Assembly: GCA_022823605.1 (NCBI GenBank)
Contig: JAJEHS010000006.1
Location: 1 to 64,000, forward strand
Reading direction: 5' to 3'
DNA: 64,000 nt
DNA from: Paracoccaceae bacterium
GTDB taxonomy: Bacteria > Pseudomonadota > Alphaproteobacteria > Rhodobacterales > Rhodobacteraceae
Shown here piece by piece: positions 1 to 64,000 of this stretch. The notes below the pieces were generated by a model, which worked only from the letters and a program-made list of their open reading frames with translations, ran no database searches and had not been told where the DNA came from. The stretch's first letter is position 1. The number at the start of each line of letters is the position of its first letter. The translations under genes were made by a program, and so were the position numbers.

Positions 1-135
1 CGTTTGGCCGTGGACAAGAGAACCCCATCCATTCGGGGAAGACTGAAAAAAGCCGGATGGAATCACAATTATGCGTTGAAACTCATCAGTTTGGCTGGAC
101 TTTTACCTGAAAATGGGGCAGTTCAAAAGCGATAG
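1..135 (+). CDS. 3' end of an unidentified gene (partial)
   Basis: Frame 1 is open from the window edge to a TAG at 133-135 and gives 44 C-terminal residues, rich in Lys/Arg and ending PENGAVQKR. The frame lies 64 bases upstream of obgE on the same strand. In related genomes ribosomal protein and acetyltransferase genes often precede obgE, but this tail matches nothing I recognise. The coding call rests only on the open frame and position; 44 open codons could be chance. Confidence 0.4.
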   Translation, partial: RLAVDKRTPSIRGRLKKAGWNHNYALKLISLAGLLPENGAVQKR

Positions 136-199
136 CCCTGGGCTGCAGGGCTCGTAGCCTTTTATTGTATATTTGTGATCTTTAGATTTTGGTTTTACG

Positions 200-1237
200 A
201 TGCAATTCCTGGATTTGGCAAAAATTAAAGTCCGTTCCGGTTCTGGAGGTAATGGAGCAGTTAGTTTTCGCAAGGAAAAATTTATTGAATTTGGTGGTCC
301 TGACGGAGGGAACGGAGGGAAGGGGGGAGATGTGATCATCAGAACCCAGGAAAGCCTAAACACCTTGATTGATTTTTCCTATCGGCGTAATTTTTTTGCT
401 GGCAATGGCAAGTCCGGTAGTGGCCGGCAAAGACATGGGTCGAATGGCAGCGATGTAATACTTCATGTCCCGATAGGTACTGAAATCCTAGATGAATCAC
501 GTTCCGTCCTGCTTTTTGATTTGGTAACCAAAGATCAGCAGATAATCTTGCTTCAAGGTGGAACAGGTGGTTTTGGTAATGCCCACTTCAAGTCATCAAC
601 CAACCAAGCCCCTCGCATTGCAAATTCTGGCATGGCAGGCAAGGAACTCACCATTTATTTACGTTTAAAAATCTTTGCTGATGTTGGTCTAGTAGGACTA
701 CCCAATTCGGGCAAATCCACCTTTTTGTCAGCTGTTTCGAATGCCAAGCCCAAAAGTGGGGACTATCCCTTTACCACGCTATATCCCAAATTGGGACTGG
801 TTAACAGGGACGAGTTTGATTTTACCATAGCGGATATCCCGGGTTTGATTCAGGGATCAAGTGAAGGCAAGGGCTTGGGTGTCAGGTTTTTGGGACATAT
901 TGAAAGAAGTTCCGTTTTGTTGCAACTGATCGATGGTACCAGCAATGACCCACTGAAGGATTATGAGATAATCAATAATGAATTGGAGATATACGGCAAT
1001 GGGCTTTCTAGCAAACCTAGGATTGTTGCTGTAAATAAAATCGATCAAATTGATTCTGATATGACGGAATTTTTGGAAGGACTTGCAACCGTAATCCCGT
1101 ATAAATTATGCCCGGTATCTGCCCTGATGAAGACTGGTCTTGAACAATGTTTGGAATATCTGGTACGAACACTCCTGGATGAACAGTGTTCCAACGAAGA
1201 ACCTCATGAAGAAGTGAGTACCATATGGACACCCTGA
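200..1237 (+). CDS. obgE: GTPase Obg
   Basis: Ribosome-associated GTPase of the Obg/CgtA family, acting in 50S subunit maturation and stress control in the cytoplasm. The first ~155 residues form the glycine-rich Obg fold (GGPDGGNGGKGG near residue 32). The G domain follows with P-loop GLPNSGKS at 166-173, switch motif DIPG, and NKID for guanine recognition. At 345 residues it matches the short alphaproteobacterial form, which lacks the long C-terminal domain of some relatives. The ATG at 200 puts the Obg fold at the N-terminus. Its end overlaps proB by 13 bases, so the two are probably translated together. Identification is certain; the effector role is family knowledge. Confidence 0.97.
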   Translation: MQFLDLAKIKVRSGSGGNGAVSFRKEKFIEFGGPDGGNGGKGGDVIIRTQESLNTLIDFSYRRNFFAGNGKSGSGRQRHGSNGSDVILHVPIGTEILDESRSVLLFDLVTKDQQIILLQGGTGGFGNAHFKSSTNQAPRIANSGMAGKELTIYLRLKIFADVGLVGLPNSGKSTFLSAVSNAKPKSGDYPFTTLYPKLGLVNRDEFDFTIADIPGLIQGSSEGKGLGVRFLGHIERSSVLLQLIDGTSNDPLKDYEIINNELEIYGNGLSSKPRIVAVNKIDQIDSDMTEFLEGLATVIPYKLCPVSALMKTGLEQCLEYLVRTLLDEQCSNEEPHEEVSTIWTP

Positions 1238-2340
1238 AATCCTTTAAGCAAGCCTCGAAAGTTATCATCAAAATTGGCTCTTCTCTGTTGATCAACAGTG
1301 AAACCGGTCAATTGAATGCCAAATGGCTGAGAACACTTGCCGAAGATATTGATTATCTGAAGCTACAGGGAAAGCAGATCGTCATCGTTTCTTCTGGTTC
1401 AATAGCACTGGGTAGAAGAATTCTGGAATTTCCGACAGGAAAGTTGTCATTGGAGCAAACCCAGGCTTCTGCTGCTTGTGGGCAAATCAAATTGGCTGGT
1501 ATGTATGAGGAAATACTGAAACCTTTTGGACATAAAACGGCACAAATCCTGCTGACACTGGATGACAATGATAATCGCAAGCGCTTTTTGAATGCCAGAG
1601 CAACAATGTCGACCTTACTTGCCATGGGGGTAGTTCCGATAATCAATGAAAATGACAGCATTGCAACAGATGAAATAAGGTTTGGGGACAATGATCGTCT
1701 TGCTGCCCAAGTATCGGTAATGACCGGTGCAGACATATTGGTACTTTTTTCTGACGTTGATGGATTGTACGACAAGGATCCCAGGAAACATTCCGAAGCT
1801 GTACGATTGAAAACAGTCTCTTCAGTTGATTCAAAAATTTTTGCCATGGCTGGTTCAACAGGTACAGACCTATCAAGTGGTGGTATGAAAACCAAACTGA
1901 TTGCAGCCCGAACGGCCATTAAAGCCGGTTGTGCCATGGTCATATCCGAAGGAAAGGTAAATCATCCTGTACAGCATTTGTTAAAAGGAGGAAACTGTAC
2001 CTGGTTTATTCCCGAACACGATCCCCAAATCGCCAGAAAGCACTGGATTGCCTCTTTGAAACCCAAGGGAAGTGTTTATATTGATGATGGTGCGGTTCAG
2101 GCCTTGCAAAGAGGCAATTCCCTTCTTCCGGCCGGAGTTCATAAGGTAGTTGGAACATTTGGTAGGGGTGATGCCGTTGAGATAATTTCTCGCAAGGGCA
2201 AACGATTGGGTGCAGGACTGATTCGTTACAACAAAACCGAAAGTGAATTGATCAAGGGGCACAAATCCAGCGAAATCGAGCAAATTCTCGGTTTCCCGGG
2301 AAGGGCTGCCTTGATACACAGGGATGATATGTCTTGGTGA
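1225..2340 (+). CDS. proB: Glutamate 5-kinase
   Basis: Phosphorylates L-glutamate with ATP to gamma-glutamyl phosphate, the first step of proline synthesis. The N-terminal amino-acid kinase domain shows KIGSSLL, the VSSGSIALG loop, INENDSIATDEIRFGDND for substrate binding and DVDGLYDKDP. A C-terminal PUA domain (about residues 280-360) has DDGAVQAL and a GRGD segment. The 371-residue length is normal for the kinase-plus-PUA form. The gene overlaps obgE and lies 28 bases before proA, which encodes the next enzyme, so an obgE-proB-proA operon is likely. The family is usually feedback-inhibited by proline; nothing here tests that. Confidence 0.97.
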   Translation: MDTLKSFKQASKVIIKIGSSLLINSETGQLNAKWLRTLAEDIDYLKLQGKQIVIVSSGSIALGRRILEFPTGKLSLEQTQASAACGQIKLAGMYEEILKPFGHKTAQILLTLDDNDNRKRFLNARATMSTLLAMGVVPIINENDSIATDEIRFGDNDRLAAQVSVMTGADILVLFSDVDGLYDKDPRKHSEAVRLKTVSSVDSKIFAMAGSTGTDLSSGGMKTKLIAARTAIKAGCAMVISEGKVNHPVQHLLKGGNCTWFIPEHDPQIARKHWIASLKPKGSVYIDDGAVQALQRGNSLLPAGVHKVVGTFGRGDAVEIISRKGKRLGAGLIRYNKTESELIKGHKSSEIEQILGFPGRAALIHRDDMSW

Positions 2341-2368
2341 ATATTGATGAATTGAGTGGATTGGTTAG

Positions 2369-3622
2369 ATGGATACTATAGAACTTGTCAGGGATTTGGG
2401 AAAAAAGGCCAAGCAGGCTTCCGGCATTCTGGCGATAGCTTCTTGTGAGACAAAAAACAAGGCCCTGGAAAGGGCCCGAGAGGTTATCAACACAAATAGA
2501 AGTGCCATTATAGAGGCCAACAAGGAAGATCTTTGCAAGGGCAACGAGAAAGGACTTTCATCGGCCATGCTTGATCGGCTGGAATTAACCCCGGATAGGT
2601 TGGATGATCTAGAGAATTCAATTTCGAATATTGCCCGGCAGCAAGATCCGGTTGGCAAGGTTCTTGCGGCCTGGGATAGACCCTCAGGTCTGAAAATCAA
2701 AAGAGTCACCACGCCCTTGGGTGTCATAGGGGTAATTTTCGAATCCCGTCCAAATGTAACCATTGATGCCTCAGCCCTGTGTCTGAAAGCAGGCAACGCT
2801 TCAATTTTACGTGGTGGTTCGGACAGTTTTCATACTTCCAAGGAACTTCACAGATGCTTTATCGAAGGTATTGTCAAGGAAGGATTGCCATCAGCAGCAT
2901 CACAATTGGTTCCGACAACTGATCGATCGGCTGTAGGTGCAATGTTGGGTTTATCTAAATATATTGATGTAATTGTACCTCGGGGAGGACGAAATCTCGT
3001 GGAAAGGGTTCAGCAGGAGGCCAGGGTACCGGTTTTTGCTCATCTTGAGGGAATTTGTCATGTCTATGTTGACAGGGAGGCCGACATGGACAAGGCTCGA
3101 CGGGTTGTTGTTAATGCCAAGACAAGACGTACAGGAATTTGTGGTGCTGCGGAATGTCTATTGATTGATGAAAGTTTTGCTTTTGAAAATGGCGAAACGT
3201 TGGTGATGGACCTTCTTGAGAATGGGGTCGAAGTAAGAACGGACAGGAAATATTCTTCTGTTGATGGAACAGTTCCCGCAAGTGATATGGATTATGGCAA
3301 GGAATATTTGGACTCGATTATTGCCGTTAAAACAGTCAATGGTGTCATTGGGGCCATTGAACATATCAAACAATACGGTTCTGGTCATACGGAGGCAATA
3401 ATTACTGAAAATGATGCAACGGCCGAGAAATTTTTCAACAATCTGGATTCAGCGATACTTATGAAAAATGCTTCAACACAATTTGCTGATGGAGGCGAAT
3501 TTGGGATGGGAGCAGAAATTGGGATAGCAACCGGCAAGATTCATGCACGTGGTCCAGTGGGGACAGAACAACTGGTGAGTTTCAAGTATCTGGTAGAGGG
3601 GGATGGAACAATACGTTCCTAG
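2369..3622 (+). CDS. proA: Gamma-glutamyl phosphate reductase
   Basis: NADPH-dependent reduction of gamma-glutamyl phosphate to glutamate semialdehyde, the second step of proline synthesis. It is an aldehyde-dehydrogenase-fold enzyme with the family signatures [36 protein letters not shown] and the catalytic cysteine in [11 protein letters not shown] (the aldehyde dehydrogenase nucleophile region). The C-terminal [15 protein letters not shown] block is the expected ProA ending. Its 417 residues match the family. It follows proB on the same strand. No overlapping same-strand frame competes with it. Confidence 0.97.
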
Positions 3623-3667
3623 AAGGGATTAGATTTCAATCTTGAGCAATCAAGACCAATTTGAGAC

Positions 3668-4246
3668 TCAAGATCCCCAACTTCTTATTTTGGCACAATC
3701 AAAATGTACAAAACTGGATCTTGAATATCTTCCTACACCGCCTGACCGACACGTCTCTCCAGCCTTGGCAAGTTTATTCGTTGAAACACCCTTGACCCTA
3801 ACATCAGCAGCCATCCCGAGGGTATGATAGGAATTTTTGGAGACGGATCTTGGTGATCTTTTTCTCAGCATTTCATTTGTGGCAACCGTCCTGTATCCAC
3901 TCAGTAGCTGGATAGGTTCATTGGTTTCCAGGATTTTATGAACAGCCGAAAGGATATTGATTGTTCTTTTATCAATTTGCTTCCATCTATTCTCCCGCCA
4001 ATCACGCATGAACTTGCTTATTTCATCCAATGCATCGGGAATATATTTTCCTTCGATCCAGTATACCATTTTGATATTTTCATTGGTTTGGCCATTGTAC
4101 ATCTGCAGTTGGCGATAAATTCCTGCACCTTTCAGAACCCCCGGGGCTTTTGAGTAAACTGGGGCTGAGGTAGTAATCAAAAGAGCTGCGGCCCCGGTAC
4201 CCAGAAGAAAATTTCTTCGGTTAAAACTGCTTTTATTTTCTACCAT
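3668..4246 (-). CDS. Tat-exported DUF882 / MepK-like murein endopeptidase
   Basis: A 192-residue exported protein whose N-terminus has a twin-arginine signal (NRRNFLLGTGAAALL), so folded export to the periplasm is likely. The mature part shows the metal-binding pattern of DUF882/peptidase M15-like proteins: LLSGYRT, YHTLGMAADVRV (H-x6-D) and FVHFDCAKIRSW (second His). The E. coli relative MepK (YcbK) cleaves meso-DAP 3-3 cross-links made by L,D-transpeptidases. A divergent L,D-transpeptidase gene lies next to it, which supports a matching role here. Substrate specificity is inferred from family and neighbour. Confidence 0.87.
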   Translation of the reverse strand: MVENKSSFNRRNFLLGTGAAALLITTSAPVYSKAPGVLKGAGIYRQLQMYNGQTNENIKMVYWIEGKYIPDALDEISKFMRDWRENRWKQIDKRTINILSAVHKILETNEPIQLLSGYRTVATNEMLRKRSPRSVSKNSYHTLGMAADVRVKGVSTNKLAKAGETCRSGGVGRYSRSSFVHFDCAKIRSWGS

Positions 4247-4477
4247 TAATCAGGAATCTCCACCCAAGCCATTCAAAGTTGGAACAGTTATAATCATCAA
4301 GTTTATGAATTTTTTTTATGTCTGCAACACGATTTAAAGTTATTGGAAATTGTTCGACTTTTTGTAAACCCAAACAATCACTTGTTTTGATCCCAAATTT
4401 AATCAATTCCGAATCCTCAGCAAGTATAATTGAAAAAAAAATTTAACCGCATGGGTACCTTTAAAGTTGAGTGTACC

Positions 4478-4506
4478 TTGTTTAGAAGCATGGAACGTGG
4501 TATATA
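4478..4506 (+). promoter_or_regulatory. Candidate sigma-70 promoter for the L,D-transpeptidase
   Basis: TTGTTT at 4478-4483 and TATATA at 4501-4506 are separated by 17 bases, placing a start near 4513, shortly before the ribosome-binding site. The rest of the 4247-4477 gap is AT-rich with poly-A and poly-T runs and no gene visible. Hexamer matches are imperfect, so this is a prediction. Confidence 0.4.
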
Positions 4507-4531
4507 TTAACTAAAACCTTTGAGGCATCAG

Positions 4532-6190
4532 ATGGCAAGTCGATTATACATAACATTTAGATTTATATCAAGTATTGTTATCCAAACCGTATTGGTTGCT
4601 TTGTTTATAGGGATTCCTGTCAAGGGTAGTTTGGATATTAACCTGCCAACGCCTATGGAACTGGCATTAATTACCGAAATAAAGGGCGATGCTTCGACCG
4701 AGAAGTTTTATGTTGAAAGGAATTTCGAACCGATCTGGCTGGGTGAGAATGAAAATAACCAGAAACGCTTGAATGCTTTTATCCAGGCTATAAAAAATCT
4801 GGATTTACATGGGTTAACCACCGACATTTTTGAAGCGCAATCTGATTGGGATAGAATCTACTTAGCCAATGACTTTGAAAATATTGCTTCAACCGAAATC
4901 CAGATTACCAAGCTTTTCCTTCGGTATGCAAAGGTCATAAACTCGGGCTATCTGAAACCCAGTGAGGTATCGGAGTTAATTGATGTCGATAAATTGGCCC
5001 CATTACCTCCTTATTATCTGTTGAAGGGAATTACGGAAAACAATCCTGAAACCTTTCTTCTTCAACTCGCCCCTCAAAATGATGAATATATCGTACTTCG
5101 CAAAACTTTATACAAATTGCGTAAGGAGATAGAGTCAGGTGGCTGGGGAGAAGAAATACTTGCTTCCGAATTGTTGCCTGGGCAAGAGGGTTCAGAGGTC
5201 ATTAAACTCAGAAACCGTTTGATCAGAATGGGGTATTTACCTAGAAACACCTCAACCGATTACAATCTGGAACTCAAGAACGCAGTTCAGCTTTTCCAGT
5301 TGGATCATGGTTTAACACCCAATGGTTTTGCCAATTATAATACCATAGAGGCCATTAATGTTTCACCTGACACCAAACTCGAATCAGTCATTGTAGCTCT
5401 GGAGAGAAACCGATGGATGAACAGATCCCTTGGTCCCTGGTATGTAATCGTGAATATACCCGAATTTAAGGCACGTTTCATTGAACAGGGCGAAGTTAAA
5501 TTTGAAACGGGAGTTGTGGTCGGAAAAAGCAAGGAGAATCTCCAGACACCTGAATTCTCGGATGAAATGGAATATATCGTAATTAACCCCATTTGGCATG
5601 TACCAGCCTCAATCATTATTGAGGAGATAATACCGAGTTTGAGGAGTAATCTGGAATCGGAACCCTTTATTTCCTTTTTCGACAAAGAGGGGAATTCGAT
5701 TGATAGAACCAAAATCAATTTTTCACAAGGGTATTCAAATAAAAGCCTGAATTTCACTGCCAGACAACTGCCGGGTCCGACCAACCCCCTAGGGGGAGTC
5801 AAGTTCATGTTCCCGAATTCCCACAACATTTACTTGCATGATTCTCCCATTAGAAATTTGTTTGATCGTGAATACAGAGCTTACAGCCATGGATGTGTCC
5901 GGTTGAAAAAGGCACATGATTTTGCCAGGTTCCTGCTGACAATGGAAGGGTTGGATTATGATACGCTGGTCACAAAATCAAAAAAGTTGAAAGGTGAACA
6001 TGAGGTTCAACTTACCTTGAATATTCCCGTTCATATTACCTACAGAACCGTTTGGGTTACATCTGATGGAAGGGTCAATTACCGAAAGGACCTTTATGAG
6101 CGCGACAAACTTGTCTATCATGCACTGACCCGTAATCCAATTTTAGATTTGTATAATTTGCAGAATTACTATTCAGAATTGCAACATTGA
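4532..6190 (+). CDS. L,D-transpeptidase, YcbB/LdtD-like
   Basis: Periplasmic enzyme expected to form 3-3 peptidoglycan cross-links. The N-terminus has a hydrophobic export segment. A peptidoglycan-binding-1 module lies mid-protein (KLRNRLIRMGYLP...AVQLFQLDHGLTPNG) and is followed by the YkuD catalytic domain with SHGCVRL (His453, nucleophile Cys455). The order matches the large YcbB-type enzymes. A TTG at 4520 is also in frame, but GAGG at 4522-4525 lies six bases before ATG 4532, so the ATG is the better start (552 residues). It is divergent from the DUF882 peptidase. Probably a monocistronic unit or the head of the lpxD cluster. Confidence 0.93.
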   Translation: MASRLYITFRFISSIVIQTVLVALFIGIPVKGSLDINLPTPMELALITEIKGDASTEKFYVERNFEPIWLGENENNQKRLNAFIQAIKNLDLHGLTTDIFEAQSDWDRIYLANDFENIASTEIQITKLFLRYAKVINSGYLKPSEVSELIDVDKLAPLPPYYLLKGITENNPETFLLQLAPQNDEYIVLRKTLYKLRKEIESGGWGEEILASELLPGQEGSEVIKLRNRLIRMGYLPRNTSTDYNLELKNAVQLFQLDHGLTPNGFANYNTIEAINVSPDTKLESVIVALERNRWMNRSLGPWYVIVNIPEFKARFIEQGEVKFETGVVVGKSKENLQTPEFSDEMEYIVINPIWHVPASIIIEEIIPSLRSNLESEPFISFFDKEGNSIDRTKINFSQGYSNKSLNFTARQLPGPTNPLGGVKFMFPNSHNIYLHDSPIRNLFDREYRAYSHGCVRLKKAHDFARFLLTMEGLDYDTLVTKSKKLKGEHEVQLTLNIPVHITYRTVWVTSDGRVNYRKDLYERDKLVYHALTRNPILDLYNLQNYYSELQH

Positions 6191-6208
6191 AACCGGTTGG
6201 CAATCAGA

Positions 6209-7318
6209 ATGGATTTATCTCGAACTGAATTTTCGATTGGCGAAATTGCCAGTTCCATCGGGGCCAGGGCCTTGGGCAATACTGATTTAACAATAACCGG
6301 GGTCGCAAGTCCCAAGTTGGCTGGTGAGAATGATTTGGCACTTGCCTTCAATGACCGTTTTCGACCTGATCTGGTCTTGGGCAGGGCCAGAGCCGCAGTC
6401 CTTAGCAATGAAGATGATTGGGAAAGCCTTAATCTCATTGCCGTAATAATTATCAACAACCCCAGGCTTGGTTTGTCACAAATTACTGAACATTTTCGGA
6501 AACCCTATTCATATTCTGAAGACATGCATGCCCATTCCCTGATCTCGGATAAGGCCGGGATCGACAAGGGGTGTTCAATCGGGCCCTTCAGCTACATTGG
6601 CCCCGGTGTACAACTTGGTGAAGGATGTATTATTGGCTCGCATGTATCAATAGATGAAGGTACCACAATTGGCAAAAATGGGGTAATTCTTTCAGGGGCA
6701 AGAATCGGACCAAATACCATTATCGGCGATAATTTCATTTGTCATCACAATACGGTAATCGGCTGTGACGGATATTCCTACGATACAGCCAAGGCTGGTG
6801 CCGTGGAACAGGTCAAGGAAACGCTGGGTTCGAACGTGAATCAAACCCAATCAAAATATGCCAAGGTTTACTCTCTCGGCAATGTCAGGATAGGTGATGA
6901 TGTTGAAATCGGAGCTTGTACTGCAATTGACCGTGGAACCATAGATTCTACGATCATTGGTGACCGAACTAAAATAGACAATCTTGTTCACATTGCCCAT
7001 AACGTAAGGGTAGGGGATGATTGCCTGCTTTGTGGTCAGGTGGGAATTGCCGGATCTTCCGAAATCGGTGACCGGGTCGTTTTTGCAGGACAGACCGGGG
7101 TCAAGGATCATATCAAGGTGGGAAATGATGTTATCGCCGGTGGTGCAACAAAAATATATTCCAACGTTCCCAATGGAAGAATTGTTATGGGATCCCCTGC
7201 AGTTGAAATGCAGAAAAACATTGCCACATATAAAGCCACAAGAAAATTGCCGAAGTTAATCGAAAAAGTATCTGAATTGGAAAAAATACTCACAGATTTA
7301 ACAAAGAAACGTGAATGA
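6209..7318 (+). CDS. lpxD: UDP-3-O-acylglucosamine N-acyltransferase
   Basis: Adds the second hydroxyacyl chain to UDP-3-O-acyl-glucosamine in lipid A synthesis, using acyl-ACP. The N-terminal LpxD domain ([19 protein letters not shown]) is followed by a left-handed beta helix of hexapeptide repeats ([16 protein letters not shown] onward) and a C-terminal helical tail. The family's catalytic histidine lies in [15 protein letters not shown]. About 369 residues is typical. An in-frame TTG lies at 6197; neither start has a strong ribosome-binding site and I chose the ATG. It is followed by ACP and ketosynthase genes, suggesting coupled supply of a special acyl chain. Confidence 0.95.
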
Positions 7319-7336
7319 AATTTATCTGGGAATTAC

Positions 7337-7603
7337 ATGGAAAATTCAATTTATTCACAGGTTGTTGAAATAATTGCCGAACAAGCAATTCTTGATGTAT
7401 CAGATATATCCCCAGAAGCCTCGTTGGAAGAATTGGGCCTTGATTCCCTGGGCATAGTAGAATCCATATTTGCCCTGGAAGAGAATTTCGGTATACAAAT
7501 TCCCTTCAACTCCGGCGATCCTGAAAAAAGTGACCTAGATCTCTCCAGTGTCGGGTCAATTATCCGCGAAATAGAACAACTGGTTTTGGGAAAAAAAAGT
7601 TAA
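7337..7603 (+). CDS. Acyl carrier protein
   Basis: An 88-residue carrier protein that would hold acyl groups on phosphopantetheine. The attachment serine is Ser37 in LGLDSLGI, preceded by the helix ending EELG. The middle (IPFNSGDPEKSDLDLS) differs from the housekeeping AcpP. Together with its place between lpxD and a ketosynthase, this suggests a specialised carrier, for example for lipid A or another surface lipid. The stop is seven bases before the next start. Which acyl chain it carries cannot be read from the sequence. Confidence 0.9.
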   Translation: MENSIYSQVVEIIAEQAILDVSDISPEASLEELGLDSLGIVESIFALEENFGIQIPFNSGDPEKSDLDLSSVGSIIREIEQLVLGKKS

Positions 7604-7609
7604 TTTCCC

Positions 7610-8821
7610 ATGCCTCGTGTAGCCATCACCGGCCAAGGAACCATTAATCCCCTGGGAAAATCGGTCTCAGAGACATATGATGCCTTCAAGAATGGCACAT
7701 GTGGCATTTCAGAACTTGAAATGCAGGACATTGATAGACTTTCTGTAAAGATTGGTGGTCAAATTAAGGGTTTTGATGCTGAGGAGCATTTTTCCAGACA
7801 GGAGATATCCCTTTACGACCGATATACCCAGCTTGCAATACTGGCTGCCAAGGAAGCCATAGGCAATTCCGGTATTGACTTTGAGGGTGAACTCTCGGAA
7901 AGCTCCGGTGTTGTAATTGGTACCGCCGGAGGGGGTTTAACTACCCAAGATAATAGCTACCGAAGTGTTTATGAGGAACGCAAAAACCGCGTACACCCCT
8001 TTGTTGTACCTCGATTGATGAACAATGCTGCAGCAAGCAATGTTTCCATGGTCTATAACCTGCAAGGTCCTACCTTCTCGGTTGCAACGGCCTGTGCTTC
8101 CTCCAATCATGCCATTGGAGTAGCCTATCAATTGATCAAGAGTGGGACGACTAAGTGCATGATTGCAGGTGGCAGTGAATGCATGATTTGTTTTGGTGGA
8201 ATCAAGGTATGGGAATCCTTGAGGGTAATGTCGCCTGAAAAATGCCGGCCTTTTTCAAAAAACCGCAATGGCATGGTTCTGGGAGAAGGTGCTGCACTTT
8301 TTATCCTAGAAGATTGGGACCATGCGAAAGCAAGAGGTGCACATATCATTGCCGAGATTGCGGGTTTCTCCATGACCTCAGATGCCAAGGATATAGTCGC
8401 TCCAACCCTTCATGGACCTGTCAGGGCAATCAAGGGTGCCCTGGATGATGCCCAAATCAATCCTGAAGATATTCAATACATCAATGCCCATGGTACGGGG
8501 ACAGCCATCAACGATCGGGTCGAAACGGCAGTTATCAGGGAAGTATTCGGAGCTCATGCCGACAAGGTAATGGTATCATCAACCAAATCCATGCATGGTC
8601 ATCTCATCGGAAGTACTGGTGCAGTCGAATTGCTAGCCTGCACCATGGCATTGGGAGAAGGTGTCATTGCACCCACCATCAGCTATGAGGAATTTGACCC
8701 TGAATGCAATCTGGATATTGTTCCCAATACGGCACGTGATGGCAAAATAGGGACAACAGTTTCCAATGCCTTTGCCTTCGGCGGGTTGAATGCTGTTTTG
8801 GTATTGAAATCAACAAACTGA
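7610..8821 (+). CDS. 3-oxoacyl-ACP synthase, KAS I/II (FabB/FabF) type
   Basis: Condensing enzyme that extends acyl-ACP with malonyl-ACP. The Cys-His-His triad is visible: Cys162 in VATACASSN, His in NAHGTGT and His in KSMHGHLIGSTGAVE. The C-terminal FGGLNAVLVLK block is also typical. The 403-residue length fits FabF. It is separated by only six bases from the ACP gene and probably acts with it as an accessory acyl-elongation pair rather than as the main fabF, which usually lies next to fabD/fabG. The substrate is unknown. Confidence 0.93.
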   Translation: MPRVAITGQGTINPLGKSVSETYDAFKNGTCGISELEMQDIDRLSVKIGGQIKGFDAEEHFSRQEISLYDRYTQLAILAAKEAIGNSGIDFEGELSESSGVVIGTAGGGLTTQDNSYRSVYEERKNRVHPFVVPRLMNNAAASNVSMVYNLQGPTFSVATACASSNHAIGVAYQLIKSGTTKCMIAGGSECMICFGGIKVWESLRVMSPEKCRPFSKNRNGMVLGEGAALFILEDWDHAKARGAHIIAEIAGFSMTSDAKDIVAPTLHGPVRAIKGALDDAQINPEDIQYINAHGTGTAINDRVETAVIREVFGAHADKVMVSSTKSMHGHLIGSTGAVELLACTMALGEGVIAPTISYEEFDPECNLDIVPNTARDGKIGTTVSNAFAFGGLNAVLVLKSTN

Positions 8822-9372
8822 ATCGGCCATCATAAAATGACCAAATTTTGGTAACGACATACAAATTAGCTATATTTTTCTATTCTTGTTAACTGAACCA
8901 ACAGTTACTTTTCAATCATTTTTTTAAGTTTGGTTTGCTTGCAATTAAGTATTTACACCTCCGAGCCCCGGTCAGATCGAGCGGGATTGACTGGTCATGG
9001 ATCCTGTCCGTCCTGACTACCGCCAAACTGGCCCGGTTTTTCTATCCAACCTGACTGATAGTCGGCATGTGGGACATGCCTAATTTGGAGATTCCTGGTG
9101 GAGGAACTGAACAAACCCACGTAATGTCACCAACAGTAATAAATTCACCATTAGTAGAGTTTGAATATGGTCGGTCCAATAGATGGATTTCTCTCAGGGT
9201 GGGACTAGCCCTACCAGTGAGGAAGTGAATCCTGCTTGAACAACCAAGAATTGAGCAGGCATTTGGCACGATGATAGAACTCGAGACACAAATAGGGCTC
9301 AGCCATCGGTAACATGATCATAAGGAGCTGATCGCCAATCTGGCATCTGGCGGTTCACCGTAATTCAGCGAA
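8822..9372. other. Long intergenic region of mixed origin
   Basis: This is the longest gene-free stretch in the window. Its first ~120 bases are AT-rich and resemble normal intergenic sequence. From about 8955 the composition becomes more GC-rich, like the hydrolase gene that follows. A perfect inverted repeat GGCATGT/ACATGCC with a three-base loop lies at 9064-9080 and lacks a T-run, so it is not a convincing terminator. The right part holds the decayed frame listed separately. No tRNA-like fold or insertion-sequence end is evident. Confidence 0.5.
9058..9363 (+). pseudogene. Decayed reading frame, possibly a regulator remnant
   Basis: One plus-strand frame reads as protein-like sequence but is broken by a TGA at 9226-9228 and a TAA at 9310-9312 before a final TAA at 9361. 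Its last part (FGTMIELETQIGLSHR, stop, HDHKELIANL) is reminiscent of the C-terminal ligand domain of GntR-type regulators. The similarity is by eye and weak. The frame ends 10 bases before the end of the convergent hydrolase gene. Read as the wreck of a gene that arrived with the hydrolase; it could also be chance. Confidence 0.25.
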
Positions 9373-10230
9373 TTATATCGCTTTGTTAATGAGCCGAGCC
9401 ACTGGTCTGTAGAAGTCGGCGTCCTTCCAATAAGCGTTGTGTGACATTGGGTTCCACGAGGTAAACAGGCCACCCGCATTGATCGGAATATCCTTCAATT
9501 CTTTCTCAGCTTCCAACTCCTCGTATCCAGGACCGATGTCACGAAGCGGATAGCCAAGGATGTCGTCCTTGTCGTAGTAGTTTCGCCACCATGTCTTCAA
9601 GTAGTATTTCCGATATTTCGGAGTCGCTAGCGCAGTACCTGGTCGCTTGATCGGCATGACATCAGCGGGATCATAAGCGAAGGTGAACAGTGGAATGTTA
9701 CAGCCGAATGTAACAAACGCCATCGTTGTTCTCGCGTTACGAAAGTCGGTTAAAGGCCTCAACGGTTTCTTTTGCATGTCATAGAGATAGTTTGACATGA
9801 TGTGACCACCCAAGGAGTGCGCAAGGATGATCAGGCGCGCATCCTTATCGACATCTGGGTCGATGTTGAAATCATCCAGGGCCCTCTCGATCCGCCCATG
9901 AATTCTCTGGTAGGTGTCTGCTTTGGGGTCTGTTGAGATCAGGCGATAGGTTGCGGCATCCGAAATGTTCCGTGCCAGGAAGCCACGCATCTGATCGCCG
10001 CGTGTTCGCCTCCTGATCAGATGGAGGTATCGACCCTGCCGATTCTGCAGGATATCCGCCCAGAATCCCTCATGCCATGCAACATGGTTCTTGAATTTCT
10101 TTTTGCCAATTTCAGCGGCGACCAGATTGGCGAGAGCCTTTGAGAATGTGAGTGTTGAAGTGTTGGCGGGCGTTTTGGCACCTTGGCTGCCTACCCCGTG
10201 TACTGCAAGCACCGCGACGGATTTTCCCAT
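9373..10230 (-). CDS. Alpha/beta hydrolase of unknown substrate
   Basis: A 285-residue protein without a clear signal peptide. It begins with a hydrophobic strand and a possible oxyanion loop (AVLAVHGVGSQG), has the nucleophile elbow LAHSLGGHI, and a late histidine in NPMSHNAYW, the usual Ser-Asp-His arrangement of alpha/beta hydrolases. Lipase, esterase or thioesterase activity is possible, but nothing indicates the substrate. G+C is visibly higher than in its neighbours (near half by eye), with more CGC and GGC codons. It sits alone between a broken frame and a 250-base non-coding stretch. These points suggest horizontal acquisition. Confidence 0.85.
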   Translation of the reverse strand: MGKSVAVLAVHGVGSQGAKTPANTSTLTFSKALANLVAAEIGKKKFKNHVAWHEGFWADILQNRQGRYLHLIRRRTRGDQMRGFLARNISDAATYRLISTDPKADTYQRIHGRIERALDDFNIDPDVDKDARLIILAHSLGGHIMSNYLYDMQKKPLRPLTDFRNARTTMAFVTFGCNIPLFTFAYDPADVMPIKRPGTALATPKYRKYYLKTWWRNYYDKDDILGYPLRDIGPGYEELEAEKELKDIPINAGGLFTSWNPMSHNAYWKDADFYRPVARLINKAI

Positions 10231-10365
10231 GATCCTGTCCTCCTGTCACTAACTTCTTAAAAATACACACCAATATTAGTGATTTAAAAGGGGATTCTTA
10301 TGGGCCAAAATTGCAATAAGCTTTTTCATGATATCGAATCTCCAAGAGAAACACGTATAGTTTAT

Positions 10366-10388
10366 ACCACTTGGTCGAATTAAGTGGT
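10366..10388. repeat. Inverted repeat in the hydrolase upstream region
   Basis: ACCACTT (10366-10372) pairs with AAGTGGT (10382-10388) around a nine-base spacer. It lies in the 252-base gap between the hydrolase start and the end of the IalB-like gene. It could be an operator or a weak hairpin; there is no adjacent T-run on either strand. Confidence 0.35.
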
Positions 10389-10482
10389 CACCAACACACA
10401 AAATTCCTTCTTACCATCTACATTTAAAGTAATGGGTATCTCGCGCCCTGCTAAATTGTCAGCACATTTCAGATTAATTTGT

Positions 10483-11103
10483 TCATTGAACAGTTATCAA
10501 TTCGGGATTCTGCAGAATTTCAAAGGATTTGGTAAACCCGTCCAGTGAAATACGATACCCCAGTGGCTGGTCCGAATTAAATGCAAACAGGGTCATTATC
10601 ATTAGAGTGCCGTTTTTCATTTCTTCAACCTCTGAATTGAAGAAGGCCATACGGGCTACACAACCGGATTGCAAACAATAGTTAATTCGATAATTCCTTT
10701 GAGGACGGATATCGTCTACCTGCAGGTAAATACCCTGTTCAAGATTGGTACCCAATGGAGTAACTAATTGTGCATTGGCACTGATCAACGGATTTTGATT
10801 ATCAGCAGCAAAAATTTCAATTATTGCAGCCTGGGTTTCACCAGTTTCATCAAAGATTGGTTGAATCATGCTGCAAACTGTTTCCTTGCTTTCGCGATCA
10901 GTAATACAATTTACTACCCAGTCACCAACTTCGGAGTATTCCGGAACTACAGATCCGGTTGAAAAACCCCCACTGCTTTGGACAGCTTGTTCTGCTTCAC
11001 TGGCATCATCACTTTCGGATTGGGAATAGGCTGGTGCCAGGACCACACCATTCAGAAGGACAGTGAAAAGCACAAACGAAAAAGCTTTCTTAAATAATTT
11101 CAT
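10483..11103 (-). CDS. Invasion-associated locus B (IalB) family protein
   Basis: Exported protein of the IalB family, named from Bartonella but widespread in free-living alphaproteobacteria, where the role is unclear. The frame is open further upstream, but ATG at 11103 starts a standard signal peptide (MKLFKKAFSFVLFTVLL...PAYSQ) and has AGGGA nine bases before it, giving 206 residues. The mature part opens with an acidic Ser/Glu stretch. It then has WVVNCITD, ETVCSMIQP and the paired cysteines NYCLQSGCVARM, which probably form disulfides as in the family. It stands alone, on the same strand as the CNNM gene but 160 bases away. Confidence 0.88.
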   Translation of the reverse strand: MKLFKKAFSFVLFTVLLNGVVLAPAYSQSESDDASEAEQAVQSSGGFSTGSVVPEYSEVGDWVVNCITDRESKETVCSMIQPIFDETGETQAAIIEIFAADNQNPLISANAQLVTPLGTNLEQGIYLQVDDIRPQRNYRINYCLQSGCVARMAFFNSEVEEMKNGTLMIMTLFAFNSDQPLGYRISLDGFTKSFEILQNPELITVQ

Positions 11104-11267
11104 TTTTTTATCCCTAGAGAATTGAATTTCTTGATCAATTTGGTGTTGGGGGTACGAACCCTCTGACTGGTGATAGGTTTCAATTTGTTTGGAATCATAT
11201 ACAAATTCCAATATAACAAGTCCAGATATTACCCATAGAAAATAGAATGAGAATACCTGCAGCCTTT

Positions 11268-12605
11268 TTACGAATTATCGGTTTCTGCAATTTTCTGGAT
11301 ACGAATTTGGGTAACCCTGTTTCTTATTCTATCTACAATTTCAAATCTATAACCGAATATGGCAAAATTCTCACCCTTGACAGGGATGTATTTTATTTCG
11401 TTTATAACCAACCCGGCAAGAGTAACTGCCTGATCATCCGGAAGATCCAGATTCAACATCTTGTTGAACTCCCTTACAGGCAAGGCACCATCAACCAAAT
11501 ATACTCCCTGTGATACCTCTTTGAAGGGTTCCGATTGTTCCTGATCATATTCATCCTCGATCTCCCCAACGATTTCCTCGATGATATCTTCAAGAGTCAC
11601 TAAACCCTGAAGGGCGCCATATTCATCTACAACCAAGGCAAAATGTGTTCTTTTTTCCAAAAATTCCTGCATCAAAATTCCCAGGGGTGTCGTCTCAATG
11701 ACGAAATATGGTTCCTTCAGATTTGTATACCAATGCTCGCCTGGAGGAGTTGAAGATTCAATTTTTTCGTTTTGTCCCCAGTAATTACGATAAAGATCCT
11801 TGACATGTGCAATTTTGATTATATTCTCGGTTTCATCCTTGTACACGGGCAGGCGGGAATGAGGTGTTGTCATGCATTGGGCCAATATTTCCTCTATTGG
11901 ATCATCGGCATTCAGCATGTCGATCTCGGAACGATGCCGCATTACATCCTCCACCGATAGGCTTGAAATATCAAGCGCCCCCAGTACCCTTCTTTGATCC
12001 TCCTTGTCAAACATGCCTGTCGGTATTTCAAGCTCAATTCGTCCCTTGATTTCATCTTGTACATCCTCTAGGCTTTCGGACCTAGATTCCAAAAGGCCGA
12101 GTAGACGAAGAAAGGCTGTAACAAGGGCCTTGATAACAACGACGATGGGAGTGAAAATGAAAATAAACGGTAATATGAATCGTGAAGCTTTTTGCGAGGC
12201 TTCTTCCGGTCGGGCAATGGCATAGGTTTTTGGCAAGACTTCAGCAAAAATCAAAACTACCATTGTCATGACTATGGTTGTTATCAAGACGCCGGAATCA
12301 CCAAAAAGCAAGGTAAACAGATTTGTTGCGAGGGCTGTGGCAAGAATATTGACCAGATTGTTACCTACCAGAACACTGCTGATTAGGGTTTCCCGATCAT
12401 CAGTAATTTTCAAGGCCCTCTGAGCCCCCTTGCTTCCCTTTTCCGCCTGTGTCTTGAGCTTACCCCTTGAGGCTGAAGTCAAGGCAGTTTCGGAACCCGA
12501 AAACAATGCTGAAAATATAATTAGTACAATTATGGCTCCGGCATTTAGCCAGATAAATGCCTGAAGGTCGAAGTTGGTACCAGCAAGCCCCTCAAGATGT
12601 GTCAT
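11268..12605 (-). CDS. CNNM/CorC (HlyC/CorC) family CBS-domain membrane protein
   Basis: Inner-membrane protein of the CNNM/CorC family linked to Mg2+ or Co2+ transport. Residues 20-190 form the DUF21 membrane domain (FSALFSGSETALTSASRG, LVGNNLVNILATALATN). Two CBS domains follow (VMRHRSEIDML; SRLPVYKDETENIIKI; FALVVDEYGALQGLVTLEDIIEEIVGEI), then the C-terminal CorC_HlyC domain (LVDGALPVREFNKMLNLDLP). At 445 residues it is the full-length form. The order with xerD and aroK behind it is the Rhodobacterales arrangement. The transported ion cannot be told from sequence. Confidence 0.94.
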   Translation of the reverse strand: MTHLEGLAGTNFDLQAFIWLNAGAIIVLIIFSALFSGSETALTSASRGKLKTQAEKGSKGAQRALKITDDRETLISSVLVGNNLVNILATALATNLFTLLFGDSGVLITTIVMTMVVLIFAEVLPKTYAIARPEEASQKASRFILPFIFIFTPIVVVIKALVTAFLRLLGLLESRSESLEDVQDEIKGRIELEIPTGMFDKEDQRRVLGALDISSLSVEDVMRHRSEIDMLNADDPIEEILAQCMTTPHSRLPVYKDETENIIKIAHVKDLYRNYWGQNEKIESSTPPGEHWYTNLKEPYFVIETTPLGILMQEFLEKRTHFALVVDEYGALQGLVTLEDIIEEIVGEIEDEYDQEQSEPFKEVSQGVYLVDGALPVREFNKMLNLDLPDDQAVTLAGLVINEIKYIPVKGENFAIFGYRFEIVDRIRNRVTQIRIQKIAETDNS

Positions 12606-12654
12606 ATGAATTTCGAAACCTTGTATGAATAATTTGAATAGGATTTGTGGATTT

Positions 12655-13623
12655 TCAGTTTGGACTTTGTTTTACTTCTGCGATTTTAGGATTTTTAGAA
12701 AGAGGGTGTTTGGTCAGCACGGTATTTTTCAGATTTTCATCAACAACATGGGTATAAATTTCGGTAGTTCCAATCCCTTCATGCCCAAGCAACTCCTGAA
12801 TTACCTTGAGATCTGCACCATGAGTCAGCAGATGTGTGGCAAAGGTGTGCCTCAAGGTATGGGGTGAAACTTTTTCTGGAGGTATTCCTGCTGAACGGGC
12901 CAAATCCTTCATAAGGTTAAATACGCTAACTCTTGATAGGTGGCTATTACCCTTTGGTGAAGGAAAAAGAAAAGGGGAATTTGGAATTTTCCTTTTTTGT
13001 TTTTCAATTTCCTTGTGATTTCTTTCTTCAAGCCAATCGTGCAGTGCCATTTTTGCCTGCCGGGAAAGGGGGACAATCCTTTCCTTTGAACCCTTGCCCT
13101 TTATTAAGAAGAAGTCTGGTTTACCATTCACAATGCTCACCGGCAGTTCCACTAGTTCAGTAACCCTCATTCCGGAGGCATACAGAAGTTCTACTATGCA
13201 TAGATTTCGAGCCCGTTCATAGTCATTGCGACCATGGGATTTCGAGGCCTGTAATATTTTATTTACTTCGCCCTCAGTTAGATTTTTGGGTAGCAATTTA
13301 TGCTTTTTGGGGCTTTTCAACTTTTGTCCGGGAATGTCCCTTGTTATCCCCTCATCATGCAAAAAGATATAAAATTGCCTAATGGCTGATAATTTACGTG
13401 CCTGGGTTGATTTGGATACCAAGCCTTTCGTAAGTCCGTTCAGATATTTGGTTATATCCTCGGTATCTGCAGTTTCAAGTTCCTTTTCCCTTTTCTGCAA
13501 GTATTTGGCAAAAGCTGCAAGATCCCTTGTATAGGCCAAAGCAGTGTTCCTTGAAATCGACCGCTCAGCAATCAGCATTTCAATGAAATTGCTGATCTGA
13601 AATTCATCGATTGAGTTTTTCAT
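12655..13623 (-). CDS. xerD: Tyrosine recombinase XerD
   Basis: Site-specific recombinase that, with XerC, resolves chromosome dimers at dif. The N-terminal SAM-like core-binding domain (SISRNTALAYTRDLAAF) is followed by the catalytic domain with Arg in ASGMRVTEL, Lys in KGKGSKERIVPL, HTLRHTFATHLL, and LGHEGIGTTEIYTHV carrying the nucleophile Tyr. ATG 13623 is the likely start (322 residues) and overlaps the end of the preceding gene by 20 bases; the frame is open 18 codons further up. It is in a chromosomal housekeeping context and is not an integrase of a mobile element. Confidence 0.93.
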   Translation of the reverse strand: MKNSIDEFQISNFIEMLIAERSISRNTALAYTRDLAAFAKYLQKREKELETADTEDITKYLNGLTKGLVSKSTQARKLSAIRQFYIFLHDEGITRDIPGQKLKSPKKHKLLPKNLTEGEVNKILQASKSHGRNDYERARNLCIVELLYASGMRVTELVELPVSIVNGKPDFFLIKGKGSKERIVPLSRQAKMALHDWLEERNHKEIEKQKRKIPNSPFLFPSPKGNSHLSRVSVFNLMKDLARSAGIPPEKVSPHTLRHTFATHLLTHGADLKVIQELLGHEGIGTTEIYTHVVDENLKNTVLTKHPLSKNPKIAEVKQSPN

Positions 13624-15118
13624 TTTCAATAACCAAAATTTGTATTGATATCTCCCTTGCAATTTGCTCAAGCCCAAGGACAGTCAACCCAGCGAGTGCT
13701 CTCCTGATTTCATTTGGACTGGTTTGATTGACATTCTGTAGTATTGCTAGAATCTCCAGTACAGCCTCACCAAATTTTCCCTGGTTTGCCATGACAACTA
13801 AATCATCCTCCAGATCGGTTTCTGTCAATCCGGAAATAATACCCTGCTGTAGAGGAGTAGAAGCTATTGCATTCTCCAGATTACCGCTTCGAAGGGAGAA
13901 CAGGAAATTCTCCTCACGGTTGGAAGGGGACATTATTTCCAAGTCCTCAGAAAGGAAGGGGAAAAGGATTGCCGGTGAATAATGACCGGGTGCAATTCGT
14001 CCAAACTCCACGATATGTGGAATTATTCTGGGAATGAAATATTCAATATACTTGACACTTAACCCCACCTGTTCCATCAAGAAATATCCATTCAGAAACA
14101 ATTCCTTTATTTTAATCGTATCCTGCATGACAATTGCTTTTTCCAGTGCTTGAATCAGCCTGACCCTTTCCCACACCCCATCAGCTGAGGAGGGCTTTGA
14201 TTCAGTATAGGCTACCAATAGCGATTCAAAAGGTTGGGAATTTGAACGTACCAGTTTTTCAAGCGATTCAATTCTTGATTTCCATTCCGGGCTGGAGTCT
14301 TTCAAATGGAAAGCCAGGGATGGTTCGATATCATGATGATAAAAGTAAAATCCACTATCCTTCAACATTCTGAAAAGAAGGGGGGTAAGTTGTACGAATT
14401 CCTGATTGGCGATACTCAGAGCAAGTTCAGGGAATAGGAATATGGTGACAATTTGTTCTTCCTGGGAAGTAAAATCGCCAATGGTTTTAGCTGCTTCAAA
14501 AACAAGGTCAGCGTTTTTCCATTCACCCAGTCTTACAAAACAATAGATTTGATGCGTATATGAAGGAACTTCAATCGTCTTGTTCTTGATACCCGAACAA
14601 GGGATGTGTTCGGTATTGGTCAACAAGGCTATATCAAATCTTCGGATATCCAATTCCTTGCCCTTGCCACCAGACCTGTCCATCAATTCATTCGCCTGCT
14701 CAAGCGCTCCCAGCTCAATCAATTTATCCACCCGTGCCAAAAAAAGCTCACCTTCACCACTGGAATCCCAAGTTGGATTGGCTTCTGCCAACAATAAAAC
14801 ATAGAATAATTCCAGGGCTGCAGGGACAAGGCTGTCTTGAATATTGGAAATTTTGTTTTGAATCACATTCAATCGTGAACTTCCCCAAAGGTTATTGGGA
14901 AAGCCGGAGACGCCACTCGGTATCAATCCAACAGCATCAATGTTAATACCTACAATCGGCTCCGATTCAATCTCAAACTGGAATTCTCTCTCAGAAGGGG
15001 TTTCGAAATCCAAAATACTACTGCCAGGTACTAGTGGAACTTCCTCCTGGGCTACGAGTGAAGTGTCGGCAAGGAAAATAATGGGCAAGAAAAAAAGTAA
15101 AGGGTATTTAGTCAACAT
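13604..15118 (-). CDS. Conserved exported protein of unknown function
   Basis: A 504-residue protein with an N-terminal signal segment (YPLLFFLPIIFLADTSLVAQ), so it is probably periplasmic. The rest is rich in short helices with regular Leu/Ala spacing (ELGALEQANELMDRSG, RLGEWKNADLVFEAAKTIG), resembling helical-repeat (TPR/SEL-like) solenoids, but I cannot assign a named domain. It lies between xerD and a 45-codon membrane gene and overlaps both, so the three are translationally linked. The same slot is filled by an uncharacterised protein in Rhodobacterales, as I recall. Function unknown. Confidence 0.85.
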   Translation of the reverse strand: MLTKYPLLFFLPIIFLADTSLVAQEEVPLVPGSSILDFETPSEREFQFEIESEPIVGINIDAVGLIPSGVSGFPNNLWGSSRLNVIQNKISNIQDSLVPAALELFYVLLLAEANPTWDSSGEGELFLARVDKLIELGALEQANELMDRSGGKGKELDIRRFDIALLTNTEHIPCSGIKNKTIEVPSYTHQIYCFVRLGEWKNADLVFEAAKTIGDFTSQEEQIVTIFLFPELALSIANQEFVQLTPLLFRMLKDSGFYFYHHDIEPSLAFHLKDSSPEWKSRIESLEKLVRSNSQPFESLLVAYTESKPSSADGVWERVRLIQALEKAIVMQDTIKIKELFLNGYFLMEQVGLSVKYIEYFIPRIIPHIVEFGRIAPGHYSPAILFPFLSEDLEIMSPSNREENFLFSLRSGNLENAIASTPLQQGIISGLTETDLEDDLVVMANQGKFGEAVLEILAILQNVNQTSPNEIRRALAGLTVLGLEQIAREISIQILVIENEKLNR

Positions 15119-15245
15119 TTACTTCAATGGGTACAACTAGGCTTCCCTCGGGCGGGTTTATATTGCCTAGGTAAGAATACCCAACTAATCCCCCGAAAAG
15201 TAAAAGTAAAATAAGGAATAATATGAAAATCAGTCTTCTAAACAA
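15108..15245 (-). CDS. 45-residue single-span membrane protein
   Basis: A small gene below common ORF length cut-offs. TTG 15245 directly follows an in-frame stop and has GAGG (complement of CCTC at 15256-15259) ten bases upstream. The product starts with basic residues (MFRRL), has one long hydrophobic helix (about residues 5-23), then GYSYLGNINPPEGSLVVPIEV. The -GYSYLG-N-x-P- pattern after a membrane anchor recalls a small conserved protein seen at this locus in Rhodobacterales (from memory). Its stop overlaps the start of the exported unknown protein by 11 bases, typical of coupled genes. Function unknown. Confidence 0.75.
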   Translation of the reverse strand: MFRRLIFILFLILLLLFGGLVGYSYLGNINPPEGSLVVPIEVNVD

Positions 15246-15490
15246 TTATTTGAATCCTCAAGAATTAAGTGAGTTCCAAAAATTAGCATCAAAATAATTT
15301 AATCAAATACATTTTGGTTTAAACTTCCAAACAACCAGATTCGAGAGTTTGAATAAAGGGGCCAAACCGATAGAATTCAAAAAATGCAATAAACATATCT
15401 TTTGCATAATATTTATATGAAACCTGTTCGGTTAGGTATAACAAAATCATGTTCAACACATCATAAAATAGTTTTCTTGAAAGTTGCACT

Positions 15491-16033
15491 TTGAAATCAT
15501 CAGGACTTAAACAACCGATCGTACTTGTCGGAATGATGGGGGTAGGAAAAACTTATTTAGGATCAAGGCTTGCTACTGCCTTTTCGGTTGAATTTATTGA
15601 TACAGATAAAATTATCGAGAATTCCGAATCCCTTACAATAACCCAGATCTTTGCTAATCAAGGTGAACAATATTTTCGGAATCTTGAGTATCATACCATT
15701 AAAAACATCCTGAAAAGCAGAGGAATGGTCGTGGCTGTTGGTGGAGGGGCCTATACTTTCAAGAGAAACAGGGAAATCATTGATGATATCGGAATCTCGA
15801 TTTGGCTTGATGCTGAACCGGAAACTATATTTAGGCGAATTTCCGGTGAAGGTAATCGCCCCTTGTTGGAGGGTGACAATACACTGTTAAAAATCCGCAC
15901 GTTACGGGAACAGAGAAAAAATGACTACAATAAGTCGATGTTAAGATTTCAAACTGATTCGGGTATTTCGACCGAGGATCTGGTTTTTCGAATGAAGGAT
16001 CAAATTTCCACTTTTGCGGCAGATAAAGTATGA
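15491..16033 (+). CDS. aroK: Shikimate kinase
   Basis: Phosphorylates shikimate at the 3-hydroxyl with ATP in the aromatic amino-acid pathway. The Walker A motif GMMGVGKT is at residues 14-21, the shikimate-binding FIDTDKIIE follows, then the VAVGGGAYT loop and the LID segment GNRPLL. The length of 180 is normal. The start must be the TTG at 15491, because the first in-frame ATG codons are inside the P-loop. It is followed by aroB, the usual alphaproteobacterial pair. The 245-base upstream gap is AT-rich and must hold the divergent promoters, though no hexamer pair stands out. Confidence 0.96.
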   Translation: MKSSGLKQPIVLVGMMGVGKTYLGSRLATAFSVEFIDTDKIIENSESLTITQIFANQGEQYFRNLEYHTIKNILKSRGMVVAVGGGAYTFKRNREIIDDIGISIWLDAEPETIFRRISGEGNRPLLEGDNTLLKIRTLREQRKNDYNKSMLRFQTDSGISTEDLVFRMKDQISTFAADKV

Positions 16034-16043
16034 TGGTAGCGTT

Positions 16044-17162
16044 GTGTTGAAATACGAGTTCAAAAGAGTTGGTGTTAACCTTGGTCCCAGGTCATACAAC
16101 ATAAACATAGGGCATGGTCTGCTGGATAATGCCAGTGATTTTATCAAGCCACTCCTTCCTCGTGCCAAAACCGTGATAATAACGGATCGTTTCGTATACG
16201 ATAATCATTATCCACGTCTGAAAGAAAATCTTGAGTATCAGAATATACACTGTGATTCCATTGTTCTTGATCAAGGTGAAAGAACCAAATCCTGGAAGCA
16301 TCTGGAATATATTGTAGAACAGCTCCTTGCAAAAAAGATCGAAAGAAATGATCCCATTATTGGATTTGGAGGAGGGGTTATCGGGGACATAACCGGTTTT
16401 GCTGCGGCAATAACAAGGCGTGGTGTTCCATTCATTCAAATTCCCACAACACTGTTGGCACAAGTAGATAGCTCGGTAGGTGGAAAAACAAGCATCAATT
16501 CAAGCCAGGGAAAAAACCTTGTTGGTGCCATTTATCAACCAAGTCTGGTTTTATCTGACCTATCTGTGCTTGATACATTGTCCAAGAGGGATTTCATAGC
16601 CGGTTATGGTGAAGTCCTGAAATACAGTTTATTGGGTGACAAGGATTTCTACGAATGGCTGGATGATCATACCGATGAAATCAAGCAGCTTGATCATGAA
16701 ACCATGGGGACCATTGTAAAAAGATCCTGCGAGATAAAAGCGTATTTTGTATCAAACGATGAAAGAGAGCATGGAATCAGGGCGAAGTTGAATTTGGGAC
16801 ATACCTTTGGCCATGCCTTGGAAACCGCTACCGGATACAGTGATACAATTTTGCATGGCGAAGCCATTGCAATTGGTTACAAGCTTGCTTTTGAACTTTC
16901 CTGCATGGCTGGTCATTGCCAACAGGATGATGTGAACCGGGTTACCAATCACATGAATGAAATGGGAATGCTGGATGCCCTGAAAAACCTTGAAGGAAAT
17001 CTTCCCTCGACCGATGATATGATCGAGATCATGAAGCAGGACAAGAAAGCCCAGGGAGGAGTGCTTAATTTTATCCTCGTGAACGGGATAGGCGATTCCT
17101 TCGTAACTAATCAGGTGGATATGGGTATGGTTCGCGAAGTCTTGGAGGAAAACCTCCCATAA
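16044..17162 (+). CDS. aroB: 3-dehydroquinate synthase
   Basis: NAD- and metal-dependent conversion of DAHP to 3-dehydroquinate, second step of the shikimate pathway. Family signatures are clear: GFGGGVIGDITGFAAA, QIPTTLLAQVDSSVGGKT, GYGEVLKYSLL, and the metal-binding NLGHTFGHALE. GTG 16044 leaves a normal N-terminus before the first strand (VNLGPRSYNINIG); TTG 16014 (overlapping aroK by 20 bases) and TTG 16047 are alternatives. The 372-residue product fits the family. Transcribed with aroK. Confidence 0.95.
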   Translation: MLKYEFKRVGVNLGPRSYNINIGHGLLDNASDFIKPLLPRAKTVIITDRFVYDNHYPRLKENLEYQNIHCDSIVLDQGERTKSWKHLEYIVEQLLAKKIERNDPIIGFGGGVIGDITGFAAAITRRGVPFIQIPTTLLAQVDSSVGGKTSINSSQGKNLVGAIYQPSLVLSDLSVLDTLSKRDFIAGYGEVLKYSLLGDKDFYEWLDDHTDEIKQLDHETMGTIVKRSCEIKAYFVSNDEREHGIRAKLNLGHTFGHALETATGYSDTILHGEAIAIGYKLAFELSCMAGHCQQDDVNRVTNHMNEMGMLDALKNLEGNLPSTDDMIEIMKQDKKAQGGVLNFILVNGIGDSFVTNQVDMGMVREVLEENLP

Positions 17163-17163
17163 A

Positions 17164-17180
17164 CATGGCAGACCGCCATG
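17164..17180. terminator. Weak hairpin between convergent aroB and radical SAM genes
   Basis: CATGGC (17164-17169) and GCCATG (17175-17180) form a six-base stem with a five-base loop in the 36-base convergent gap. The plus side is followed by an AT-rich stretch but not a clean T-run, so terminator function is uncertain. Confidence 0.3.
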
Positions 17181-17198
17181 ATATATTAGATTAACAAT

Positions 17199-18188
17199 CT
17201 ATTCCTTGGGTTTGCAGGAAGCCCCGCCAAGTACACAAAATTGTGAACAGAACTTATGGTTGAGGAAAACAGGTTTTTCAGCCTCGGCCAGGGTTTCACC
17301 CATTTCAAATTCTTCGGAATAGGGCAATAATGTACATGAAACGACCACCGGATTTTCAGAATTGCGTCGCTTTACCACCATTCTAGAGGAAGAGCACATA
17401 ATTTCAGTAGGTTTCTTGTTTAGAATCTTCCAACATGAAGTTGTGATTTCCGTCGCATCTCTTGTTACGTCCATTTCGGGGAACAAGACCAATTGATTGG
17501 GATCGTAAGGATCAACCTTTAGATCATGCTTAATGATAAAGCGTTCAAATCCCTTTCTGGATTGAGTTTCATTCTCGTTCCAATACATTCGGCCAGCTAT
17601 GGCAATCTGAAAACCGTTCATGGAAAGCCACTCCAGCCCCTTGATGGCAATCTGAAATGATCCCTTGCCCCTTATAAAATCGTGCTTTCTCTCATCGTAA
17701 TGGTCAAGTGAAACCCGTAAAATCAGTTGTTCTCCATAATTCTCTTGAATTTCCAACAAACTGGCCATGATTTTGGGTCTCATCATGGGACGCATGGCAT
17801 TTGTCAGCACCAGCAGCTGATATCCGCGAGAAAGTATGTCGGCGACAATTTCGATGATATCGAAATTCATAAATGGTTCACCACCAGTTAGCCCGATTGT
17901 TTCTATCGGCCATTTGCGGGTTTCGATCTGGTCAAGAAAGGAATTTACCTCGTCTGCTGATATATAAACCAGCCGATCATTTTGGGGAGAGCTTTCGATA
18001 TAGCAATTCTTGCAGGTAATATTACACAAGGTACCTGTGTTGAACCAAAGAGTATCCGGCTTGTTCAATGGAACAAAGGCTCTTTGTGCACCATCAGCCG
18101 TATAGTACCTGTTTGAAAATTTGGGAATCCACTTCCGGGAAGTGGTTTTTACTACTTCCTCAACGGCAAATTCATTAAAATGATCCAT
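17199..18188 (-). CDS. Radical SAM protein of unknown reaction
   Basis: A 329-residue radical SAM enzyme. The [4Fe-4S] cluster motif is CNITCKNCYIESS (C-x3-C-x2-C), followed by the SAM-binding LTGGEPFMNF. A C-terminal cysteine group (CSQFCVLGGASC) and CWKI and SCTLLPY further up could bind an auxiliary cluster, as in SPASM/twitch proteins. ATG 18188 is the chosen start; GTG 18200 is also in frame. It stands alone, convergent with aroB and divergent from zwf, with no peptide or partner gene nearby. The substrate cannot be guessed from context. Confidence 0.88.
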   Translation of the reverse strand: MDHFNEFAVEEVVKTTSRKWIPKFSNRYYTADGAQRAFVPLNKPDTLWFNTGTLCNITCKNCYIESSPQNDRLVYISADEVNSFLDQIETRKWPIETIGLTGGEPFMNFDIIEIVADILSRGYQLLVLTNAMRPMMRPKIMASLLEIQENYGEQLILRVSLDHYDERKHDFIRGKGSFQIAIKGLEWLSMNGFQIAIAGRMYWNENETQSRKGFERFIIKHDLKVDPYDPNQLVLFPEMDVTRDATEITTSCWKILNKKPTEIMCSSSRMVVKRRNSENPVVVSCTLLPYSEEFEMGETLAEAEKPVFLNHKFCSQFCVLGGASCKPKE

Positions 18189-18459
18189 TATTGATACCAC
18201 TCAACAGCTCTAATGCAATATAGGAAAATTCGCTCGCACAATGAAAAAAGCGAATTTACACATCGTTAGTCAATTGCAATGAAGATATTCCTTTCACCTT
18301 TATACTATTTCATTGTTTAATTGTATTTTAGCCTATCTTTTACAACTGTACCCTTAAATTATTGGGTTTGATAATTTCTAGGCAATTACCAACCATCTTT
18401 AAAATAATCGAGAAGTACACACTTTACTATTTCCAAAAATTAACAAACAGGCATTCACT

Positions 18460-19911
18460 TTGTACAAAATCATTCCGGTCGACCCTTTTAACCTGGTCCT
18501 TTTTGGCGGTACAGGTGACCTTGCTCGAAGAGAAATTCTCCCTGGCCTTTACAGAAGGTTTCATGTAGGTCAAATACCTAGTTCTTCAAAAATCATTTGC
18601 GTAGCCAGAAAAAGTTTTGGCAAGCAGGAATTTTCGGATTTTGTAAAAAAGGCCATTACCGAAAACCTAGATCAACATCTGATCGACCAGGATACACTTG
18701 CCCAATTCCTCAGTATGGTAACTTACAAGTCCCTTGATGCAAACAATAATGAGAATTGGGAATCCCTTAAACAGTCCCTGGATTTGTCACTAATTACAGC
18801 CTTCTACCTATCGGTGGGCCCAAGTATATTCAGCAAGATTATCAACAATCTGGATAAATTTGATCTTATCCGGCCAAATTCGAGAATCGTTGTCGAAAAA
18901 CCATTCGGCCACGATTTTGATTCTTCGCGTGAATTGAACAACATTTTGAGCAAAGTATTCAGTGAAAACCAAATCTATCGAATTGACCATTACCTAGGCA
19001 AGGAAACCGTCCAAAATTTGATGGCCCTACGGTTCGGCAACGTGCTTTTTGAACCCCTGTGGAACTCACAATATATTGATCACATACAAATTACTGTGGC
19101 TGAAAAAGGAGGAGTCGAGGGCAGGGGGGAATATTATGACAATTCTGGAGCAATGAGGGACATGGTTCAGAATCATTTGATGCAACTGTTGTGTCTTGTT
19201 GCCATGGAACCGCCCTCCATTTTTTCACCTGATGCCGTCAGGGATGAAAAACTCAAGGTAATCAGGTCTCTTGAGCCACTGCATCATACTGATATTGTCC
19301 TTGGTCAATACGGTTCAATTGGCTCCGAACCCAGTTACAAGGAAGATGCAGGCAATCCAGGAAGTAAAACTGAAAGTTATATTGCCTTGAAGTGTAAAAT
19401 ATCGAACTGGCGTTGGGCCAATACGGCATTTTATCTCAGAACAGGCAAACGTCTCCGAAAGAGGGTCTCGGAAATAGCGGTTGTATTCAAGGATTTGCCC
19501 CACTCGATTTTTCAGGATCACCCCCAAATCAATGGCAATGTATTGGCCATCAGATTACAACCGAATGAGGGGATCAACATGACAGTAACCATCAAGGAGC
19601 CCGGCCCCGGGGGAATGCGCTTGATTGAAGTTCCGCTGGACATGAGTTTCGCCAAATCCCTCAATCAGGAAGTGGGTAACTTAACCAAGGCTTATGAAAG
19701 ATTGATCATGGATGTCATTCGGGGAAACCAAACCCTCTTCATGCGTGGCGATGAAGTGGAAGCAGCTTGGCAATGGACTGACAAGGTGATTTCATGCTGG
19801 GAGAAACACAGAAAGATCCCACAAATATACGATCCATACACAAGCGGTCCCGAAGAAGCTTATATGCTTACCAACAAAGATCAACGAAGATGGCGGGAAA
19901 TAGAAATTTGA
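18460..19911 (+). CDS. zwf: Glucose-6-phosphate 1-dehydrogenase
   Basis: Oxidises glucose 6-phosphate to 6-phosphogluconolactone with NADP, entering the Entner-Doudoroff or pentose phosphate route. The N-terminal dinucleotide site is VLFGGTGDLARREI, the active-site signature is RIDHYLGKETVQNLMALRFGN, and VVEKPFGHD is also present. The 483-residue length is standard. TTG 18460 starts the conserved N-terminus. Its 3' end overlaps pgl by 22 bases, and pgi follows, so a zwf-pgl-pgi operon is likely. The upstream gap (18201-18459) is AT-rich; I see no gene in it. Confidence 0.97.
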   Translation: MYKIIPVDPFNLVLFGGTGDLARREILPGLYRRFHVGQIPSSSKIICVARKSFGKQEFSDFVKKAITENLDQHLIDQDTLAQFLSMVTYKSLDANNNENWESLKQSLDLSLITAFYLSVGPSIFSKIINNLDKFDLIRPNSRIVVEKPFGHDFDSSRELNNILSKVFSENQIYRIDHYLGKETVQNLMALRFGNVLFEPLWNSQYIDHIQITVAEKGGVEGRGEYYDNSGAMRDMVQNHLMQLLCLVAMEPPSIFSPDAVRDEKLKVIRSLEPLHHTDIVLGQYGSIGSEPSYKEDAGNPGSKTESYIALKCKISNWRWANTAFYLRTGKRLRKRVSEIAVVFKDLPHSIFQDHPQINGNVLAIRLQPNEGINMTVTIKEPGPGGMRLIEVPLDMSFAKSLNQEVGNLTKAYERLIMDVIRGNQTLFMRGDEVEAAWQWTDKVISCWEKHRKIPQIYDPYTSGPEEAYMLTNKDQRRWREIEI

Positions 19912-20579
19912 AACTGGTCAGCTACAAAAACGAACAGGAATGGAGAAGAGGAATAACCTCCCAAATCATTAACGCGTTACAGGAGGATACAAGGATTTCC
20001 GATTTTCAAACGCTGGTTGTACCTGGTGGTACCACTCCAGGACCAATATTTGATGATTTGTCGAACTGTGATTTGAATTGGTCCAAGGTTATCGTTGTAC
20101 CCTCAGATGAAAGGTGTGTTCCACTAAATACCCCAAGATCAAATTATTTCCTGATCAAGCAGACCTTGATTAAGAATCGGGCAGTTGATGCTCAAACCAT
20201 TACTCTCTACGATGGGAAAGGTGACTCCCAAGACTTGGAAGAAACAAATAAAAGGATCAGTTCCATTTTGCCCGTTTCTGTATGCGTTCTGGGAATGGGT
20301 GAGGATCTTCACACTGCTTCCCTGTTTCCTGACTCGCCTGAATTAGCTACCGCCGTTACTCCGAATGCTCCAAGTGCAATCAAGGTTTCCGTTCCAACCC
20401 AACCTGAAGACAGAATTACTCTTACACTCAGGGTCTTGATGGAAGCTAAGCATATTCATGTCATCTTCAAGGGAAGGGCAAAAAAGCAAAAGTTGATGGA
20501 AAGTTACAAGATTTCGGAACCAAGGAAAGCTCCAATTCTCAATTTTGCTTCCAAGGCAACGTTTCATTACGTGGAATAA
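19890..20579 (+). CDS. pgl: 6-phosphogluconolactonase
   Basis: Hydrolyses 6-phosphogluconolactone to 6-phosphogluconate, the step after Zwf. It belongs to the DevB/SOL family: VPGGTTPGPIFDDL, VPSDERCVP and CVLGMGEDLHTASLFPDS are the characteristic blocks. The frame is open 32 codons further into zwf, but ATG 19890 gives the normal 229-residue protein and a 22-base overlap. Translationally coupled to zwf; six bases separate it from pgi. Confidence 0.95.
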   Translation: MAGNRNLKLVSYKNEQEWRRGITSQIINALQEDTRISDFQTLVVPGGTTPGPIFDDLSNCDLNWSKVIVVPSDERCVPLNTPRSNYFLIKQTLIKNRAVDAQTITLYDGKGDSQDLEETNKRISSILPVSVCVLGMGEDLHTASLFPDSPELATAVTPNAPSAIKVSVPTQPEDRITLTLRVLMEAKHIHVIFKGRAKKQKLMESYKISEPRKAPILNFASKATFHYVE

Positions 20580-20585
20580 CACCCG

Positions 20586-22172
20586 ATGATCTGGCCAGCA
20601 TTAAAAAAAAGGTGCAATGAAGCATCCAACCGAAGGATTACATCACTCTTTGAAGTTGAATCCAACCGCCTGGCAAATTTCTCAATCGAATGCAATGGAT
20701 TGTATTTTGATTATTCCAAAACCAATATTGATCTATCTACTCGAAACCTGCTAATCCATTTGGCGAGTTCAAAAAACGTTGGTCAATATCGTGAAAGCAT
20801 GTTTGCCGGCGAACAAATCAATTTTACCGAAAACAGATCAGTTCTTCACACACTTGAACGAAACGCTAAGGGACCGGAAATCCTCATTGATGGCAATGCA
20901 ATAAACAAAAAGGTTCAACAGGCCCAAAACAGATTTTTGTCATTTGCCGAAGCAATCAGGAAAGGGCAGGTACTGGCGAGGAATGGTACCAAATTTACCG
21001 ATGTTATCAATATCGGGATCGGTGGCTCTGATTTGGGCCCCAAAATGGTAACCAAAGCCCTTGCTCCGTATGCTGATGGTCCAAGGATACATTTTCTTTC
21101 AAACATTGATGGTGCCCAGACCTTTGATCTGACAAAAGGACTGGATCCAGAAACAACACTTGTCATTGTTGCTTCCAAGACCTTTACAACTTTGGAAACT
21201 ATGACAAATGCCCTTCAGGTAAAGAATTGGTTGGCCGGTTCCCTTGGGGCTGAAGCAGGTAAACACATGTGCGCCATTTCTAACGCAAGGGAGAAATGTT
21301 TGGAGTGGGACATTCCGGAAGAACGAATATTTACCTTCGGTGAATGGGTTGGTGGTCGATATTCAATTTGGTCTGCGATCGGACTGAGTGCAGCAATTGC
21401 CCTTGGCAAGAATAACTTTGAGCAATTTCATGAAGGTGGTAAGAGTATGGATTGCCATTTTCGAACAGCTCCTGCCCATGCCAATCTACCCATGATGCTA
21501 GCCCTAGTTGGCATATGGCATAATCAGATCTGTGGCTATTCGACTAGAGCCGTAATTCCTTATGAGGAAAGAATGGAATATTTCCCAGACTATCTCCAGC
21601 AGCTTGAAATGGAATCCAATGGAAAGGTTGTCAAATTTGATCAATGCGAAATAGAGTTGCCCTCGGGTCCCGTAATCTGGGGTGGGACAGGCACCAATGG
21701 TCAACATGCATATTTTCAGCATCTTCATCACAGTAATATCATCACCCCGTGTGAATTTTTGGTTGGGGCAATGGGGCATGAGAAAGACCTACAAACCCAC
21801 CATGATTACCTGGTTGCCAATTGTCTTGCACAATCCGAAGCACTCATGTACGGAACAGTGTCTGAAGGAAATCAAAATCTTCCTAAATATCGGTATTTTA
21901 ACGGTAATCGCCCTTCAACCACCTTGTTATATAAAAAGCTAACCCCTCATGTTTTGGGTCAACTGATTGCCTTGTATGAACATCGGGTTTTTGTTGAGGG
22001 TGTGATAATAGGAATTAACAGTTTTGATCAGTGGGGAGTAGAGCTAGGTAAGGGTTTGGCCCAGAAGATTTACCCTTCTATAAATGACAAAAACCGCCAA
22101 GAAAGAGGTTTTAGCAAATCACTTGGGGTACTGATTTCGAAAACTCATTACTTCCAAGAAAATTTCGATTGA
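20586..22172 (+). CDS. pgi: Glucose-6-phosphate isomerase
   Basis: Interconverts glucose 6-phosphate and fructose 6-phosphate. Active-site regions are complete: GIGGSDLGPKMV, SKTFTTLETM, GEWVGGRYSIWSAIGL, TNGQHAYFQHLHH and FDQWGVELGKGLA with the catalytic Lys. At 528 residues it is close to the usual length. The last ~25 residues (after KIYPSIND) diverge from the common ending with DSSTNGLI, and the final 25 bases overlap the end of the convergent DprA-like gene. That is where an island boundary would lie. Identity is certain; the altered tail should not affect catalysis. Confidence 0.95.
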   Translation: MIWPALKKRCNEASNRRITSLFEVESNRLANFSIECNGLYFDYSKTNIDLSTRNLLIHLASSKNVGQYRESMFAGEQINFTENRSVLHTLERNAKGPEILIDGNAINKKVQQAQNRFLSFAEAIRKGQVLARNGTKFTDVINIGIGGSDLGPKMVTKALAPYADGPRIHFLSNIDGAQTFDLTKGLDPETTLVIVASKTFTTLETMTNALQVKNWLAGSLGAEAGKHMCAISNAREKCLEWDIPEERIFTFGEWVGGRYSIWSAIGLSAAIALGKNNFEQFHEGGKSMDCHFRTAPAHANLPMMLALVGIWHNQICGYSTRAVIPYEERMEYFPDYLQQLEMESNGKVVKFDQCEIELPSGPVIWGGTGTNGQHAYFQHLHHSNIITPCEFLVGAMGHEKDLQTHHDYLVANCLAQSEALMYGTVSEGNQNLPKYRYFNGNRPSTTLLYKKLTPHVLGQLIALYEHRVFVEGVIIGINSFDQWGVELGKGLAQKIYPSINDKNRQERGFSKSLGVLISKTHYFQENFD

Positions 22173-23518
22173 TACCGTACTGGCCTATTTAACTTTTCAA
22201 TATTGCCTTCTTCAACACCTCGATTTAGCCATACTCTAACCTGTTTGGGAAGCAGGCCTAATTGTTTGACTATATCTTTGATCTGGAGGGGAGTATCACT
22301 TGTCAATCGGTTTAGTTTGTCAAGAAAAAGCTTGAATGGATCAAGCTTAAAATCAACGCAATTAAGTTCGTTGCTTGTGGACACATTAAATAATGATACT
22401 GATTGTAACTCATATCTTACAGGATTAATTCTCTTTTTAAAAACTTCATCTTTTTCACCTCGCTTCAACCATTCATGAATCTGATCAGGGTGTAATTTAA
22501 AATCAGCCTCTATCTTTACCCTTTCTAGCGGTTCTTCTTGAAGGCGTTTCAATATTTTCTTGAGGAATAATTCATAGAAATCCGGTTCTGAATATTCGCT
22601 AGAATCAATTTTCATGAGGTCCTTAATTGAGGAAAGGTTATTCGGAAGCCATACAGCACCCATTTCTAACAAATCCAAATTCCCTGTTTTCTTGAATTCC
22701 TTTTTTTGAACCCATACAGGTATCCATTTGGATTTTAATCCCTCGATAGCACCTGCCCAAGTTCCCCCTTTTCCAGAAGTACTATTCACTACTATTGCTG
22801 CATCAGCCAGACAATAAATATATTTATTTCTGGCCATAGCATTGCCAACATTGAAACCAGATTCTGGATTAAATGGGCTTGTCAATACTAGATCACCTGA
22901 AAGTAAATACTCTCGATACTTCCTTGATAAAGCAGAACGAAGTAAATCGTTTGCAATCACTCCAATTGCCGTACCTTCATTTTCAAGAGTTTCAAGCATT
23001 GCCCCTTCATCAACACCTCTGGCCCCGCCGGAAACAATGGAGTACCCCTGTCTTGCAGCCTCATATCCTAAGACTTTAGTCAAATCCAAATCTTCCTGGT
23101 CTGCATTACGAGACCCCACAACGGCAATTCCACCTTTATTCAAAAGGTTCTGATTCCCATAACCAAAAAGAATAGGGGGAGCTTTGGTACCCAATCGGCG
23201 AATTAATCTAGCAGGATAATCATTGTCTGATTGAGAAATGATCCATAGTCCAGACCTCTGCCACTTTTCAAGTGCAAATCCAAGTGCACCACCCCGGTCC
23301 AATAGGGATTTTATTCTATGATGATCTATTTCGGCCTTTTTCCATTGGCAAGGTAAATACTTTGGATCTTCTTGCAATAATATTGAAGGCGGGAGTTTGT
23401 TTTCTTTCAATTGTTTAGATAAATTTGACCATTCATTAATAGTGAGGGGTTTCTCCTGCTGTTTACCAAACCTTACCGTGAGCAGAATTGTTGCATGAGT
23501 GTCTGAGCTAATATTCAT
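22148..23518 (-). CDS. DprA-like Rossmann-fold protein with duplicated C-terminal module
   Basis: A 456-residue DprA/Smf-type protein. The Rossmann core shows IAVVGSRNA, SIVSGGARGVDEGAM and NAMARNKYIYCLADAAIVV, the sites DprA uses for nucleotide/ssDNA contact, plus TSGKGGTWAGAIEGL. The C-terminus carries two copies of a ~57-residue module (about 317-373 and 397-456), each with a Q-x-WL-x-RG core and ending in PVRY. These resemble the winged-helix tail of DprA. It starts one base after the stop of the RecQ-PRTase gene with AGAGGA upstream, so it is coupled to it. A housekeeping dprA role in transformation is possible, but the partner gene suggests a defence or conflict role. Confidence 0.85.
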   Translation of the reverse strand: MNISSDTHATILLTVRFGKQQEKPLTINEWSNLSKQLKENKLPPSILLQEDPKYLPCQWKKAEIDHHRIKSLLDRGGALGFALEKWQRSGLWIISQSDNDYPARLIRRLGTKAPPILFGYGNQNLLNKGGIAVVGSRNADQEDLDLTKVLGYEAARQGYSIVSGGARGVDEGAMLETLENEGTAIGVIANDLLRSALSRKYREYLLSGDLVLTSPFNPESGFNVGNAMARNKYIYCLADAAIVVNSTSGKGGTWAGAIEGLKSKWIPVWVQKKEFKKTGNLDLLEMGAVWLPNNLSSIKDLMKIDSSEYSEPDFYELFLKKILKRLQEEPLERVKIEADFKLHPDQIHEWLKRGEKDEVFKKRINPVRYELQSVSLFNVSTSNELNCVDFKLDPFKLFLDKLNRLTSDTPLQIKDIVKQLGLLPKQVRVWLNRGVEEGNIEKLNRPVRYQSKFSWK

Positions 23519-23519
23519 A

Positions 23520-25622
23520 TCATCCTCTACCCTTAGAAGTAGCTAGTGCAAGTGGCCAAACTGGTCCACTTCCTGCCCTCCGGAGCAATGCAGCTGCTAT
23601 AGTCATAGTCCACCCTGAATCGATTACATCATCAATTAACAGTACCGCCTCTTTTGATATTGGGGTTTTTATTTCAAACACACCATCCAAATTACTACAT
23701 TGGTGGTAACTGTTTTCTTGAACTTTTTGTGGCTGATTATCTTTCACTTTAATTATGACTGGACTAAAGGGCAAACCGAGTTTTTTTGAAAGACGCTCTG
23801 CAAATCCCGCGACCAATCTTGGTTTCGAATTTGAAGGTATACAAGTTATCCATTTTGGTGCCGGTTGTGGTTGCCATCTACGATATAAGTTAACTACTGC
23901 TTCTACAAGCTTGTCACTATACCACATCTCGTGCTTTCCTTGAAGGACAGAAGTTCCCCATCCTGCGTCTCCCCAAAAGGATAGAATCTTTCCTGCTTGT
24001 GCTTGCTGTGAGATAGAAAATTTCCCCTCGAAACCATAGCTTGGAAAGGCATCAGAAGGTATCCTTCTTTTACTTTTGAGAGGTATCTCTGTAGCAGTTA
24101 AAAATCTCGTTGCACTGGCAAAAAATTCAACATTTTCACTAGGTTGGAATCTTGGTTTGCCGATACATGAACCACATTTACCACATTTGGTCTGTAATTC
24201 GTCGTCTAAGGCCTTTACCAAAAACTCCATCAAGCAACCTTGATGTTTACCATAACTTTGAATTTCTGACCATTCAACTTCTCGCTGATTATTCAGCCAT
24301 TGAATTTTTTCATGATCCATTTGGAAACTAACAGGTGTTCGATACCATTTAGAATCTGAATATATTACTGGTGAGGGAACCATAACCGAAAGAAAATCTA
24401 GAACACGTTTAATTTGATTGGTTTTAAGATTAATTTCCTTAGTCAAATCAACGGTGCTCATACCATCACCCTTACCAAGCGAATCAATTATTGCTTTAAC
24501 CCAACTATCCTTTGGGAAAGCGTTATTTCGAAAATGTTCATGAATTTCTGCATCCTCATTACCAAACATTAGAATTCCATAAGCATTATCGATCCCACGA
24601 CCCGCTCTGCCAACTTGCTGATAGTAAGAAATTATTGAACCCGGAGCTTGAAAATGAATTACAAAACCAAGATCAGGTTTATCGAACCCCATGCTAAGTG
24701 CGGTAGTTGCAACGAGTGCTTTGATTTTGTTGTTGAGTAATTGTCCCTCCAAATCACTTCTATATTGATTTGAATTTCGTCCATCAACACTTTCTACACC
24801 ACTGTAATATGCATAGGCTGATATCCCTTGTTCTTGTAACCAAGTAGAAAGGTTTTCTGCATCTCTTTTCGTTAGTGTATAGATAATTCCAGAACCTGGA
24901 ATAGATCTAATATTCTCAGCAAGCCAAGCCATTCTTGATGCTTGGGATGGTAAATTAAGATTTTGTAACGCAAGTGAATGACGAATTAAAGGGCCTCTTC
25001 GAACCTGAACAAAACCAAGTTGTTCTTTTATGTCCTCTATCACACGTGTATTTGCTGTTGCGGTTGTACCAAGAATCCTTACATTTACGGGCATTTGTCG
25101 CAAAACATTCACTATTTTCCTGTAATTAGGGCGAAAATCGTGCCCCCAGTCAGAGATACAATGGGCTTCATCAACAACAAACAAACCAATATTATCTGTG
25201 ATTTGCGACAAGACTTTTTCAACAAATTCGTTGTTGGAAAGACGTTCGGGGGAGATAAGGACCACATCAACCTTATCTTCAAATATTTTTTCCTCAATTT
25301 GAGACCAATTTTGAGAGTTGGTCGAATTGATTGAAACCGCATTGATACCGTATCTTTTGGCTGTCATAATCTGATTTCGCATCAGTGCAAGCAAAGGTGA
25401 AATAATTAGTGTGGGACCATACCTGTTATCGCGTAGAATTCTAGTAGCAAGAAAGTATACTGTGCTTTTGCCCCAGCCTGTTCGTTGGACTACAAGAGTC
25501 CGTTCCCTTCTGTTGATTATGGCATCAATCGCTTCCCATTGACCTTGACGAAACTCAACATGGTTGTTACCCTCAGCCTTCCTGAGCAGCACAAGGGCAG
25601 AGTGTCTGTCTGTTAATCCCAT
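23520..25622 (-). CDS. RecQ-type helicase fused to a phosphoribosyltransferase domain
   Basis: A 700-residue fusion. Residues 20-370 are a RecQ helicase: Walker A TGWGKST (48-54), DEAHCISDWGHDFRP (151-165), GTTATA, and motif VI QVGRAGRG (336-343). A RecQ-like zinc site follows (HQGC, then CGKCGSC). The last ~150 residues are a type I phosphoribosyltransferase-like domain with the PRPP loop LLIDDVIDSGWT (661-672), resembling ComF-type domains. The RQC/HRDC DNA-binding domains of standard RecQ are replaced. ATG 25622 has GAGG six bases upstream. It heads a two-gene unit with the DprA-like gene. Function is unproven; nucleic-acid unwinding coupled to nucleotide or base chemistry is inferred. Confidence 0.9.
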   Translation of the reverse strand: MGLTDRHSALVLLRKAEGNNHVEFRQGQWEAIDAIINRRERTLVVQRTGWGKSTVYFLATRILRDNRYGPTLIISPLLALMRNQIMTAKRYGINAVSINSTNSQNWSQIEEKIFEDKVDVVLISPERLSNNEFVEKVLSQITDNIGLFVVDEAHCISDWGHDFRPNYRKIVNVLRQMPVNVRILGTTATANTRVIEDIKEQLGFVQVRRGPLIRHSLALQNLNLPSQASRMAWLAENIRSIPGSGIIYTLTKRDAENLSTWLQEQGISAYAYYSGVESVDGRNSNQYRSDLEGQLLNNKIKALVATTALSMGFDKPDLGFVIHFQAPGSIISYYQQVGRAGRGIDNAYGILMFGNEDAEIHEHFRNNAFPKDSWVKAIIDSLGKGDGMSTVDLTKEINLKTNQIKRVLDFLSVMVPSPVIYSDSKWYRTPVSFQMDHEKIQWLNNQREVEWSEIQSYGKHQGCLMEFLVKALDDELQTKCGKCGSCIGKPRFQPSENVEFFASATRFLTATEIPLKSKRRIPSDAFPSYGFEGKFSISQQAQAGKILSFWGDAGWGTSVLQGKHEMWYSDKLVEAVVNLYRRWQPQPAPKWITCIPSNSKPRLVAGFAERLSKKLGLPFSPVIIKVKDNQPQKVQENSYHQCSNLDGVFEIKTPISKEAVLLIDDVIDSGWTMTIAAALLRRAGSGPVWPLALATSKGRG

Positions 25623-25649
25623 TAATACCTCAATTTATCGAATAGTTTA

Positions 25650-25722
25650 CTATTGGGTAACAATAGGCATTAAAAAAACAAAAAGCACCTTTGTTTTCTG
25701 CAGAAATGTTTTTAGTATACTA
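25650..25722. promoter_or_regulatory. Palindrome cluster between the divergent RecQ-PRTase and HTH genes
   Basis: Three inverted repeats lie in the 191-base divergent gap: CTATTG/CAATAG with a five-base loop (25650-25666), the perfect 12-base TTTCTGCAGAAA (25695-25706), and the perfect 10-base TAGTATACTA (25713-25722), which contains a TATACT -10-like hexamer. Such sites are good operator candidates for the neighbouring helix-turn-helix protein. Binding is an inference. Confidence 0.45.
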
Positions 25723-25768
25723 CTGCCGATAACACACTCGAGCGCTAGTCAAGGATGTTAAATAGAAC

Positions 25769-25796
25769 TTGACAAACTGAACAAATATATTAAGCT
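25769..25796 (+). promoter_or_regulatory. Candidate promoter for the HTH regulator gene
   Basis: A consensus -35 TTGACA (25769-25774) is followed after 16 bases by TAAGCT (25791-25796), a poor -10. Transcription would start within about 10-15 bases of the ATG at 25814, giving a very short leader. The perfect -35 is the main support. Confidence 0.4.
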
Positions 25797-25813
25797 TATG
25801 TTCAGGTCCAAAA

Positions 25814-26380
25814 ATGGAAAATGATATGTTAGAAACAGTATTAAATCCTGAACAAGAATCTTTCCAAATCAAAGGTCTCAGAGGAATTTCACGCTCCGCC
25901 AAAAATTTTCTGCAACTGCATCCAAAGCATGCTGAGTTAGTTGTCAAGATTGCACTGGAAACTGCTGCCAGTTTACAAAGTGATTTTACTGCTGATGATG
26001 ATGTTCCCGATGCGTTGAAACCATATGTACTCGTGGAACATTATGACAAAGATATTATCGGTGTTACTGAAGCTTCAAAACGCTTGAGGGTCTCACGGAC
26101 AACTGTTTATGATTGGATCAACAAAGGCTTGTTACTCTCTTGGAATAAAACGAAAAGAGGGAAAAGGATTCCAGCTGAGCAAATCCTTGGGGAAGGTCAA
26201 ATAATTAAGGGGATTGATAAAGTAACCAAGATTGTTGGAAATCCAATTAATACTTGGGTATACCTGTCTAACAAGATGTCTTTTTCAGATTGTTTTGCTC
26301 GCCCTATTGACTTGCTGAAAGAAGGTAGAGTTGAAGAAGTTCTAGGTTTAGCAGCAGGATATGGCTCAATCCCTACATAA
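25814..26380 (+). CDS. Helix-turn-helix protein with MbcA/ParS-like C-terminal tail
   Basis: A 188-residue protein. Residues 81-110 contain an excisionase/MerR-type helix-turn-helix (GVTEASKRLRVSRTTVYDWI) followed by a basic wing (KTKRGKRIP). The C-terminus (about 140-188, NTWVYLSN, then PIDLLKEGRVEEVLGLA) resembles the DUF2384/MbcA-ParS-Xre toxin-binding domain. Proteins of that class are usually antitoxins paired with RES or similar toxins, yet no small toxin gene adjoins. It is divergent from the RecQ-PRTase/DprA unit, which suggests autoregulation and control of that unit. Domain calls are by eye. Confidence 0.8.
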   Translation: MENDMLETVLNPEQESFQIKGLRGISRSAKNFLQLHPKHAELVVKIALETAASLQSDFTADDDVPDALKPYVLVEHYDKDIIGVTEASKRLRVSRTTVYDWINKGLLLSWNKTKRGKRIPAEQILGEGQIIKGIDKVTKIVGNPINTWVYLSNKMSFSDCFARPIDLLKEGRVEEVLGLAAGYGSIPT

Positions 26381-26601
26381 CAGTATGAGTGTTTAAACCA
26401 AACTTCGGATTAAAACACTTCTGCAAAGTAGAACGCTTCCTCCCAGTTATCGAATCATTCCCTCAAAGTATGAAAATACACCTTTGGGTACCATTCCAGC
26501 CAATTCTAGATTTTGCACCTACAATTCTAATTTTTCGATCTTATATGCAGCATCCGACTTCTCCACCGCATTTATTGAAGATTTCACCTTATGAAATCGA
26601 T

Positions 26602-28641
26602 CTACCGATTTCTTTGCCTTCTTTGTCTTCTTTTACCAGACCCTGCCAAATGACTGTTTCCAGGTAGATTAACTATTCTGCTTAACTCTGGAAAATCATC
26701 CACGGCATGGGGAATTGCGTTCGCGTTGACAAAATGTTCCTGGAATTTGGGCTCAACTGCTGTTTCGATCTTTTCAATCTGGAAAACGGTCTTTTCAATT
26801 TCCCTTCTCGCTTCAAGATTACACAATCCGATTCTGGCACCCGTACCAGCAGCATTACCGGATGAAAAAACCTTGTCCAGTTGACAATCGGGAATCATTC
26901 CTAATACCATCGCATGCTTGGTAGAGATATGTGAACCAAAAGCACCGGCCAGAACAATGCGATCAACCTTGTCGGTTCCAAATTTTTCAATCAATAACTT
27001 AGCCCCTGCATAAAGTGCAGACTTGGCAAGTTGTATTGCGCGGACATCATTCTGGGTTACCATTATGGGGGGAGCACCAGTATCAGTATCCTCATAAAGG
27101 ACATATGAATAGGTTCTGCCATCCGCGACTATAAGGTTGGAGCCCGATGCTTCAGGTGAACCGATCAGACCGGAATTGTCGATTATTCCTGCCATGCGCA
27201 TCTCGGCAATCGCCTCGATAATACCTGATCCACAAATGCCATTGACACCCGTGTTCAGTATAATATCTTGAAAACCTTCCTCATCTGACCACAAATCACT
27301 TCCAATAACCCGAAAACGGGGTACTTTGGTCTCAGGATCAATGGAAACCCTTTCAATTGACCCGGGCGATGCTCTTTGGCCGGAAGATATTTGCGCACCT
27401 TCAAATGCCGGGCCGGTCGGAGAAGAACAAGCCAAAACCCGTGTTTTGTCGCCAAATATGATTTCGGCATTGGTTCCAACATCCACTACCAGTACCTTGT
27501 CATCTGATTTTTGTGGTTCCTCAGACAGAATTACTCCCGCAGCATCAGCGCCGACGTGACCAGCAACGCAAGGGAACAGGTAAATGGGAGTAGAATATTC
27601 CAGTGAATCTAGGTTAAGATCCGAGGCAATGAGGTTCAAGGAGGAGGATACAGCCAAGGCAAATGGCGCTTGCCCCAGTTCTATAGGATCAATCCCGAGT
27701 AAAAGGTGATGCATGACAGGATTACATACAATGACTACGTCCAAAACAGAATTTAAGGAGACATTGTTGTTTTCGGCGATGGTCCCGAATACGGTATTCA
27801 AGCCTTCACGAACGGCTTCGGTTAGTTCCTTGTCACCTCCGGCATTCATCATCGAGTAGGATACACGGCTCATCAGGTCTTCTCCAAACCTGATTTGAGG
27901 GTTCATAATACCTGCCGAATCCAGTACTGATCCATCCCTTAGATTACATAGATGTACAGCAATTGTGGTTGAACCCAGATCAATGGCAAGGCCAAATACA
28001 GGATCCTCATGAAACCCGCTCCATAACCTTGTTATTTTTAACTCCCCATTGTGATGATTCTCCCAAATTGCAAGGGTTATCCTGAAATCATCCTTTCTGA
28101 GAATTTGCTGGAGAATTCTTAACTGACTTGTGCAAATACCCACATTGTCGATATCCCATTGTTCCTTCAATGCCTTCCGAACCCTTTCGAGGTCACCTTC
28201 AGGTTTATGCATGTCAGGTTTTTGAACCTCAACATAAAACAGACGGGTTGAAGGATCCATGATTACAGGGCGTGCATCCGCAGCCTTTCTTACAACCTGC
28301 TTGTGTACTTGGGATTCCGGTGGCACATCAACGATTATATCAGCCAGGATTTGAGCCTGACATCCCAAACGCCGACCGGTCTTCAATCCTCTGACCCGAT
28401 CATATCTTTCTTCAATGGCATTCCATTCTGATAGTGATTTCTCGGATGATTCAATCTGGTACTTTGGAAAGGAACCGTATGAAGGTATAATCTGGCATCT
28501 TGAACAAATACCCCGCCCTCCGCAAACACTATCCAGATCAACACCCAGCTTTCTGGCTGCCTGCAAAACGGGTGTTCCTACCGGAAATCTTCCCCTTTTT
28601 CCTGAAGGAGAAAAAACTATCAAGGGATCTAGGCTGGTCAC
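26602..28641 (-). CDS. RACo-like corrinoid-protein reactivase (2Fe-2S ferredoxin + ASKHA ATPase)
   Basis: ATP-driven reductive activator of corrinoid methyl-transfer proteins (RACo/RamA type, DUF4445). The N-terminal [2Fe-2S] domain has C40, C46, C49 (CGGRGICSRC) and C94 (RLGCQAQ). From ~217 the ASKHA fold shows AIDLGSTTIAVHL, VVDVGTNAEIIFG, SSPTGPAFEG and LAGAFGSH. It ends in a basic KRRQRRQRNR tail. The length of 679 fits. It is the last gene of a minus-strand operon with the methyltransferase, MetF and a small conserved protein. In Rhodobacterales such a protein is reported to keep a split B12-dependent methionine synthase active; this assignment is from memory. Confidence 0.9.
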   Translation of the reverse strand: MTSLDPLIVFSPSGKRGRFPVGTPVLQAARKLGVDLDSVCGGRGICSRCQIIPSYGSFPKYQIESSEKSLSEWNAIEERYDRVRGLKTGRRLGCQAQILADIIVDVPPESQVHKQVVRKAADARPVIMDPSTRLFYVEVQKPDMHKPEGDLERVRKALKEQWDIDNVGICTSQLRILQQILRKDDFRITLAIWENHHNGELKITRLWSGFHEDPVFGLAIDLGSTTIAVHLCNLRDGSVLDSAGIMNPQIRFGEDLMSRVSYSMMNAGGDKELTEAVREGLNTVFGTIAENNNVSLNSVLDVVIVCNPVMHHLLLGIDPIELGQAPFALAVSSSLNLIASDLNLDSLEYSTPIYLFPCVAGHVGADAAGVILSEEPQKSDDKVLVVDVGTNAEIIFGDKTRVLACSSPTGPAFEGAQISSGQRASPGSIERVSIDPETKVPRFRVIGSDLWSDEEGFQDIILNTGVNGICGSGIIEAIAEMRMAGIIDNSGLIGSPEASGSNLIVADGRTYSYVLYEDTDTGAPPIMVTQNDVRAIQLAKSALYAGAKLLIEKFGTDKVDRIVLAGAFGSHISTKHAMVLGMIPDCQLDKVFSSGNAAGTGARIGLCNLEARREIEKTVFQIEKIETAVEPKFQEHFVNANAIPHAVDDFPELSRIVNLPGNSHLAGSGKRRQRRQRNR

Positions 28642-28692
28642 TGTCTCAATTTCAATTTGCGAAATAGAAGAGGGTGCAATAAGTCCCTTCTA

Positions 28693-29613
28693 CTACGTTC
28701 TACTCCTTCTACGTCTTCTCCTGACATGTGTGGCGCTCTCTTCCCTATCCTTCGGAGCATTGAATTTTATCCACTGCGAACCGTTGGAATCCCTTCCTGT
28801 TAACAGGTTTGCAGCCCGAATGGCATCCATTTCCAATTGTCTTGTAGGGTTCATAATGGCTGAAGTTAATCCGGATGCTATCGCCATTGGCAGGAAAGTA
28901 GCATTGATCGAGTGCCTGTTCGGCAAACCGAAAGAAATATTTGATGCACCGCAGGTCGTATTTACATGCAATTCCTCCTGCAACCTTCGAACCAGGCGGA
29001 AAACCTGGTTACCCGCCGTGGCCATAGCTCCAATGGGCATTACCAGAGGATCCACGACTATATCATTGGATGGAATACCCAAATCAGAAGCTCTCTCTAC
29101 AATCTTCTTGGCCACGGCAAAACGAACATCGGGATCTGTTGAAATACCGGTATCATCATTCGATATGGCCACCACGGGTACATTATATTTCTTGACCAGT
29201 GGTAGAATTTGTTCCAATCTTTCTTCCTCGCCGGTTACAGAATTGACCAAGGGTCTGCCCTCACAAACCTCCAATCCTGCTGCAAGGGCCTCTGGAACAG
29301 AACTGTCGATGCATATTGGAACATCGACCAAGCCTTGAACCAGTTTTATCAACTTCTTGAGTAGGGGTGGCTCGGTTTCATTGGGATTGGGGTTCGAATT
29401 ATATACAACCCCAGCATTAACATCCAACATGTTTGCACCACATTCAACCTGTTGGATGGCATCTTTCTCCACGGTAGAAAAATTGCCGGCTTCCAATTCG
29501 GCAGCCAATAATTTTCTGCCTGTCGGGTTTATTCGTTCTCCAATCACACAAAAGGGTTCCTCAAAACCGATGATGGTTGATCTTGTTTTGGATTCTACGA
29601 CTGTTCTATGCAA
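28693..29613 (-). CDS. Methyltetrahydrofolate:corrinoid methyltransferase (pterin-binding)
   Basis: A TIM-barrel pterin-binding enzyme that transfers the methyl group of 5-methyl-H4folate to a corrinoid protein, like AcsE/MtgA and the folate module of MetH. Blocks visible are VIGERINPTGRK, CGANMLDVNAG, PICIDSS, NSVTGEE, VVDPLVMPIG and GASNISFGLPNR. It is only the folate module (306 residues): the homocysteine, cobalamin and activation domains of MetH are absent. The C-terminal run HVRRRRRRSRT is highly basic, like the tail of the neighbouring reactivase. It follows metF at 27 bases. Role in methionine synthesis versus methylotrophic demethylation is inferred. Confidence 0.92.
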   Translation of the reverse strand: MHRTVVESKTRSTIIGFEEPFCVIGERINPTGRKLLAAELEAGNFSTVEKDAIQQVECGANMLDVNAGVVYNSNPNPNETEPPLLKKLIKLVQGLVDVPICIDSSVPEALAAGLEVCEGRPLVNSVTGEEERLEQILPLVKKYNVPVVAISNDDTGISTDPDVRFAVAKKIVERASDLGIPSNDIVVDPLVMPIGAMATAGNQVFRLVRRLQEELHVNTTCGASNISFGLPNRHSINATFLPMAIASGLTSAIMNPTRQLEMDAIRAANLLTGRDSNGSQWIKFNAPKDREESATHVRRRRRRSRT

Positions 29614-29640
29614 CTATTCCTCCCACATACAAAGGAAAAC

Positions 29641-30507
29641 TCACTGATTCTCCATTATCCATTTAGATGTAGCTTTGATACCCCCCAAGGGAAAAAAATG
29701 TATTCCCCTGATTTGACTATTTGATTGAGAAGTCAAAATATCATTCAATTGCTGCAAGACCTCGGTTGGTTCGTAGGGAACCAGCAATTTGGAAATGTCC
29801 CTAGCCCTTTTTTTCAGAACTTTCATGGACGGTCCCACCCCGCAGGCAAGTGAAAATTTAATCAGTGTCTGTAATTTCGTGGGTCCAGCCACACCAACGT
29901 AAACAGGAAGATCAATACCCATTTCACCAATTCTCCTGACCCAATTGATTACCGCATTGCCATCAAATGAAAATTGCGTTGTGAGAGCAACACTGGCATC
30001 TGTCAGATTTGAATAGTCTTTCTTGAAGACCAGCGCCTTGTCAACATTTTCAGTCATACCATTTTTGTCAATGTCAGTATTGCCTTCCGGATGACCTGCA
30101 AAATGCAGGTTCTTGAAGCCATATTTATCAAACAAACCGGTTTTCAAAAGCGCCATGGAACTATCAAAATCCCCATATACTTCCTTGGCCCCTCCAGCAA
30201 GAAGCAAGGCTGAATCCACCCCTGCATCATCCCTATACATTTTCAGGATAGTTTCCAATTCATCGGAATTGCCTATCGTTCTGGCCGTAATGTGAGGCAT
30301 GATTGCAAAACCCTCACTTTTGAGTCTTTTGGCTGTATCCAGCATTTCACTGATTGGGGTTCCCTCAATGTGGGCAATATAGATCAAGGTATCCTGATGA
30401 AAAAATTGCCCAAAATCACCAATCTTGGCAGCTGTCCTAGGCATAACTTCAAGGGAATATCCCTTTAGTAATTCATGCAAACCAGTATTTTGGACTTGGG
30501 TTTCCAC
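29641..30507 (-). CDS. Methylenetetrahydrofolate reductase (MetF-like)
   Basis: Flavoprotein-family TIM barrel that reduces 5,10-methylene-H4folate to 5-methyl-H4folate. The sequence has the MetF pattern: YSLEVMPRTAAK, MPHITARTIG, LLLAGGAKEVYGDF, FAGHPEGN, TQFSFDGNAVINWV and PVYVGVAGPT. The frame is open to 30525, but GGAG nine bases before GTG 30507 favours that start (288 residues). It is a divergent MetF variant found with corrinoid methyl-transfer genes, so it would supply methyl-H4folate to the methyltransferase next to it. A housekeeping or one-carbon oxidation role cannot be told apart here. Confidence 0.88.
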   Translation of the reverse strand: METQVQNTGLHELLKGYSLEVMPRTAAKIGDFGQFFHQDTLIYIAHIEGTPISEMLDTAKRLKSEGFAIMPHITARTIGNSDELETILKMYRDDAGVDSALLLAGGAKEVYGDFDSSMALLKTGLFDKYGFKNLHFAGHPEGNTDIDKNGMTENVDKALVFKKDYSNLTDASVALTTQFSFDGNAVINWVRRIGEMGIDLPVYVGVAGPTKLQTLIKFSLACGVGPSMKVLKKRARDISKLLVPYEPTEVLQQLNDILTSQSNSQIRGIHFFPLGGIKATSKWIMENQ

Positions 30508-30557
30508 CTTTAATTTCTCCCACACATAGAGTTAAGTGTACTGTAATTGCCTTAATT

Positions 30558-30857
30558 TCAATTTTCCCAGCCGTCATTTGCAATTAAAACCTTCAATTTT
30601 TCATTATCAAAGCCATCTTCAATATCAGCGGCTATTTTGCGGGCAATTTCATCAGGGGCACCTTCCATCGATCCCATAGACGATTTTCGCCATTCAGCCA
30701 GATAATCATCAGTACCTACCATTTCGGTTTTCATGGCACATCGATCTATTGCTTGTTCAAACCTTTCGGTAAGTTGTACCTTGCTGGCTCGACGGCCTTT
30801 ACCTACAATTACCTGTGCAGGTATATCCCTCCAGTAAACTATCACGACATCAGGCAT
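30558..30857 (-). CDS. Small conserved 'virulence factor' family protein
   Basis: A 99-residue soluble protein starting MPDVVIVYWRDIPAQVIVGKG with a RRASKVQL segment, matching the domain annotated as 'virulence factor' in alphaproteobacteria. Despite the name, it is consistently linked to MetF/methyltransferase genes, so a role in one-carbon metabolism is likelier. It is the first gene of the minus-strand operon. Its start lies 122 bases from the divergent rlmE; no riboswitch (for example SAM-II) is evident in that leader. Biochemical role unknown. Confidence 0.8.
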   Translation of the reverse strand: MPDVVIVYWRDIPAQVIVGKGRRASKVQLTERFEQAIDRCAMKTEMVGTDDYLAEWRKSSMGSMEGAPDEIARKIAADIEDGFDNEKLKVLIANDGWEN

Positions 30858-30979
30858 GCATACCCCCGATAAATTTATATTCTGCCAATTTCAACCCTGA
30901 AATTATTAGAAACAGTTTCCCTATCAAAGTTGTTCTTACTAGAATTTCAATAAGCCAAGTTAACAAAAGTAAAAAAATA

Positions 30980-31657
30980 ATGCGTGGAAAAAGAGATCTG
31001 CATATAAAAGTCAAAACTGCAAAGGGTAGAAAGTTGAGTTCCACCAGATGGTTGGAAAGGCAGCTGAACGACCCTTTTGTAAAACTTGCCAGGGAAGAGG
31101 GCTTCAAATCCCGGGCAGCCTACAAGTTAATTCAACTGGATGATAAATTCAGTTTTCTCCAGCCCGGCAAGGTAATTTTGGATCTGGGATCGGCACCCGG
31201 TGGCTGGTCACAAGTCGCTGCCAAAAGGACCAATTCGGAAAACCTCAACAAAAACAATGATGCCGGGACTGTAATTGCCCTAGACATAAATGACATGGAT
31301 GCTATCCCGGGAGTTGTTTTCATCAAGACCGATATTTTTTCATTTAATCTGGACAAGCTTGAACTGCCCCAAAATAGAGTTGATGTGGTCCTGTCGGATA
31401 TGGCTGCTCCATCCACGGGACATAAGCAGACCGACCATCTGAGGATTATTTCACTTTGTGAAGAGGCCTTTGGAATTGCCAGGGAATGTCTTACCCAAGG
31501 AGGTGTATTCGTATCCAAGGTACTGGAGGGAGGTGCCGGATCTGAATTGCAAAAGGAGCTTAAAGCCAATTTTTCAACCGTCAAGACTGTTAAGCCCGAT
31601 GCCAGCAGAAAGGACAGTTCCGAAAAATATATTGTTGCTTTGGGTTACAGTGGATAA
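30980..31657 (+). CDS. rlmE: 23S rRNA 2'-O-ribose methyltransferase RlmE
   Basis: FtsJ-family enzyme methylating U2552 (E. coli numbering) of 23S rRNA. Typical blocks are SSTRWLERQLNDPFV, GFKSRAAYKL, the SAM site LDLGSAPGGWSQVA, DVVLSDMAAPSTGH, VSKVLEGG and KPDASRKDSSEKYIVALG, giving the K-D-K-E tetrad. The open frame begins at 30815, but ATG 30980 gives the family's normal start and 225 residues. It is divergent from the one-carbon operon. 232 non-coding bases follow it. Confidence 0.95.
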   Translation: MRGKRDLHIKVKTAKGRKLSSTRWLERQLNDPFVKLAREEGFKSRAAYKLIQLDDKFSFLQPGKVILDLGSAPGGWSQVAAKRTNSENLNKNNDAGTVIALDINDMDAIPGVVFIKTDIFSFNLDKLELPQNRVDVVLSDMAAPSTGHKQTDHLRIISLCEEAFGIARECLTQGGVFVSKVLEGGAGSELQKELKANFSTVKTVKPDASRKDSSEKYIVALGYSG

Positions 31658-31889
31658 CATGGACCCATCCTAACCATCTATAGTTACTTATGAAGGGGGA
31701 GCAAGGAAGGTATTGTACTCCATTTCACCTTCAAAAATACATTTGAAATAGATAAATCACAATAAAAAGTACGAAGACCCAAAAATATTACACACTAGCC
31801 ATTAGTATTGACTGGAATAAGTATTAACTTAATCATCATAAAACCAATTGATTATCAGTTAAAATTTTAATGTCACATTAAGGAGAAAT

Positions 31890-32723
31890 ATGTCCAGAAT
31901 AACCTCGAGGAATATTGGAGACTATAAAATTACCATAATGAACGATGGTGGTACGGAATTTGGTTTTGACCTCTTCCCGGAAACAGATGAAGAGGAAATC
32001 AAAAGCCTTCTGGGAAATCCAGAACAATCCGTCCTTCCAACTAGATTCAATGTATGCTTAATTGAAACCGGAAAAGAAAATATCCTTGTGGATGCAGGTG
32101 TCGGAAGTGAGGTTTTTGGTCCTGCCGCCGGGCATTTGCCTGAAGCATTTGAGGAAACAGGTATAAAACCCGAACAAATAAACAAATTTGTTATTTCCCA
32201 TCTCCACCCAGACCATATTTGTGGATCTTGGGACAATGAAGGTAATCCTGTATTTCAGAATGCTGAAGTGATTTTGACAGAGGAGGAATATAATTTCTGG
32301 ACCGATGACAGCAATTTCGACTCTGCCGACGAATCATTGATTTCATGGCGACCCTTGGCCCTGGATTTTGTAAGAATCTATGGTGACCGAATTAATACTG
32401 TTGGTACTGCTTCTGATATTTCATCAGGTGTTTCATTTCATGATTTGACAGGCCATACCCCTGGCCATTGTGGGATACGGGTAGAGTCGGCAGGAGAGCA
32501 ATTCCTTTACACATCCGATCTGCTTGTAATCCAAGACATTCTACTGCAAATTCCAGAAGTTTCCTTTGCACTGGATGTGGATAGGGAAAAAGCGGCAAAA
32601 ACAAGATTGGACTGTCTGGATATGTTGGCTACCGATAAAATATTATTTTCCGGAGGACATATTCGGGGACCCAGAATCTGCAATGTCGTATCTTCAGGAA
32701 GTGGCTACCAGCTAGAAGGCTAG
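31890..32723 (+). CDS. MBL-fold metallo-hydrolase
   Basis: A 277-residue metallo-beta-lactamase-fold hydrolase. The dinuclear zinc motif is SHLHPDHICG (HxHxDH). Further ligands are at TGHTPGHCGI and probably FSGGHIRGP. The N-terminal part (RFNVCLIETGKENILVDAGVG) is typical of the lactonase/quorum-quenching-like subgroup, but the substrate is open. ATG 31890 follows AAGGAG. TTGACT at 31808-31813 with a poor -10 17 bases on is a weak promoter candidate. It precedes recA by 47 bases on the same strand. Confidence 0.88.
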   Translation: MSRITSRNIGDYKITIMNDGGTEFGFDLFPETDEEEIKSLLGNPEQSVLPTRFNVCLIETGKENILVDAGVGSEVFGPAAGHLPEAFEETGIKPEQINKFVISHLHPDHICGSWDNEGNPVFQNAEVILTEEEYNFWTDDSNFDSADESLISWRPLALDFVRIYGDRINTVGTASDISSGVSFHDLTGHTPGHCGIRVESAGEQFLYTSDLLVIQDILLQIPEVSFALDVDREKAAKTRLDCLDMLATDKILFSGGHIRGPRICNVVSSGSGYQLEG

Positions 32724-32770
32724 TTATGGATCCAACCTCTTTCCAACCAGTAATTTAAAGGGATATCTCA

Positions 32771-33769
32771 ATGGAAAAAAACAAGGCACTTGATGCTGCC
32801 ATAAGCCAAATCGAAAGGAATTTCGGCAAGGGTTCTATTATGAAACTCGGCCAGGATAACACGACACAAGAGATTGAGGCAACGTCAACTGGTTCTCTTG
32901 GACTTGATATAGCCCTAGGAATCGGTGGTTTGCCAAAAGGTAGAATTATTGAAGTTTACGGCCCTGAAGCTTCGGGTAAAACCACACTTACCTTGCAGGT
33001 CATTGCCGAAGAACAGAAAAAGGGTGGAATTGCGGCATTTGTTGATGCGGAACATGCCCTTGACCCTGTCTATGCCAGAAAATTGGGAGTTGATATTGAT
33101 GAATTGCTGATTTCACAACCTGATACAGGAGAACAGGCACTGGAAATCACCGATACCCTGATCCGTTCGGGTGCAGTATCAGTTGTCGTTGTAGACTCCG
33201 TAGCTGCCTTGACTCCCAAATCCGAATTGGAAGGGGAAATGGGCGATTCACAGGTAGGAGTTCAGGCCCGGCTGATGAGTCAGGCTATGAGAAAGCTGAC
33301 CGGTTCAATCAATCGTTCAAATTGTATGGTAATTTTCATCAACCAGATCAGAATGAAAATAGGTGTGATGTTTGGCTCTCCGGAAACAACTACTGGTGGT
33401 AACGCGCTTAAATTTTATTCTTCGGTACGGCTTGATATAAGGCGAATCGGTGCCATCAAGGTCAGAGATGAGGTTGTTGGAAGTTCAACCCGTGTAAAGG
33501 TTGTGAAGAACAAATTGGCTCCGCCATTCAAACAGGTGGAATTTGATATTCTCTATGGCGAAGGTATATCCAAGGGTGGTGAAATAATTGATCTTGGGGT
33601 CAAGCATGATATTATCGAGAAGTCTGGGTCCTGGTTTTCCTACAAGGATGAAAGAATGGCACAGGGTAGGTCCAATGCTGTAAATTTCCTGAAAGAATAT
33701 CCCGAAATATCAGATGAGATAGAAAATCAAATCAGAAAGATTTGTGGACTAAAGACTAAATCTGAATAA
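32771..33769 (+). CDS. recA: Recombinase RecA
   Basis: Strand-exchange ATPase of homologous recombination and SOS co-protease. Walker A is GPEASGKTT (64-72), Walker B is [12 protein letters not shown], and L2 contains [16 protein letters not shown]. At 332 residues it has a short C-terminal tail compared with typical 345-360-residue forms. No alphaproteobacterial SOS box (GTTC-N7-GTTC) is evident in the gap before it, so it may be read from the MBL gene promoter. Followed by alaS, a common alphaproteobacterial arrangement. Confidence 0.98.
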
Positions 33770-33856
33770 AGTTGAAGCACTTGGTTCGGATACTCCGTAC
33801 CAATGCAGATAACATTTATTTCCTGACCTGACTTTGAATTCGGGATTATTCAAAAA

Positions 33857-36559
33857 ATGACTAGTTTAAGCGACATTCGAACAAAATTTCTTTCTTATTT
33901 CGAAAACGCCGGGCATGAAGTGGTTGCAAGTTCTCCGCTTGTCCCCAGAAACGATGCTACCTTGATGTTTACGAATTCGGGCATGGTTCAATTCAAGAAC
34001 ATTTTTACCGGATTGGAAAAAAGGGACTATACCAAGGCTGTTACCAGTCAAAAATGTGTTCGAGCAGGCGGCAAACACAATGATCTTGACAATGTTGGCT
34101 ATACGGCTCGGCATCACACCTTTTTTGAAATGCTGGGCAATTTTTCATTTGGCGAATATTTCAAGGAGCAGGCCATATATTATTCATGGGATCTCATTGT
34201 CAGAGAATTGGGGTTGTCCAAGGACAGGCTTCTATGTACTGTATACCATGACGATGAGGAGGCTGTAACCTATTGGAAAAAGATTGCGGGATTCACTGAC
34301 GACAAAATAATCCGGATAGCCACGTCCGACAATTTTTGGGCAATGGGTAATACTGGTCCCTGTGGACCTTGTTCGGAAATATTTTATGATTATGGGGAAG
34401 GAGTTCCCGGTGGTCCTCCAGGTTCCCCGGATGAAGATGGCGACAGATTTGTGGAAATATGGAATCTGGTCTTCATGCAATTCGAAAGGGATGATGAAGG
34501 TAAACTTACTCCACTTCCCAAACCCTGTATAGATACGGGAATGGGGTTGGAAAGGATAGGATCAGTTCTGCAGGGGAAAACGGACAATTATGAAACTGAC
34601 CTGTTCAGAAAACTTATTGAAGCCTCTGCCAACATCACTTCAACCGATCCCGATGGTGATGGAAATGTCCATCACAGGGTCATTGCAGATCACCTGAGGG
34701 CAGTTTCCTTTCTCATTGCCGAAGGAGTCCTGCCTTCAAACGAGGGTAGGGGATATGTATTGAGAAGAATTCTCAGAAGAGCCATACGTCATGTTCATTT
34801 GCTTGGGTACCAGGAAACATTGATCAATTTGTTGGTCCCACATCTTGTTAATGAGATGGGAGCTGCCTTTCCGGAACTAAGACAATCCGAGGCAATGATT
34901 GCCGAAACGATCAAGGGAGAAGAAGAAAGATTCCGAAAAACATTGGATAGGGGTTTGAAACTACTTTCATCTGAATTGACAAAACTTGATACCGGCAAGT
35001 TGTTCCCGGGTCAAACAGCATTCAAACTTTACGACACCTACGGTTTTCCACTTGATTTGACCCAGGATGCCCTGCGGGAAAAGGGTCTTAAGGTAGATGA
35101 AGCAGGATTTGTAGCAGAAATGACCAAGCAAAAGGAACAAGCGAGGTTGAGTTGGGTCGGTTCAGGTGAAATCGCTGACAACAAAATCTGGTATAAAATC
35201 CTTGATAAATGCGGGCCTTCTGAGTTTCTGGGCTATGAAATGGAACAGGCCGAAGGACAAATTCTGGCCATCACTGACGGTACAGAACTCTTATCAAAGA
35301 CTGGTAAAGGTAGCAAGGTACAAATCATTACCAATCAAACTCCCTTCTACGCAGAGTCTGGAGGGCAAGTTGGTGACAAGGGTATCATCAGAACCGAAAC
35401 AGGTACGGCAAAAGTTTATGACTCCAGAAATCACCTGGGTATGATTTTTCATTATGCCGAAATAACAGAAGGCGAAATCGAACCTGAAACTTCAGCCAAG
35501 TTGGAAATTGATACCCGAATTCGCAAGGAGGTAAAGAGCAATCATTCTGCAACCCACCTTTTGAATGAAGCCTTACGGGAAGTTTTGGGTAATCATGTTG
35601 TTCAGAAGGGCTCGCTTAACGATGAAAACAGGTTGCGCTTTGATTTTTCCCATAATCATCCACTACAGTTGGAGGATATCACCAGAATAGAAGAAATCGT
35701 TAATCATTACATTTGGCAGAATGCACCTGTAAATACTTCGCTTATGAGTTTGGATGAAGCCCTTGAATTGGGATCACAGGCTTTGTTTGGTGAAAAATAT
35801 GATGATGAGGTCAGGGTGGTTTCCATGGGACATTCTCCCGATTCCGGCAAGGGCAGGGACCAATCCACCTTTTCAATAGAACTTTGTGGCGGAACCCATG
35901 TGGGATTGACTGGTGAAATAGGGCTTTTTATTACGACCGGTGAATCCTCCATTTCTGCTGGAGTACGACGAATTGAGGCCATTACTGGAGAAAAAGCCCG
36001 TAAGTATTTGGCAAATCATGACATGATCATGGCTGAAATTGCATTGGCACTGAAGGTCCAACCTGAACATGCAGTTCATCGTATTTTGCAACTTCAAAGC
36101 GAACGAAACAAACTCAAGAAGGAAAATGAACGTTTAAAACGCGAATTGCTTACCAACCGGCAAGTCGGATCAGATACCGATAATTCCCTGCAAGCTCAGT
36201 ATGGTGGAAAAAGCCCCGACCAACTCTCAGGAAAAATAGGAGAAGACAATATTCTGATTAGAATATTCCATTCCATATCCCCCCAGGATTTGCCTATTTT
36301 AATTGATGAGGAAAAGAAACGAATAGGGCAGGGCATCATCGTCTTACTTGCTGTTTTTGATAACAAAAGTTCTGTTGCGGTTGGTGTCACCAATAATCTC
36401 GTGGGAAAATATTCTGCCGTAGATATAGTAAGAAGCATAGTTCCCCTGCTTGGAGGCAAAGGAGGTGGTGGAAGAAATGATTTTGCCCGGGGCGGGGGAT
36501 CAAGGACTGATGATCTTGAAAAGCTATTGCCTAAAATTGAAGAAGTAATAGGAGGTTAG
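33857..36559 (+). CDS. alaS: Alanine--tRNA ligase
   Basis: Charges tRNA-Ala and edits misloaded Ser/Gly. The class II core begins SLSDIRTKFLSYFENAGHEVV with motif 2 near FTNSGMVQFKN and CVRAGGKHNDLDNVG. The editing domain has HSATHLLNEALR (HxxxH) and CGGTHV zinc residues. The C-terminal oligomerisation/C-Ala domain has a coiled coil (ERNKLKKENERLKREL) and GGKGGGGRNDFARGGG. The 900 residues fit. Two bases after its stop begins the DUF1330 gene. Confidence 0.98.
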   Translation: MTSLSDIRTKFLSYFENAGHEVVASSPLVPRNDATLMFTNSGMVQFKNIFTGLEKRDYTKAVTSQKCVRAGGKHNDLDNVGYTARHHTFFEMLGNFSFGEYFKEQAIYYSWDLIVRELGLSKDRLLCTVYHDDEEAVTYWKKIAGFTDDKIIRIATSDNFWAMGNTGPCGPCSEIFYDYGEGVPGGPPGSPDEDGDRFVEIWNLVFMQFERDDEGKLTPLPKPCIDTGMGLERIGSVLQGKTDNYETDLFRKLIEASANITSTDPDGDGNVHHRVIADHLRAVSFLIAEGVLPSNEGRGYVLRRILRRAIRHVHLLGYQETLINLLVPHLVNEMGAAFPELRQSEAMIAETIKGEEERFRKTLDRGLKLLSSELTKLDTGKLFPGQTAFKLYDTYGFPLDLTQDALREKGLKVDEAGFVAEMTKQKEQARLSWVGSGEIADNKIWYKILDKCGPSEFLGYEMEQAEGQILAITDGTELLSKTGKGSKVQIITNQTPFYAESGGQVGDKGIIRTETGTAKVYDSRNHLGMIFHYAEITEGEIEPETSAKLEIDTRIRKEVKSNHSATHLLNEALREVLGNHVVQKGSLNDENRLRFDFSHNHPLQLEDITRIEEIVNHYIWQNAPVNTSLMSLDEALELGSQALFGEKYDDEVRVVSMGHSPDSGKGRDQSTFSIELCGGTHVGLTGEIGLFITTGESSISAGVRRIEAITGEKARKYLANHDMIMAEIALALKVQPEHAVHRILQLQSERNKLKKENERLKRELLTNRQVGSDTDNSLQAQYGGKSPDQLSGKIGEDNILIRIFHSISPQDLPILIDEEKKRIGQGIIVLLAVFDNKSSVAVGVTNNLVGKYSAVDIVRSIVPLLGGKGGGGRNDFARGGGSRTDDLEKLLPKIEEVIGG

Positions 36560-36560
36560 G

Positions 36561-36845
36561 ATGAAAGGGTATTGGATTGCAAGGGTTGATGTAAAGGATC
36601 CCGAAGGTTATGGCGAATATGCCAAGATAGCAACGCAAGCTGTAGAGGAATTTGGTGGCAGGTTTCTGGCACGGGGAGGTAAATTCCTTTCCAAGGAGGG
36701 TACGAATCGCCAAAGAAATGTAATTGTGGAGTTTCCCAGCCTGGAAAGTGCCAACAACTGCTATAATTCCGCTACCTATAAACGTGCCTTGGCGATAGCC
36801 CATAAATCGGCCGAACGTGAATTCATAATTCTCGAAGGCGCATAA
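36561..36845 (+). CDS. DUF1330 family protein
   Basis: A 94-residue ferredoxin-like alpha/beta-barrel protein with the DUF1330 pattern: YWIARVDVKDPEGYGEYAKIA, FGGRFLARGGKF, and VIVEFPSLESANNCYNS...YKRALAIA. GGAGG precedes its ATG and overlaps the end of alaS, so it is coupled to alaS. The family is common in alphaproteobacteria beside alaS/icd genes; its role is unknown (some members resemble monooxygenase-type dimeric barrels). Confidence 0.9.
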   Translation: MKGYWIARVDVKDPEGYGEYAKIATQAVEEFGGRFLARGGKFLSKEGTNRQRNVIVEFPSLESANNCYNSATYKRALAIAHKSAEREFIILEGA

Positions 36846-36881
36846 TCAAAGATTATTGAAGATTTATGGGTAATTTATTTA

Positions 36882-36908
36882 TTGTAATCAAAAACCAAGA
36901 TATATAAT
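36882..36908 (+). promoter_or_regulatory. Candidate promoter for the bufferin operon
   Basis: TTGTAA (36882-36887) and a consensus TATAAT (36903-36908) lie 36 bases before the bufA start. The 15-base spacing is short, so the -10 is the firmer element. No SigF/ECF-type site was recognised. Confidence 0.35.
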
Positions 36909-36943
36909 TCAAGCCAACAAATTTTTCTACTAAGGAGTAACTT

Positions 36944-37231
36944 ATGAAAATTAATGCAAAATCAGTTGCAGTAGCCAGTGCAGTAGCTGCAGCCTTTGTA
37001 GCCTATGCAGTTCCCGGTGTTGCCGAGGAAAAGGAAAAGTGTTACGGTGTTTCCCTTGCCGGTGAAAATGACTGTGCCGCTGGTCCCGGTACAACTTGTG
37101 CCAGTTCATCAACTGTAGATTATCAGGGTAACGCTTGGACTTTGGTACCAGCAGGTACTTGTACTACCATGGAACTTCCCGGTGATCGTATGGGATCACT
37201 TGAGCCCTTGGATCGGGATCTTCCTTCCTAA
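36944..37231 (+). CDS. bufA: Bufferin precursor (DUF2282/BufA1-type)
   Basis: A 95-residue exported precursor. Residues 1-27 are a signal peptide ([17 protein letters not shown], then PGVA). The mature chain carries four cysteines, C33 (EKCYGV), C44 (NDCAAGPG), C52 (GTTCASSS) and C73 (PAGTCTTM), the BufA1/DUF2282 pattern. Family knowledge: some of these cysteines are oxidised to thiooxazole by the MNIO enzyme BufB, giving a periplasmic copper-buffering RiPP. AAGGAG precedes the ATG. The next genes are bufB, bufC and a DoxX protein, the full maturation set. The metal is not proven here; the tail after C73 has no cysteine. Confidence 0.9.
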
Positions 37232-37266
37232 GTTAGTTATGAAGTACAGGATTCAGGTATCAAGCT

Positions 37267-38136
37267 ATGGCAAATTATTTTAACCTCGAATCCTGTACTC
37301 TTCCCTCCAAACCCGGAGTAGGCTTCAAGAGCCAACATTTTCAAGAAATTATTGAACATTCCGGCGATGTATCTTGGTTTGAAATCCATGCAGAAAATTA
37401 TATGGGCGATGGTGGAAGACCGATTGCCCAACTCAAGAAATTACGTGAGAACTTTCCTATTTCCTGTCACGGTGTAGGTTTATCAATTGGTGGTGAAGAC
37501 CCCTTGGATATTGATCATCTCAAGCGACTGCAAAACCTTGTTTCATGGCTTGAGCCTGCCGTATTCTCTGAACATTTGGCTTGGTCAACTCATGAGGGTA
37601 GCTATTTCAATGATCTTCTTCCTCTTCCTTACAATGACACCACCCTCGAATGCGTGACAGAGCATATTGATCAGGTTCAGGAGACCCTACAAAGACCGAT
37701 GCTTTTGGAGAACCCATCAAATTATCTGGAATTTGAAGAAAGCAACTACAGTGAAATTGAATTTATTAAGGAGATTGCCAAAAGAACCGGTTGTTTCCTA
37801 CTTCTTGATGTAAACAATGTTTATGTGTCATCTGAAAACAGAAACTTTGATCCCTATGGGTATTTGGATGATTATCCCTTGAACCTTGTCAAAGAAATTC
37901 ATCTTGGTGGACATGAATTGGAGCAAATGGAAGGTGGCCCTGATCTACTAATTGACAATCATGCCTCGGAAGTGATTGATCCTGTCTGGGCGTTATATGA
38001 ATACCTGATTTCCAAAACAGGTCCACTTCCGACTTTGATCGAGTGGGATAATGATATTCCCGATTGGGAAAAACTCTCTTCGGAAGCTACCAAGGCAAAC
38101 CGTATCTTAACCGAGTTATCATCGAAAGCAGCATGA
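37267..38136 (+). CDS. bufB: MNIO-family multinuclear iron oxidase BufB (DUF692)
   Basis: TIM-barrel non-haem iron enzyme expected to modify the cysteines of the bufferin precursor. Metal-binding residues fit the DUF692 pattern: SCHGVGLSIG, FSEHLAWS, MLLENPSNY, LLLDVNNVYVSSEN, EIHLGGHE, IDNHASEV and LIEWDNDIP. Length 289 is typical. It is 35 bases after bufA and overlaps bufC by four bases (ATGA). The modification type is inferred from characterised homologues. Confidence 0.93.
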   Translation: MANYFNLESCTLPSKPGVGFKSQHFQEIIEHSGDVSWFEIHAENYMGDGGRPIAQLKKLRENFPISCHGVGLSIGGEDPLDIDHLKRLQNLVSWLEPAVFSEHLAWSTHEGSYFNDLLPLPYNDTTLECVTEHIDQVQETLQRPMLLENPSNYLEFEESNYSEIEFIKEIAKRTGCFLLLDVNNVYVSSENRNFDPYGYLDDYPLNLVKEIHLGGHELEQMEGGPDLLIDNHASEVIDPVWALYEYLISKTGPLPTLIEWDNDIPDWEKLSSEATKANRILTELSSKAA

Positions 38137-38897
38137 AACCTTTCAACGGGGAATTTATAGAGGCTCTCCTTAAGCCTGACAAACCCGTTCCTCCCAGGTT
38201 GACAATACCCCATGATAAAATCGACCGCAGGTTTTTAGTTTACCGCAACAATGTCGTTGCTAGCTTAATTGAAGGTTTGGAAGTTTCCTTTCCGGTCATT
38301 CGAAAACTGGTTGGGGATGAATTCTTCAAAGCAATGGCAAGGGTTTATGTTCGGGAGTATCCACCAAGTTCACCCCTAATGATGTTTTATGGCAAGGAAA
38401 TGCCCGACTTTCTCAAAACTTTTCCCCCGGTGCAACATCTTGCATACCTGTCAGATGTCGCCAAACTGGAAAATGAATTAAGGGAATCCTATCATTCAGG
38501 TGATCCGGAACCAATTGATCCGAAGTTTTTTGAATACCTTGACCCGGAGGAACAACTCAAGACCCAATTGGAATTTAGCCCTGCTGTCAGATTGTTTTAT
38601 TCCAAACATCCTGTAGCAAGTATTTGGGACGCAAATACAAGAGACGGACCAAGCCCCAAGGCGGGTGAGGAGTTTGTGTTGATCGTTCGACCTGACTTCG
38701 ACCCTTATCCTGTCAAAATTAATCGTGGAGGCTATCATTTTGTAAAATACCAGATGGAGGGGGATAATATTGGGGTGGCCTGCGAAAAAACACTATTCCA
38801 TTCGGAAGAATTTCATTTTGATTTGGCAGACTTGTTTCGACTTCTTCTTACAACGAATTCCATAAGTAATGTTGTAAGCAATGATGAAATCGGTTAA
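38133..38897 (+). CDS. bufC: BufC-like partner protein (DUF2063)
   Basis: A 254-residue protein with the N-terminal DUF2063 domain: RFLVYRNNVVASLIEGLEVSFPV, VGDEFFKAMARVYV, PPSSPLMMFYG and LPDFL-like MPDFLKTFPP. The C-terminal half is less conserved. BufC proteins recognise the precursor and hand it to BufB. Start at ATG 38133 overlaps the bufB stop. The longer open frame (from 38064) lies inside bufB and is rejected as start. Confidence 0.88.
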   Translation: MKPFNGEFIEALLKPDKPVPPRLTIPHDKIDRRFLVYRNNVVASLIEGLEVSFPVIRKLVGDEFFKAMARVYVREYPPSSPLMMFYGKEMPDFLKTFPPVQHLAYLSDVAKLENELRESYHSGDPEPIDPKFFEYLDPEEQLKTQLEFSPAVRLFYSKHPVASIWDANTRDGPSPKAGEEFVLIVRPDFDPYPVKINRGGYHFVKYQMEGDNIGVACEKTLFHSEEFHFDLADLFRLLLTTNSISNVVSNDEIG

Positions 38898-38953
38898 TAG
38901 TTAAAGAGGCAATATCAGTTTGTAACTTAAGGCTTTACCTTAGAGGGGATGTT

Positions 38954-39511
38954 ATGGCACTTGTTAGATTTGTTAATTGTGTTTTTGCCTGGATAGAGGA
39001 AAAAACTTCAGATTGGTTTTTATCATCCCTGGCAAGGCTTTACTTTGCAGGTATCCTTCTTGTTTACTACTATAAATCGGCCCTAACCAAATTTGGTGAT
39101 GGATTATTCTCTTTCAGTGCCGGTGCTTACGTACAGATATTTCCCAAAGCCATGGAAAGTGTGGGATACAATGAAGCTGAACTTGGTTTTTTCTATGATC
39201 TGGTGGTATTTCTTGGAACCTATGCAGAAATAATTCTGCCCTTGCTCATCGTCATTGGCCTGTTGACCAAATTGGCTGCAGTAGGGATGATCGGATTTGT
39301 TATCGTCCAGAGTATTGTTGATATCACTGGCCATGGGTTGTCCGGCAAGAGTGTCGGTGGTTGGTTTGATGGTCCCCCCGATGCCATCATTTTTGACCAA
39401 AGGGCATTATGGGTCTTTCTGTTGATCGTGATTTTCCTGAAAGGGGCAGGGCCGATTTCTGTAGACCGTATGCTGGTAAAATGGAATATTCTACCTAAGA
39501 ATTTTGCTTGA
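38954..39511 (+). CDS. DoxX family membrane protein of the bufferin operon
   Basis: A 185-residue inner-membrane protein with about four transmembrane helices (LYFAGILLVYYYKSAL, DLVVFLGTYAEIILPLLIVIG, AAVGMIGFVIVQSIVDI, ALWVFLLIVIFLKGAG), the DoxX/DoxD fold. It closes the buf operon, as it does in many bufferin clusters; its function is not known, with redox or quinone links proposed for the family. An inverted repeat AGTTAT/ATAACT followed by a T-rich stretch soon after the stop may end transcription. Confidence 0.88.
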   Translation: MALVRFVNCVFAWIEEKTSDWFLSSLARLYFAGILLVYYYKSALTKFGDGLFSFSAGAYVQIFPKAMESVGYNEAELGFFYDLVVFLGTYAEIILPLLIVIGLLTKLAAVGMIGFVIVQSIVDITGHGLSGKSVGGWFDGPPDAIIFDQRALWVFLLIVIFLKGAGPISVDRMLVKWNILPKNFA

Positions 39512-39619
39512 TTAGTGTAGTTATGTATATAACTCCCTTATTTTTGGCTAATATTGTTTTTTAGTTCCCAAAATAAAGCCACTTAATGGGATATTCAACT
39601 CGAAACTCAGATACCTAGA

Positions 39620-40831
39620 TCAAGAAAGCGTTTTACCCAGATTTTCTTCTATCTTATCCAAGAATCCTTCGGTAGTCAGCCAACTCTGATTGGGGCCAAC
39701 CAGCAATGCCAGATCTTTAGTCATGAAACCGCTTTCAACCGTGTCGACAACGGTTTTTTCCAGGGTCTTGGCAAATTTCTCCAACTGCTTGTTTTCGTCC
39801 AGTTTGGCACGATGCAACAGACCTCCGGTCCAAGCAAAAATGGAAGCTATGGAATTCGTGGAAGTCGGTTGTCCGGCCTGATGCTGTCTATAATGCCGGG
39901 TTACCGTACCATGGGCAGCTTCTGATTCTACGATCTTGCCATCAGGAGTCATCAATTTGGATGCCATTAATCCAAGGGATCCATAACCCTGTGCTACCGT
40001 GTCCGATTGAACATCTCCATCATAGTTCTTGCAGGCCCATACAAAGCCACCACTCCATTTGAGGGCAGCTGCTACCATATCGTCAATAAGCCTGTGCTCG
40101 TAGTAGATATTGGCTTCCTTGAAACGATCCTCAAACTCGGTTTCATAGATTTCCTGAAAAATATCCTTGAAACGACCGTCATAGACCTTCATGATGGTGT
40201 TTTTAGTTGACAAATATACTGGCCATCCAAGAGACAAACCATAGTTCAGGGAGGCTCTGGCAAAGTCCCTGATAGACTCATCAAGGTTATACATGCCCAT
40301 AACCACCCCTGAAGAGGGTGATTGGAACACTTCTTTTTCGATTACCTGGCCATCCTGACCCTCAAACTTCATGGTTATCTTACCTGCTCCGGGAAAGCGG
40401 AAATCGGTAGCTCGATATTGATCTCCGAAAGCATGTCGACCAATGACTATTGGACGGGTCCAACCAGGAACCAACCTTGGAATGTTTTCACAGATTATCG
40501 GGCTTCGAAATACAACACCCCCCAGGATATTCCTGATGGTTCCATTGGGAGACCTGTACATTCTCTTGAGGTTGAATTCCTCGACACGTGCCTCATCCGG
40601 GGTTATCGTTGCACATTTTACTCCAACCCCGACCTCCTTGATTTTATTTGCTGCATCAATTGTAATCTGATCATCGGTTCGATCTCTTTCTTCAATTCCA
40701 AGATCATAATAAAGCAGATCGATATCAAGGTAATTCTTTATGAGCTTGCTTCGGATCTTTTCCCAAATGATCCGTGTCATTTCATCACCATCAATTTCAA
40801 CGATTGGATTATCAATTTTTATGCGTGTCAC
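39620..40831 (-). CDS. icd: Isocitrate dehydrogenase (NADP), dimeric eukaryote-like type
   Basis: Oxidative decarboxylation of isocitrate to 2-oxoglutarate in the TCA cycle. Class II (eukaryote-like) dimeric enzyme: [19 protein letters not shown] start, [20 protein letters not shown] for isocitrate binding, and [14 protein letters not shown] for NADP. 403 residues. This type is the normal form in alphaproteobacteria. It is convergent with the DoxX gene. A 182-codon open frame on the opposite strand inside it is a shadow. Confidence 0.97.
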
Positions 40832-41137
40832 CGTTCCTCCTTGAGCCTTTCAAGCAAAAATTTAAATTGAGTTTATTTTCCGATAATTAATGAACCATTG
40901 AGATTAGTTACTGTCAAAGCTTCTTATTTCCATTACGAATTCGGATTGAATACCCTTTACTGATTTGAAATACTTACTGAAATTGTCACCTGTATATTTA
41001 GAGCCATTTGGGCATCCCTCTTGGTTAGATAAAAAAATATTATACTTTATTCAGTGTTCACGATTGAAAAATGATAAATCATTTACCTGATTCAATTGTG
41101 ATCAACCAAAAATTTAGTGCTTTCGTAATTATTATCA
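40832..41137. other. Divergent icd/lipA intergenic region
   Basis: About 306 AT-rich bases with no gene visible. It must hold both divergent promoters. A 16-base near-continuous palindrome AAATGAT-AA-ATCATTT lies at 41069-41084, flanked by outer arms ATTGAA and TTCAAT, about 55 bases before lipA. It could be an operator or a transcript hairpin. It does not match the FNR, Irr or Iron-Rhodo boxes I know. Confidence 0.45.
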
Positions 41138-42097
41138 ATGACCTCTACAGACCTTTCCATTCCCGAATTGCGGCATCCGGAAAAAGCACATAGAAAATCC
41201 AATCCAATAATGAGAAAGCCCAATTGGATTAGGGTTAAGGCACCTACCTCTGAGGGATACCGAAGAACCAGGGATATACTTCGGGACAACAAGCTTGTTA
41301 CTGTTTGTGAGGAAGCCTCTTGTCCCAATGTTGGGGAATGTTGGAGCAAGAGTCATGCAACATTCATGATCATGGGGGAAATCTGTACGAGAGGTTGTAC
41401 CTTTTGCAATGTTGCTACCGGGAAACCATCTGATTTGGATCCGTTTGAGCCAGGCCGTGTGTCCCATGCCGTTCATAAGCTTGGATTGAGGCATGTAGTC
41501 GTAACAAGTGTTGACAGGGATGATCTGAAGGATGGAGGGGCTGAGCATTTTGCCATGACCATAAGGTCAATAAGGCACAAAAATCCTGAAACAACCGTAG
41601 AAATATTGACACCGGATTTCCTCAGGTGTAAACCATCTGCACTGGAAATGGTTGTCGATGCCTCGCCTGATATTTTCAACCATAACTTGGAAACTGTACC
41701 CTCTCTTTATCCTACGGTTCGACCAGGTGCACGTTACTTTCATTCACTGCAGTTGCTTTACAGGGCCAAGGAATTATCCCCGAAACTATTTACAAAATCA
41801 GGCATCATGGTTGGATTGGGTGAAGAAAAAAACGAGGTGATCCAAGTCATGGATGATCTGAGGTCTGCCAATGTGGACTTTATTACCATTGGACAATATC
41901 TCCAACCCACACCAAAACATCATCCCATTAGGAAATTCGTGACTCCAGAAGAATTCAAAACCTATGAAAAAATGGCCTATGGCAAAGGCTTCCTGATGGT
42001 ATCTGCAAGCCCCTTGACAAGATCAAGCTATCATGCCGAGGAAGATTTTGTTCGACTTCGGCAAGCAAGGAACAAGCAGACACTAGGTTTAAATTAA
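41138..42097 (+). CDS. lipA: Lipoyl synthase
   Basis: Radical SAM enzyme inserting two sulfurs into octanoyl groups on lipoyl domains. The auxiliary cluster cysteines are C57, C62, C68 ([12 protein letters not shown]), the radical SAM cluster is C83, C87, C90 (CTRGCTFC), and the C-terminal ASPLTRSSY carries the Arg-Ser-Ser ligand serine. 319 residues is typical. It precedes a Coq10-like gene and the iron-sulfur assembly operon, fitting its heavy cluster demand. Confidence 0.97.
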
Positions 42098-42154
42098 ATC
42101 CAACATCTGCTAATAGGGAGGTCAAATTTGAAGGAGCAAGTCGAGTAATCCCAA

Positions 42155-42598
42155 ATGCCGAAGTACAGTGAAACAAGAAAATTGCCATTTTCTGATCAGC
42201 AAATGTATGACCTGGTTGCAGATATCGAATCCTATCCCGAATTCATACCTTGGTGTACAGGTACACGTATCCGGTCGATTAAGGAGGAAGGTGAAAAAAC
42301 AATTGTCGACGCCGATCTGTTGATTACTTTTAAGATTTTTCATGAAAGGTTCAGATCGATAGTTGAATTTGCCCCCAATAGCCGTAAAATCAACATAAGA
42401 TATCTTGAAGGTCCCTTGAAGTATTTGGAAAGCCAATGGTTGTTTACGGTAGAAGGTTCGGGGTGCATAGTTGAATACCAAGTGGAATTCGAATTCAAAT
42501 CCAAATTGTTCCAGAAAATTGCCGGGTTCATTTTTCAGGAGGCCTTGCAGAAAATAGTCGCTTCGTTTGAGAAAAGGGCAATGGAGATATATCAATAA
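42155..42598 (+). CDS. Coq10/RatA-like START-domain protein
   Basis: A 147-residue SRPBCC/START-fold protein with the Coq10 pattern: KLPFSDQQMYDLVADIESYPEFIPWCTGTRI at the N-terminus and EFEFKSKLFQKIAGFIFQEALQKIVASFEKRA at the C-terminus. Homologues bind ubiquinone and aid respiration; some annotations call it RatA toxin, which this context does not support. It lies 57 bases after lipA on the same strand, a frequent pairing in alphaproteobacteria. Confidence 0.9.
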   Translation: MPKYSETRKLPFSDQQMYDLVADIESYPEFIPWCTGTRIRSIKEEGEKTIVDADLLITFKIFHERFRSIVEFAPNSRKINIRYLEGPLKYLESQWLFTVEGSGCIVEYQVEFEFKSKLFQKIAGFIFQEALQKIVASFEKRAMEIYQ

Positions 42599-42665
42599 CC
42601 CAGAAACCACCAAGATAATTCATTCTGAAATACCCAATACAAATTGAAAATAAGGAGGAAAATAA

Positions 42666-43145
42666 ATGCGGTTAAGTACCAAGGGCAGGTATGCCATGGT
42701 TGCCATGACCGCCTTGGCATTGACTGAGAATGGAGGTTACACCAATCTAGTGAATATTTCCAAACAGCAGAACATCTCGATAACCTACCTTGAACAACTT
42801 TTCATGAAACTCAAAAAAGCCAATCTAATAACCGCTTCCAGAGGCCCAAGCGGTGGATATAAATTAGCAAGGTCACCAGATGAAATCAGAATTTTGCGGA
42901 TATTGGAAGCAGTTGAAGAGCCAATGAATGCGCTTGAGACGGGGGCTGGTGTTTCGGGAGGAAGTTCAGGTACCAAGGCACAATCCCTGGCCAACAGGTT
43001 GTGGGAAGGCCTTTCTGCCCAAGTTTACGTTTACCTTCATGGTATAAGGCTTTCTGATATAATCAACAACGATTTGGCTCCATGTCCTGCTGTACCTGAC
43101 ATACTCAACATTTACGATTCCAATGAGCACAAGGACCTATCTTGA
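42666..43145 (+). CDS. iscR: Rrf2 family regulator, IscR-type with one cysteine
   Basis: A 159-residue winged-helix regulator heading the iron-sulfur operon: MRLSTKGRYAMVAMTALAL, KQQNISITYLEQLFMKLKKANL, SRGPSGGYKLAR. The three-cysteine cluster motif of E. coli IscR (near residues 92-104) is absent: this stretch is Gly/Ser-rich (TGAGVSGGSSGTKAQ). The only cysteine is C140 (APCPAV). Rhodobacter IscR is known to be similarly atypical, so this is a lineage trait. A strong site (AAGGAGG) precedes the ATG; the 3' end overlaps the desulfurase gene by 23 bases. It likely represses or tunes this operon by iron/cluster status. Confidence 0.9.
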   Translation: MRLSTKGRYAMVAMTALALTENGGYTNLVNISKQQNISITYLEQLFMKLKKANLITASRGPSGGYKLARSPDEIRILRILEAVEEPMNALETGAGVSGGSSGTKAQSLANRLWEGLSAQVYVYLHGIRLSDIINNDLAPCPAVPDILNIYDSNEHKDLS

Positions 43146-44160
43146 CTGGAATGCTACCTCGCCAATAAGGAGGGTAGTAAAAAAAACCATCAGTGAGGCC
43201 CTTGATTTCTGGGGCAATCCCTCCGCAATTTACCAGGAAGGCAGGGTTGCCAAGGCTCTGATAGAACGGGCTAGAGTATCAATTGGATCAATATGCGGTT
43301 TTCCTCCAGAGGATATAATCTTTACGTCAGGTGCTACAGAAGGTGCGGCTTTGGCTCTACGGGGAAAAGGTCTTCATGCCTCTGGAATTGAACATGAATG
43401 TGTTAAAGCCTGGACCAAAACCTGTCTTACCGCGGATAAGAATGGAATAGTGGAGATTAATTCACCACTAATTTCGTGCCTGCAAATAGCCAATGGTGAA
43501 ACTGGGGTTATTCAAGCAATACCCCGTGACCTACATGTTACCGATGGTACACAGGCATTGGGAAAAATTCCAACCAAGGAGATTTTTGAGCAAGTCAAGA
43601 TTGCCTTTATTTCGGCACACAAAATTGGCGGTCTCAAGGGTACAGGTGCCCTCTTGAAGAAGCCCGAGGCAGAAATCAATCCGATTATCAGAGGAGGAGG
43701 GCAGGAGTATGGATTCAGATCAGGTACTGAAAATGTACTCGGAATTATTGCCTTTGCTGCTGCATTGGAAGAAGCCGATAAGGAACTGAAAAATGGTGAG
43801 TGGGAAAGAGTTAGGGAATTAAGGGATCTTTTGGAAGATATATTACTTGATGAAGTAAAGGATATGGTCATTTTTGGTCGGGAAGCGGAAAGGCTTCCCA
43901 ATACAAGTTATTTTGCTGCGTCAGGTTGGAAAAGCGAGCAGCAAATCATAAATCTAGATCTATCGGGTTTTGCAATTTCAGCAGGGTCTGCCTGTTCCTC
44001 TGGAAAGTTGCGTTCAAGTGGCGTTTTGGAAGCAATGGGTGTTTCACCCCAACTTGTATCCTCAGCCATTCGGGTTTCACTTGGACCAGTTACAGATAGG
44101 GATGACGTGTTGAGATTTGCCAGATTGTGGATTGACAAACTTAAAAACAACAGAAGCTAA
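43123..44160 (+). CDS. Cysteine desulfurase, IscS/NifS type
   Basis: PLP enzyme that takes sulfur from cysteine. The PLP lysine is in FISAHKIGGLKGTG, and the nucleophile Cys in SAGSACSSGKL (group I, longer loop). Other blocks are FTSGATEGAALAL and GGGQEYGFRSGTENV. At 345 residues it is shorter than E. coli IscS (404). Overlaps iscR by 23 bases and precedes sufB by 48. With sufS at the end of the operon, the cluster encodes two desulfurases of different groups. Confidence 0.92.
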   Translation: MSTRTYLDWNATSPIRRVVKKTISEALDFWGNPSAIYQEGRVAKALIERARVSIGSICGFPPEDIIFTSGATEGAALALRGKGLHASGIEHECVKAWTKTCLTADKNGIVEINSPLISCLQIANGETGVIQAIPRDLHVTDGTQALGKIPTKEIFEQVKIAFISAHKIGGLKGTGALLKKPEAEINPIIRGGGQEYGFRSGTENVLGIIAFAAALEEADKELKNGEWERVRELRDLLEDILLDEVKDMVIFGREAERLPNTSYFAASGWKSEQQIINLDLSGFAISAGSACSSGKLRSSGVLEAMGVSPQLVSSAIRVSLGPVTDRDDVLRFARLWIDKLKNNRS

Positions 44161-44208
44161 ATTTGCCAGAATATTTATATAAGCATCGGAATTGAAAGGA
44201 TAGATTCC

Positions 44209-45723
44209 ATGGAAATGACAAAAATAAAGGACGGTGTGGATAAGAATACCCTGGAAACGGTCAAGTCAGTTGGAGGCAAGTACAAGCATGGCTGGGAAAC
44301 GGAAATTGAAATGGAGTTTGCTCCCAAGGGGGTCAACGAGGAAATAGTCAGGCTGATTTCCGAAAAGAATAACGAACCACAATGGATGACCGAGTGGAGA
44401 CTAAGTGCATTCAATCGATGGAAGAAAATGAAGGAACCATCCTGGGCCATGGTAAACTATCCCGAAATCAACTATCAAGATCAATATTACTATGCCAAGC
44501 CCAAAAGCATGGTGAAACGTCCAAAATCCCTTGATGAGGTTGATCCGACCCTTTTGGAAACCTATCAAAAACTGGGAATACCGCTTAAGGAACAAATGGT
44601 TCTGGCAGGGGTCGAGGGGGCATCTGAATCACCTGCCGATGCCAGAAAGGTAGCTGTTGATGCTGTATTTGATTCAGTATCAGTGGGAACAACTTTTCGG
44701 AACGAACTGCAAAAGGCAGGCGTCATTTTCTGTCCTATTTCAGAAGCCATAGAAGAGCATCCGGAACTGGTTCGAAAATATTTGGGGTCGGTTGTACCAA
44801 TTACCGACAACTATTTTGCAACTCTCAATTCCGCCGTGTTTTCCGATGGTTCCTTTGTTTATGTGCCACCTGGTGTTAGATGTCCTATGGAACTTTCCAC
44901 CTACTTCAGAATTAATGCCGAAAACACGGGTCAATTTGAAAGAACCCTGATCATTGCCGATGAAGGGTCCTATGTAAGTTACCTTGAAGGCTGTACCGCA
45001 CCACAACGTGATACCACCCAATTGCATGCCGCAGTGGTTGAACTCATCGCGCTCGAAGATGCCGAAATCAAATATTCGACCGTTCAAAACTGGTATCCCG
45101 GTGATGAAAAAGGGAAGGGTGGAATTTACAATTTTGTTACCAAAAGGGCTGATTGCCGAGGAGATCGCTCTCATGTCATGTGGACACAAGTTGAGACAGG
45201 CTCTGCAGTTACCTGGAAATATCCTTCCTGTATTTTGAGAGGAAAGGAATCTCAAGGCGAATTCTATTCCATCGCCATAACCAATAATCTCCAGCAAGCT
45301 GATACCGGTACCAAGATGATTCACTTGGGAAAAGGTTCCAAATCAAGAATTGTGTCAAAGGGAATTTCGGCAGGAAAGGCACAAAATACCTATCGTGGTC
45401 TGGTTTCTGTTCATCCCCGTGCCAGCAACTGTCGCAACTATACCCAATGTGACAGCCTGTTGATCGGGGAAAATTGTGGTGCACACACGGTACCTTATAT
45501 TGAGGTTAAAAACAATACATCCCGGGTCGAACATGAGGCAACCACTTCAAAGGTTGACGAGGATCAGCTTTTTTACTGTCGTCAAAGGGGTATTGATGAA
45601 GAAGCGGCTGTAGCTCTGGTAGTCAATGGCTTCTGCAAGGAAGTGTTACAATCGCTTCCCATGGAGTTCGCCATGGAAGCTCAACAACTGGTTGCAATTT
45701 CACTCGAAGGATCGGTTGGCTAA
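44209..45723 (+). CDS. sufB: Fe-S cluster assembly scaffold SufB
   Basis: Core subunit of the SufBCD complex that builds [Fe-S] clusters in the cytoplasm. SufB hallmarks include [30 protein letters not shown]-type region (here [11 protein letters not shown]), [13 protein letters not shown]-like [24 protein letters not shown] and [20 protein letters not shown] with the C-terminal cysteine used for assembly. 504 residues. It lies directly after the desulfurase. Next is a cupin gene rather than sufC. Confidence 0.97.
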
Positions 45724-45816
45724 ATCTTGACAAAATTACTCGGAAAGACCACTTGAGTATCGAACAATTTTCGATTTCAAGTTCAGACCTAATCATCATT
45801 AATTTATCAAGTTATC

Positions 45817-46326
45817 ATGGCCACTAATTCACCTGTTATTGACATAAATACCCTGGAACCATTCGATTTTACCTCTGAAAAGTTAAAAAAATTCGGTGGT
45901 AAAACATCTGACCTGGGCCAACCTTTCGGACTTGAAGGAATCGGGTGCAGATATTTCGAGGTTAAACCAGGCCGTAGGGCCTTTCCATTTCATAATCATT
46001 TGGGAAATGATGAGCTTTTCATTATTACTGAAGGAAATGGCATCTACAGATATGGCGACAAGACAATCGAGATTTCAGCCGGTTCGGTTTGTGGAGCACC
46101 CAGAGGTGGCAGGGAAGGGGCCCACCAGATTATCAACAACAGCGATGAAGTTTTGAAGTACCTTGCGATTTCGACCAAAAACGATCCCGATATTTGTGAA
46201 TACCCTGACAGTGATAAAATACTTGCATTTAGCATCAAGCCCGGAAAGGATTTTGAATCTGCCTACATGAAATATATCGGGCTCATGGAGAATCAGGTCA
46301 ATTATTTCCATGGTGAAGAAGAATAG
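45817..46326 (+). CDS. Cupin-domain protein inside the suf operon
   Basis: A 169-residue single cupin. Motif 1 is FPFHNHLGNDELFIITEGNGIYRYG (split here by region: HNH and the following Glu-Leu) and motif 2 GSVCGAPRGGREGAHQIIN, giving a plausible His/Glu metal site. No enzyme family is evident. It sits between sufB and sufC with 93 and 80 base gaps, all on one strand, so it is probably co-transcribed. A role in iron or sulfur handling is inferred from place only. Confidence 0.85.
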   Translation: MATNSPVIDINTLEPFDFTSEKLKKFGGKTSDLGQPFGLEGIGCRYFEVKPGRRAFPFHNHLGNDELFIITEGNGIYRYGDKTIEISAGSVCGAPRGGREGAHQIINNSDEVLKYLAISTKNDPDICEYPDSDKILAFSIKPGKDFESAYMKYIGLMENQVNYFHGEEE

Positions 46327-46406
46327 AAATTTCACTTCAAGACAGGTTTCGGCAGTAATTTCACCCAAATATTTAGCCAACTCGAAACCATATAAAGGAG
46401 TTATTT

Positions 46407-47162
46407 TTGTTAAAAATTGAAAATTTGCATGCAATTCTCGAAGAAGAGGACAAACCCATACTCAAGGGCGTCAATCTAAAGGTAAAACCAGGCGAGGTAC
46501 ATGCCATAATGGGACCAAATGGATCAGGCAAATCAACCCTGTCATATATCATTTCAGGGCGTGATGGTTATGAAGTTCCCGAAGGTTCAATTACCTACAA
46601 TGATGAAGATATCCTTGAATTGGAACCCGAAGAGAGGGCTGCCATGGGGGTCTTTCTGGCATTCCAGTATCCTGTGGAAATTCCAGGAGTTGGCAATATG
46701 ACCTTCCTTAGAACAGCCTTTAATGCAATAAAGAAAGCAAGGGGTGAGGAAGAAATCTCCGCAAGTGACTTCCTGAAGCTGGTAAGAACAAAAGCCAAGG
46801 AACTGAACATCAGTCCCGACCTATTGAAACGTCCGGTAAATTACGGGTTTTCAGGCGGGGAGAAGAAAAGAAACGAAATTTTACAAATGGCTGTTCTTGA
46901 ACCCTCCTTGTGTGTCCTGGATGAAACCGATTCCGGCTTGGATATTGATGCCATGAAGCAGGTATCTGAAGGAGTAAACGCCTTGCGAAGCCCTCACCGG
47001 GCAATAATCGTAATCACACATTACCAAAGATTATTGAACCATATACAACCTGACATTGTACATGTCATGGTTGATGGAAGTATTGTCCAATCTGGTGGAG
47101 CCCAACTTGCTTTGGATATAGAAAACAATGGGTACTCTAATATCCTCAGTAATCTGAATTGA
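46407..47162 (+). CDS. sufC: Fe-S assembly ATPase SufC
   Basis: ABC-type ATPase of the SufBCD complex. Walker A is GPNGSGKST (36-44), the signature region is GFSGGEKKRNEILQM, and Walker B/D-loop is CVLDETDSGLDIDA, the SufC form. No membrane partner; it acts in the cytoplasm with SufB and SufD. Start is TTG 46407 with AAGGAG six bases upstream. 251 residues. Confidence 0.97.
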   Translation: MLKIENLHAILEEEDKPILKGVNLKVKPGEVHAIMGPNGSGKSTLSYIISGRDGYEVPEGSITYNDEDILELEPEERAAMGVFLAFQYPVEIPGVGNMTFLRTAFNAIKKARGEEEISASDFLKLVRTKAKELNISPDLLKRPVNYGFSGGEKKRNEILQMAVLEPSLCVLDETDSGLDIDAMKQVSEGVNALRSPHRAIIVITHYQRLLNHIQPDIVHVMVDGSIVQSGGAQLALDIENNGYSNILSNLN

Positions 47163-47213
47163 TTTCAATCCACCTTAATGAACAAAATTATTTTAGAGAA
47201 GTAGCTTCTGATC

Positions 47214-48431
47214 ATGTTGACTGAAAACAAGGACGGATACAATTTCCCGAAAAGAGGGGATGAATACTGGAAGTTTACCAAGCCCGACCAATTTGTGGAA
47301 ATTTCCAAGCAGGCTTGTCAGACCCAGTTTCAGAATAACATAAATGCCCAGTCTCCTGCACAGGCAACAGCATTATACAATTTGGATGGTATGGGCAAAA
47401 TCGAGTTTGTCCTGCAACCCAACGAGCTTTTGTTCGATCAATCCGACAGGAGAATTACCAGTACCCTGGAGTTAGGATTAAAAAACCTCTATCAAGGAAA
47501 ATCTTCATGGATAGATGACATTGCAGGTGTTATCGAAAACAGAATTCAGAAACCGATTCCCAGACCGTTTGCCAAATACTGCATTGATCATAGTCAAATA
47601 GGCCTTTGCCTTTGGGCCAAGGGAGAAATCGTTGATCCCGTAATTTTGAGTTATGGGGAAGGTTTCGCTGGAGGTGAACATTTGATCCACAACATCATCA
47701 GGGTTTCTTCCGGTGCCAAGTTAACCCTGGTTGAGATTGGCAATCCGTGGTCGGGGGTGAACATGGTCAATGAGGTTCATGTCGAACCCAATGGAGAATT
47801 CAACCATATCAGAATTGCTGTTGGAAATACTGAGGCCCAAAGTCTTATCCACCAATATGCCAAGGTCGATGAAGCAGCCTCCCTTAAATCCTTTTCTCTT
47901 TTCGGAAACTCTCCCTTGACCAGAAATGAACATATAATCGAACTGCCAGGGAATGATGCCAATGCACATGTGTCGGGTGTATTTGTGGGTAGCGGCAATG
48001 TTTCACAGGATGATACGGTATTCATCAGACACGAAGGGCTTAATGGTACCAGCCGGCAGGTTTTCCGAAAAGTCCTTAACAACGGGGCAACCGGTGTATT
48101 TCAAGGTAAAATTCATGTGAACCCGGGATCTCAGAAAACCGATGGATATCAAAAAAGCCAGGCATTGCTTCTGGATGAAAAAAGCCAGTTTCTTGTAAAG
48201 CCGGAACTTGAAATCTATGCCGATGATGTTTCTTGTTCCCATGGCTCTACCTGTGGCAGCATTGATAACAACTCACTCTATTACCTTCGATCCAGGGGAA
48301 TCTCGAAAGATGAAGCCATATCAATGTTATCACTCGGATTCTTGAAGGAAGTTCTGGATGAAATCGAAAGTGAAGTAATTGTCGAAAGCCTTGGGGAGTT
48401 GCTGACTGACATGGTCAACAATGCCATCTGA
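47214..48431 (+). CDS. sufD: Fe-S assembly protein SufD
   Basis: SufB paralogue completing the SufBCD scaffold. The N-terminal region is variable (PKRGDEYWKFTKPDQF); the beta-helix core includes QKTDGYQKSQALLLDEKSQFLVKPELEIYADDVSCSHGST, of which the DDVSCSHGS segment is the SufD hallmark, followed by YYLRSRGISKDEA. 405 residues. Its last base is shared with the start of the first Yip1 gene, so translation is coupled. Confidence 0.95.
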   Translation: MLTENKDGYNFPKRGDEYWKFTKPDQFVEISKQACQTQFQNNINAQSPAQATALYNLDGMGKIEFVLQPNELLFDQSDRRITSTLELGLKNLYQGKSSWIDDIAGVIENRIQKPIPRPFAKYCIDHSQIGLCLWAKGEIVDPVILSYGEGFAGGEHLIHNIIRVSSGAKLTLVEIGNPWSGVNMVNEVHVEPNGEFNHIRIAVGNTEAQSLIHQYAKVDEAASLKSFSLFGNSPLTRNEHIIELPGNDANAHVSGVFVGSGNVSQDDTVFIRHEGLNGTSRQVFRKVLNNGATGVFQGKIHVNPGSQKTDGYQKSQALLLDEKSQFLVKPELEIYADDVSCSHGSTCGSIDNNSLYYLRSRGISKDEAISMLSLGFLKEVLDEIESEVIVESLGELLTDMVNNAI

Positions 48432-48919
48432 TGTCGCTAGTTCAAGATACCTTCCTGACTTACAGTTCACCAAGGAAAACCATAAGGTCTCGATTAGCTT
48501 CTACCAGTGAAGCAGACGCCTTGATTTATTTGATGATGGGATTGGTATTTAATTTCATAGGCTCAATACCACTCCTCCTTGATTCCTCAGGAGAAATTCC
48601 CATCACGGCATTTCTTTCTGCAAACTTTATTGGTGTCGTAATCTTTGCACCACTGCTATTTTATTTTATTTCCGTTTTAGGTAAATTTGCAGTTATGATT
48701 CTGGGATGGCGGATCAGGTGGATTCACTCGAGAATTGCATTGTTTTGGGCATTTTTTATTGTATTTCCCCTAATCATGGCAAAGGGAATGATTACATATG
48801 TTCCAATGAAACATGGCGAAATCCTGCAAGATGTTTTTTCCATTTTGATCTTTGCCATTTTTCTGACCATTTGGTTTTTGGGACTGCACGAAGCAAACAA
48901 ACTTAAAGATCATATATGA
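48431..48919 (+). CDS. Yip1-like membrane protein
   Basis: A 162-residue protein with four or five predicted membrane helices (ALIYLMMGLVFNFIGSIPLLL, AFLSANFIGVVIFAPLLFYF, ALFWAFFIVFPLIMAKGM, VFSILIFAIFLTIWFLGL). It fits the Yip1 family loosely. One of two such proteins at this place of Rhodobacterales suf operons. Overlaps sufD by one base and the next gene by four. Function unknown; a membrane anchor for cluster delivery is only speculation. Confidence 0.82.
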   Translation: MSLVQDTFLTYSSPRKTIRSRLASTSEADALIYLMMGLVFNFIGSIPLLLDSSGEIPITAFLSANFIGVVIFAPLLFYFISVLGKFAVMILGWRIRWIHSRIALFWAFFIVFPLIMAKGMITYVPMKHGEILQDVFSILIFAIFLTIWFLGLHEANKLKDHI

Positions 48920-49491
48920 CAAACGATTTGCAGCAATTGATTACCACAACCCTGAGAGACCCAAGGGGAGCAGCCAAACAAGCCCAGGTATATGTCCTTT
49001 CCATTACCCAACTATTGCAGTTGGCAGTTTTGGTATGTCTTGTGGGTTCCATTTTAACGTCACTGCAAATTTCATTATATCCTACTGATAACCCTCCGGC
49101 TTCTCCCCTTGGTAATTTTACACCCTTTTCAGTTGCATTTTACGGTTTTTTGAGTTTTGCTATTTTAACTTTGGGAACCTTTCTCGGTGGAAAGCTTTTC
49201 GGAGGCAAGGGCACCCTGCCGGCTACGCTATTTAGCTTGACCCTTATCCAATCCATAATGGTTGGAATTCAAATAATAAATCTAGTTGCTGGCTTGATTC
49301 TACCGGCAACGATTGCAAGCTGGATAGGTATAGTCGGGTTTGCCTATTTCATCTTTCTCTTTTGTATTTTTGTTGCTGAATTACACAGGTTCCGGTCCCC
49401 ATTCATGGTATTTCTTGGTTCCTTGGGGTTTTTCCTTATTTTGGTCCTGGTATTCGGTTCAATCGTCCTTTGGTTGGTGGCAAGTGTTTAG
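48916..49491 (+). CDS. Yip1 family membrane protein
   Basis: A 191-residue membrane protein with five hydrophobic segments: LLQLAVLVCLVGSILTSL, FSVAFYGFLSFAILTLGTF, LFSLTLIQSIMVGIQIINL, WIGIVGFAYFIFLFCIFVA and FLGSLGFFLILVLVFG. GGKLFGGKGTLPATLFS is a Yip1-type loop. Overlaps its paralogue by four bases (ATGA) and the sufS start by eight bases. Function unknown, but the tight coupling with sufD and sufS is clear. Confidence 0.85.
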   Translation: MTNDLQQLITTTLRDPRGAAKQAQVYVLSITQLLQLAVLVCLVGSILTSLQISLYPTDNPPASPLGNFTPFSVAFYGFLSFAILTLGTFLGGKLFGGKGTLPATLFSLTLIQSIMVGIQIINLVAGLILPATIASWIGIVGFAYFIFLFCIFVAELHRFRSPFMVFLGSLGFFLILVLVFGSIVLWLVASV

Positions 49492-50713
49492 TACAGAAGA
49501 AATTCAAAGGATAAGGGACGAATTCCCAATCCTTGCGAGAAAAGTTAACCAAAATCAACTGGTTTATCTCGACAATGGGGCTTCATCCCAGAAACCTCGC
49601 CAAGTCATTGATGCAATAGGTAACTTTTACCAAAATGAATATGCCAACGTACATCGGGGATTACACTACCTCTCCAATATTGCTACTGAAAAGTATGAGG
49701 AGGTCAGAAGCAAGATTGCTAAGTTCATCAACGCCCAAAAGACTGATGAAATCATATACACCAGCGGATCGACTGAGGGCATAAATATTGTAGCTTACAG
49801 CTGGGCCTGGCCTAGGTTGAATGCAGGAGACGAGGTAATCCTGTCTGTACTTGAGCATCACGCTAATATCGTGCCCTGGAATTTTCTGAGAGAACGAAGC
49901 GGGATTGTTATAAAGTGGGTTGAACCGGATCAATTCGGCAATTTGGACCCTCTGGCTTTTCAGGATCAAATCACCAACAAGACCAAATTGATTTCGGTAA
50001 CCCAGGTATCGAATGTGCTGGGTACGGTTGTTGATGTTAAATCAATAATTGAAATTGGGCACAATTTTGGCATACCCGTTTTGGTCGATGCTTCCCAATC
50101 AGCAGTACATCAAGCCATAGATGTGCAGAACCTCGATGTCGATTTTCTTGTTTTTACCGGTCATAAGATTTACGGCCCAACTGCATCTGGTGCATTGTAT
50201 GTCAAAGAGAAACATCTGGGAGATTTTGTACCTTTCAAAGGTGGGGGTGACATGATTGATGAGGTAACCAGGGACCATATTGTATATGCAAAGCCACCGC
50301 GAATGCTTGAAGCAGGTACACCGGCAATTGCTCAAATGATTGGCTTGGGAGTTGCCATTGATTATGTAACCGCACTCGGAATGGATAAAATACAAGCTCA
50401 CGAAAAATCGGTAAGGGATTATACCCTAGAACGATTTGCGGAATTAAATTGGCTCAAATTACATGGTTCTCCCAAGGATCAGGCAGCGATTTTTTCTTTT
50501 ACAATGGGGGAAGTTGCTCATCCGCATGATTTATCGACCATACTTGATCAAAAGGGGATTGCCGTGAGGGCAGGGCATCATTGCGCCCAACCTCTCATGA
50601 ATTTTCTAGGTGTCAACGCCACTTGCCGAGCCTCGTTTGCCTTGTACAACACCAAGGAAGAAGTGGACAAATTGGTTGATGGATTAATTCTGTGCAGAAA
50701 GCTCTTTGACTGA
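49484..50713 (+). CDS. sufS: Cysteine desulfurase SufS
   Basis: Group II cysteine desulfurase supplying sulfur to SufBCD. Blocks are VYLDNGASSQKPRQVIDA, YANVHRGLHYLS, TSGSTEGINIVAYSW, the PLP lysine in FTGHKIYGPTASGALY and the nucleophile Cys in RAGHHCAQPLM. The frame extends back to 49340, but GTG 49484 starts the normal N-terminus (409 residues) and overlaps the Yip1 stop. No sufE, sufA or sufT follows; the next gene is phoR. Confidence 0.94.
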   Translation: MFSTEEIQRIRDEFPILARKVNQNQLVYLDNGASSQKPRQVIDAIGNFYQNEYANVHRGLHYLSNIATEKYEEVRSKIAKFINAQKTDEIIYTSGSTEGINIVAYSWAWPRLNAGDEVILSVLEHHANIVPWNFLRERSGIVIKWVEPDQFGNLDPLAFQDQITNKTKLISVTQVSNVLGTVVDVKSIIEIGHNFGIPVLVDASQSAVHQAIDVQNLDVDFLVFTGHKIYGPTASGALYVKEKHLGDFVPFKGGGDMIDEVTRDHIVYAKPPRMLEAGTPAIAQMIGLGVAIDYVTALGMDKIQAHEKSVRDYTLERFAELNWLKLHGSPKDQAAIFSFTMGEVAHPHDLSTILDQKGIAVRAGHHCAQPLMNFLGVNATCRASFALYNTKEEVDKLVDGLILCRKLFD

Positions 50714-50758
50714 CTTTTTGCATGTCAATTTTCTGATCGAATACGATTTACCGTCATC

Positions 50759-51820
50759 ATGACAGAACCTGTTTGTCCAATTGAAGAAGTAATAGCCGGA
50801 TTCCCCATCCCGGTAATTCTTGTTGACAAATCCATGATGATAATTTCAACCAATTCCGAGGCGACAAAGTACTTTAACTCACCAATGGTTGGGAACTCCC
50901 TCTATTTGCTGTTCAGGCAGCCGGAAGTACTGAAGTGTATCAGGGAATCGCTTTCTGAAGGGGAAGTCAAGGTTGCAAATATCATTGAAACCAGAAATGA
51001 AATTGAAAAAAGCCTCACACTCATGTTCAATCCTATTGATTTGAATTCTCAGGAAGAGAAGGTACTGGTGATTTCCTTGATCGATGAATCCATTAGGGGA
51101 AGTGCCGAACAAATGAGAAGGGATTTTGTTGCCAATGTCAGCCATGAGCTCAAAACTCCACTCACATCATTGTCTGGATTTATTGAAACTCTGAAAAACG
51201 ATAGTTGGGATGATCCTCAAGCCAGAATAAAATTCCTCGAAATAATGGAATACGAAGCCTTTCGCATGAACAGGCTGGTTAGTGATTTGTTGTCTCTTTC
51301 AAAAGTCGAAGTAAAAGAAACTACAGAGCCATCCAGGGAAGTTAATCTCAGTGATGTGTTGGATATAGCCAAGAATACCATGCGGCCTCTAACACAAAAA
51401 TATGAAACCCGTATCCTTATAAGTGGATTGAATTCGAATTTTGCAATTCGGGGAGACAAGGATCAACTCATTCAGGTATTCAACAACCTTTTGGAAAATG
51501 CTATAAAGTACGGTCCAGCCAAGGGAAACGTTGAATTGAATTGTGAACTGGTGAAAGAAAATTATCTGGCCAATCAGGACCATGTCAAGATTGATATCAG
51601 GGATTACGGAAACGGATTTGATCCCATACACATACCCAGACTTACTGAGAGGTTTTACAGGATAGACAAACACCGTTCTCGGGAAGTAGGTGGTACCGGG
51701 TTAGGTCTGGCAATTGTTAAACATATATTGAACCGACATCGTGGAAGGTTGGAAATTTCCAGTGATATTGGCAAGGGAAGCGTGTTCTCGGTAATCCTTC
51801 CCTTACTGTCTCAAAACTAG
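50759..51820 (+). CDS. phoR: Phosphate regulon sensor kinase PhoR
   Basis: Histidine kinase of the phosphate response. Residues 8-110 form a PAS-like domain; no membrane segment is visible, so it would be cytoplasmic or peripherally bound. The phospho-acceptor is His129 in FVANVSHELKTPLTSL. ATP-binding N, G1, F and G2 boxes are VFNNLLENAIKYG, DIRDYGNGFD, LTERFYRID and GGTGLGLAIVKHIL. 353 residues. It precedes pstB-phoU-phoB, and its cognate regulator PhoB is encoded at the end. Confidence 0.93.
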   Translation: MTEPVCPIEEVIAGFPIPVILVDKSMMIISTNSEATKYFNSPMVGNSLYLLFRQPEVLKCIRESLSEGEVKVANIIETRNEIEKSLTLMFNPIDLNSQEEKVLVISLIDESIRGSAEQMRRDFVANVSHELKTPLTSLSGFIETLKNDSWDDPQARIKFLEIMEYEAFRMNRLVSDLLSLSKVEVKETTEPSREVNLSDVLDIAKNTMRPLTQKYETRILISGLNSNFAIRGDKDQLIQVFNNLLENAIKYGPAKGNVELNCELVKENYLANQDHVKIDIRDYGNGFDPIHIPRLTERFYRIDKHRSREVGGTGLGLAIVKHILNRHRGRLEISSDIGKGSVFSVILPLLSQN

Positions 51821-51838
51821 TTGATGGAAAAAACCACA

Positions 51839-51880
51839 TTTTGTGAGATTGTCAAATTTCACAAAACCTTCAAGTTTTGT
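51839..51880 (+). promoter_or_regulatory. Two overlapping hairpins between phoR and pstB
   Basis: TTTTGTGA (51839-51846) pairs with TCACAAAA (51859-51866), while ACAAAAC (51861-51867) pairs with GTTTTGT (51874-51880). The shared arm makes the two hairpins mutually exclusive. Could be an attenuator, a weak terminator of phoR, or part of a promoter region. No clear Pho box was found. Confidence 0.35.
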
Positions 51881-51942
51881 TGTTTCAATAGCTGCAATTT
51901 TGGATTAGATTATTATGACTGAATTCTAGTAGTGAAACCAAA

Positions 51943-52704
51943 GTGTCCAGAAATAAGATAACGACCAGAAACGTAAGTGTTTCCTATTCCGGAAAACAGG
52001 CTTTGTTTGATGTATCACTCGACATCCAGGATAAAACCGTTACGTCGTTGATTGGCCCTTCGGGTTGTGGTAAATCCACTTTTCTGAGGTGTATCAACCG
52101 TATGAATGATACCATACCCCAATGTCAGGTTAGTGGCCGAATAGAAATTGATGGTGAAGATATCCACAAGAAGTCGGTTGACCCCGTTCTGTTAAGAGCA
52201 AGGGTTGGAATGGTTTTTCAGAAACCCAACCCTTTTCCGAAATCAATATTCGACAATGTGGCTTATGGACCAAGAATTCACGGTTTGGCCAATAACAAGC
52301 AGGAGCTGGAAGAAATTGTGCATAAGTCATTGAGAAATGCCGCACTATGGGATGAAGTCAAGGATCGTTTACAGGAACCGGGAACCGGGCTGTCGGGTGG
52401 ACAGCAACAGCGTTTGTGTATCGCCAGGGCAATTGCGACACAACCTGAGGTATTGTTAATGGATGAACCCTGTTCAGCACTGGACCCAATTGCAACTTCA
52501 CAGATCGAGGACCTGATTGACCAGTTGAAGAATGATTATACAGTGGTAATTGTAACGCACTCAATGTCGCAGGCTGCTAGGATAAGCCAGATGACCGCAT
52601 TTTTCCATCTCGGGTATTTGATCGAGCAAAATGCGACAAATGTTATTTTTACTAACCCTTCCGACGAAAAAACCGAAAGCTATATCACCGGTAGAATAGG
52701 TTGA
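51943..52704 (+). CDS. pstB: Phosphate ABC transporter ATPase PstB
   Basis: ATPase of the high-affinity phosphate importer. Walker A is GPSGCGKST (38-46), the PstB-type RCINRMND follows, the signature is [14 protein letters not shown] and Walker [14 protein letters not shown]-terminal [18 protein letters not shown] is typical. 253 residues from GTG 51943. The membrane subunits pstC/pstA and binding protein pstS, usually just upstream, are not in the window. Confidence 0.95.
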
Positions 52705-52718
52705 TTAAGGAGTTTCAA

Positions 52719-53444
52719 ATGGAATCAAAGCACATTCATTCTGCCTTTGATGATGAACTGAATCAGATAACAACCCAACTTGTTACCATGGGTGGCATGG
52801 TGGAAAATGCCTTGAGACTTACCAATAAATCTCTGAAAAAAAGAGATTCTCGAATTGCCGAAGAAGTTGTGGCTGGGGATGACGAAATTGATCTCATGGA
52901 AGAGGAAATTACCAATTCAGCCATAAAACTCCTAGCCTTGTGGCAACCTCAAGCAAAGGACCTGAGAACCATTGTTGTTATCATGAAAATTGCAACAAAT
53001 CTTGAGAGAATAGGGGATTATGCAAAAAACATTGCCAAAAGGATTGATGAAGTAATCAATTATGATGGTAAGGAAAAATTGGCAATCGGTTCGGTCAGAA
53101 GACTTACCAAGGCTGTACAAGTTCAAATAAAGGAAACACTGGATTCATTTATACAGCAGGACATTGAGAAAGCGGAATCAATCATTATCAAGGATGAAGA
53201 CATAGATCAGATGTACAACTCGCTTTTCCGTGAACACCTCACATTCATGATGGAAGATGCCCGTAATATTTCCACTACAATGCATTTGCTGTTTATTGCA
53301 AAAAACCTGGAGAGAATAGGTGATCATTCAACCGGAATTGCCGAGCAAATTATTTTTCTGGTTTCCGGCAAACTACCTAAGGATAATCGTTCAAAACTGG
53401 TAACAACCTCCTTTGATGAAATCACCGAAAATCAGGACGATTAA
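52719..53444 (+). CDS. phoU: Phosphate signalling protein PhoU
   Basis: Negative regulator linking PstB to PhoR. It has two PhoU helical bundle repeats with metal-binding E/D-rich motifs (EEVVAGDDEIDLMEEEI; IIIKDEDIDQMYNSLF) and the paired IATNLERIGDYAKNIAKR and IAKNLERIGDHSTGIAEQ. ATG 52719 with AAGGAG upstream is preferred over the in-frame TTG at 52701. 241 residues. It shares one base with phoB, so they are coupled. Confidence 0.95.
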   Translation: MESKHIHSAFDDELNQITTQLVTMGGMVENALRLTNKSLKKRDSRIAEEVVAGDDEIDLMEEEITNSAIKLLALWQPQAKDLRTIVVIMKIATNLERIGDYAKNIAKRIDEVINYDGKEKLAIGSVRRLTKAVQVQIKETLDSFIQQDIEKAESIIIKDEDIDQMYNSLFREHLTFMMEDARNISTTMHLLFIAKNLERIGDHSTGIAEQIIFLVSGKLPKDNRSKLVTTSFDEITENQDD

Positions 53445-54133
53445 TGGAGAAGAACCTCCCGGTAGTTTTGATCGCTGAGGATGACCAGTCCCATATGGAA
53501 CTGCTTTCCTACAATCTTGAGAACTCCGGGTTCAAGGTCATAAAGGCATCAAACGGGCGTGATGCACTGGATATGACAAAGGAACTCAAACCTGACATCG
53601 TATTACTTGACTGGATGCTGCCCAAACTATCCGGTATAGAAGTGTGTACCTATTTGAGAGCATCACAGTCCTTACAAGACATACCCGTCATTATCGTCTC
53701 GGCACGTGAAGATGAAGAAGACAGGGTGCATGGTCTTGAGATTGGTGCCGATGATTATATCGTCAAGCCATTTTCTGTTTCGGAATTGATTGCGAGGGTA
53801 AAGGCTAACTTACGGCGAACAAGACCAAGTTCAGTTGGGCAAAAGCTTGTATACAAGGATATCATCCTTGATTCAGAACAGTTCAAGGTTTACCGCGATG
53901 GTAGGTTGTTGAAACTTGGTCCCACGGAGTTCAATCTCCTAGCTACCTTCATCGAGAAGCCGGGGAGGGTTTGGTCCCGTGATCAATTACTCAATCGAAT
54001 CTGGGGTAGGGATATCTATGTGGAAATCAGGACGGTTGATGTACATATCGGCCGCTTGAGGAAAGCATTGTGCCAATATGGTGGAGAGGATTACCTAAGG
54101 ACTGTTCGAGGTACTGGATACGCACTGGGATAG
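53444..54133 (+). CDS. phoB: Phosphate regulon response regulator PhoB
   Basis: OmpR-class response regulator. Receiver domain has acidic pocket AEDDQ, phospho-Asp56 (LLDWMLPKLSG) and KPF lysine (DYIVKPFSVSE). The C-terminal winged helix binds DNA (LGPTEFNLLATFIEKPGRVWSRDQLLNRIWG, recognition around RTVDVHIGRLRKAL). 229 residues. It would activate phosphate-starvation genes when phosphorylated by the adjacent PhoR. It is convergent with the amidinohydrolase gene, with a small ATCAGT/ACTGAT hairpin (54182-54197) between. Confidence 0.96.
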   Translation: MEKNLPVVLIAEDDQSHMELLSYNLENSGFKVIKASNGRDALDMTKELKPDIVLLDWMLPKLSGIEVCTYLRASQSLQDIPVIIVSAREDEEDRVHGLEIGADDYIVKPFSVSELIARVKANLRRTRPSSVGQKLVYKDIILDSEQFKVYRDGRLLKLGPTEFNLLATFIEKPGRVWSRDQLLNRIWGRDIYVEIRTVDVHIGRLRKALCQYGGEDYLRTVRGTGYALG

Positions 54134-54226
54134 TATAGGTTTGAAGAACCATCGATCCCAGTTACCTGTAGAAACCAATTAATCAGTTTACACTGATCAA
54201 CCAGCCTGCTACTCCCATGTAATTGA

Positions 54227-55120
54227 TTATACTTCTTCCCTGTGCAATGCCTGGCAAAGGCAATGAACTCCACCACCACCAAGGGTAAACATCGACATAT
54301 CCGGATCATAAACATCGAATCCCAATGCCCTCATTTTACCGTTTAGTTCTGTTGCTCCAGCCATAGACAGTACTTTGTCATTACCTAATGCAACAAGATT
54401 GACACCCAGATTTTTTGCCTCACGATATTCAACATCAACGATCTCAATACCCCAACCCTTGACAATATCCACCAACCAGGGTTCCATTGCATCAACACAG
54501 GCCACTGCCAGTTTCTCGGCCAAGGGAACGATCAATCCATCCATATGGACAAATTCACGGCTAATTGGTGCTACAACGGCTTCCCATCCTTCTGCCTTAA
54601 CATATTCAGCGACCTGTTCTGACCCTTCCTTTTCTGATCTCTCTCCACAATAGCCAATCAGAACACGCCCTGGTTCAATGATATTGAAATCACCACCTTC
54701 AAAATGACCGGCTGTAGCATACTTCCAGATTGGGATATTGTTATCCTGATAGAATTTGATTGCAGTTACATAATCTGCCCGACGGCATTTCAATTGCATG
54801 TGGCAAATCAAGGCACCCCAAGGTGTCATGGCAGAACTGTCTCGTGCAAAGAAATTTCGGTGTAATGCCTCATCACTGTCCAGATAATGACAATTAACGT
54901 CGTTTTCCTTGTAAATTGATACCATTTCGGCATGTTGTGCCATGGCTGTCTGCAGATTGAAAGTTGCACCGGTCATATGAGCGTTGGCCAAGGTACGTCC
55001 AATTAGGGGACCAGCTTCTACCCATCGGTAATACTCTGGTGTTCCCAAGAGTACATCAGTCAGTTTGGCATAATCATTATTGATTCCCCATTGAGGAGAT
55101 GCTTGAGTATTGCTATCCAT
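54227..55120 (-). CDS. Dimethylarginine dimethylaminohydrolase/amidinotransferase-family enzyme
   Basis: A 297-residue guanidino-modifying (arginine deiminase superfamily) enzyme. The catalytic set is visible: acidic FEGGDFNI, His in EFVHMDGLI, and Cys near the C-terminus in GGGGVHCLCQAL. This family includes DDAH (methylarginine to citrulline), arginine deiminases and glycine amidinotransferases. The length best fits DDAH-like proteins. No signal peptide. Adjacent genes are not obviously related, so the substrate remains open. Confidence 0.85.
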   Translation of the reverse strand: MDSNTQASPQWGINNDYAKLTDVLLGTPEYYRWVEAGPLIGRTLANAHMTGATFNLQTAMAQHAEMVSIYKENDVNCHYLDSDEALHRNFFARDSSAMTPWGALICHMQLKCRRADYVTAIKFYQDNNIPIWKYATAGHFEGGDFNIIEPGRVLIGYCGERSEKEGSEQVAEYVKAEGWEAVVAPISREFVHMDGLIVPLAEKLAVACVDAMEPWLVDIVKGWGIEIVDVEYREAKNLGVNLVALGNDKVLSMAGATELNGKMRALGFDVYDPDMSMFTLGGGGVHCLCQALHREEV

Positions 55121-55259
55121 CCGGTCACCATTTAACCTTATCTACCTAAAAATCAGTTGAAAACACCCTAAAGTCAAAAAAGTAAAGTATTTCCTGCAAA
55201 TTATTTCCTACTTATATAAATAGATTATTATTCTTGCCAGTTCGAAATTTAGGAAAAAA

Positions 55260-56249
55260 ATGGAAGATGCCGTCTTTTCTCGAAGGAAGTTGATTACTCC
55301 AGCGGAATTAAGAGAACTGAGTCAAAAATCCGATTTCAGGGGATTCCTGCAACTTGGCTCACATTTCGGTTCCTTGATCATGGTAGGATATCTGCATGCC
55401 TTAGCCATGGGTTCCTATTGGGTACTCCTAACTGGGTTTGTACTTGGTGTAATTATCAATTTTCTATACGCTGGTGAACATGAACTTTCCCACGGTACAG
55501 TGTTTAAAACCCGCTGGTTAAATATTTTTTTCGGGAGAATTATCGGGTTTTTTCAATTATTCCCAAGGGATTTTGATCAGATTATGCACTTCGCCCATCA
55601 TCAGTGGACCCAGGACTGGGAACGAGATGGAGAATTGATCAGGGAACCTTATACCTTGAAAACCTATCTACTTTGGTTGTCTGGCGTAACCTATTGGAGG
55701 AATAGAGTATTTGGGATAGTCCGAAGGGCACGGGGAATAATTATCGAACCCTTCATTCGGAAAGAGGAAGAGGGAAAGGTTATTTTGGAATCAAGATTGC
55801 ATATCCTTGGTTATGTATTAATCGCAATTGCATCAATCTATTTCCAAACCTGGGTTGTTTTGACCTTTTGGATACTTCCCATGGTTCTAGCCAAGCCCAT
55901 TCATCAACTCCAAAATACAATCGAGCATCTAGGTTTGAGTCATGAGGATGATATTTTGAAAAATACCAGATCAACCAGGACGAATGCCGTGATGAGGTGG
56001 TTATGCTGGCAAATGCCATATCATACAGCACATCATACTTTTCCGGGTGTTCCATTTTGGAAACTAAAAAAATTGAGTGAAAAAATGGAACAGAAGGTAC
56101 CATATGTTCACCGAATGGGATGGATCGAGTTTCAGATCGAGGTCATACGCAAACTTGCTGCCAAGGATGAAAAGGATTATCCCATGAACGAGGTTTGGGT
56201 TGTCCCGAACAGCTATGGCAGGGATTATAGAATTCCGGCTGAGGGTTAA
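55260..56249 (+). CDS. Membrane fatty-acid desaturase family protein
   Basis: Integral membrane di-iron enzyme. The three histidine clusters of the desaturase/hydroxylase family are GEHELSHGT (HxxxH), HFAHHQW (HxxHH) and YHTAHHTFP (HxxHH), with an extra NTIEHLGLSHE. Hydrophobic segments surround them (LIMVGYLHALAMGSYWVLL; LGYVLIAIASIYFQTWVVL). At 329 residues it fits desaturases or related hydroxylases. The substrate is unknown. The following TIM-barrel gene starts six bases later, so the two are co-transcribed. Confidence 0.87.
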   Translation: MEDAVFSRRKLITPAELRELSQKSDFRGFLQLGSHFGSLIMVGYLHALAMGSYWVLLTGFVLGVIINFLYAGEHELSHGTVFKTRWLNIFFGRIIGFFQLFPRDFDQIMHFAHHQWTQDWERDGELIREPYTLKTYLLWLSGVTYWRNRVFGIVRRARGIIIEPFIRKEEEGKVILESRLHILGYVLIAIASIYFQTWVVLTFWILPMVLAKPIHQLQNTIEHLGLSHEDDILKNTRSTRTNAVMRWLCWQMPYHTAHHTFPGVPFWKLKKLSEKMEQKVPYVHRMGWIEFQIEVIRKLAAKDEKDYPMNEVWVVPNSYGRDYRIPAEG

Positions 56250-56255
56250 TCAATC

Positions 56256-57113
56256 TTGTCAAGAACACTAAAGGTATACACCTCATTGTGGTCAATGAGG
56301 CCTCATGACAACACCGGTGAAGTTTTGGAACTGGATCAAATCTGTGCAAAAGTTGCCGAGGCCGGATATGATGGATTGGCGATTGATTTGGGGGCAGGTG
56401 ATGTCAAACTTGCCAAGGAGGTTTATCCATATATCAGGCAAAACAACCTTACTCCTTTGATTGTTGCTTTTCCCAAGTCTGTTGAATCCTTGGCTGATAC
56501 CTTGAAAATGGCTAAGGATTTCGGTGCTCCCTTTGTGGATGTCATTGGTCAGGTAATGCCGATTTCAGTTAAGGGCATGATTCCGATCATCCGAACCTGG
56601 CTGGAAATGGCTGACAGAATAGGCATACCGATACAATTCGAAACCCACAGGAATTGCATAACAAACGATTTGTACCCGACATTGGAATTGCTGGATGCAA
56701 TTCCCGAGATGGATATGTGTGCCGATCTTTCCCATTATGTTGTTGATAGGGAGTTCTGGTTTCCATTGAGTGACCGGGATCTTTCCTTGATCACCAGAAT
56801 TCTGAATCGTTCACAGAGTTTTCAGGGACGGGTGGCAAGCCGCCAACAGATCCAGCTTCAACTCGATTTTCCCCAGCATAAGAAATGGGTCAGGTTATTT
56901 CAAGATTGGTGGTACGAAGGTCTGGTTTCCTGGCGAAAAAGAAATAAATCAGGAGACTGTTTGTTTTTGTGTGAACTTGGCCCACCTGAATATGCAATGA
57001 CAGATGGAAACGGAAAGGAAATGTCCAATCGCTGGGAAGAAGCATTGACAATCAAGGATTGGGTAAGGGGTTATTGGAAAGAACTTGAGGATGCTGAAAA
57101 GGCATACATCTAA
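56256..57113 (+). CDS. Xylose-isomerase-like TIM-barrel protein
   Basis: A 285-residue AP-endonuclease-2/xylose-isomerase-type TIM barrel. Visible elements: ICAKVAEAGYDGLAID, MAKDFGAPFVDVIGQ, IPIQFETHRN with a metal-ligand Glu/His, and MCADLSHYVVDRE with Asp/His. These suit a sugar isomerase, epimerase or lyase. Start TTG 56256 with GAGGG ten bases upstream. Coupled to the desaturase gene by a six-base gap. The pairing with a membrane di-iron enzyme is unusual and gives no clear substrate. Confidence 0.82.
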   Translation: MSRTLKVYTSLWSMRPHDNTGEVLELDQICAKVAEAGYDGLAIDLGAGDVKLAKEVYPYIRQNNLTPLIVAFPKSVESLADTLKMAKDFGAPFVDVIGQVMPISVKGMIPIIRTWLEMADRIGIPIQFETHRNCITNDLYPTLELLDAIPEMDMCADLSHYVVDREFWFPLSDRDLSLITRILNRSQSFQGRVASRQQIQLQLDFPQHKKWVRLFQDWWYEGLVSWRKRNKSGDCLFLCELGPPEYAMTDGNGKEMSNRWEEALTIKDWVRGYWKELEDAEKAYI

Positions 57114-57156
57114 AAAGCCGATAATATATATTATGTTAAATAAACTCTTATTCCCT

Positions 57157-57162
57157 TATAAT
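57157..57162 (+). promoter_or_regulatory. Candidate -10 element for aroQ
   Basis: A consensus TATAAT lies 33 bases before the aroQ start in a very AT-rich 81-base gap. No good -35 is found at 16-18 bases, so only the -10 is suggested. Confidence 0.3.
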
Positions 57163-57194
57163 GGGTACTTTAGACATTCAACTGGAATAATAAT

Positions 57195-57638
57195 ATGACT
57201 TCATTACTTATAATTAATGGCCCTAATCTGAATATGTTGGGCGCCAGGCAACAATCACAATATGGTACTCTTACCTGGGATGAGATTTACAGTGATTGCA
57301 GGGAATTCGCAAAATCCCTGAAGATGGATTTGGACTACAAGCAGTCAAACAGCGAAGGTGAAGTTGTTGATTTCATTCAACAGGCCTCGGATTTGTACCA
57401 AGGAATAGTATTAAATGCTGGAGCATTCACTCACACTTCCATCGCATTGGTAGATGCAATTCTGGCAGTAGACATACCGGTTGTCGAAGTTCATATGTCA
57501 AATATTTACGGGCGTGAGGAATTTCGTAAGCATTCCTACATTTCCCCCGTGGCACTGGGTGGTGTATTCGGATTTGGGAAAAACAGCTATCTGCTTGCTA
57601 TTCAGGCCTTACACCAACACCTGCAAGCAAAATCGTAA
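57195..57638 (+). CDS. aroQ: 3-dehydroquinate dehydratase, type II
   Basis: Dehydrates 3-dehydroquinate to 3-dehydroshikimate, the step after AroB. Type II signatures: LIINGPNLNMLGARQQSQYG (catalytic Tyr), YKQSNSEGEVVDFIQQA, GIVLNAGAFTHTSIAL, VVEVHMSNIYGREEFRKHS. 147 residues is normal. It is away from aroK/aroB, as usual. Its end faces tsf with a shared hairpin between. Confidence 0.96.
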   Translation: MTSLLIINGPNLNMLGARQQSQYGTLTWDEIYSDCREFAKSLKMDLDYKQSNSEGEVVDFIQQASDLYQGIVLNAGAFTHTSIALVDAILAVDIPVVEVHMSNIYGREEFRKHSYISPVALGGVFGFGKNSYLLAIQALHQHLQAKS

Positions 57639-57643
57639 AACTA

Positions 57644-57666
57644 TCAGGGATCACAAGGATCCCTGA
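57644..57666. terminator. Bidirectional terminator between aroQ and tsf
   Basis: TCAGGGATC (57644-57652) and GATCCCTGA (57658-57666) form a perfect nine-base stem with a five-base loop in the 40-base convergent gap. On the minus strand it is followed by TAGTTTT, a short U-run, so it should serve tsf; the plus side has an AT-rich but mixed follow-on. Confidence 0.7.
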
Positions 57667-57678
57667 CTTAAATTCAAT

Positions 57679-58506
57679 TTATGACTTGGCTTCGCCAACC
57701 TGGTATCTGAGAAATCCCTTGATTGTAAGATTTTCCTTCTCAGTAACCTGTTGAACTGTAAATTCCGGGTTTATAACAAATTTCTGATTAACCAGAGTTT
57801 CCTCGGAAAGGAATTTCCTAATTCCACCTTCAACAATTTTAGCAACAATTGACTCAGGTTTGCCAGTATCAAGAGCCTTTTGAGTAAGTACCTGCTTTTC
57901 TCTTTCTATTGTTTCCTGAGGCATTTCATCAGCTGACAAAGCAAGAGGCCTGGCTGCAGCGACATGCATGGCAATTTGCTTGCCCAATTCGGATTCTTGG
58001 CCATCATAGGCAACCAGTACGCCGATTTTCCCCATACCCTCTTCAACAGAGGTATGAACATAACTTGCAATATTGCCACCTTCAATTGACCCGACACGCC
58101 CCAAGGTAATGTTTTCACCCAGTGAAGCGATTTTCTCGGTGATCGATTCCCGAATGGTCTTGCCGTCAACTTCCGAATTCAGAAGACCTTCAATGGTACT
58201 GTTTGCCATTGCTTCTTTCCGGATGAGATTTACCAACTTGCGAAATTCTACATTCTTGGCAACAAAATCAGTCTCGGAATTTACTTCAACCACGATACCC
58301 TTACCATTTTGGACATATACACCAACCAACCCTTCGGCGGTATCACGAGATGATTTCTTGGCAGCTTTGGCCATTCCCTTTGACCGCAACCAATCGATTG
58401 AAGCTTCAATGTCGCCATCGTTTTCCTTCAACGCATTTTTTGCATCCATAATCCCAGCACCGGTTCGCTGCCTTAATTCCTTAACCATTGTTGCTGTGAT
58501 AGACAT
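57679..58506 (-). CDS. tsf: Elongation factor Ts
   Basis: Nucleotide exchange factor for EF-Tu. The N-terminal UBA-like part is TATMVKELRQRTGAGIMDAKNALKEN, followed by the conserved core NSETDFVAKNVEFRKLV and HVAAARPLALS. The C-terminal coiled-coil/dimerisation region is FTVQQVTEKENLTIKGFLRYQVGE. 275 residues is close to E. coli Ts. It follows rpsB at a 121-base gap on the minus strand, the usual order. Confidence 0.97.
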   Translation of the reverse strand: MSITATMVKELRQRTGAGIMDAKNALKENDGDIEASIDWLRSKGMAKAAKKSSRDTAEGLVGVYVQNGKGIVVEVNSETDFVAKNVEFRKLVNLIRKEAMANSTIEGLLNSEVDGKTIRESITEKIASLGENITLGRVGSIEGGNIASYVHTSVEEGMGKIGVLVAYDGQESELGKQIAMHVAAARPLALSADEMPQETIEREKQVLTQKALDTGKPESIVAKIVEGGIRKFLSEETLVNQKFVINPEFTVQQVTEKENLTIKGFLRYQVGEAKS

Positions 58507-58627
58507 GATTTACTCCTATGATAAAACAAACATATTCTGAAGATCCCGAGGGAAACTTGTACCTTGGGTATAAAACTACACCTGAATTTTGATCTTGTTA
58601 GTCCGAAACAAAAAGATCGAAACCAGT

Positions 58628-59554
58628 TTAAGCACTTACCTCTTCTTTACTCTTTTCTTCTGAAGTCTCGGTATCTGTGCCCTCTTCCGTGCTACTCTCC
58701 CCGACATTCTCAACCTCAACCTGATCACTTGCCTCAACGGTGTCATTTTCCGCTTCGGTTTCTGCCTCTTCGGGCTTTTCCTGATCTTTCATTTCTTCTT
58801 CGGGGACTAATGAGGTTACTTCCTCAGGCCCTTCCAGAGCCCCTAAATCGACCCCTACTTCTCCCATTTGGGTAGCCATGCCGTCAATAACGGCTTTTGA
58901 TACCAAATCACAATACAGGTTGATTGAACGAATAGCATCATCGTTGCCGGGTATAATATGGGAAACTCCCTCTGGAGAACAATTGGTATCAACTACCGCT
59001 ACTACCGGAATACCCAATTTGTTGGCTTCAGCAATGGCAAGGTTCTCTTTTTTTACATCAATAACAAAAATAATATCAGGTACGTGATTCATGTTCCTGA
59101 TACCTCCAAGCGAGGCTTGTAGCTTGGCTTGATCTCGCAATAAGCCCAATCGTTCCTTTTTGGTTAATCCATCCAAACCATCCTCAATTTTTTCGTCAAG
59201 CTCCTCAAGTCTTGAAATTGAATTGGAAACAGTCTTCCAGTTGGTTAAGGTACCACCAAGCCAGCGATGATTGACATAATGCTGTGCACTATCCTTAGCC
59301 GCCTTTTCAATAGGTAATTGAGCTTGTCTCTTGGTACCAACAAAAAGTACACTACCGCCTTTTGCTGCAGTATCTTCGATTACCTTAAGTGCCTTGATGA
59401 GCAAAGGAACCGTCTGTGTCAGGTCAATGATATGAATACCATTCTTCTTGCTGTGAATGTAGGGTGCCATCTGTGGATTCCACCTGTGGGTCTGGTGACC
59501 CAAGTGGACTCCAGCTTCTAGTAATGTTCTCAAAGAGAAAACTGGTTTAGCCAT
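58628..59554 (-). CDS. rpsB: 30S ribosomal protein S2 with acidic tail
   Basis: Small-subunit protein S2. It starts [21 protein letters not shown] and has [53 protein letters not shown] and [17 protein letters not shown] 59554 with AAAGGA upstream is the start; the frame is open further out but the S2 fold begins here. Residues ~241-308 are an additional Glu/Asp/Ser/Thr-rich tail ([26 protein letters not shown]) absent from E. coli S2 (241 residues). Comparable extensions occur in some alphaproteobacteria. Confidence 0.96.
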
Positions 59555-59579
59555 GTTAATCCTTTCCGGTTTAGACCTC

Positions 59580-59644
59580 GACGGGGCAAAATATGAAACA
59601 ACCGGTGGATCCAATGTTAAATTCTTGAACCCAACAACCCCGTC
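59580..59644 (-). promoter_or_regulatory. Possible structured leader of rpsB
   Basis: In the rpsB 5' region, GACGGGG and CCCCGTC (59638-59644 and 59580-59586) can form a seven-base GC-rich helix closing about 51 bases, in an otherwise AT-rich gap. S2 leaders are often autoregulatory. An upstream TTGAAA with TATGGT 18 bases on (minus strand, near 59655-59690) is a possible promoter. Regulation is inferred. Confidence 0.4.
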
Positions 59645-59712
59645 TGTGTATTTTCAGGGAAAACCATATATTGAAGAAAATATTAATTTCAAGAAACAAA
59701 CTTGGTACAATT

Positions 59713-60597
59713 ATGCCCGGAGAAGCAAAACCTGTAATATGTATAGGATCCTTCCATTGGGATGAAATCGCCCTTTCCAGCAACCTTCTGGAGAAAGGGG
59801 ATGATTCACCAGGTACAGTACACAAAAATCCTGGAGGAGTTGCTTTCAACCTAGCCAAAACCATGATTGAATTTGGTATTCCCGTTTTATTGGGTTCTGT
59901 TCTGGGCGATGATGCTGAGGGTCAGGAATTGCTGAATATAGCAGGCAGTTTGGGCATAAATTGTGAATTGGTTTGTAAGGTACCAGAAAAAACAGGCAAA
60001 TATGTTGCAATTGAAGATTCCAGTGGATTGGTTGCAGCCATTGCCGATTGCAATACGCTTGAGAGCAATGAAGATGTTCTCCTTCTCAGGCTGAAAGAAT
60101 GGATTACATCAAGAATTGGAAGTACGGATATTTCCGCACTGGTGATTGATTGCAACTTATCCGGGCATTTTATAGAAAATCTACTAAGCGTCCACTTTTT
60201 TAACAATTATCCAATAAAAATTGCTTCCGCTTCCAATCATAAAATAGACCGGTTAAACTATTTTGGATTGAATTTGAACACGACATTGTATCTGAATAAG
60301 CTGGAGGCGATTAGTTTTTTGACCAGGCAAAAGAATAAGAATTTTGCTACTAAGGAAATCATTCAAAATCTCCTTGGCAGATACAAGAGAGTCATCTTAA
60401 CAGATGGAGGAAACAAGATTATTGATGCCGATGGTTCGAATGTCATCGGGTTTACCCCACTAACAATTCAACCACATCGAATAACAGGTGCTGGAGATTA
60501 TTTCATGGCTTCACACATGGCATTGGAATTATTGGGTTATTCCAGGGAGGATGCCTTGCGGAATGCCAGTATTTTTGTTCGTGATAAAATAGCTTGA
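59713..60597 (+). CDS. psuK: PfkB-family kinase, probable pseudouridine kinase
   Basis: PfkB-family sugar/nucleoside kinase. The N-terminal glycine pattern NPGGVAFNLAKTMIEFG and the C-terminal catalytic region HRITGAGDYFMASHMALELLG (with GAGD Asp as base) are clear. 294 residues from ATG 59713; the frame is open 14 codons upstream. Kinase specificity cannot be told from the fold, but the gene is four bases before psuG, whose product cleaves pseudouridine 5'-phosphate, so phosphorylation of pseudouridine is the likely role. Confidence 0.85.
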   Translation: MPGEAKPVICIGSFHWDEIALSSNLLEKGDDSPGTVHKNPGGVAFNLAKTMIEFGIPVLLGSVLGDDAEGQELLNIAGSLGINCELVCKVPEKTGKYVAIEDSSGLVAAIADCNTLESNEDVLLLRLKEWITSRIGSTDISALVIDCNLSGHFIENLLSVHFFNNYPIKIASASNHKIDRLNYFGLNLNTTLYLNKLEAISFLTRQKNKNFATKEIIQNLLGRYKRVILTDGGNKIIDADGSNVIGFTPLTIQPHRITGAGDYFMASHMALELLGYSREDALRNASIFVRDKIA

Positions 60598-60601
60598 TCC
60601 A

Positions 60602-61519
60602 ATGAATCTTAAGTCATATCTGGAATTTGGCCCTGCGGTACATATGGCCCTGATCGAAAAAAAACCGATCATTGCCCTAGAAACTTCAATTATCTCCCAA
60701 GGCCTGCCATATCCCCATAACCATGAAACAGCCCAATTGCTAGAAGAAACAATACGACAACAAGACTGTACACCGGCAACCATCGGAATAGTCAGAGGTA
60801 AAATCAAGGTCGGTTTAACCCCTGAGGAATTGAACTTTTTTTCTACCGAAGCAGATATAAAGAAAATCAATAACCGAGATATACCCGTGGCTTTGGTACG
60901 GGGTTGGAATGGAGCCACTACGGTATCCGGAACCCTCGCATGTGCAAAACTTGCATCCGTTGAGGTACTTGCTACGGGTGGAATTGGTGGAATACACCGG
61001 GAATTTTCTGAAACTCACGATATGTCAGCTGATCTTCAGCAAATTGCAAACACCACGGCAATTACAGTCTGTTCAGGTGCTAAGGCCATTCTGGATATAC
61101 CCAAAACTCTGGAAATGCTTGAATCTCTCGGCGTCATCGTTGGTACTTATCAAAATGAGGAGTTCCCTGCATTCTGGTCCCGTAATTCAGGATGCCAATC
61201 ACCCTTGAGACTGAATACAGTAGAGGAAATTTCTGCAATCTTCAAAACTTCAAAACAACTATTCAACGAAAAGGGTTTCCTTGTAGCTAATCCCATTCCT
61301 GTAGAATTTGAAATTCCTCGGAATATAATTGAACCATTTATTAAGGATTCTCTTGCTAAGGCACAGGTGCAAAACGTTAAAGGAAAAGAATTAACACCTT
61401 ATTTATTAAATTCCCTTAACGAATTATCCTCGGGTCAATCCTTGATATCAAATATCAAGCTGATAAAAAATAATGCAAACCTGGCTGCTCAAATTGCAAA
61501 GAAATTGTCAATTATCTAG
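60602..61519 (+). CDS. psuG: Pseudouridine-5'-phosphate glycosidase
   Basis: Cleaves pseudouridine 5'-phosphate to uracil and ribose 5-phosphate. The family pattern is present: ALETSIISQGLPYPHNHETA, VGLTPEEL, NGATTVSGTLACAKLA, VLATGGIGGIHRE, DMSADLQQIANT, VVCSGAKAILDI-like ITVCSGAKAILDI, and FLVANPIPVEFEIP. 305 residues is typical. Together with psuK it forms a salvage pair for RNA-derived pseudouridine. Confidence 0.95.
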   Translation: MNLKSYLEFGPAVHMALIEKKPIIALETSIISQGLPYPHNHETAQLLEETIRQQDCTPATIGIVRGKIKVGLTPEELNFFSTEADIKKINNRDIPVALVRGWNGATTVSGTLACAKLASVEVLATGGIGGIHREFSETHDMSADLQQIANTTAITVCSGAKAILDIPKTLEMLESLGVIVGTYQNEEFPAFWSRNSGCQSPLRLNTVEEISAIFKTSKQLFNEKGFLVANPIPVEFEIPRNIIEPFIKDSLAKAQVQNVKGKELTPYLLNSLNELSSGQSLISNIKLIKNNANLAAQIAKKLSII

Positions 61520-61573
61520 TATGTAATTACAAAATCCTATATTCATTTGTTATGGATATTTAGGGAAATTGAA

Positions 61574-62290
61574 GTGACTAAACCTAAAAAAAGTTTGCTT
61601 GGGCTGAAAAAGCGCAGATCTTCCTTTTTGGGACATTTAAGAGCAAATTTTCTGACCGGTTTGGTAATCGTTGCCCCAGCAGCCTTGACAATTTACATTA
61701 TATGGACTGCCATTGGGATTATAGATTCCTGGGTCTTGCCCCTGATTCCGGACAGATACATAGAATTATATTCTCCAGAAGCCTATCTTGGTTTCGATAT
61801 CCGAGGCATCGGAGTAATCATATTCCTGATTTTCACCCTATTGGTTGGCTATTTCATGAAAGGGTTTATCGGTCGAACTACCTTGAAATGGGGAGAACGA
61901 CTGATTGATAGAACCCCGGTCGTCAGAACAGTATACAATGGTCTGAAGCATATAGCCGAAACGGTAATCACTCAATCATCACAATCATTTGAAAAGGCCT
62001 GTTTGATTGAATATCCAAGAAAGGGCATCTGGGCAATAGCCTTTATTGCCCGACCTGCCAAAGGTGAAATCATGCACAAATATCAGGGTGAGGACAATTT
62101 GCTGGGATTATTCGTACCAACAACACCGAATCCTACTTCAGGATTCTTTCTCATGGTCCCTGAATCCGATGTTCACGTCTTAGACATGACAATTGAAGAT
62201 GCCGTCAAATTAGTTATATCCGCCGGCTTGGTTTACCCTCCGAATTATCAACCAAGAGATCACTCCTCATACCACCAAACATCAGGCTGA
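61574..62290 (+). CDS. DUF502 family membrane protein
   Basis: A 238-residue inner-membrane protein of the DUF502 family. Two hydrophobic helices (FLTGLVIVAPAALTIYIIWTAI; GIGVIIFLIFTLLVGYFMKG) are followed by family blocks IPVVRSIYNGLKQI-like TPVVRTVYNGLKHIAETV, FVPTTPNPTSGFFLMVP and DMTIEDAVKLVISAGLV. GTG 61574 with AGGGA upstream is preferred over TTG 61547. The last 31 bases overlap the convergent transporter gene. Function unknown. Confidence 0.88.
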   Translation: MTKPKKSLLGLKKRRSSFLGHLRANFLTGLVIVAPAALTIYIIWTAIGIIDSWVLPLIPDRYIELYSPEAYLGFDIRGIGVIIFLIFTLLVGYFMKGFIGRTTLKWGERLIDRTPVVRTVYNGLKHIAETVITQSSQSFEKACLIEYPRKGIWAIAFIARPAKGEIMHKYQGEDNLLGLFVPTTPNPTSGFFLMVPESDVHVLDMTIEDAVKLVISAGLVYPPNYQPRDHSSYHQTSG

Positions 62291-64000
62291 AATCCAATCC
62301 AGTCACCATAAATCGGGAGTAAGTCCGGGTAGTTCAACTCTTTTTTATGGGCTATTCTGGAAACGTCTGTAAACCAGATGGGTATTACATACCTTCCAGC
62401 AATGAGGATTCTGTCCAAAGCCCTCACGGCAGCAACAAAATCCTCCTTTTCCCGAGCTTGAAGCATACTAGCGATCATTTCTTCAGCTGGTGGATTATCC
62501 ATTCCCATCCAATTTCTGCTACCAGGTGTATTTATGCCGTCCTTGCTCCAGTACAGATATTGTTCATTACCAGGACTGAGTGACATTCCTCTGGCGTAAA
62601 AGGCCATATCGAAATCATAGGCTGTCGTACGCTCACGGTATTGTGCACTGTCGATCACGGTAATTACGAGTTTTATTCCCAATCTCTGCAGGGCCTGCTC
62701 ATAAATAGTCGCAATGGCAAGTGATTCGCTTGCTCCTTGGACCAATAGCAAATCAATTTCGAATGCGACCCCTTCGCTGTTACGGAGAGTACCTTCATCG
62801 TCAACTTTCCATCCAACTTCCGCGAGTAATTGGGATGCTTTTCTAATATTCCTCCTGTTTTGTTCATTGCCATCTGAAACTGGTAATTCATATCCTTCCA
62901 TTACACCAGGCAATAATTGGTCTTTGAATGGGTCCAGCAACGCTTTCACTTTACCGGTAGCAGGTCCAGGCCGCATTCCCAGTTCCGAATTGGAAAAATA
63001 GGAGGTTATTCTGGGTGGTTTTCCACCTTCCAGTGTCTGGTTGATAAATTCATAATTGAAAGCGTGTATCAAGGCATCCCTTACCCGCCAATCCTTGAAT
63101 TTATCCTTGCGGGTATTAAACACGAACCCTCTTATTCCTGAAGGTCTTTCATTGGGTATTTCAGACTTGACGACATCGCCGTTCTGAACAGCCGGGAAAT
63201 TATAAAGGGTATCCCATTTCTCGGAATTATATTCCCTGAAGGATGAAAATTCCCCTGCCTTGAATGCCTCGAACACAACTCCACCGTCACCATAGTATTC
63301 GTAGACAATCTCATCAAAATTATGTCTTCCCTTGTTGAAGGCCAAATCCTTTCCCCAATAATCGGGGTTTCTGGTGAACTTGAGAAACCTGCCGGTTTCA
63401 AACTCTGAAAGTGTGTAGGGGCCTGATCCAATCGGGAGTTCAAGCGAACTTTCATCAAATTCCCTTCCTTCCCATTCGGATTTGGGCAAAATGGGCCTTA
63501 ACCCAGCAATCAGTGGTATTTCCCGATCGATAACATTGAAGTCTATTCTTACCGAACGTTCTCCTGTTTGGGTTATGGATTCAATTTTATTCCATGCAGT
63601 ACGATACCTTGGATGCCCTTTGGTCCCCAAGATTTCGAAAGACCATATTACATCCTCGACAGTCACAGGGTTTCCATTCGAAAACCTGGCTTCTTCTCTC
63701 AAGGTAAACTCTACCCAATCCCTTTCATCACTTGTTTCTATGGTTTCAGCTAGTAATCCGTACAAGGAAAATGGTTCATCCCAGTTTCTTCCCATAAGAG
63801 GTTCGTAAACCAATGACCTTATTGCCCAGGGAGCTCTTCCCTTTACTATCCACGGGTTAAGGGAATCGAAGGAGCCTGCAAAACCGTATTCCATGGTTCC
63901 CCCCTTTGGTGCATCAGGATTGGCATACGGCAGATGCGTATAATCGGGACCCAGAGCAGGTTGCCCATACATGGCTATACCATGTGCCGGTTGAGTAAAT
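62260..64000 (-). CDS. Family 5 solute-binding protein of a peptide/opine-type ABC importer (partial)
   Basis: Periplasmic binding protein for oligopeptides or related solutes. The frame stays open to the window edge; ~580 residues are visible and the signal peptide lies outside. Hallmarks: AHGIAMYGQPALGPDYTHLPYANPDAPKGG at the start of the mature domain (first part seen here as PANPDAPKGGTMEYGF-like YANPDAPKGGTMEYGF), SLNPWIVKGRAP, VYEPLMGR, PYTLSEFETGRFLKFTRNPDYWGK, and RDALIHAFNYEFIN. The C-terminus ends DVWWYEE. It fits the subgroup with microcin C/oligopeptide (YejA-like) transporters. Permease genes would lie beyond the edge. Confidence 0.9.
   Translation of the reverse strand, partial: FTQPAHGIAMYGQPALGPDYTHLPYANPDAPKGGTMEYGFAGSFDSLNPWIVKGRAPWAIRSLVYEPLMGRNWDEPFSLYGLLAETIETSDERDWVEFTLREEARFSNGNPVTVEDVIWSFEILGTKGHPRYRTAWNKIESITQTGERSVRIDFNVIDREIPLIAGLRPILPKSEWEGREFDESSLELPIGSGPYTLSEFETGRFLKFTRNPDYWGKDLAFNKGRHNFDEIVYEYYGDGGVVFEAFKAGEFSSFREYNSEKWDTLYNFPAVQNGDVVKSEIPNERPSGIRGFVFNTRKDKFKDWRVRDALIHAFNYEFINQTLEGGKPPRITSYFSNSELGMRPGPATGKVKALLDPFKDQLLPGVMEGYELPVSDGNEQNRRNIRKASQLLAEVGWKVDDEGTLRNSEGVAFEIDLLLVQGASESLAIATIYEQALQRLGIKLVITVIDSAQYRERTTAYDFDMAFYARGMSLSPGNEQYLYWSKDGINTPGSRNWMGMDNPPAEEMIASMLQAREKEDFVAAVRALDRILIAGRYVIPIWFTDVSRIAHKKELNYPDLLPIYGDWIGFQPDVWWYEE

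Follow-up and report, generated by a model that had tools for sequence, protein, structure and literature searches.

The window analyzed here is a 64,000-nucleotide stretch of the genome of a Paracoccaceae bacterium (the source genome, G000), in which a 4.4-kb insert lies between pgi and a gene for a RACo-type protein on the one-carbon operon side (Table 1). The insert carries a RecQ-like helicase gene, a DprA-like gene, and a divergent HTH gene, the last separated from the helicase gene by 191 bp. The DprA-like gene starts one base past the stop codon of the helicase gene, an initial observation that the ORF coordinates and a Pfam DNA_processg_A match (E = 5e-34) bear out, and its 3' end overlaps that of pgi tail to tail by 25 bp. 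The GC content of the insert is 0.39 versus 0.426 for the whole window, and no transposase, integrase, or edge repeats were seen at its edges. A PADLOC scan of 50 window ORFs recovered no other defense systems; we read its SspA/DndA matches as housekeeping cysteine desulfurases, and its DpdF-model matches all come from the helicase protein alone.

Table 1. Features of the insert and its flanks (window coordinates)
Feature	Position	Strand	Description
pgi	20586-22172	+	flank of insert
psyrA / rqlI	22148-23518	-	456 aa; DprA-like (SLOG fold), C-terminal HTH domain
Tandem duplicate of ~58-aa PsyrA C-terminal HTH domain	22165-22587	-	from local alignment
Insert at pgi/RACo junction	22173-26601		4.4 kb
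psyrT / rqlH	23520-25622	-	700 aa; RecQ-like helicase fused to C-terminal PRTase
HTH antitoxin gene	25814-26380	+	188 aa; HTH_17; RES-type TA, separate from PsyrTA
RES toxin gene remnant	26409-26579	+	57-aa tblastn match
RACo-type protein gene	26602-28641	-	other flank, one-carbon operon side

The helicase and DprA-like genes are a PsyrTA (RqlH-RqlI) pair

Among PADLOC families, the helicase protein is matched best by PsyrT (E = 5.2e-284, 942 bits; amino acids 6 to 697 on profile positions 5 to 685 of 689) and the DprA-like protein by PsyrA (E = 6.1e-148, 491 bits; amino acids 1 to 371 on positions 1 to 396 of 398). The runner-up for the helicase protein, DpdF, the helicase of the Dpd system, falls far below PsyrT at 281 bits, as does ShosA below PsyrA (84.6 bits, E = 1.8e-24). 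With NCBIfam models, PsyrA fails the dprA equivalog cutoff (84.9 versus 191 bits) and PsyrT fails that of recQ (274 versus 640 bits), while PsyrT passes the broader recQ_fam subfamily (248 versus a cutoff of 219.8). An E. coli plasmid protein, whose gene is followed by a DprA gene, is 53.7% identical to the window's PsyrT over 99% of its length, and the rqlH-rqlI order and 1-bp gap of the window match the known operon. PsyrTA of P. syringae reportedly goes back to Sberro 2013.

The initial annotation had presented the combination as uncharacterized. Since RqlH-RqlI/PsyrTA has already been characterized in the literature, the pair is instead an ordinary, well-formed copy of a described family and not a new candidate system. 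The sequence shows which family it belongs to, that its domains and motifs are intact, how its genes are ordered, that it was acquired horizontally, and that its relatives occur in a defense setting. It shares with known PsyrTA/RqlH-RqlI pairs both proteins over almost their whole length, the gene order and junction, the helicase and PRTase motifs, a DprA-like antitoxin with a C-terminal HTH, and a patchy horizontal spread, but differs in a second C-terminal HTH copy in PsyrA and in sitting alone amid housekeeping genes, adjoining a decayed RES-type toxin-antitoxin (TA) pair. ShosTA likewise combines a PRTase toxin with a DprA-like antitoxin but its description names a DprA alongside a PRTase and no helicase (PMC9122126).

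Domains and motifs of PsyrT and PsyrA

Pfam assigns DEAD, Helicase_C, and Pribosyltran (606-684) domains to PsyrT, in agreement with the initial view of a RecQ helicase with a C-terminal PRPP-loop domain. The PRTase domain covers amino acids ~606 to 694, with the PRPP loop LLIDDVIDSGWT from amino acid 661, and the helicase part displays Walker A (GWGKS, amino acid 49), DEAH (151), QVGRAGR (336), and a Zn-type Cys cluster (480). Helicase motifs and PRPP loop are kept in nearly all of 24 aligned PsyrT homologs; the PRPP loop of L082 is degenerate, and the Zn-type Cys cluster is absent from four alphaproteobacterial-type copies. Residues K49, D148, and D663 of RqlH from ExPEC, which have been probed with mutants (PMC4670107), correspond to the conserved K52, D151, and D668 in the window. 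Separately, we observe a RecQ-like helicase ORF of ~1,720 amino acids in five congeners (G002, G004, G005, G006, and G008) that is missing from the source genome.

In PsyrA, the DprA domain (86-288) contains the motifs GSR at amino acid 135 and SGGARGVD at 163. A predicted model with a mean pLDDT of 79.6 finds its structural matches in ShosA of E. coli (8zva) and DprA of the pneumococcus (3uqz), and the DprA/ShosA fold is also obtained from a profile search. The C-terminal HTH domain of ~58 amino acids occurs twice, at 312 to 370 and 393 to 450, with a local alignment score of 90 (best of 500 shuffles, 49), whereas the other 19 aligned PsyrA proteins have a single copy. The first copy is modeled at low confidence, perhaps because it is absent from relatives.

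The divergent HTH gene belongs to a decayed RES-type pair

The HTH gene named in the initial annotation is present, and its product matches Pfam HTH_17, but its place in the cassette is not upheld. Across 60 related genomes its relatives number just two, both in the congener G006, where one copy (45% identical) overlaps an intact Pfam RES toxin gene by 4 bp. Searched against the window with tblastn, the G006 RES protein matches 57 amino acids directly downstream of the HTH gene (52.6% identity, E = 1e-13); the match then runs into a stop and the RACo 3' end, and beyond this remnant no intact RES toxin gene was found downstream of the HTH gene. The adjoining remnant and the RES partner in G006 therefore identify the HTH gene as the orphaned antitoxin from a RES-type TA pair that has decayed, outside the PsyrTA functional unit. 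The C-terminus of its product appears ParS-like, a reading based on the RES neighbor and the sequence itself; the fold model is of low confidence (pLDDT, 63), with Rv2175c as best PDB match (E = 1.2e-3) and MbcA reaching only E = 0.29.

Divergent orientation and a common spacer would also suit a system made up of all three genes, as they were initially grouped, with the HTH protein regulating the helicase pair. We consider this highly unlikely, as a blast of the ORFs of the other PsyrTA loci listed placed the HTH gene beside none of them, the G006 homologs lie at other places, one overlapping its RES gene, and the RES remnant immediately follows the window's HTH gene. A third component was ruled out on these grounds.

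Known biology of the family and proposed mechanism

In ExPEC, RqlH on its own triggers the SOS response and inhibits growth, for which its PRTase domain is required, RqlI binds and restrains RqlH, and helicase-dead RqlH mutants are more toxic (Russell and Mulvey 2015, PMC4670107). The same study describes that rqlH always lies ahead of rqlI where both occur and that Gram-positives commonly have RqlH but no RqlI (PMC4670107); toxicity may thus depend on the host. In shosTA, syrTA, and rqlHI, the antitoxin is a DprA homolog (PMC9122126). PsyrTA as a defense system is credited to Millman 2022 (PMC10121019), and a later paper describes its protection as abortive infection (PMC10855318).

These reports correct the roles first assigned, in which the helicase would sense or unwind foreign or damaged DNA, the DprA-like protein would bind that DNA or a nucleotide signal, and the PRTase would act as effector or nucleotide enzyme. 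In the homolog, the PRTase is genotoxic, the DprA-like protein is a binding antitoxin, and the helicase domain helps to restrain the PRTase (PMC4670107); the PRTase helicase is therefore the toxin and the DprA-like protein the antitoxin.

We regard it as very probable that the two minus-strand genes form a complete, intact-looking PsyrTA (RqlH-RqlI) TA module that works by abortive infection. PsyrT and PsyrA, expressed from a single operon, would associate into a complex in which the DprA-like PsyrA, together with the helicase domain, holds the PRTase domain in check. Disturbance of replication by phage or foreign DNA, or loss of restraint by PsyrA, could then serve as the trigger, upon which the freed PRTase would act on a nucleotide or DNA-associated substrate, leading to DNA stress and a growth arrest that would stop phage spread. 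The operon, the physical interaction, the PRTase-dependent genotoxicity, and the antitoxin role have been demonstrated by others in homologs; for the window's PsyrTA, the toxicity, trigger, substrate, and phage protection are inferred. Counting against this reading are a native E. coli host in which PsyrTA did not detectably protect (PMC12409345), the frequent RqlH of Gram-positives that has no RqlI, and the lack of a further defense system among the window ORFs scanned.

Acquisition at a variable junction and distribution

That the genes were inserted between pgi and the one-carbon genes, as initially proposed, is supported by comparison within the genus. The pgi-RACo junction spans just 13 bp in G006 and 70 bp in G004, and so is near-empty in both, measures about 0.5 kb in G007, and in G000 holds the PsyrTA insert; its cargo reads as a MATE-type exporter in G001 and as 8.5 kb of putative transporter genes in G008, while three genus genomes drop out of the comparison where their contigs end. 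We observe that the cargo of this convergent junction differs between congeners (loci L041, L042, L045, L046, and L047).

PsyrT is found in three of nine genus members (G000, G004, and G007), in the latter two at other sites, and the three copies fall into three separate supported groups of the PsyrT tree, that of the window together with copies from the E. coli plasmid, Zhouia (Bacteroidota), and G453. The genus copies thus represent three separate acquisitions. Given the near-empty junctions in two congeners, the transporters in others, and the copies from three clades, the insert was acquired horizontally. The locus illustrates how such modules arrive, here inserted where two genes converge and the content differs from congener to congener, beside a ruined second TA pair. 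In a phylum-wide draw, 15 of 398 genomes contained PsyrT.

A housekeeping DNA-repair unit, in which PsyrT is the cell's RecQ and the DprA-like partner loads RecA, would accord with PsyrT being the sole protein above the RecQ-family cutoff in the source genome and with the active helicase that is RqlH of M. smegmatis (PMC4670107). It is nevertheless very improbable: PsyrT is missing from six of nine genus members and its genus copies stem from different clades, a separate canonical DprA is encoded at G000:C6, toxicity of the homolog depends on the PRTase (PMC4670107), and the insert is of low GC at a junction near-empty in two congeners. Patchiness, clade mixing, and the separate DprA led us to rule out this reading.

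Phage origin was likewise rejected, PsyrT being absent from phage records, in which partial matches cover the helicase domain only; a pattern-based scan of viral contigs, with a reach of close relatives, did not find PsyrT.

In G007, a serine recombinase adjoins PsyrTA (L048), and three more DprA-family genes lie no farther than about 60 kb from its PsyrA (G007:C1:2870223-2937524), a stretch that is likely a defense region.

Nesting of PsyrTA relatives within RM and BREX operons

We surveyed the neighbors of 27 psyrT-psyrA pairs, the window's included. Seven are nested in larger systems, five in the order hsdS-psyrTA-hsdR of type I restriction-modification (RM) operons (the E. coli plasmid, G790, and three rumen [Kiritimatiellae] loci) and two inside BREX (an Acinetobacter plasmid and G453). 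Two of the three rumen loci are near-identical, and two of the three have a small gene separating hsdS from psyrT. The Zhouia pair is located downstream of hsdM-hsdS. Nesting is a minority arrangement, as only 2 of the 13 pairs from the genome draws are nested. RM-nested loci are L016, L017, L019, L052, and L084; BREX-nested loci are L054 and L071.

The identification of the pair as PsyrTA and the presence of relatives inside type I RM and BREX operons support the defense or DNA-conflict system suggested by the initial annotation. That annotation had named conserved same-site synteny in close relatives, without a link to defense genes, as evidence to the contrary; we find three of nine genus members with copies from different clades at different places, and relatives in RM and BREX operons. 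A tempting finding is thereby settled as an already described defense/TA family.

A selfish TA module kept by addiction, without defense benefit, is a rather unlikely alternative. The TA behavior of the homolog and the lack of fitness loss upon deletion of rqlHI (PMC4670107) would fit it, as would one native E. coli host in which PsyrTA did not detectably protect from the phages used (PMC12409345) and an insert containing a decayed RES TA and no further defense gene. Against it speak the several lineages in which PsyrTA is nested within RM and BREX operons and the reported anti-phage activity of the family (PMC10121019, PMC10855318).

The nested relatives suggest a guard-like role elsewhere. 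A precedent is PrrC in EcoprrI, an RM guardian whose gene is embedded in a locus of type I RM (PMC12707154), as are some PsyrTA relatives; the window copy is not nested, however, and PrrC differs in being an anticodon nuclease. By this analogy, PsyrTA may in several lineages guard the larger systems, from the hsdS/hsdR slot or within BREX, and fire when RM or BREX is inhibited, the solo copy of the window then being a detached guard with another trigger; we offer this tentatively and think it unlikely. Nesting makes the trigger question testable, with RM inhibition as a concrete candidate. No statement of RM/BREX embedding for PsyrTA was found in the open-licence literature, a scope that makes this weak evidence. 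Two small points are new here, namely, the duplicated C-terminal HTH of PsyrA and the placement of relatives inside type I RM or BREX operons. Finally, PsyrT also occurs without an adjacent PsyrA, at L056 (an archaeal Halanaeroarchaeum plasmid), L073, L074, and L082.
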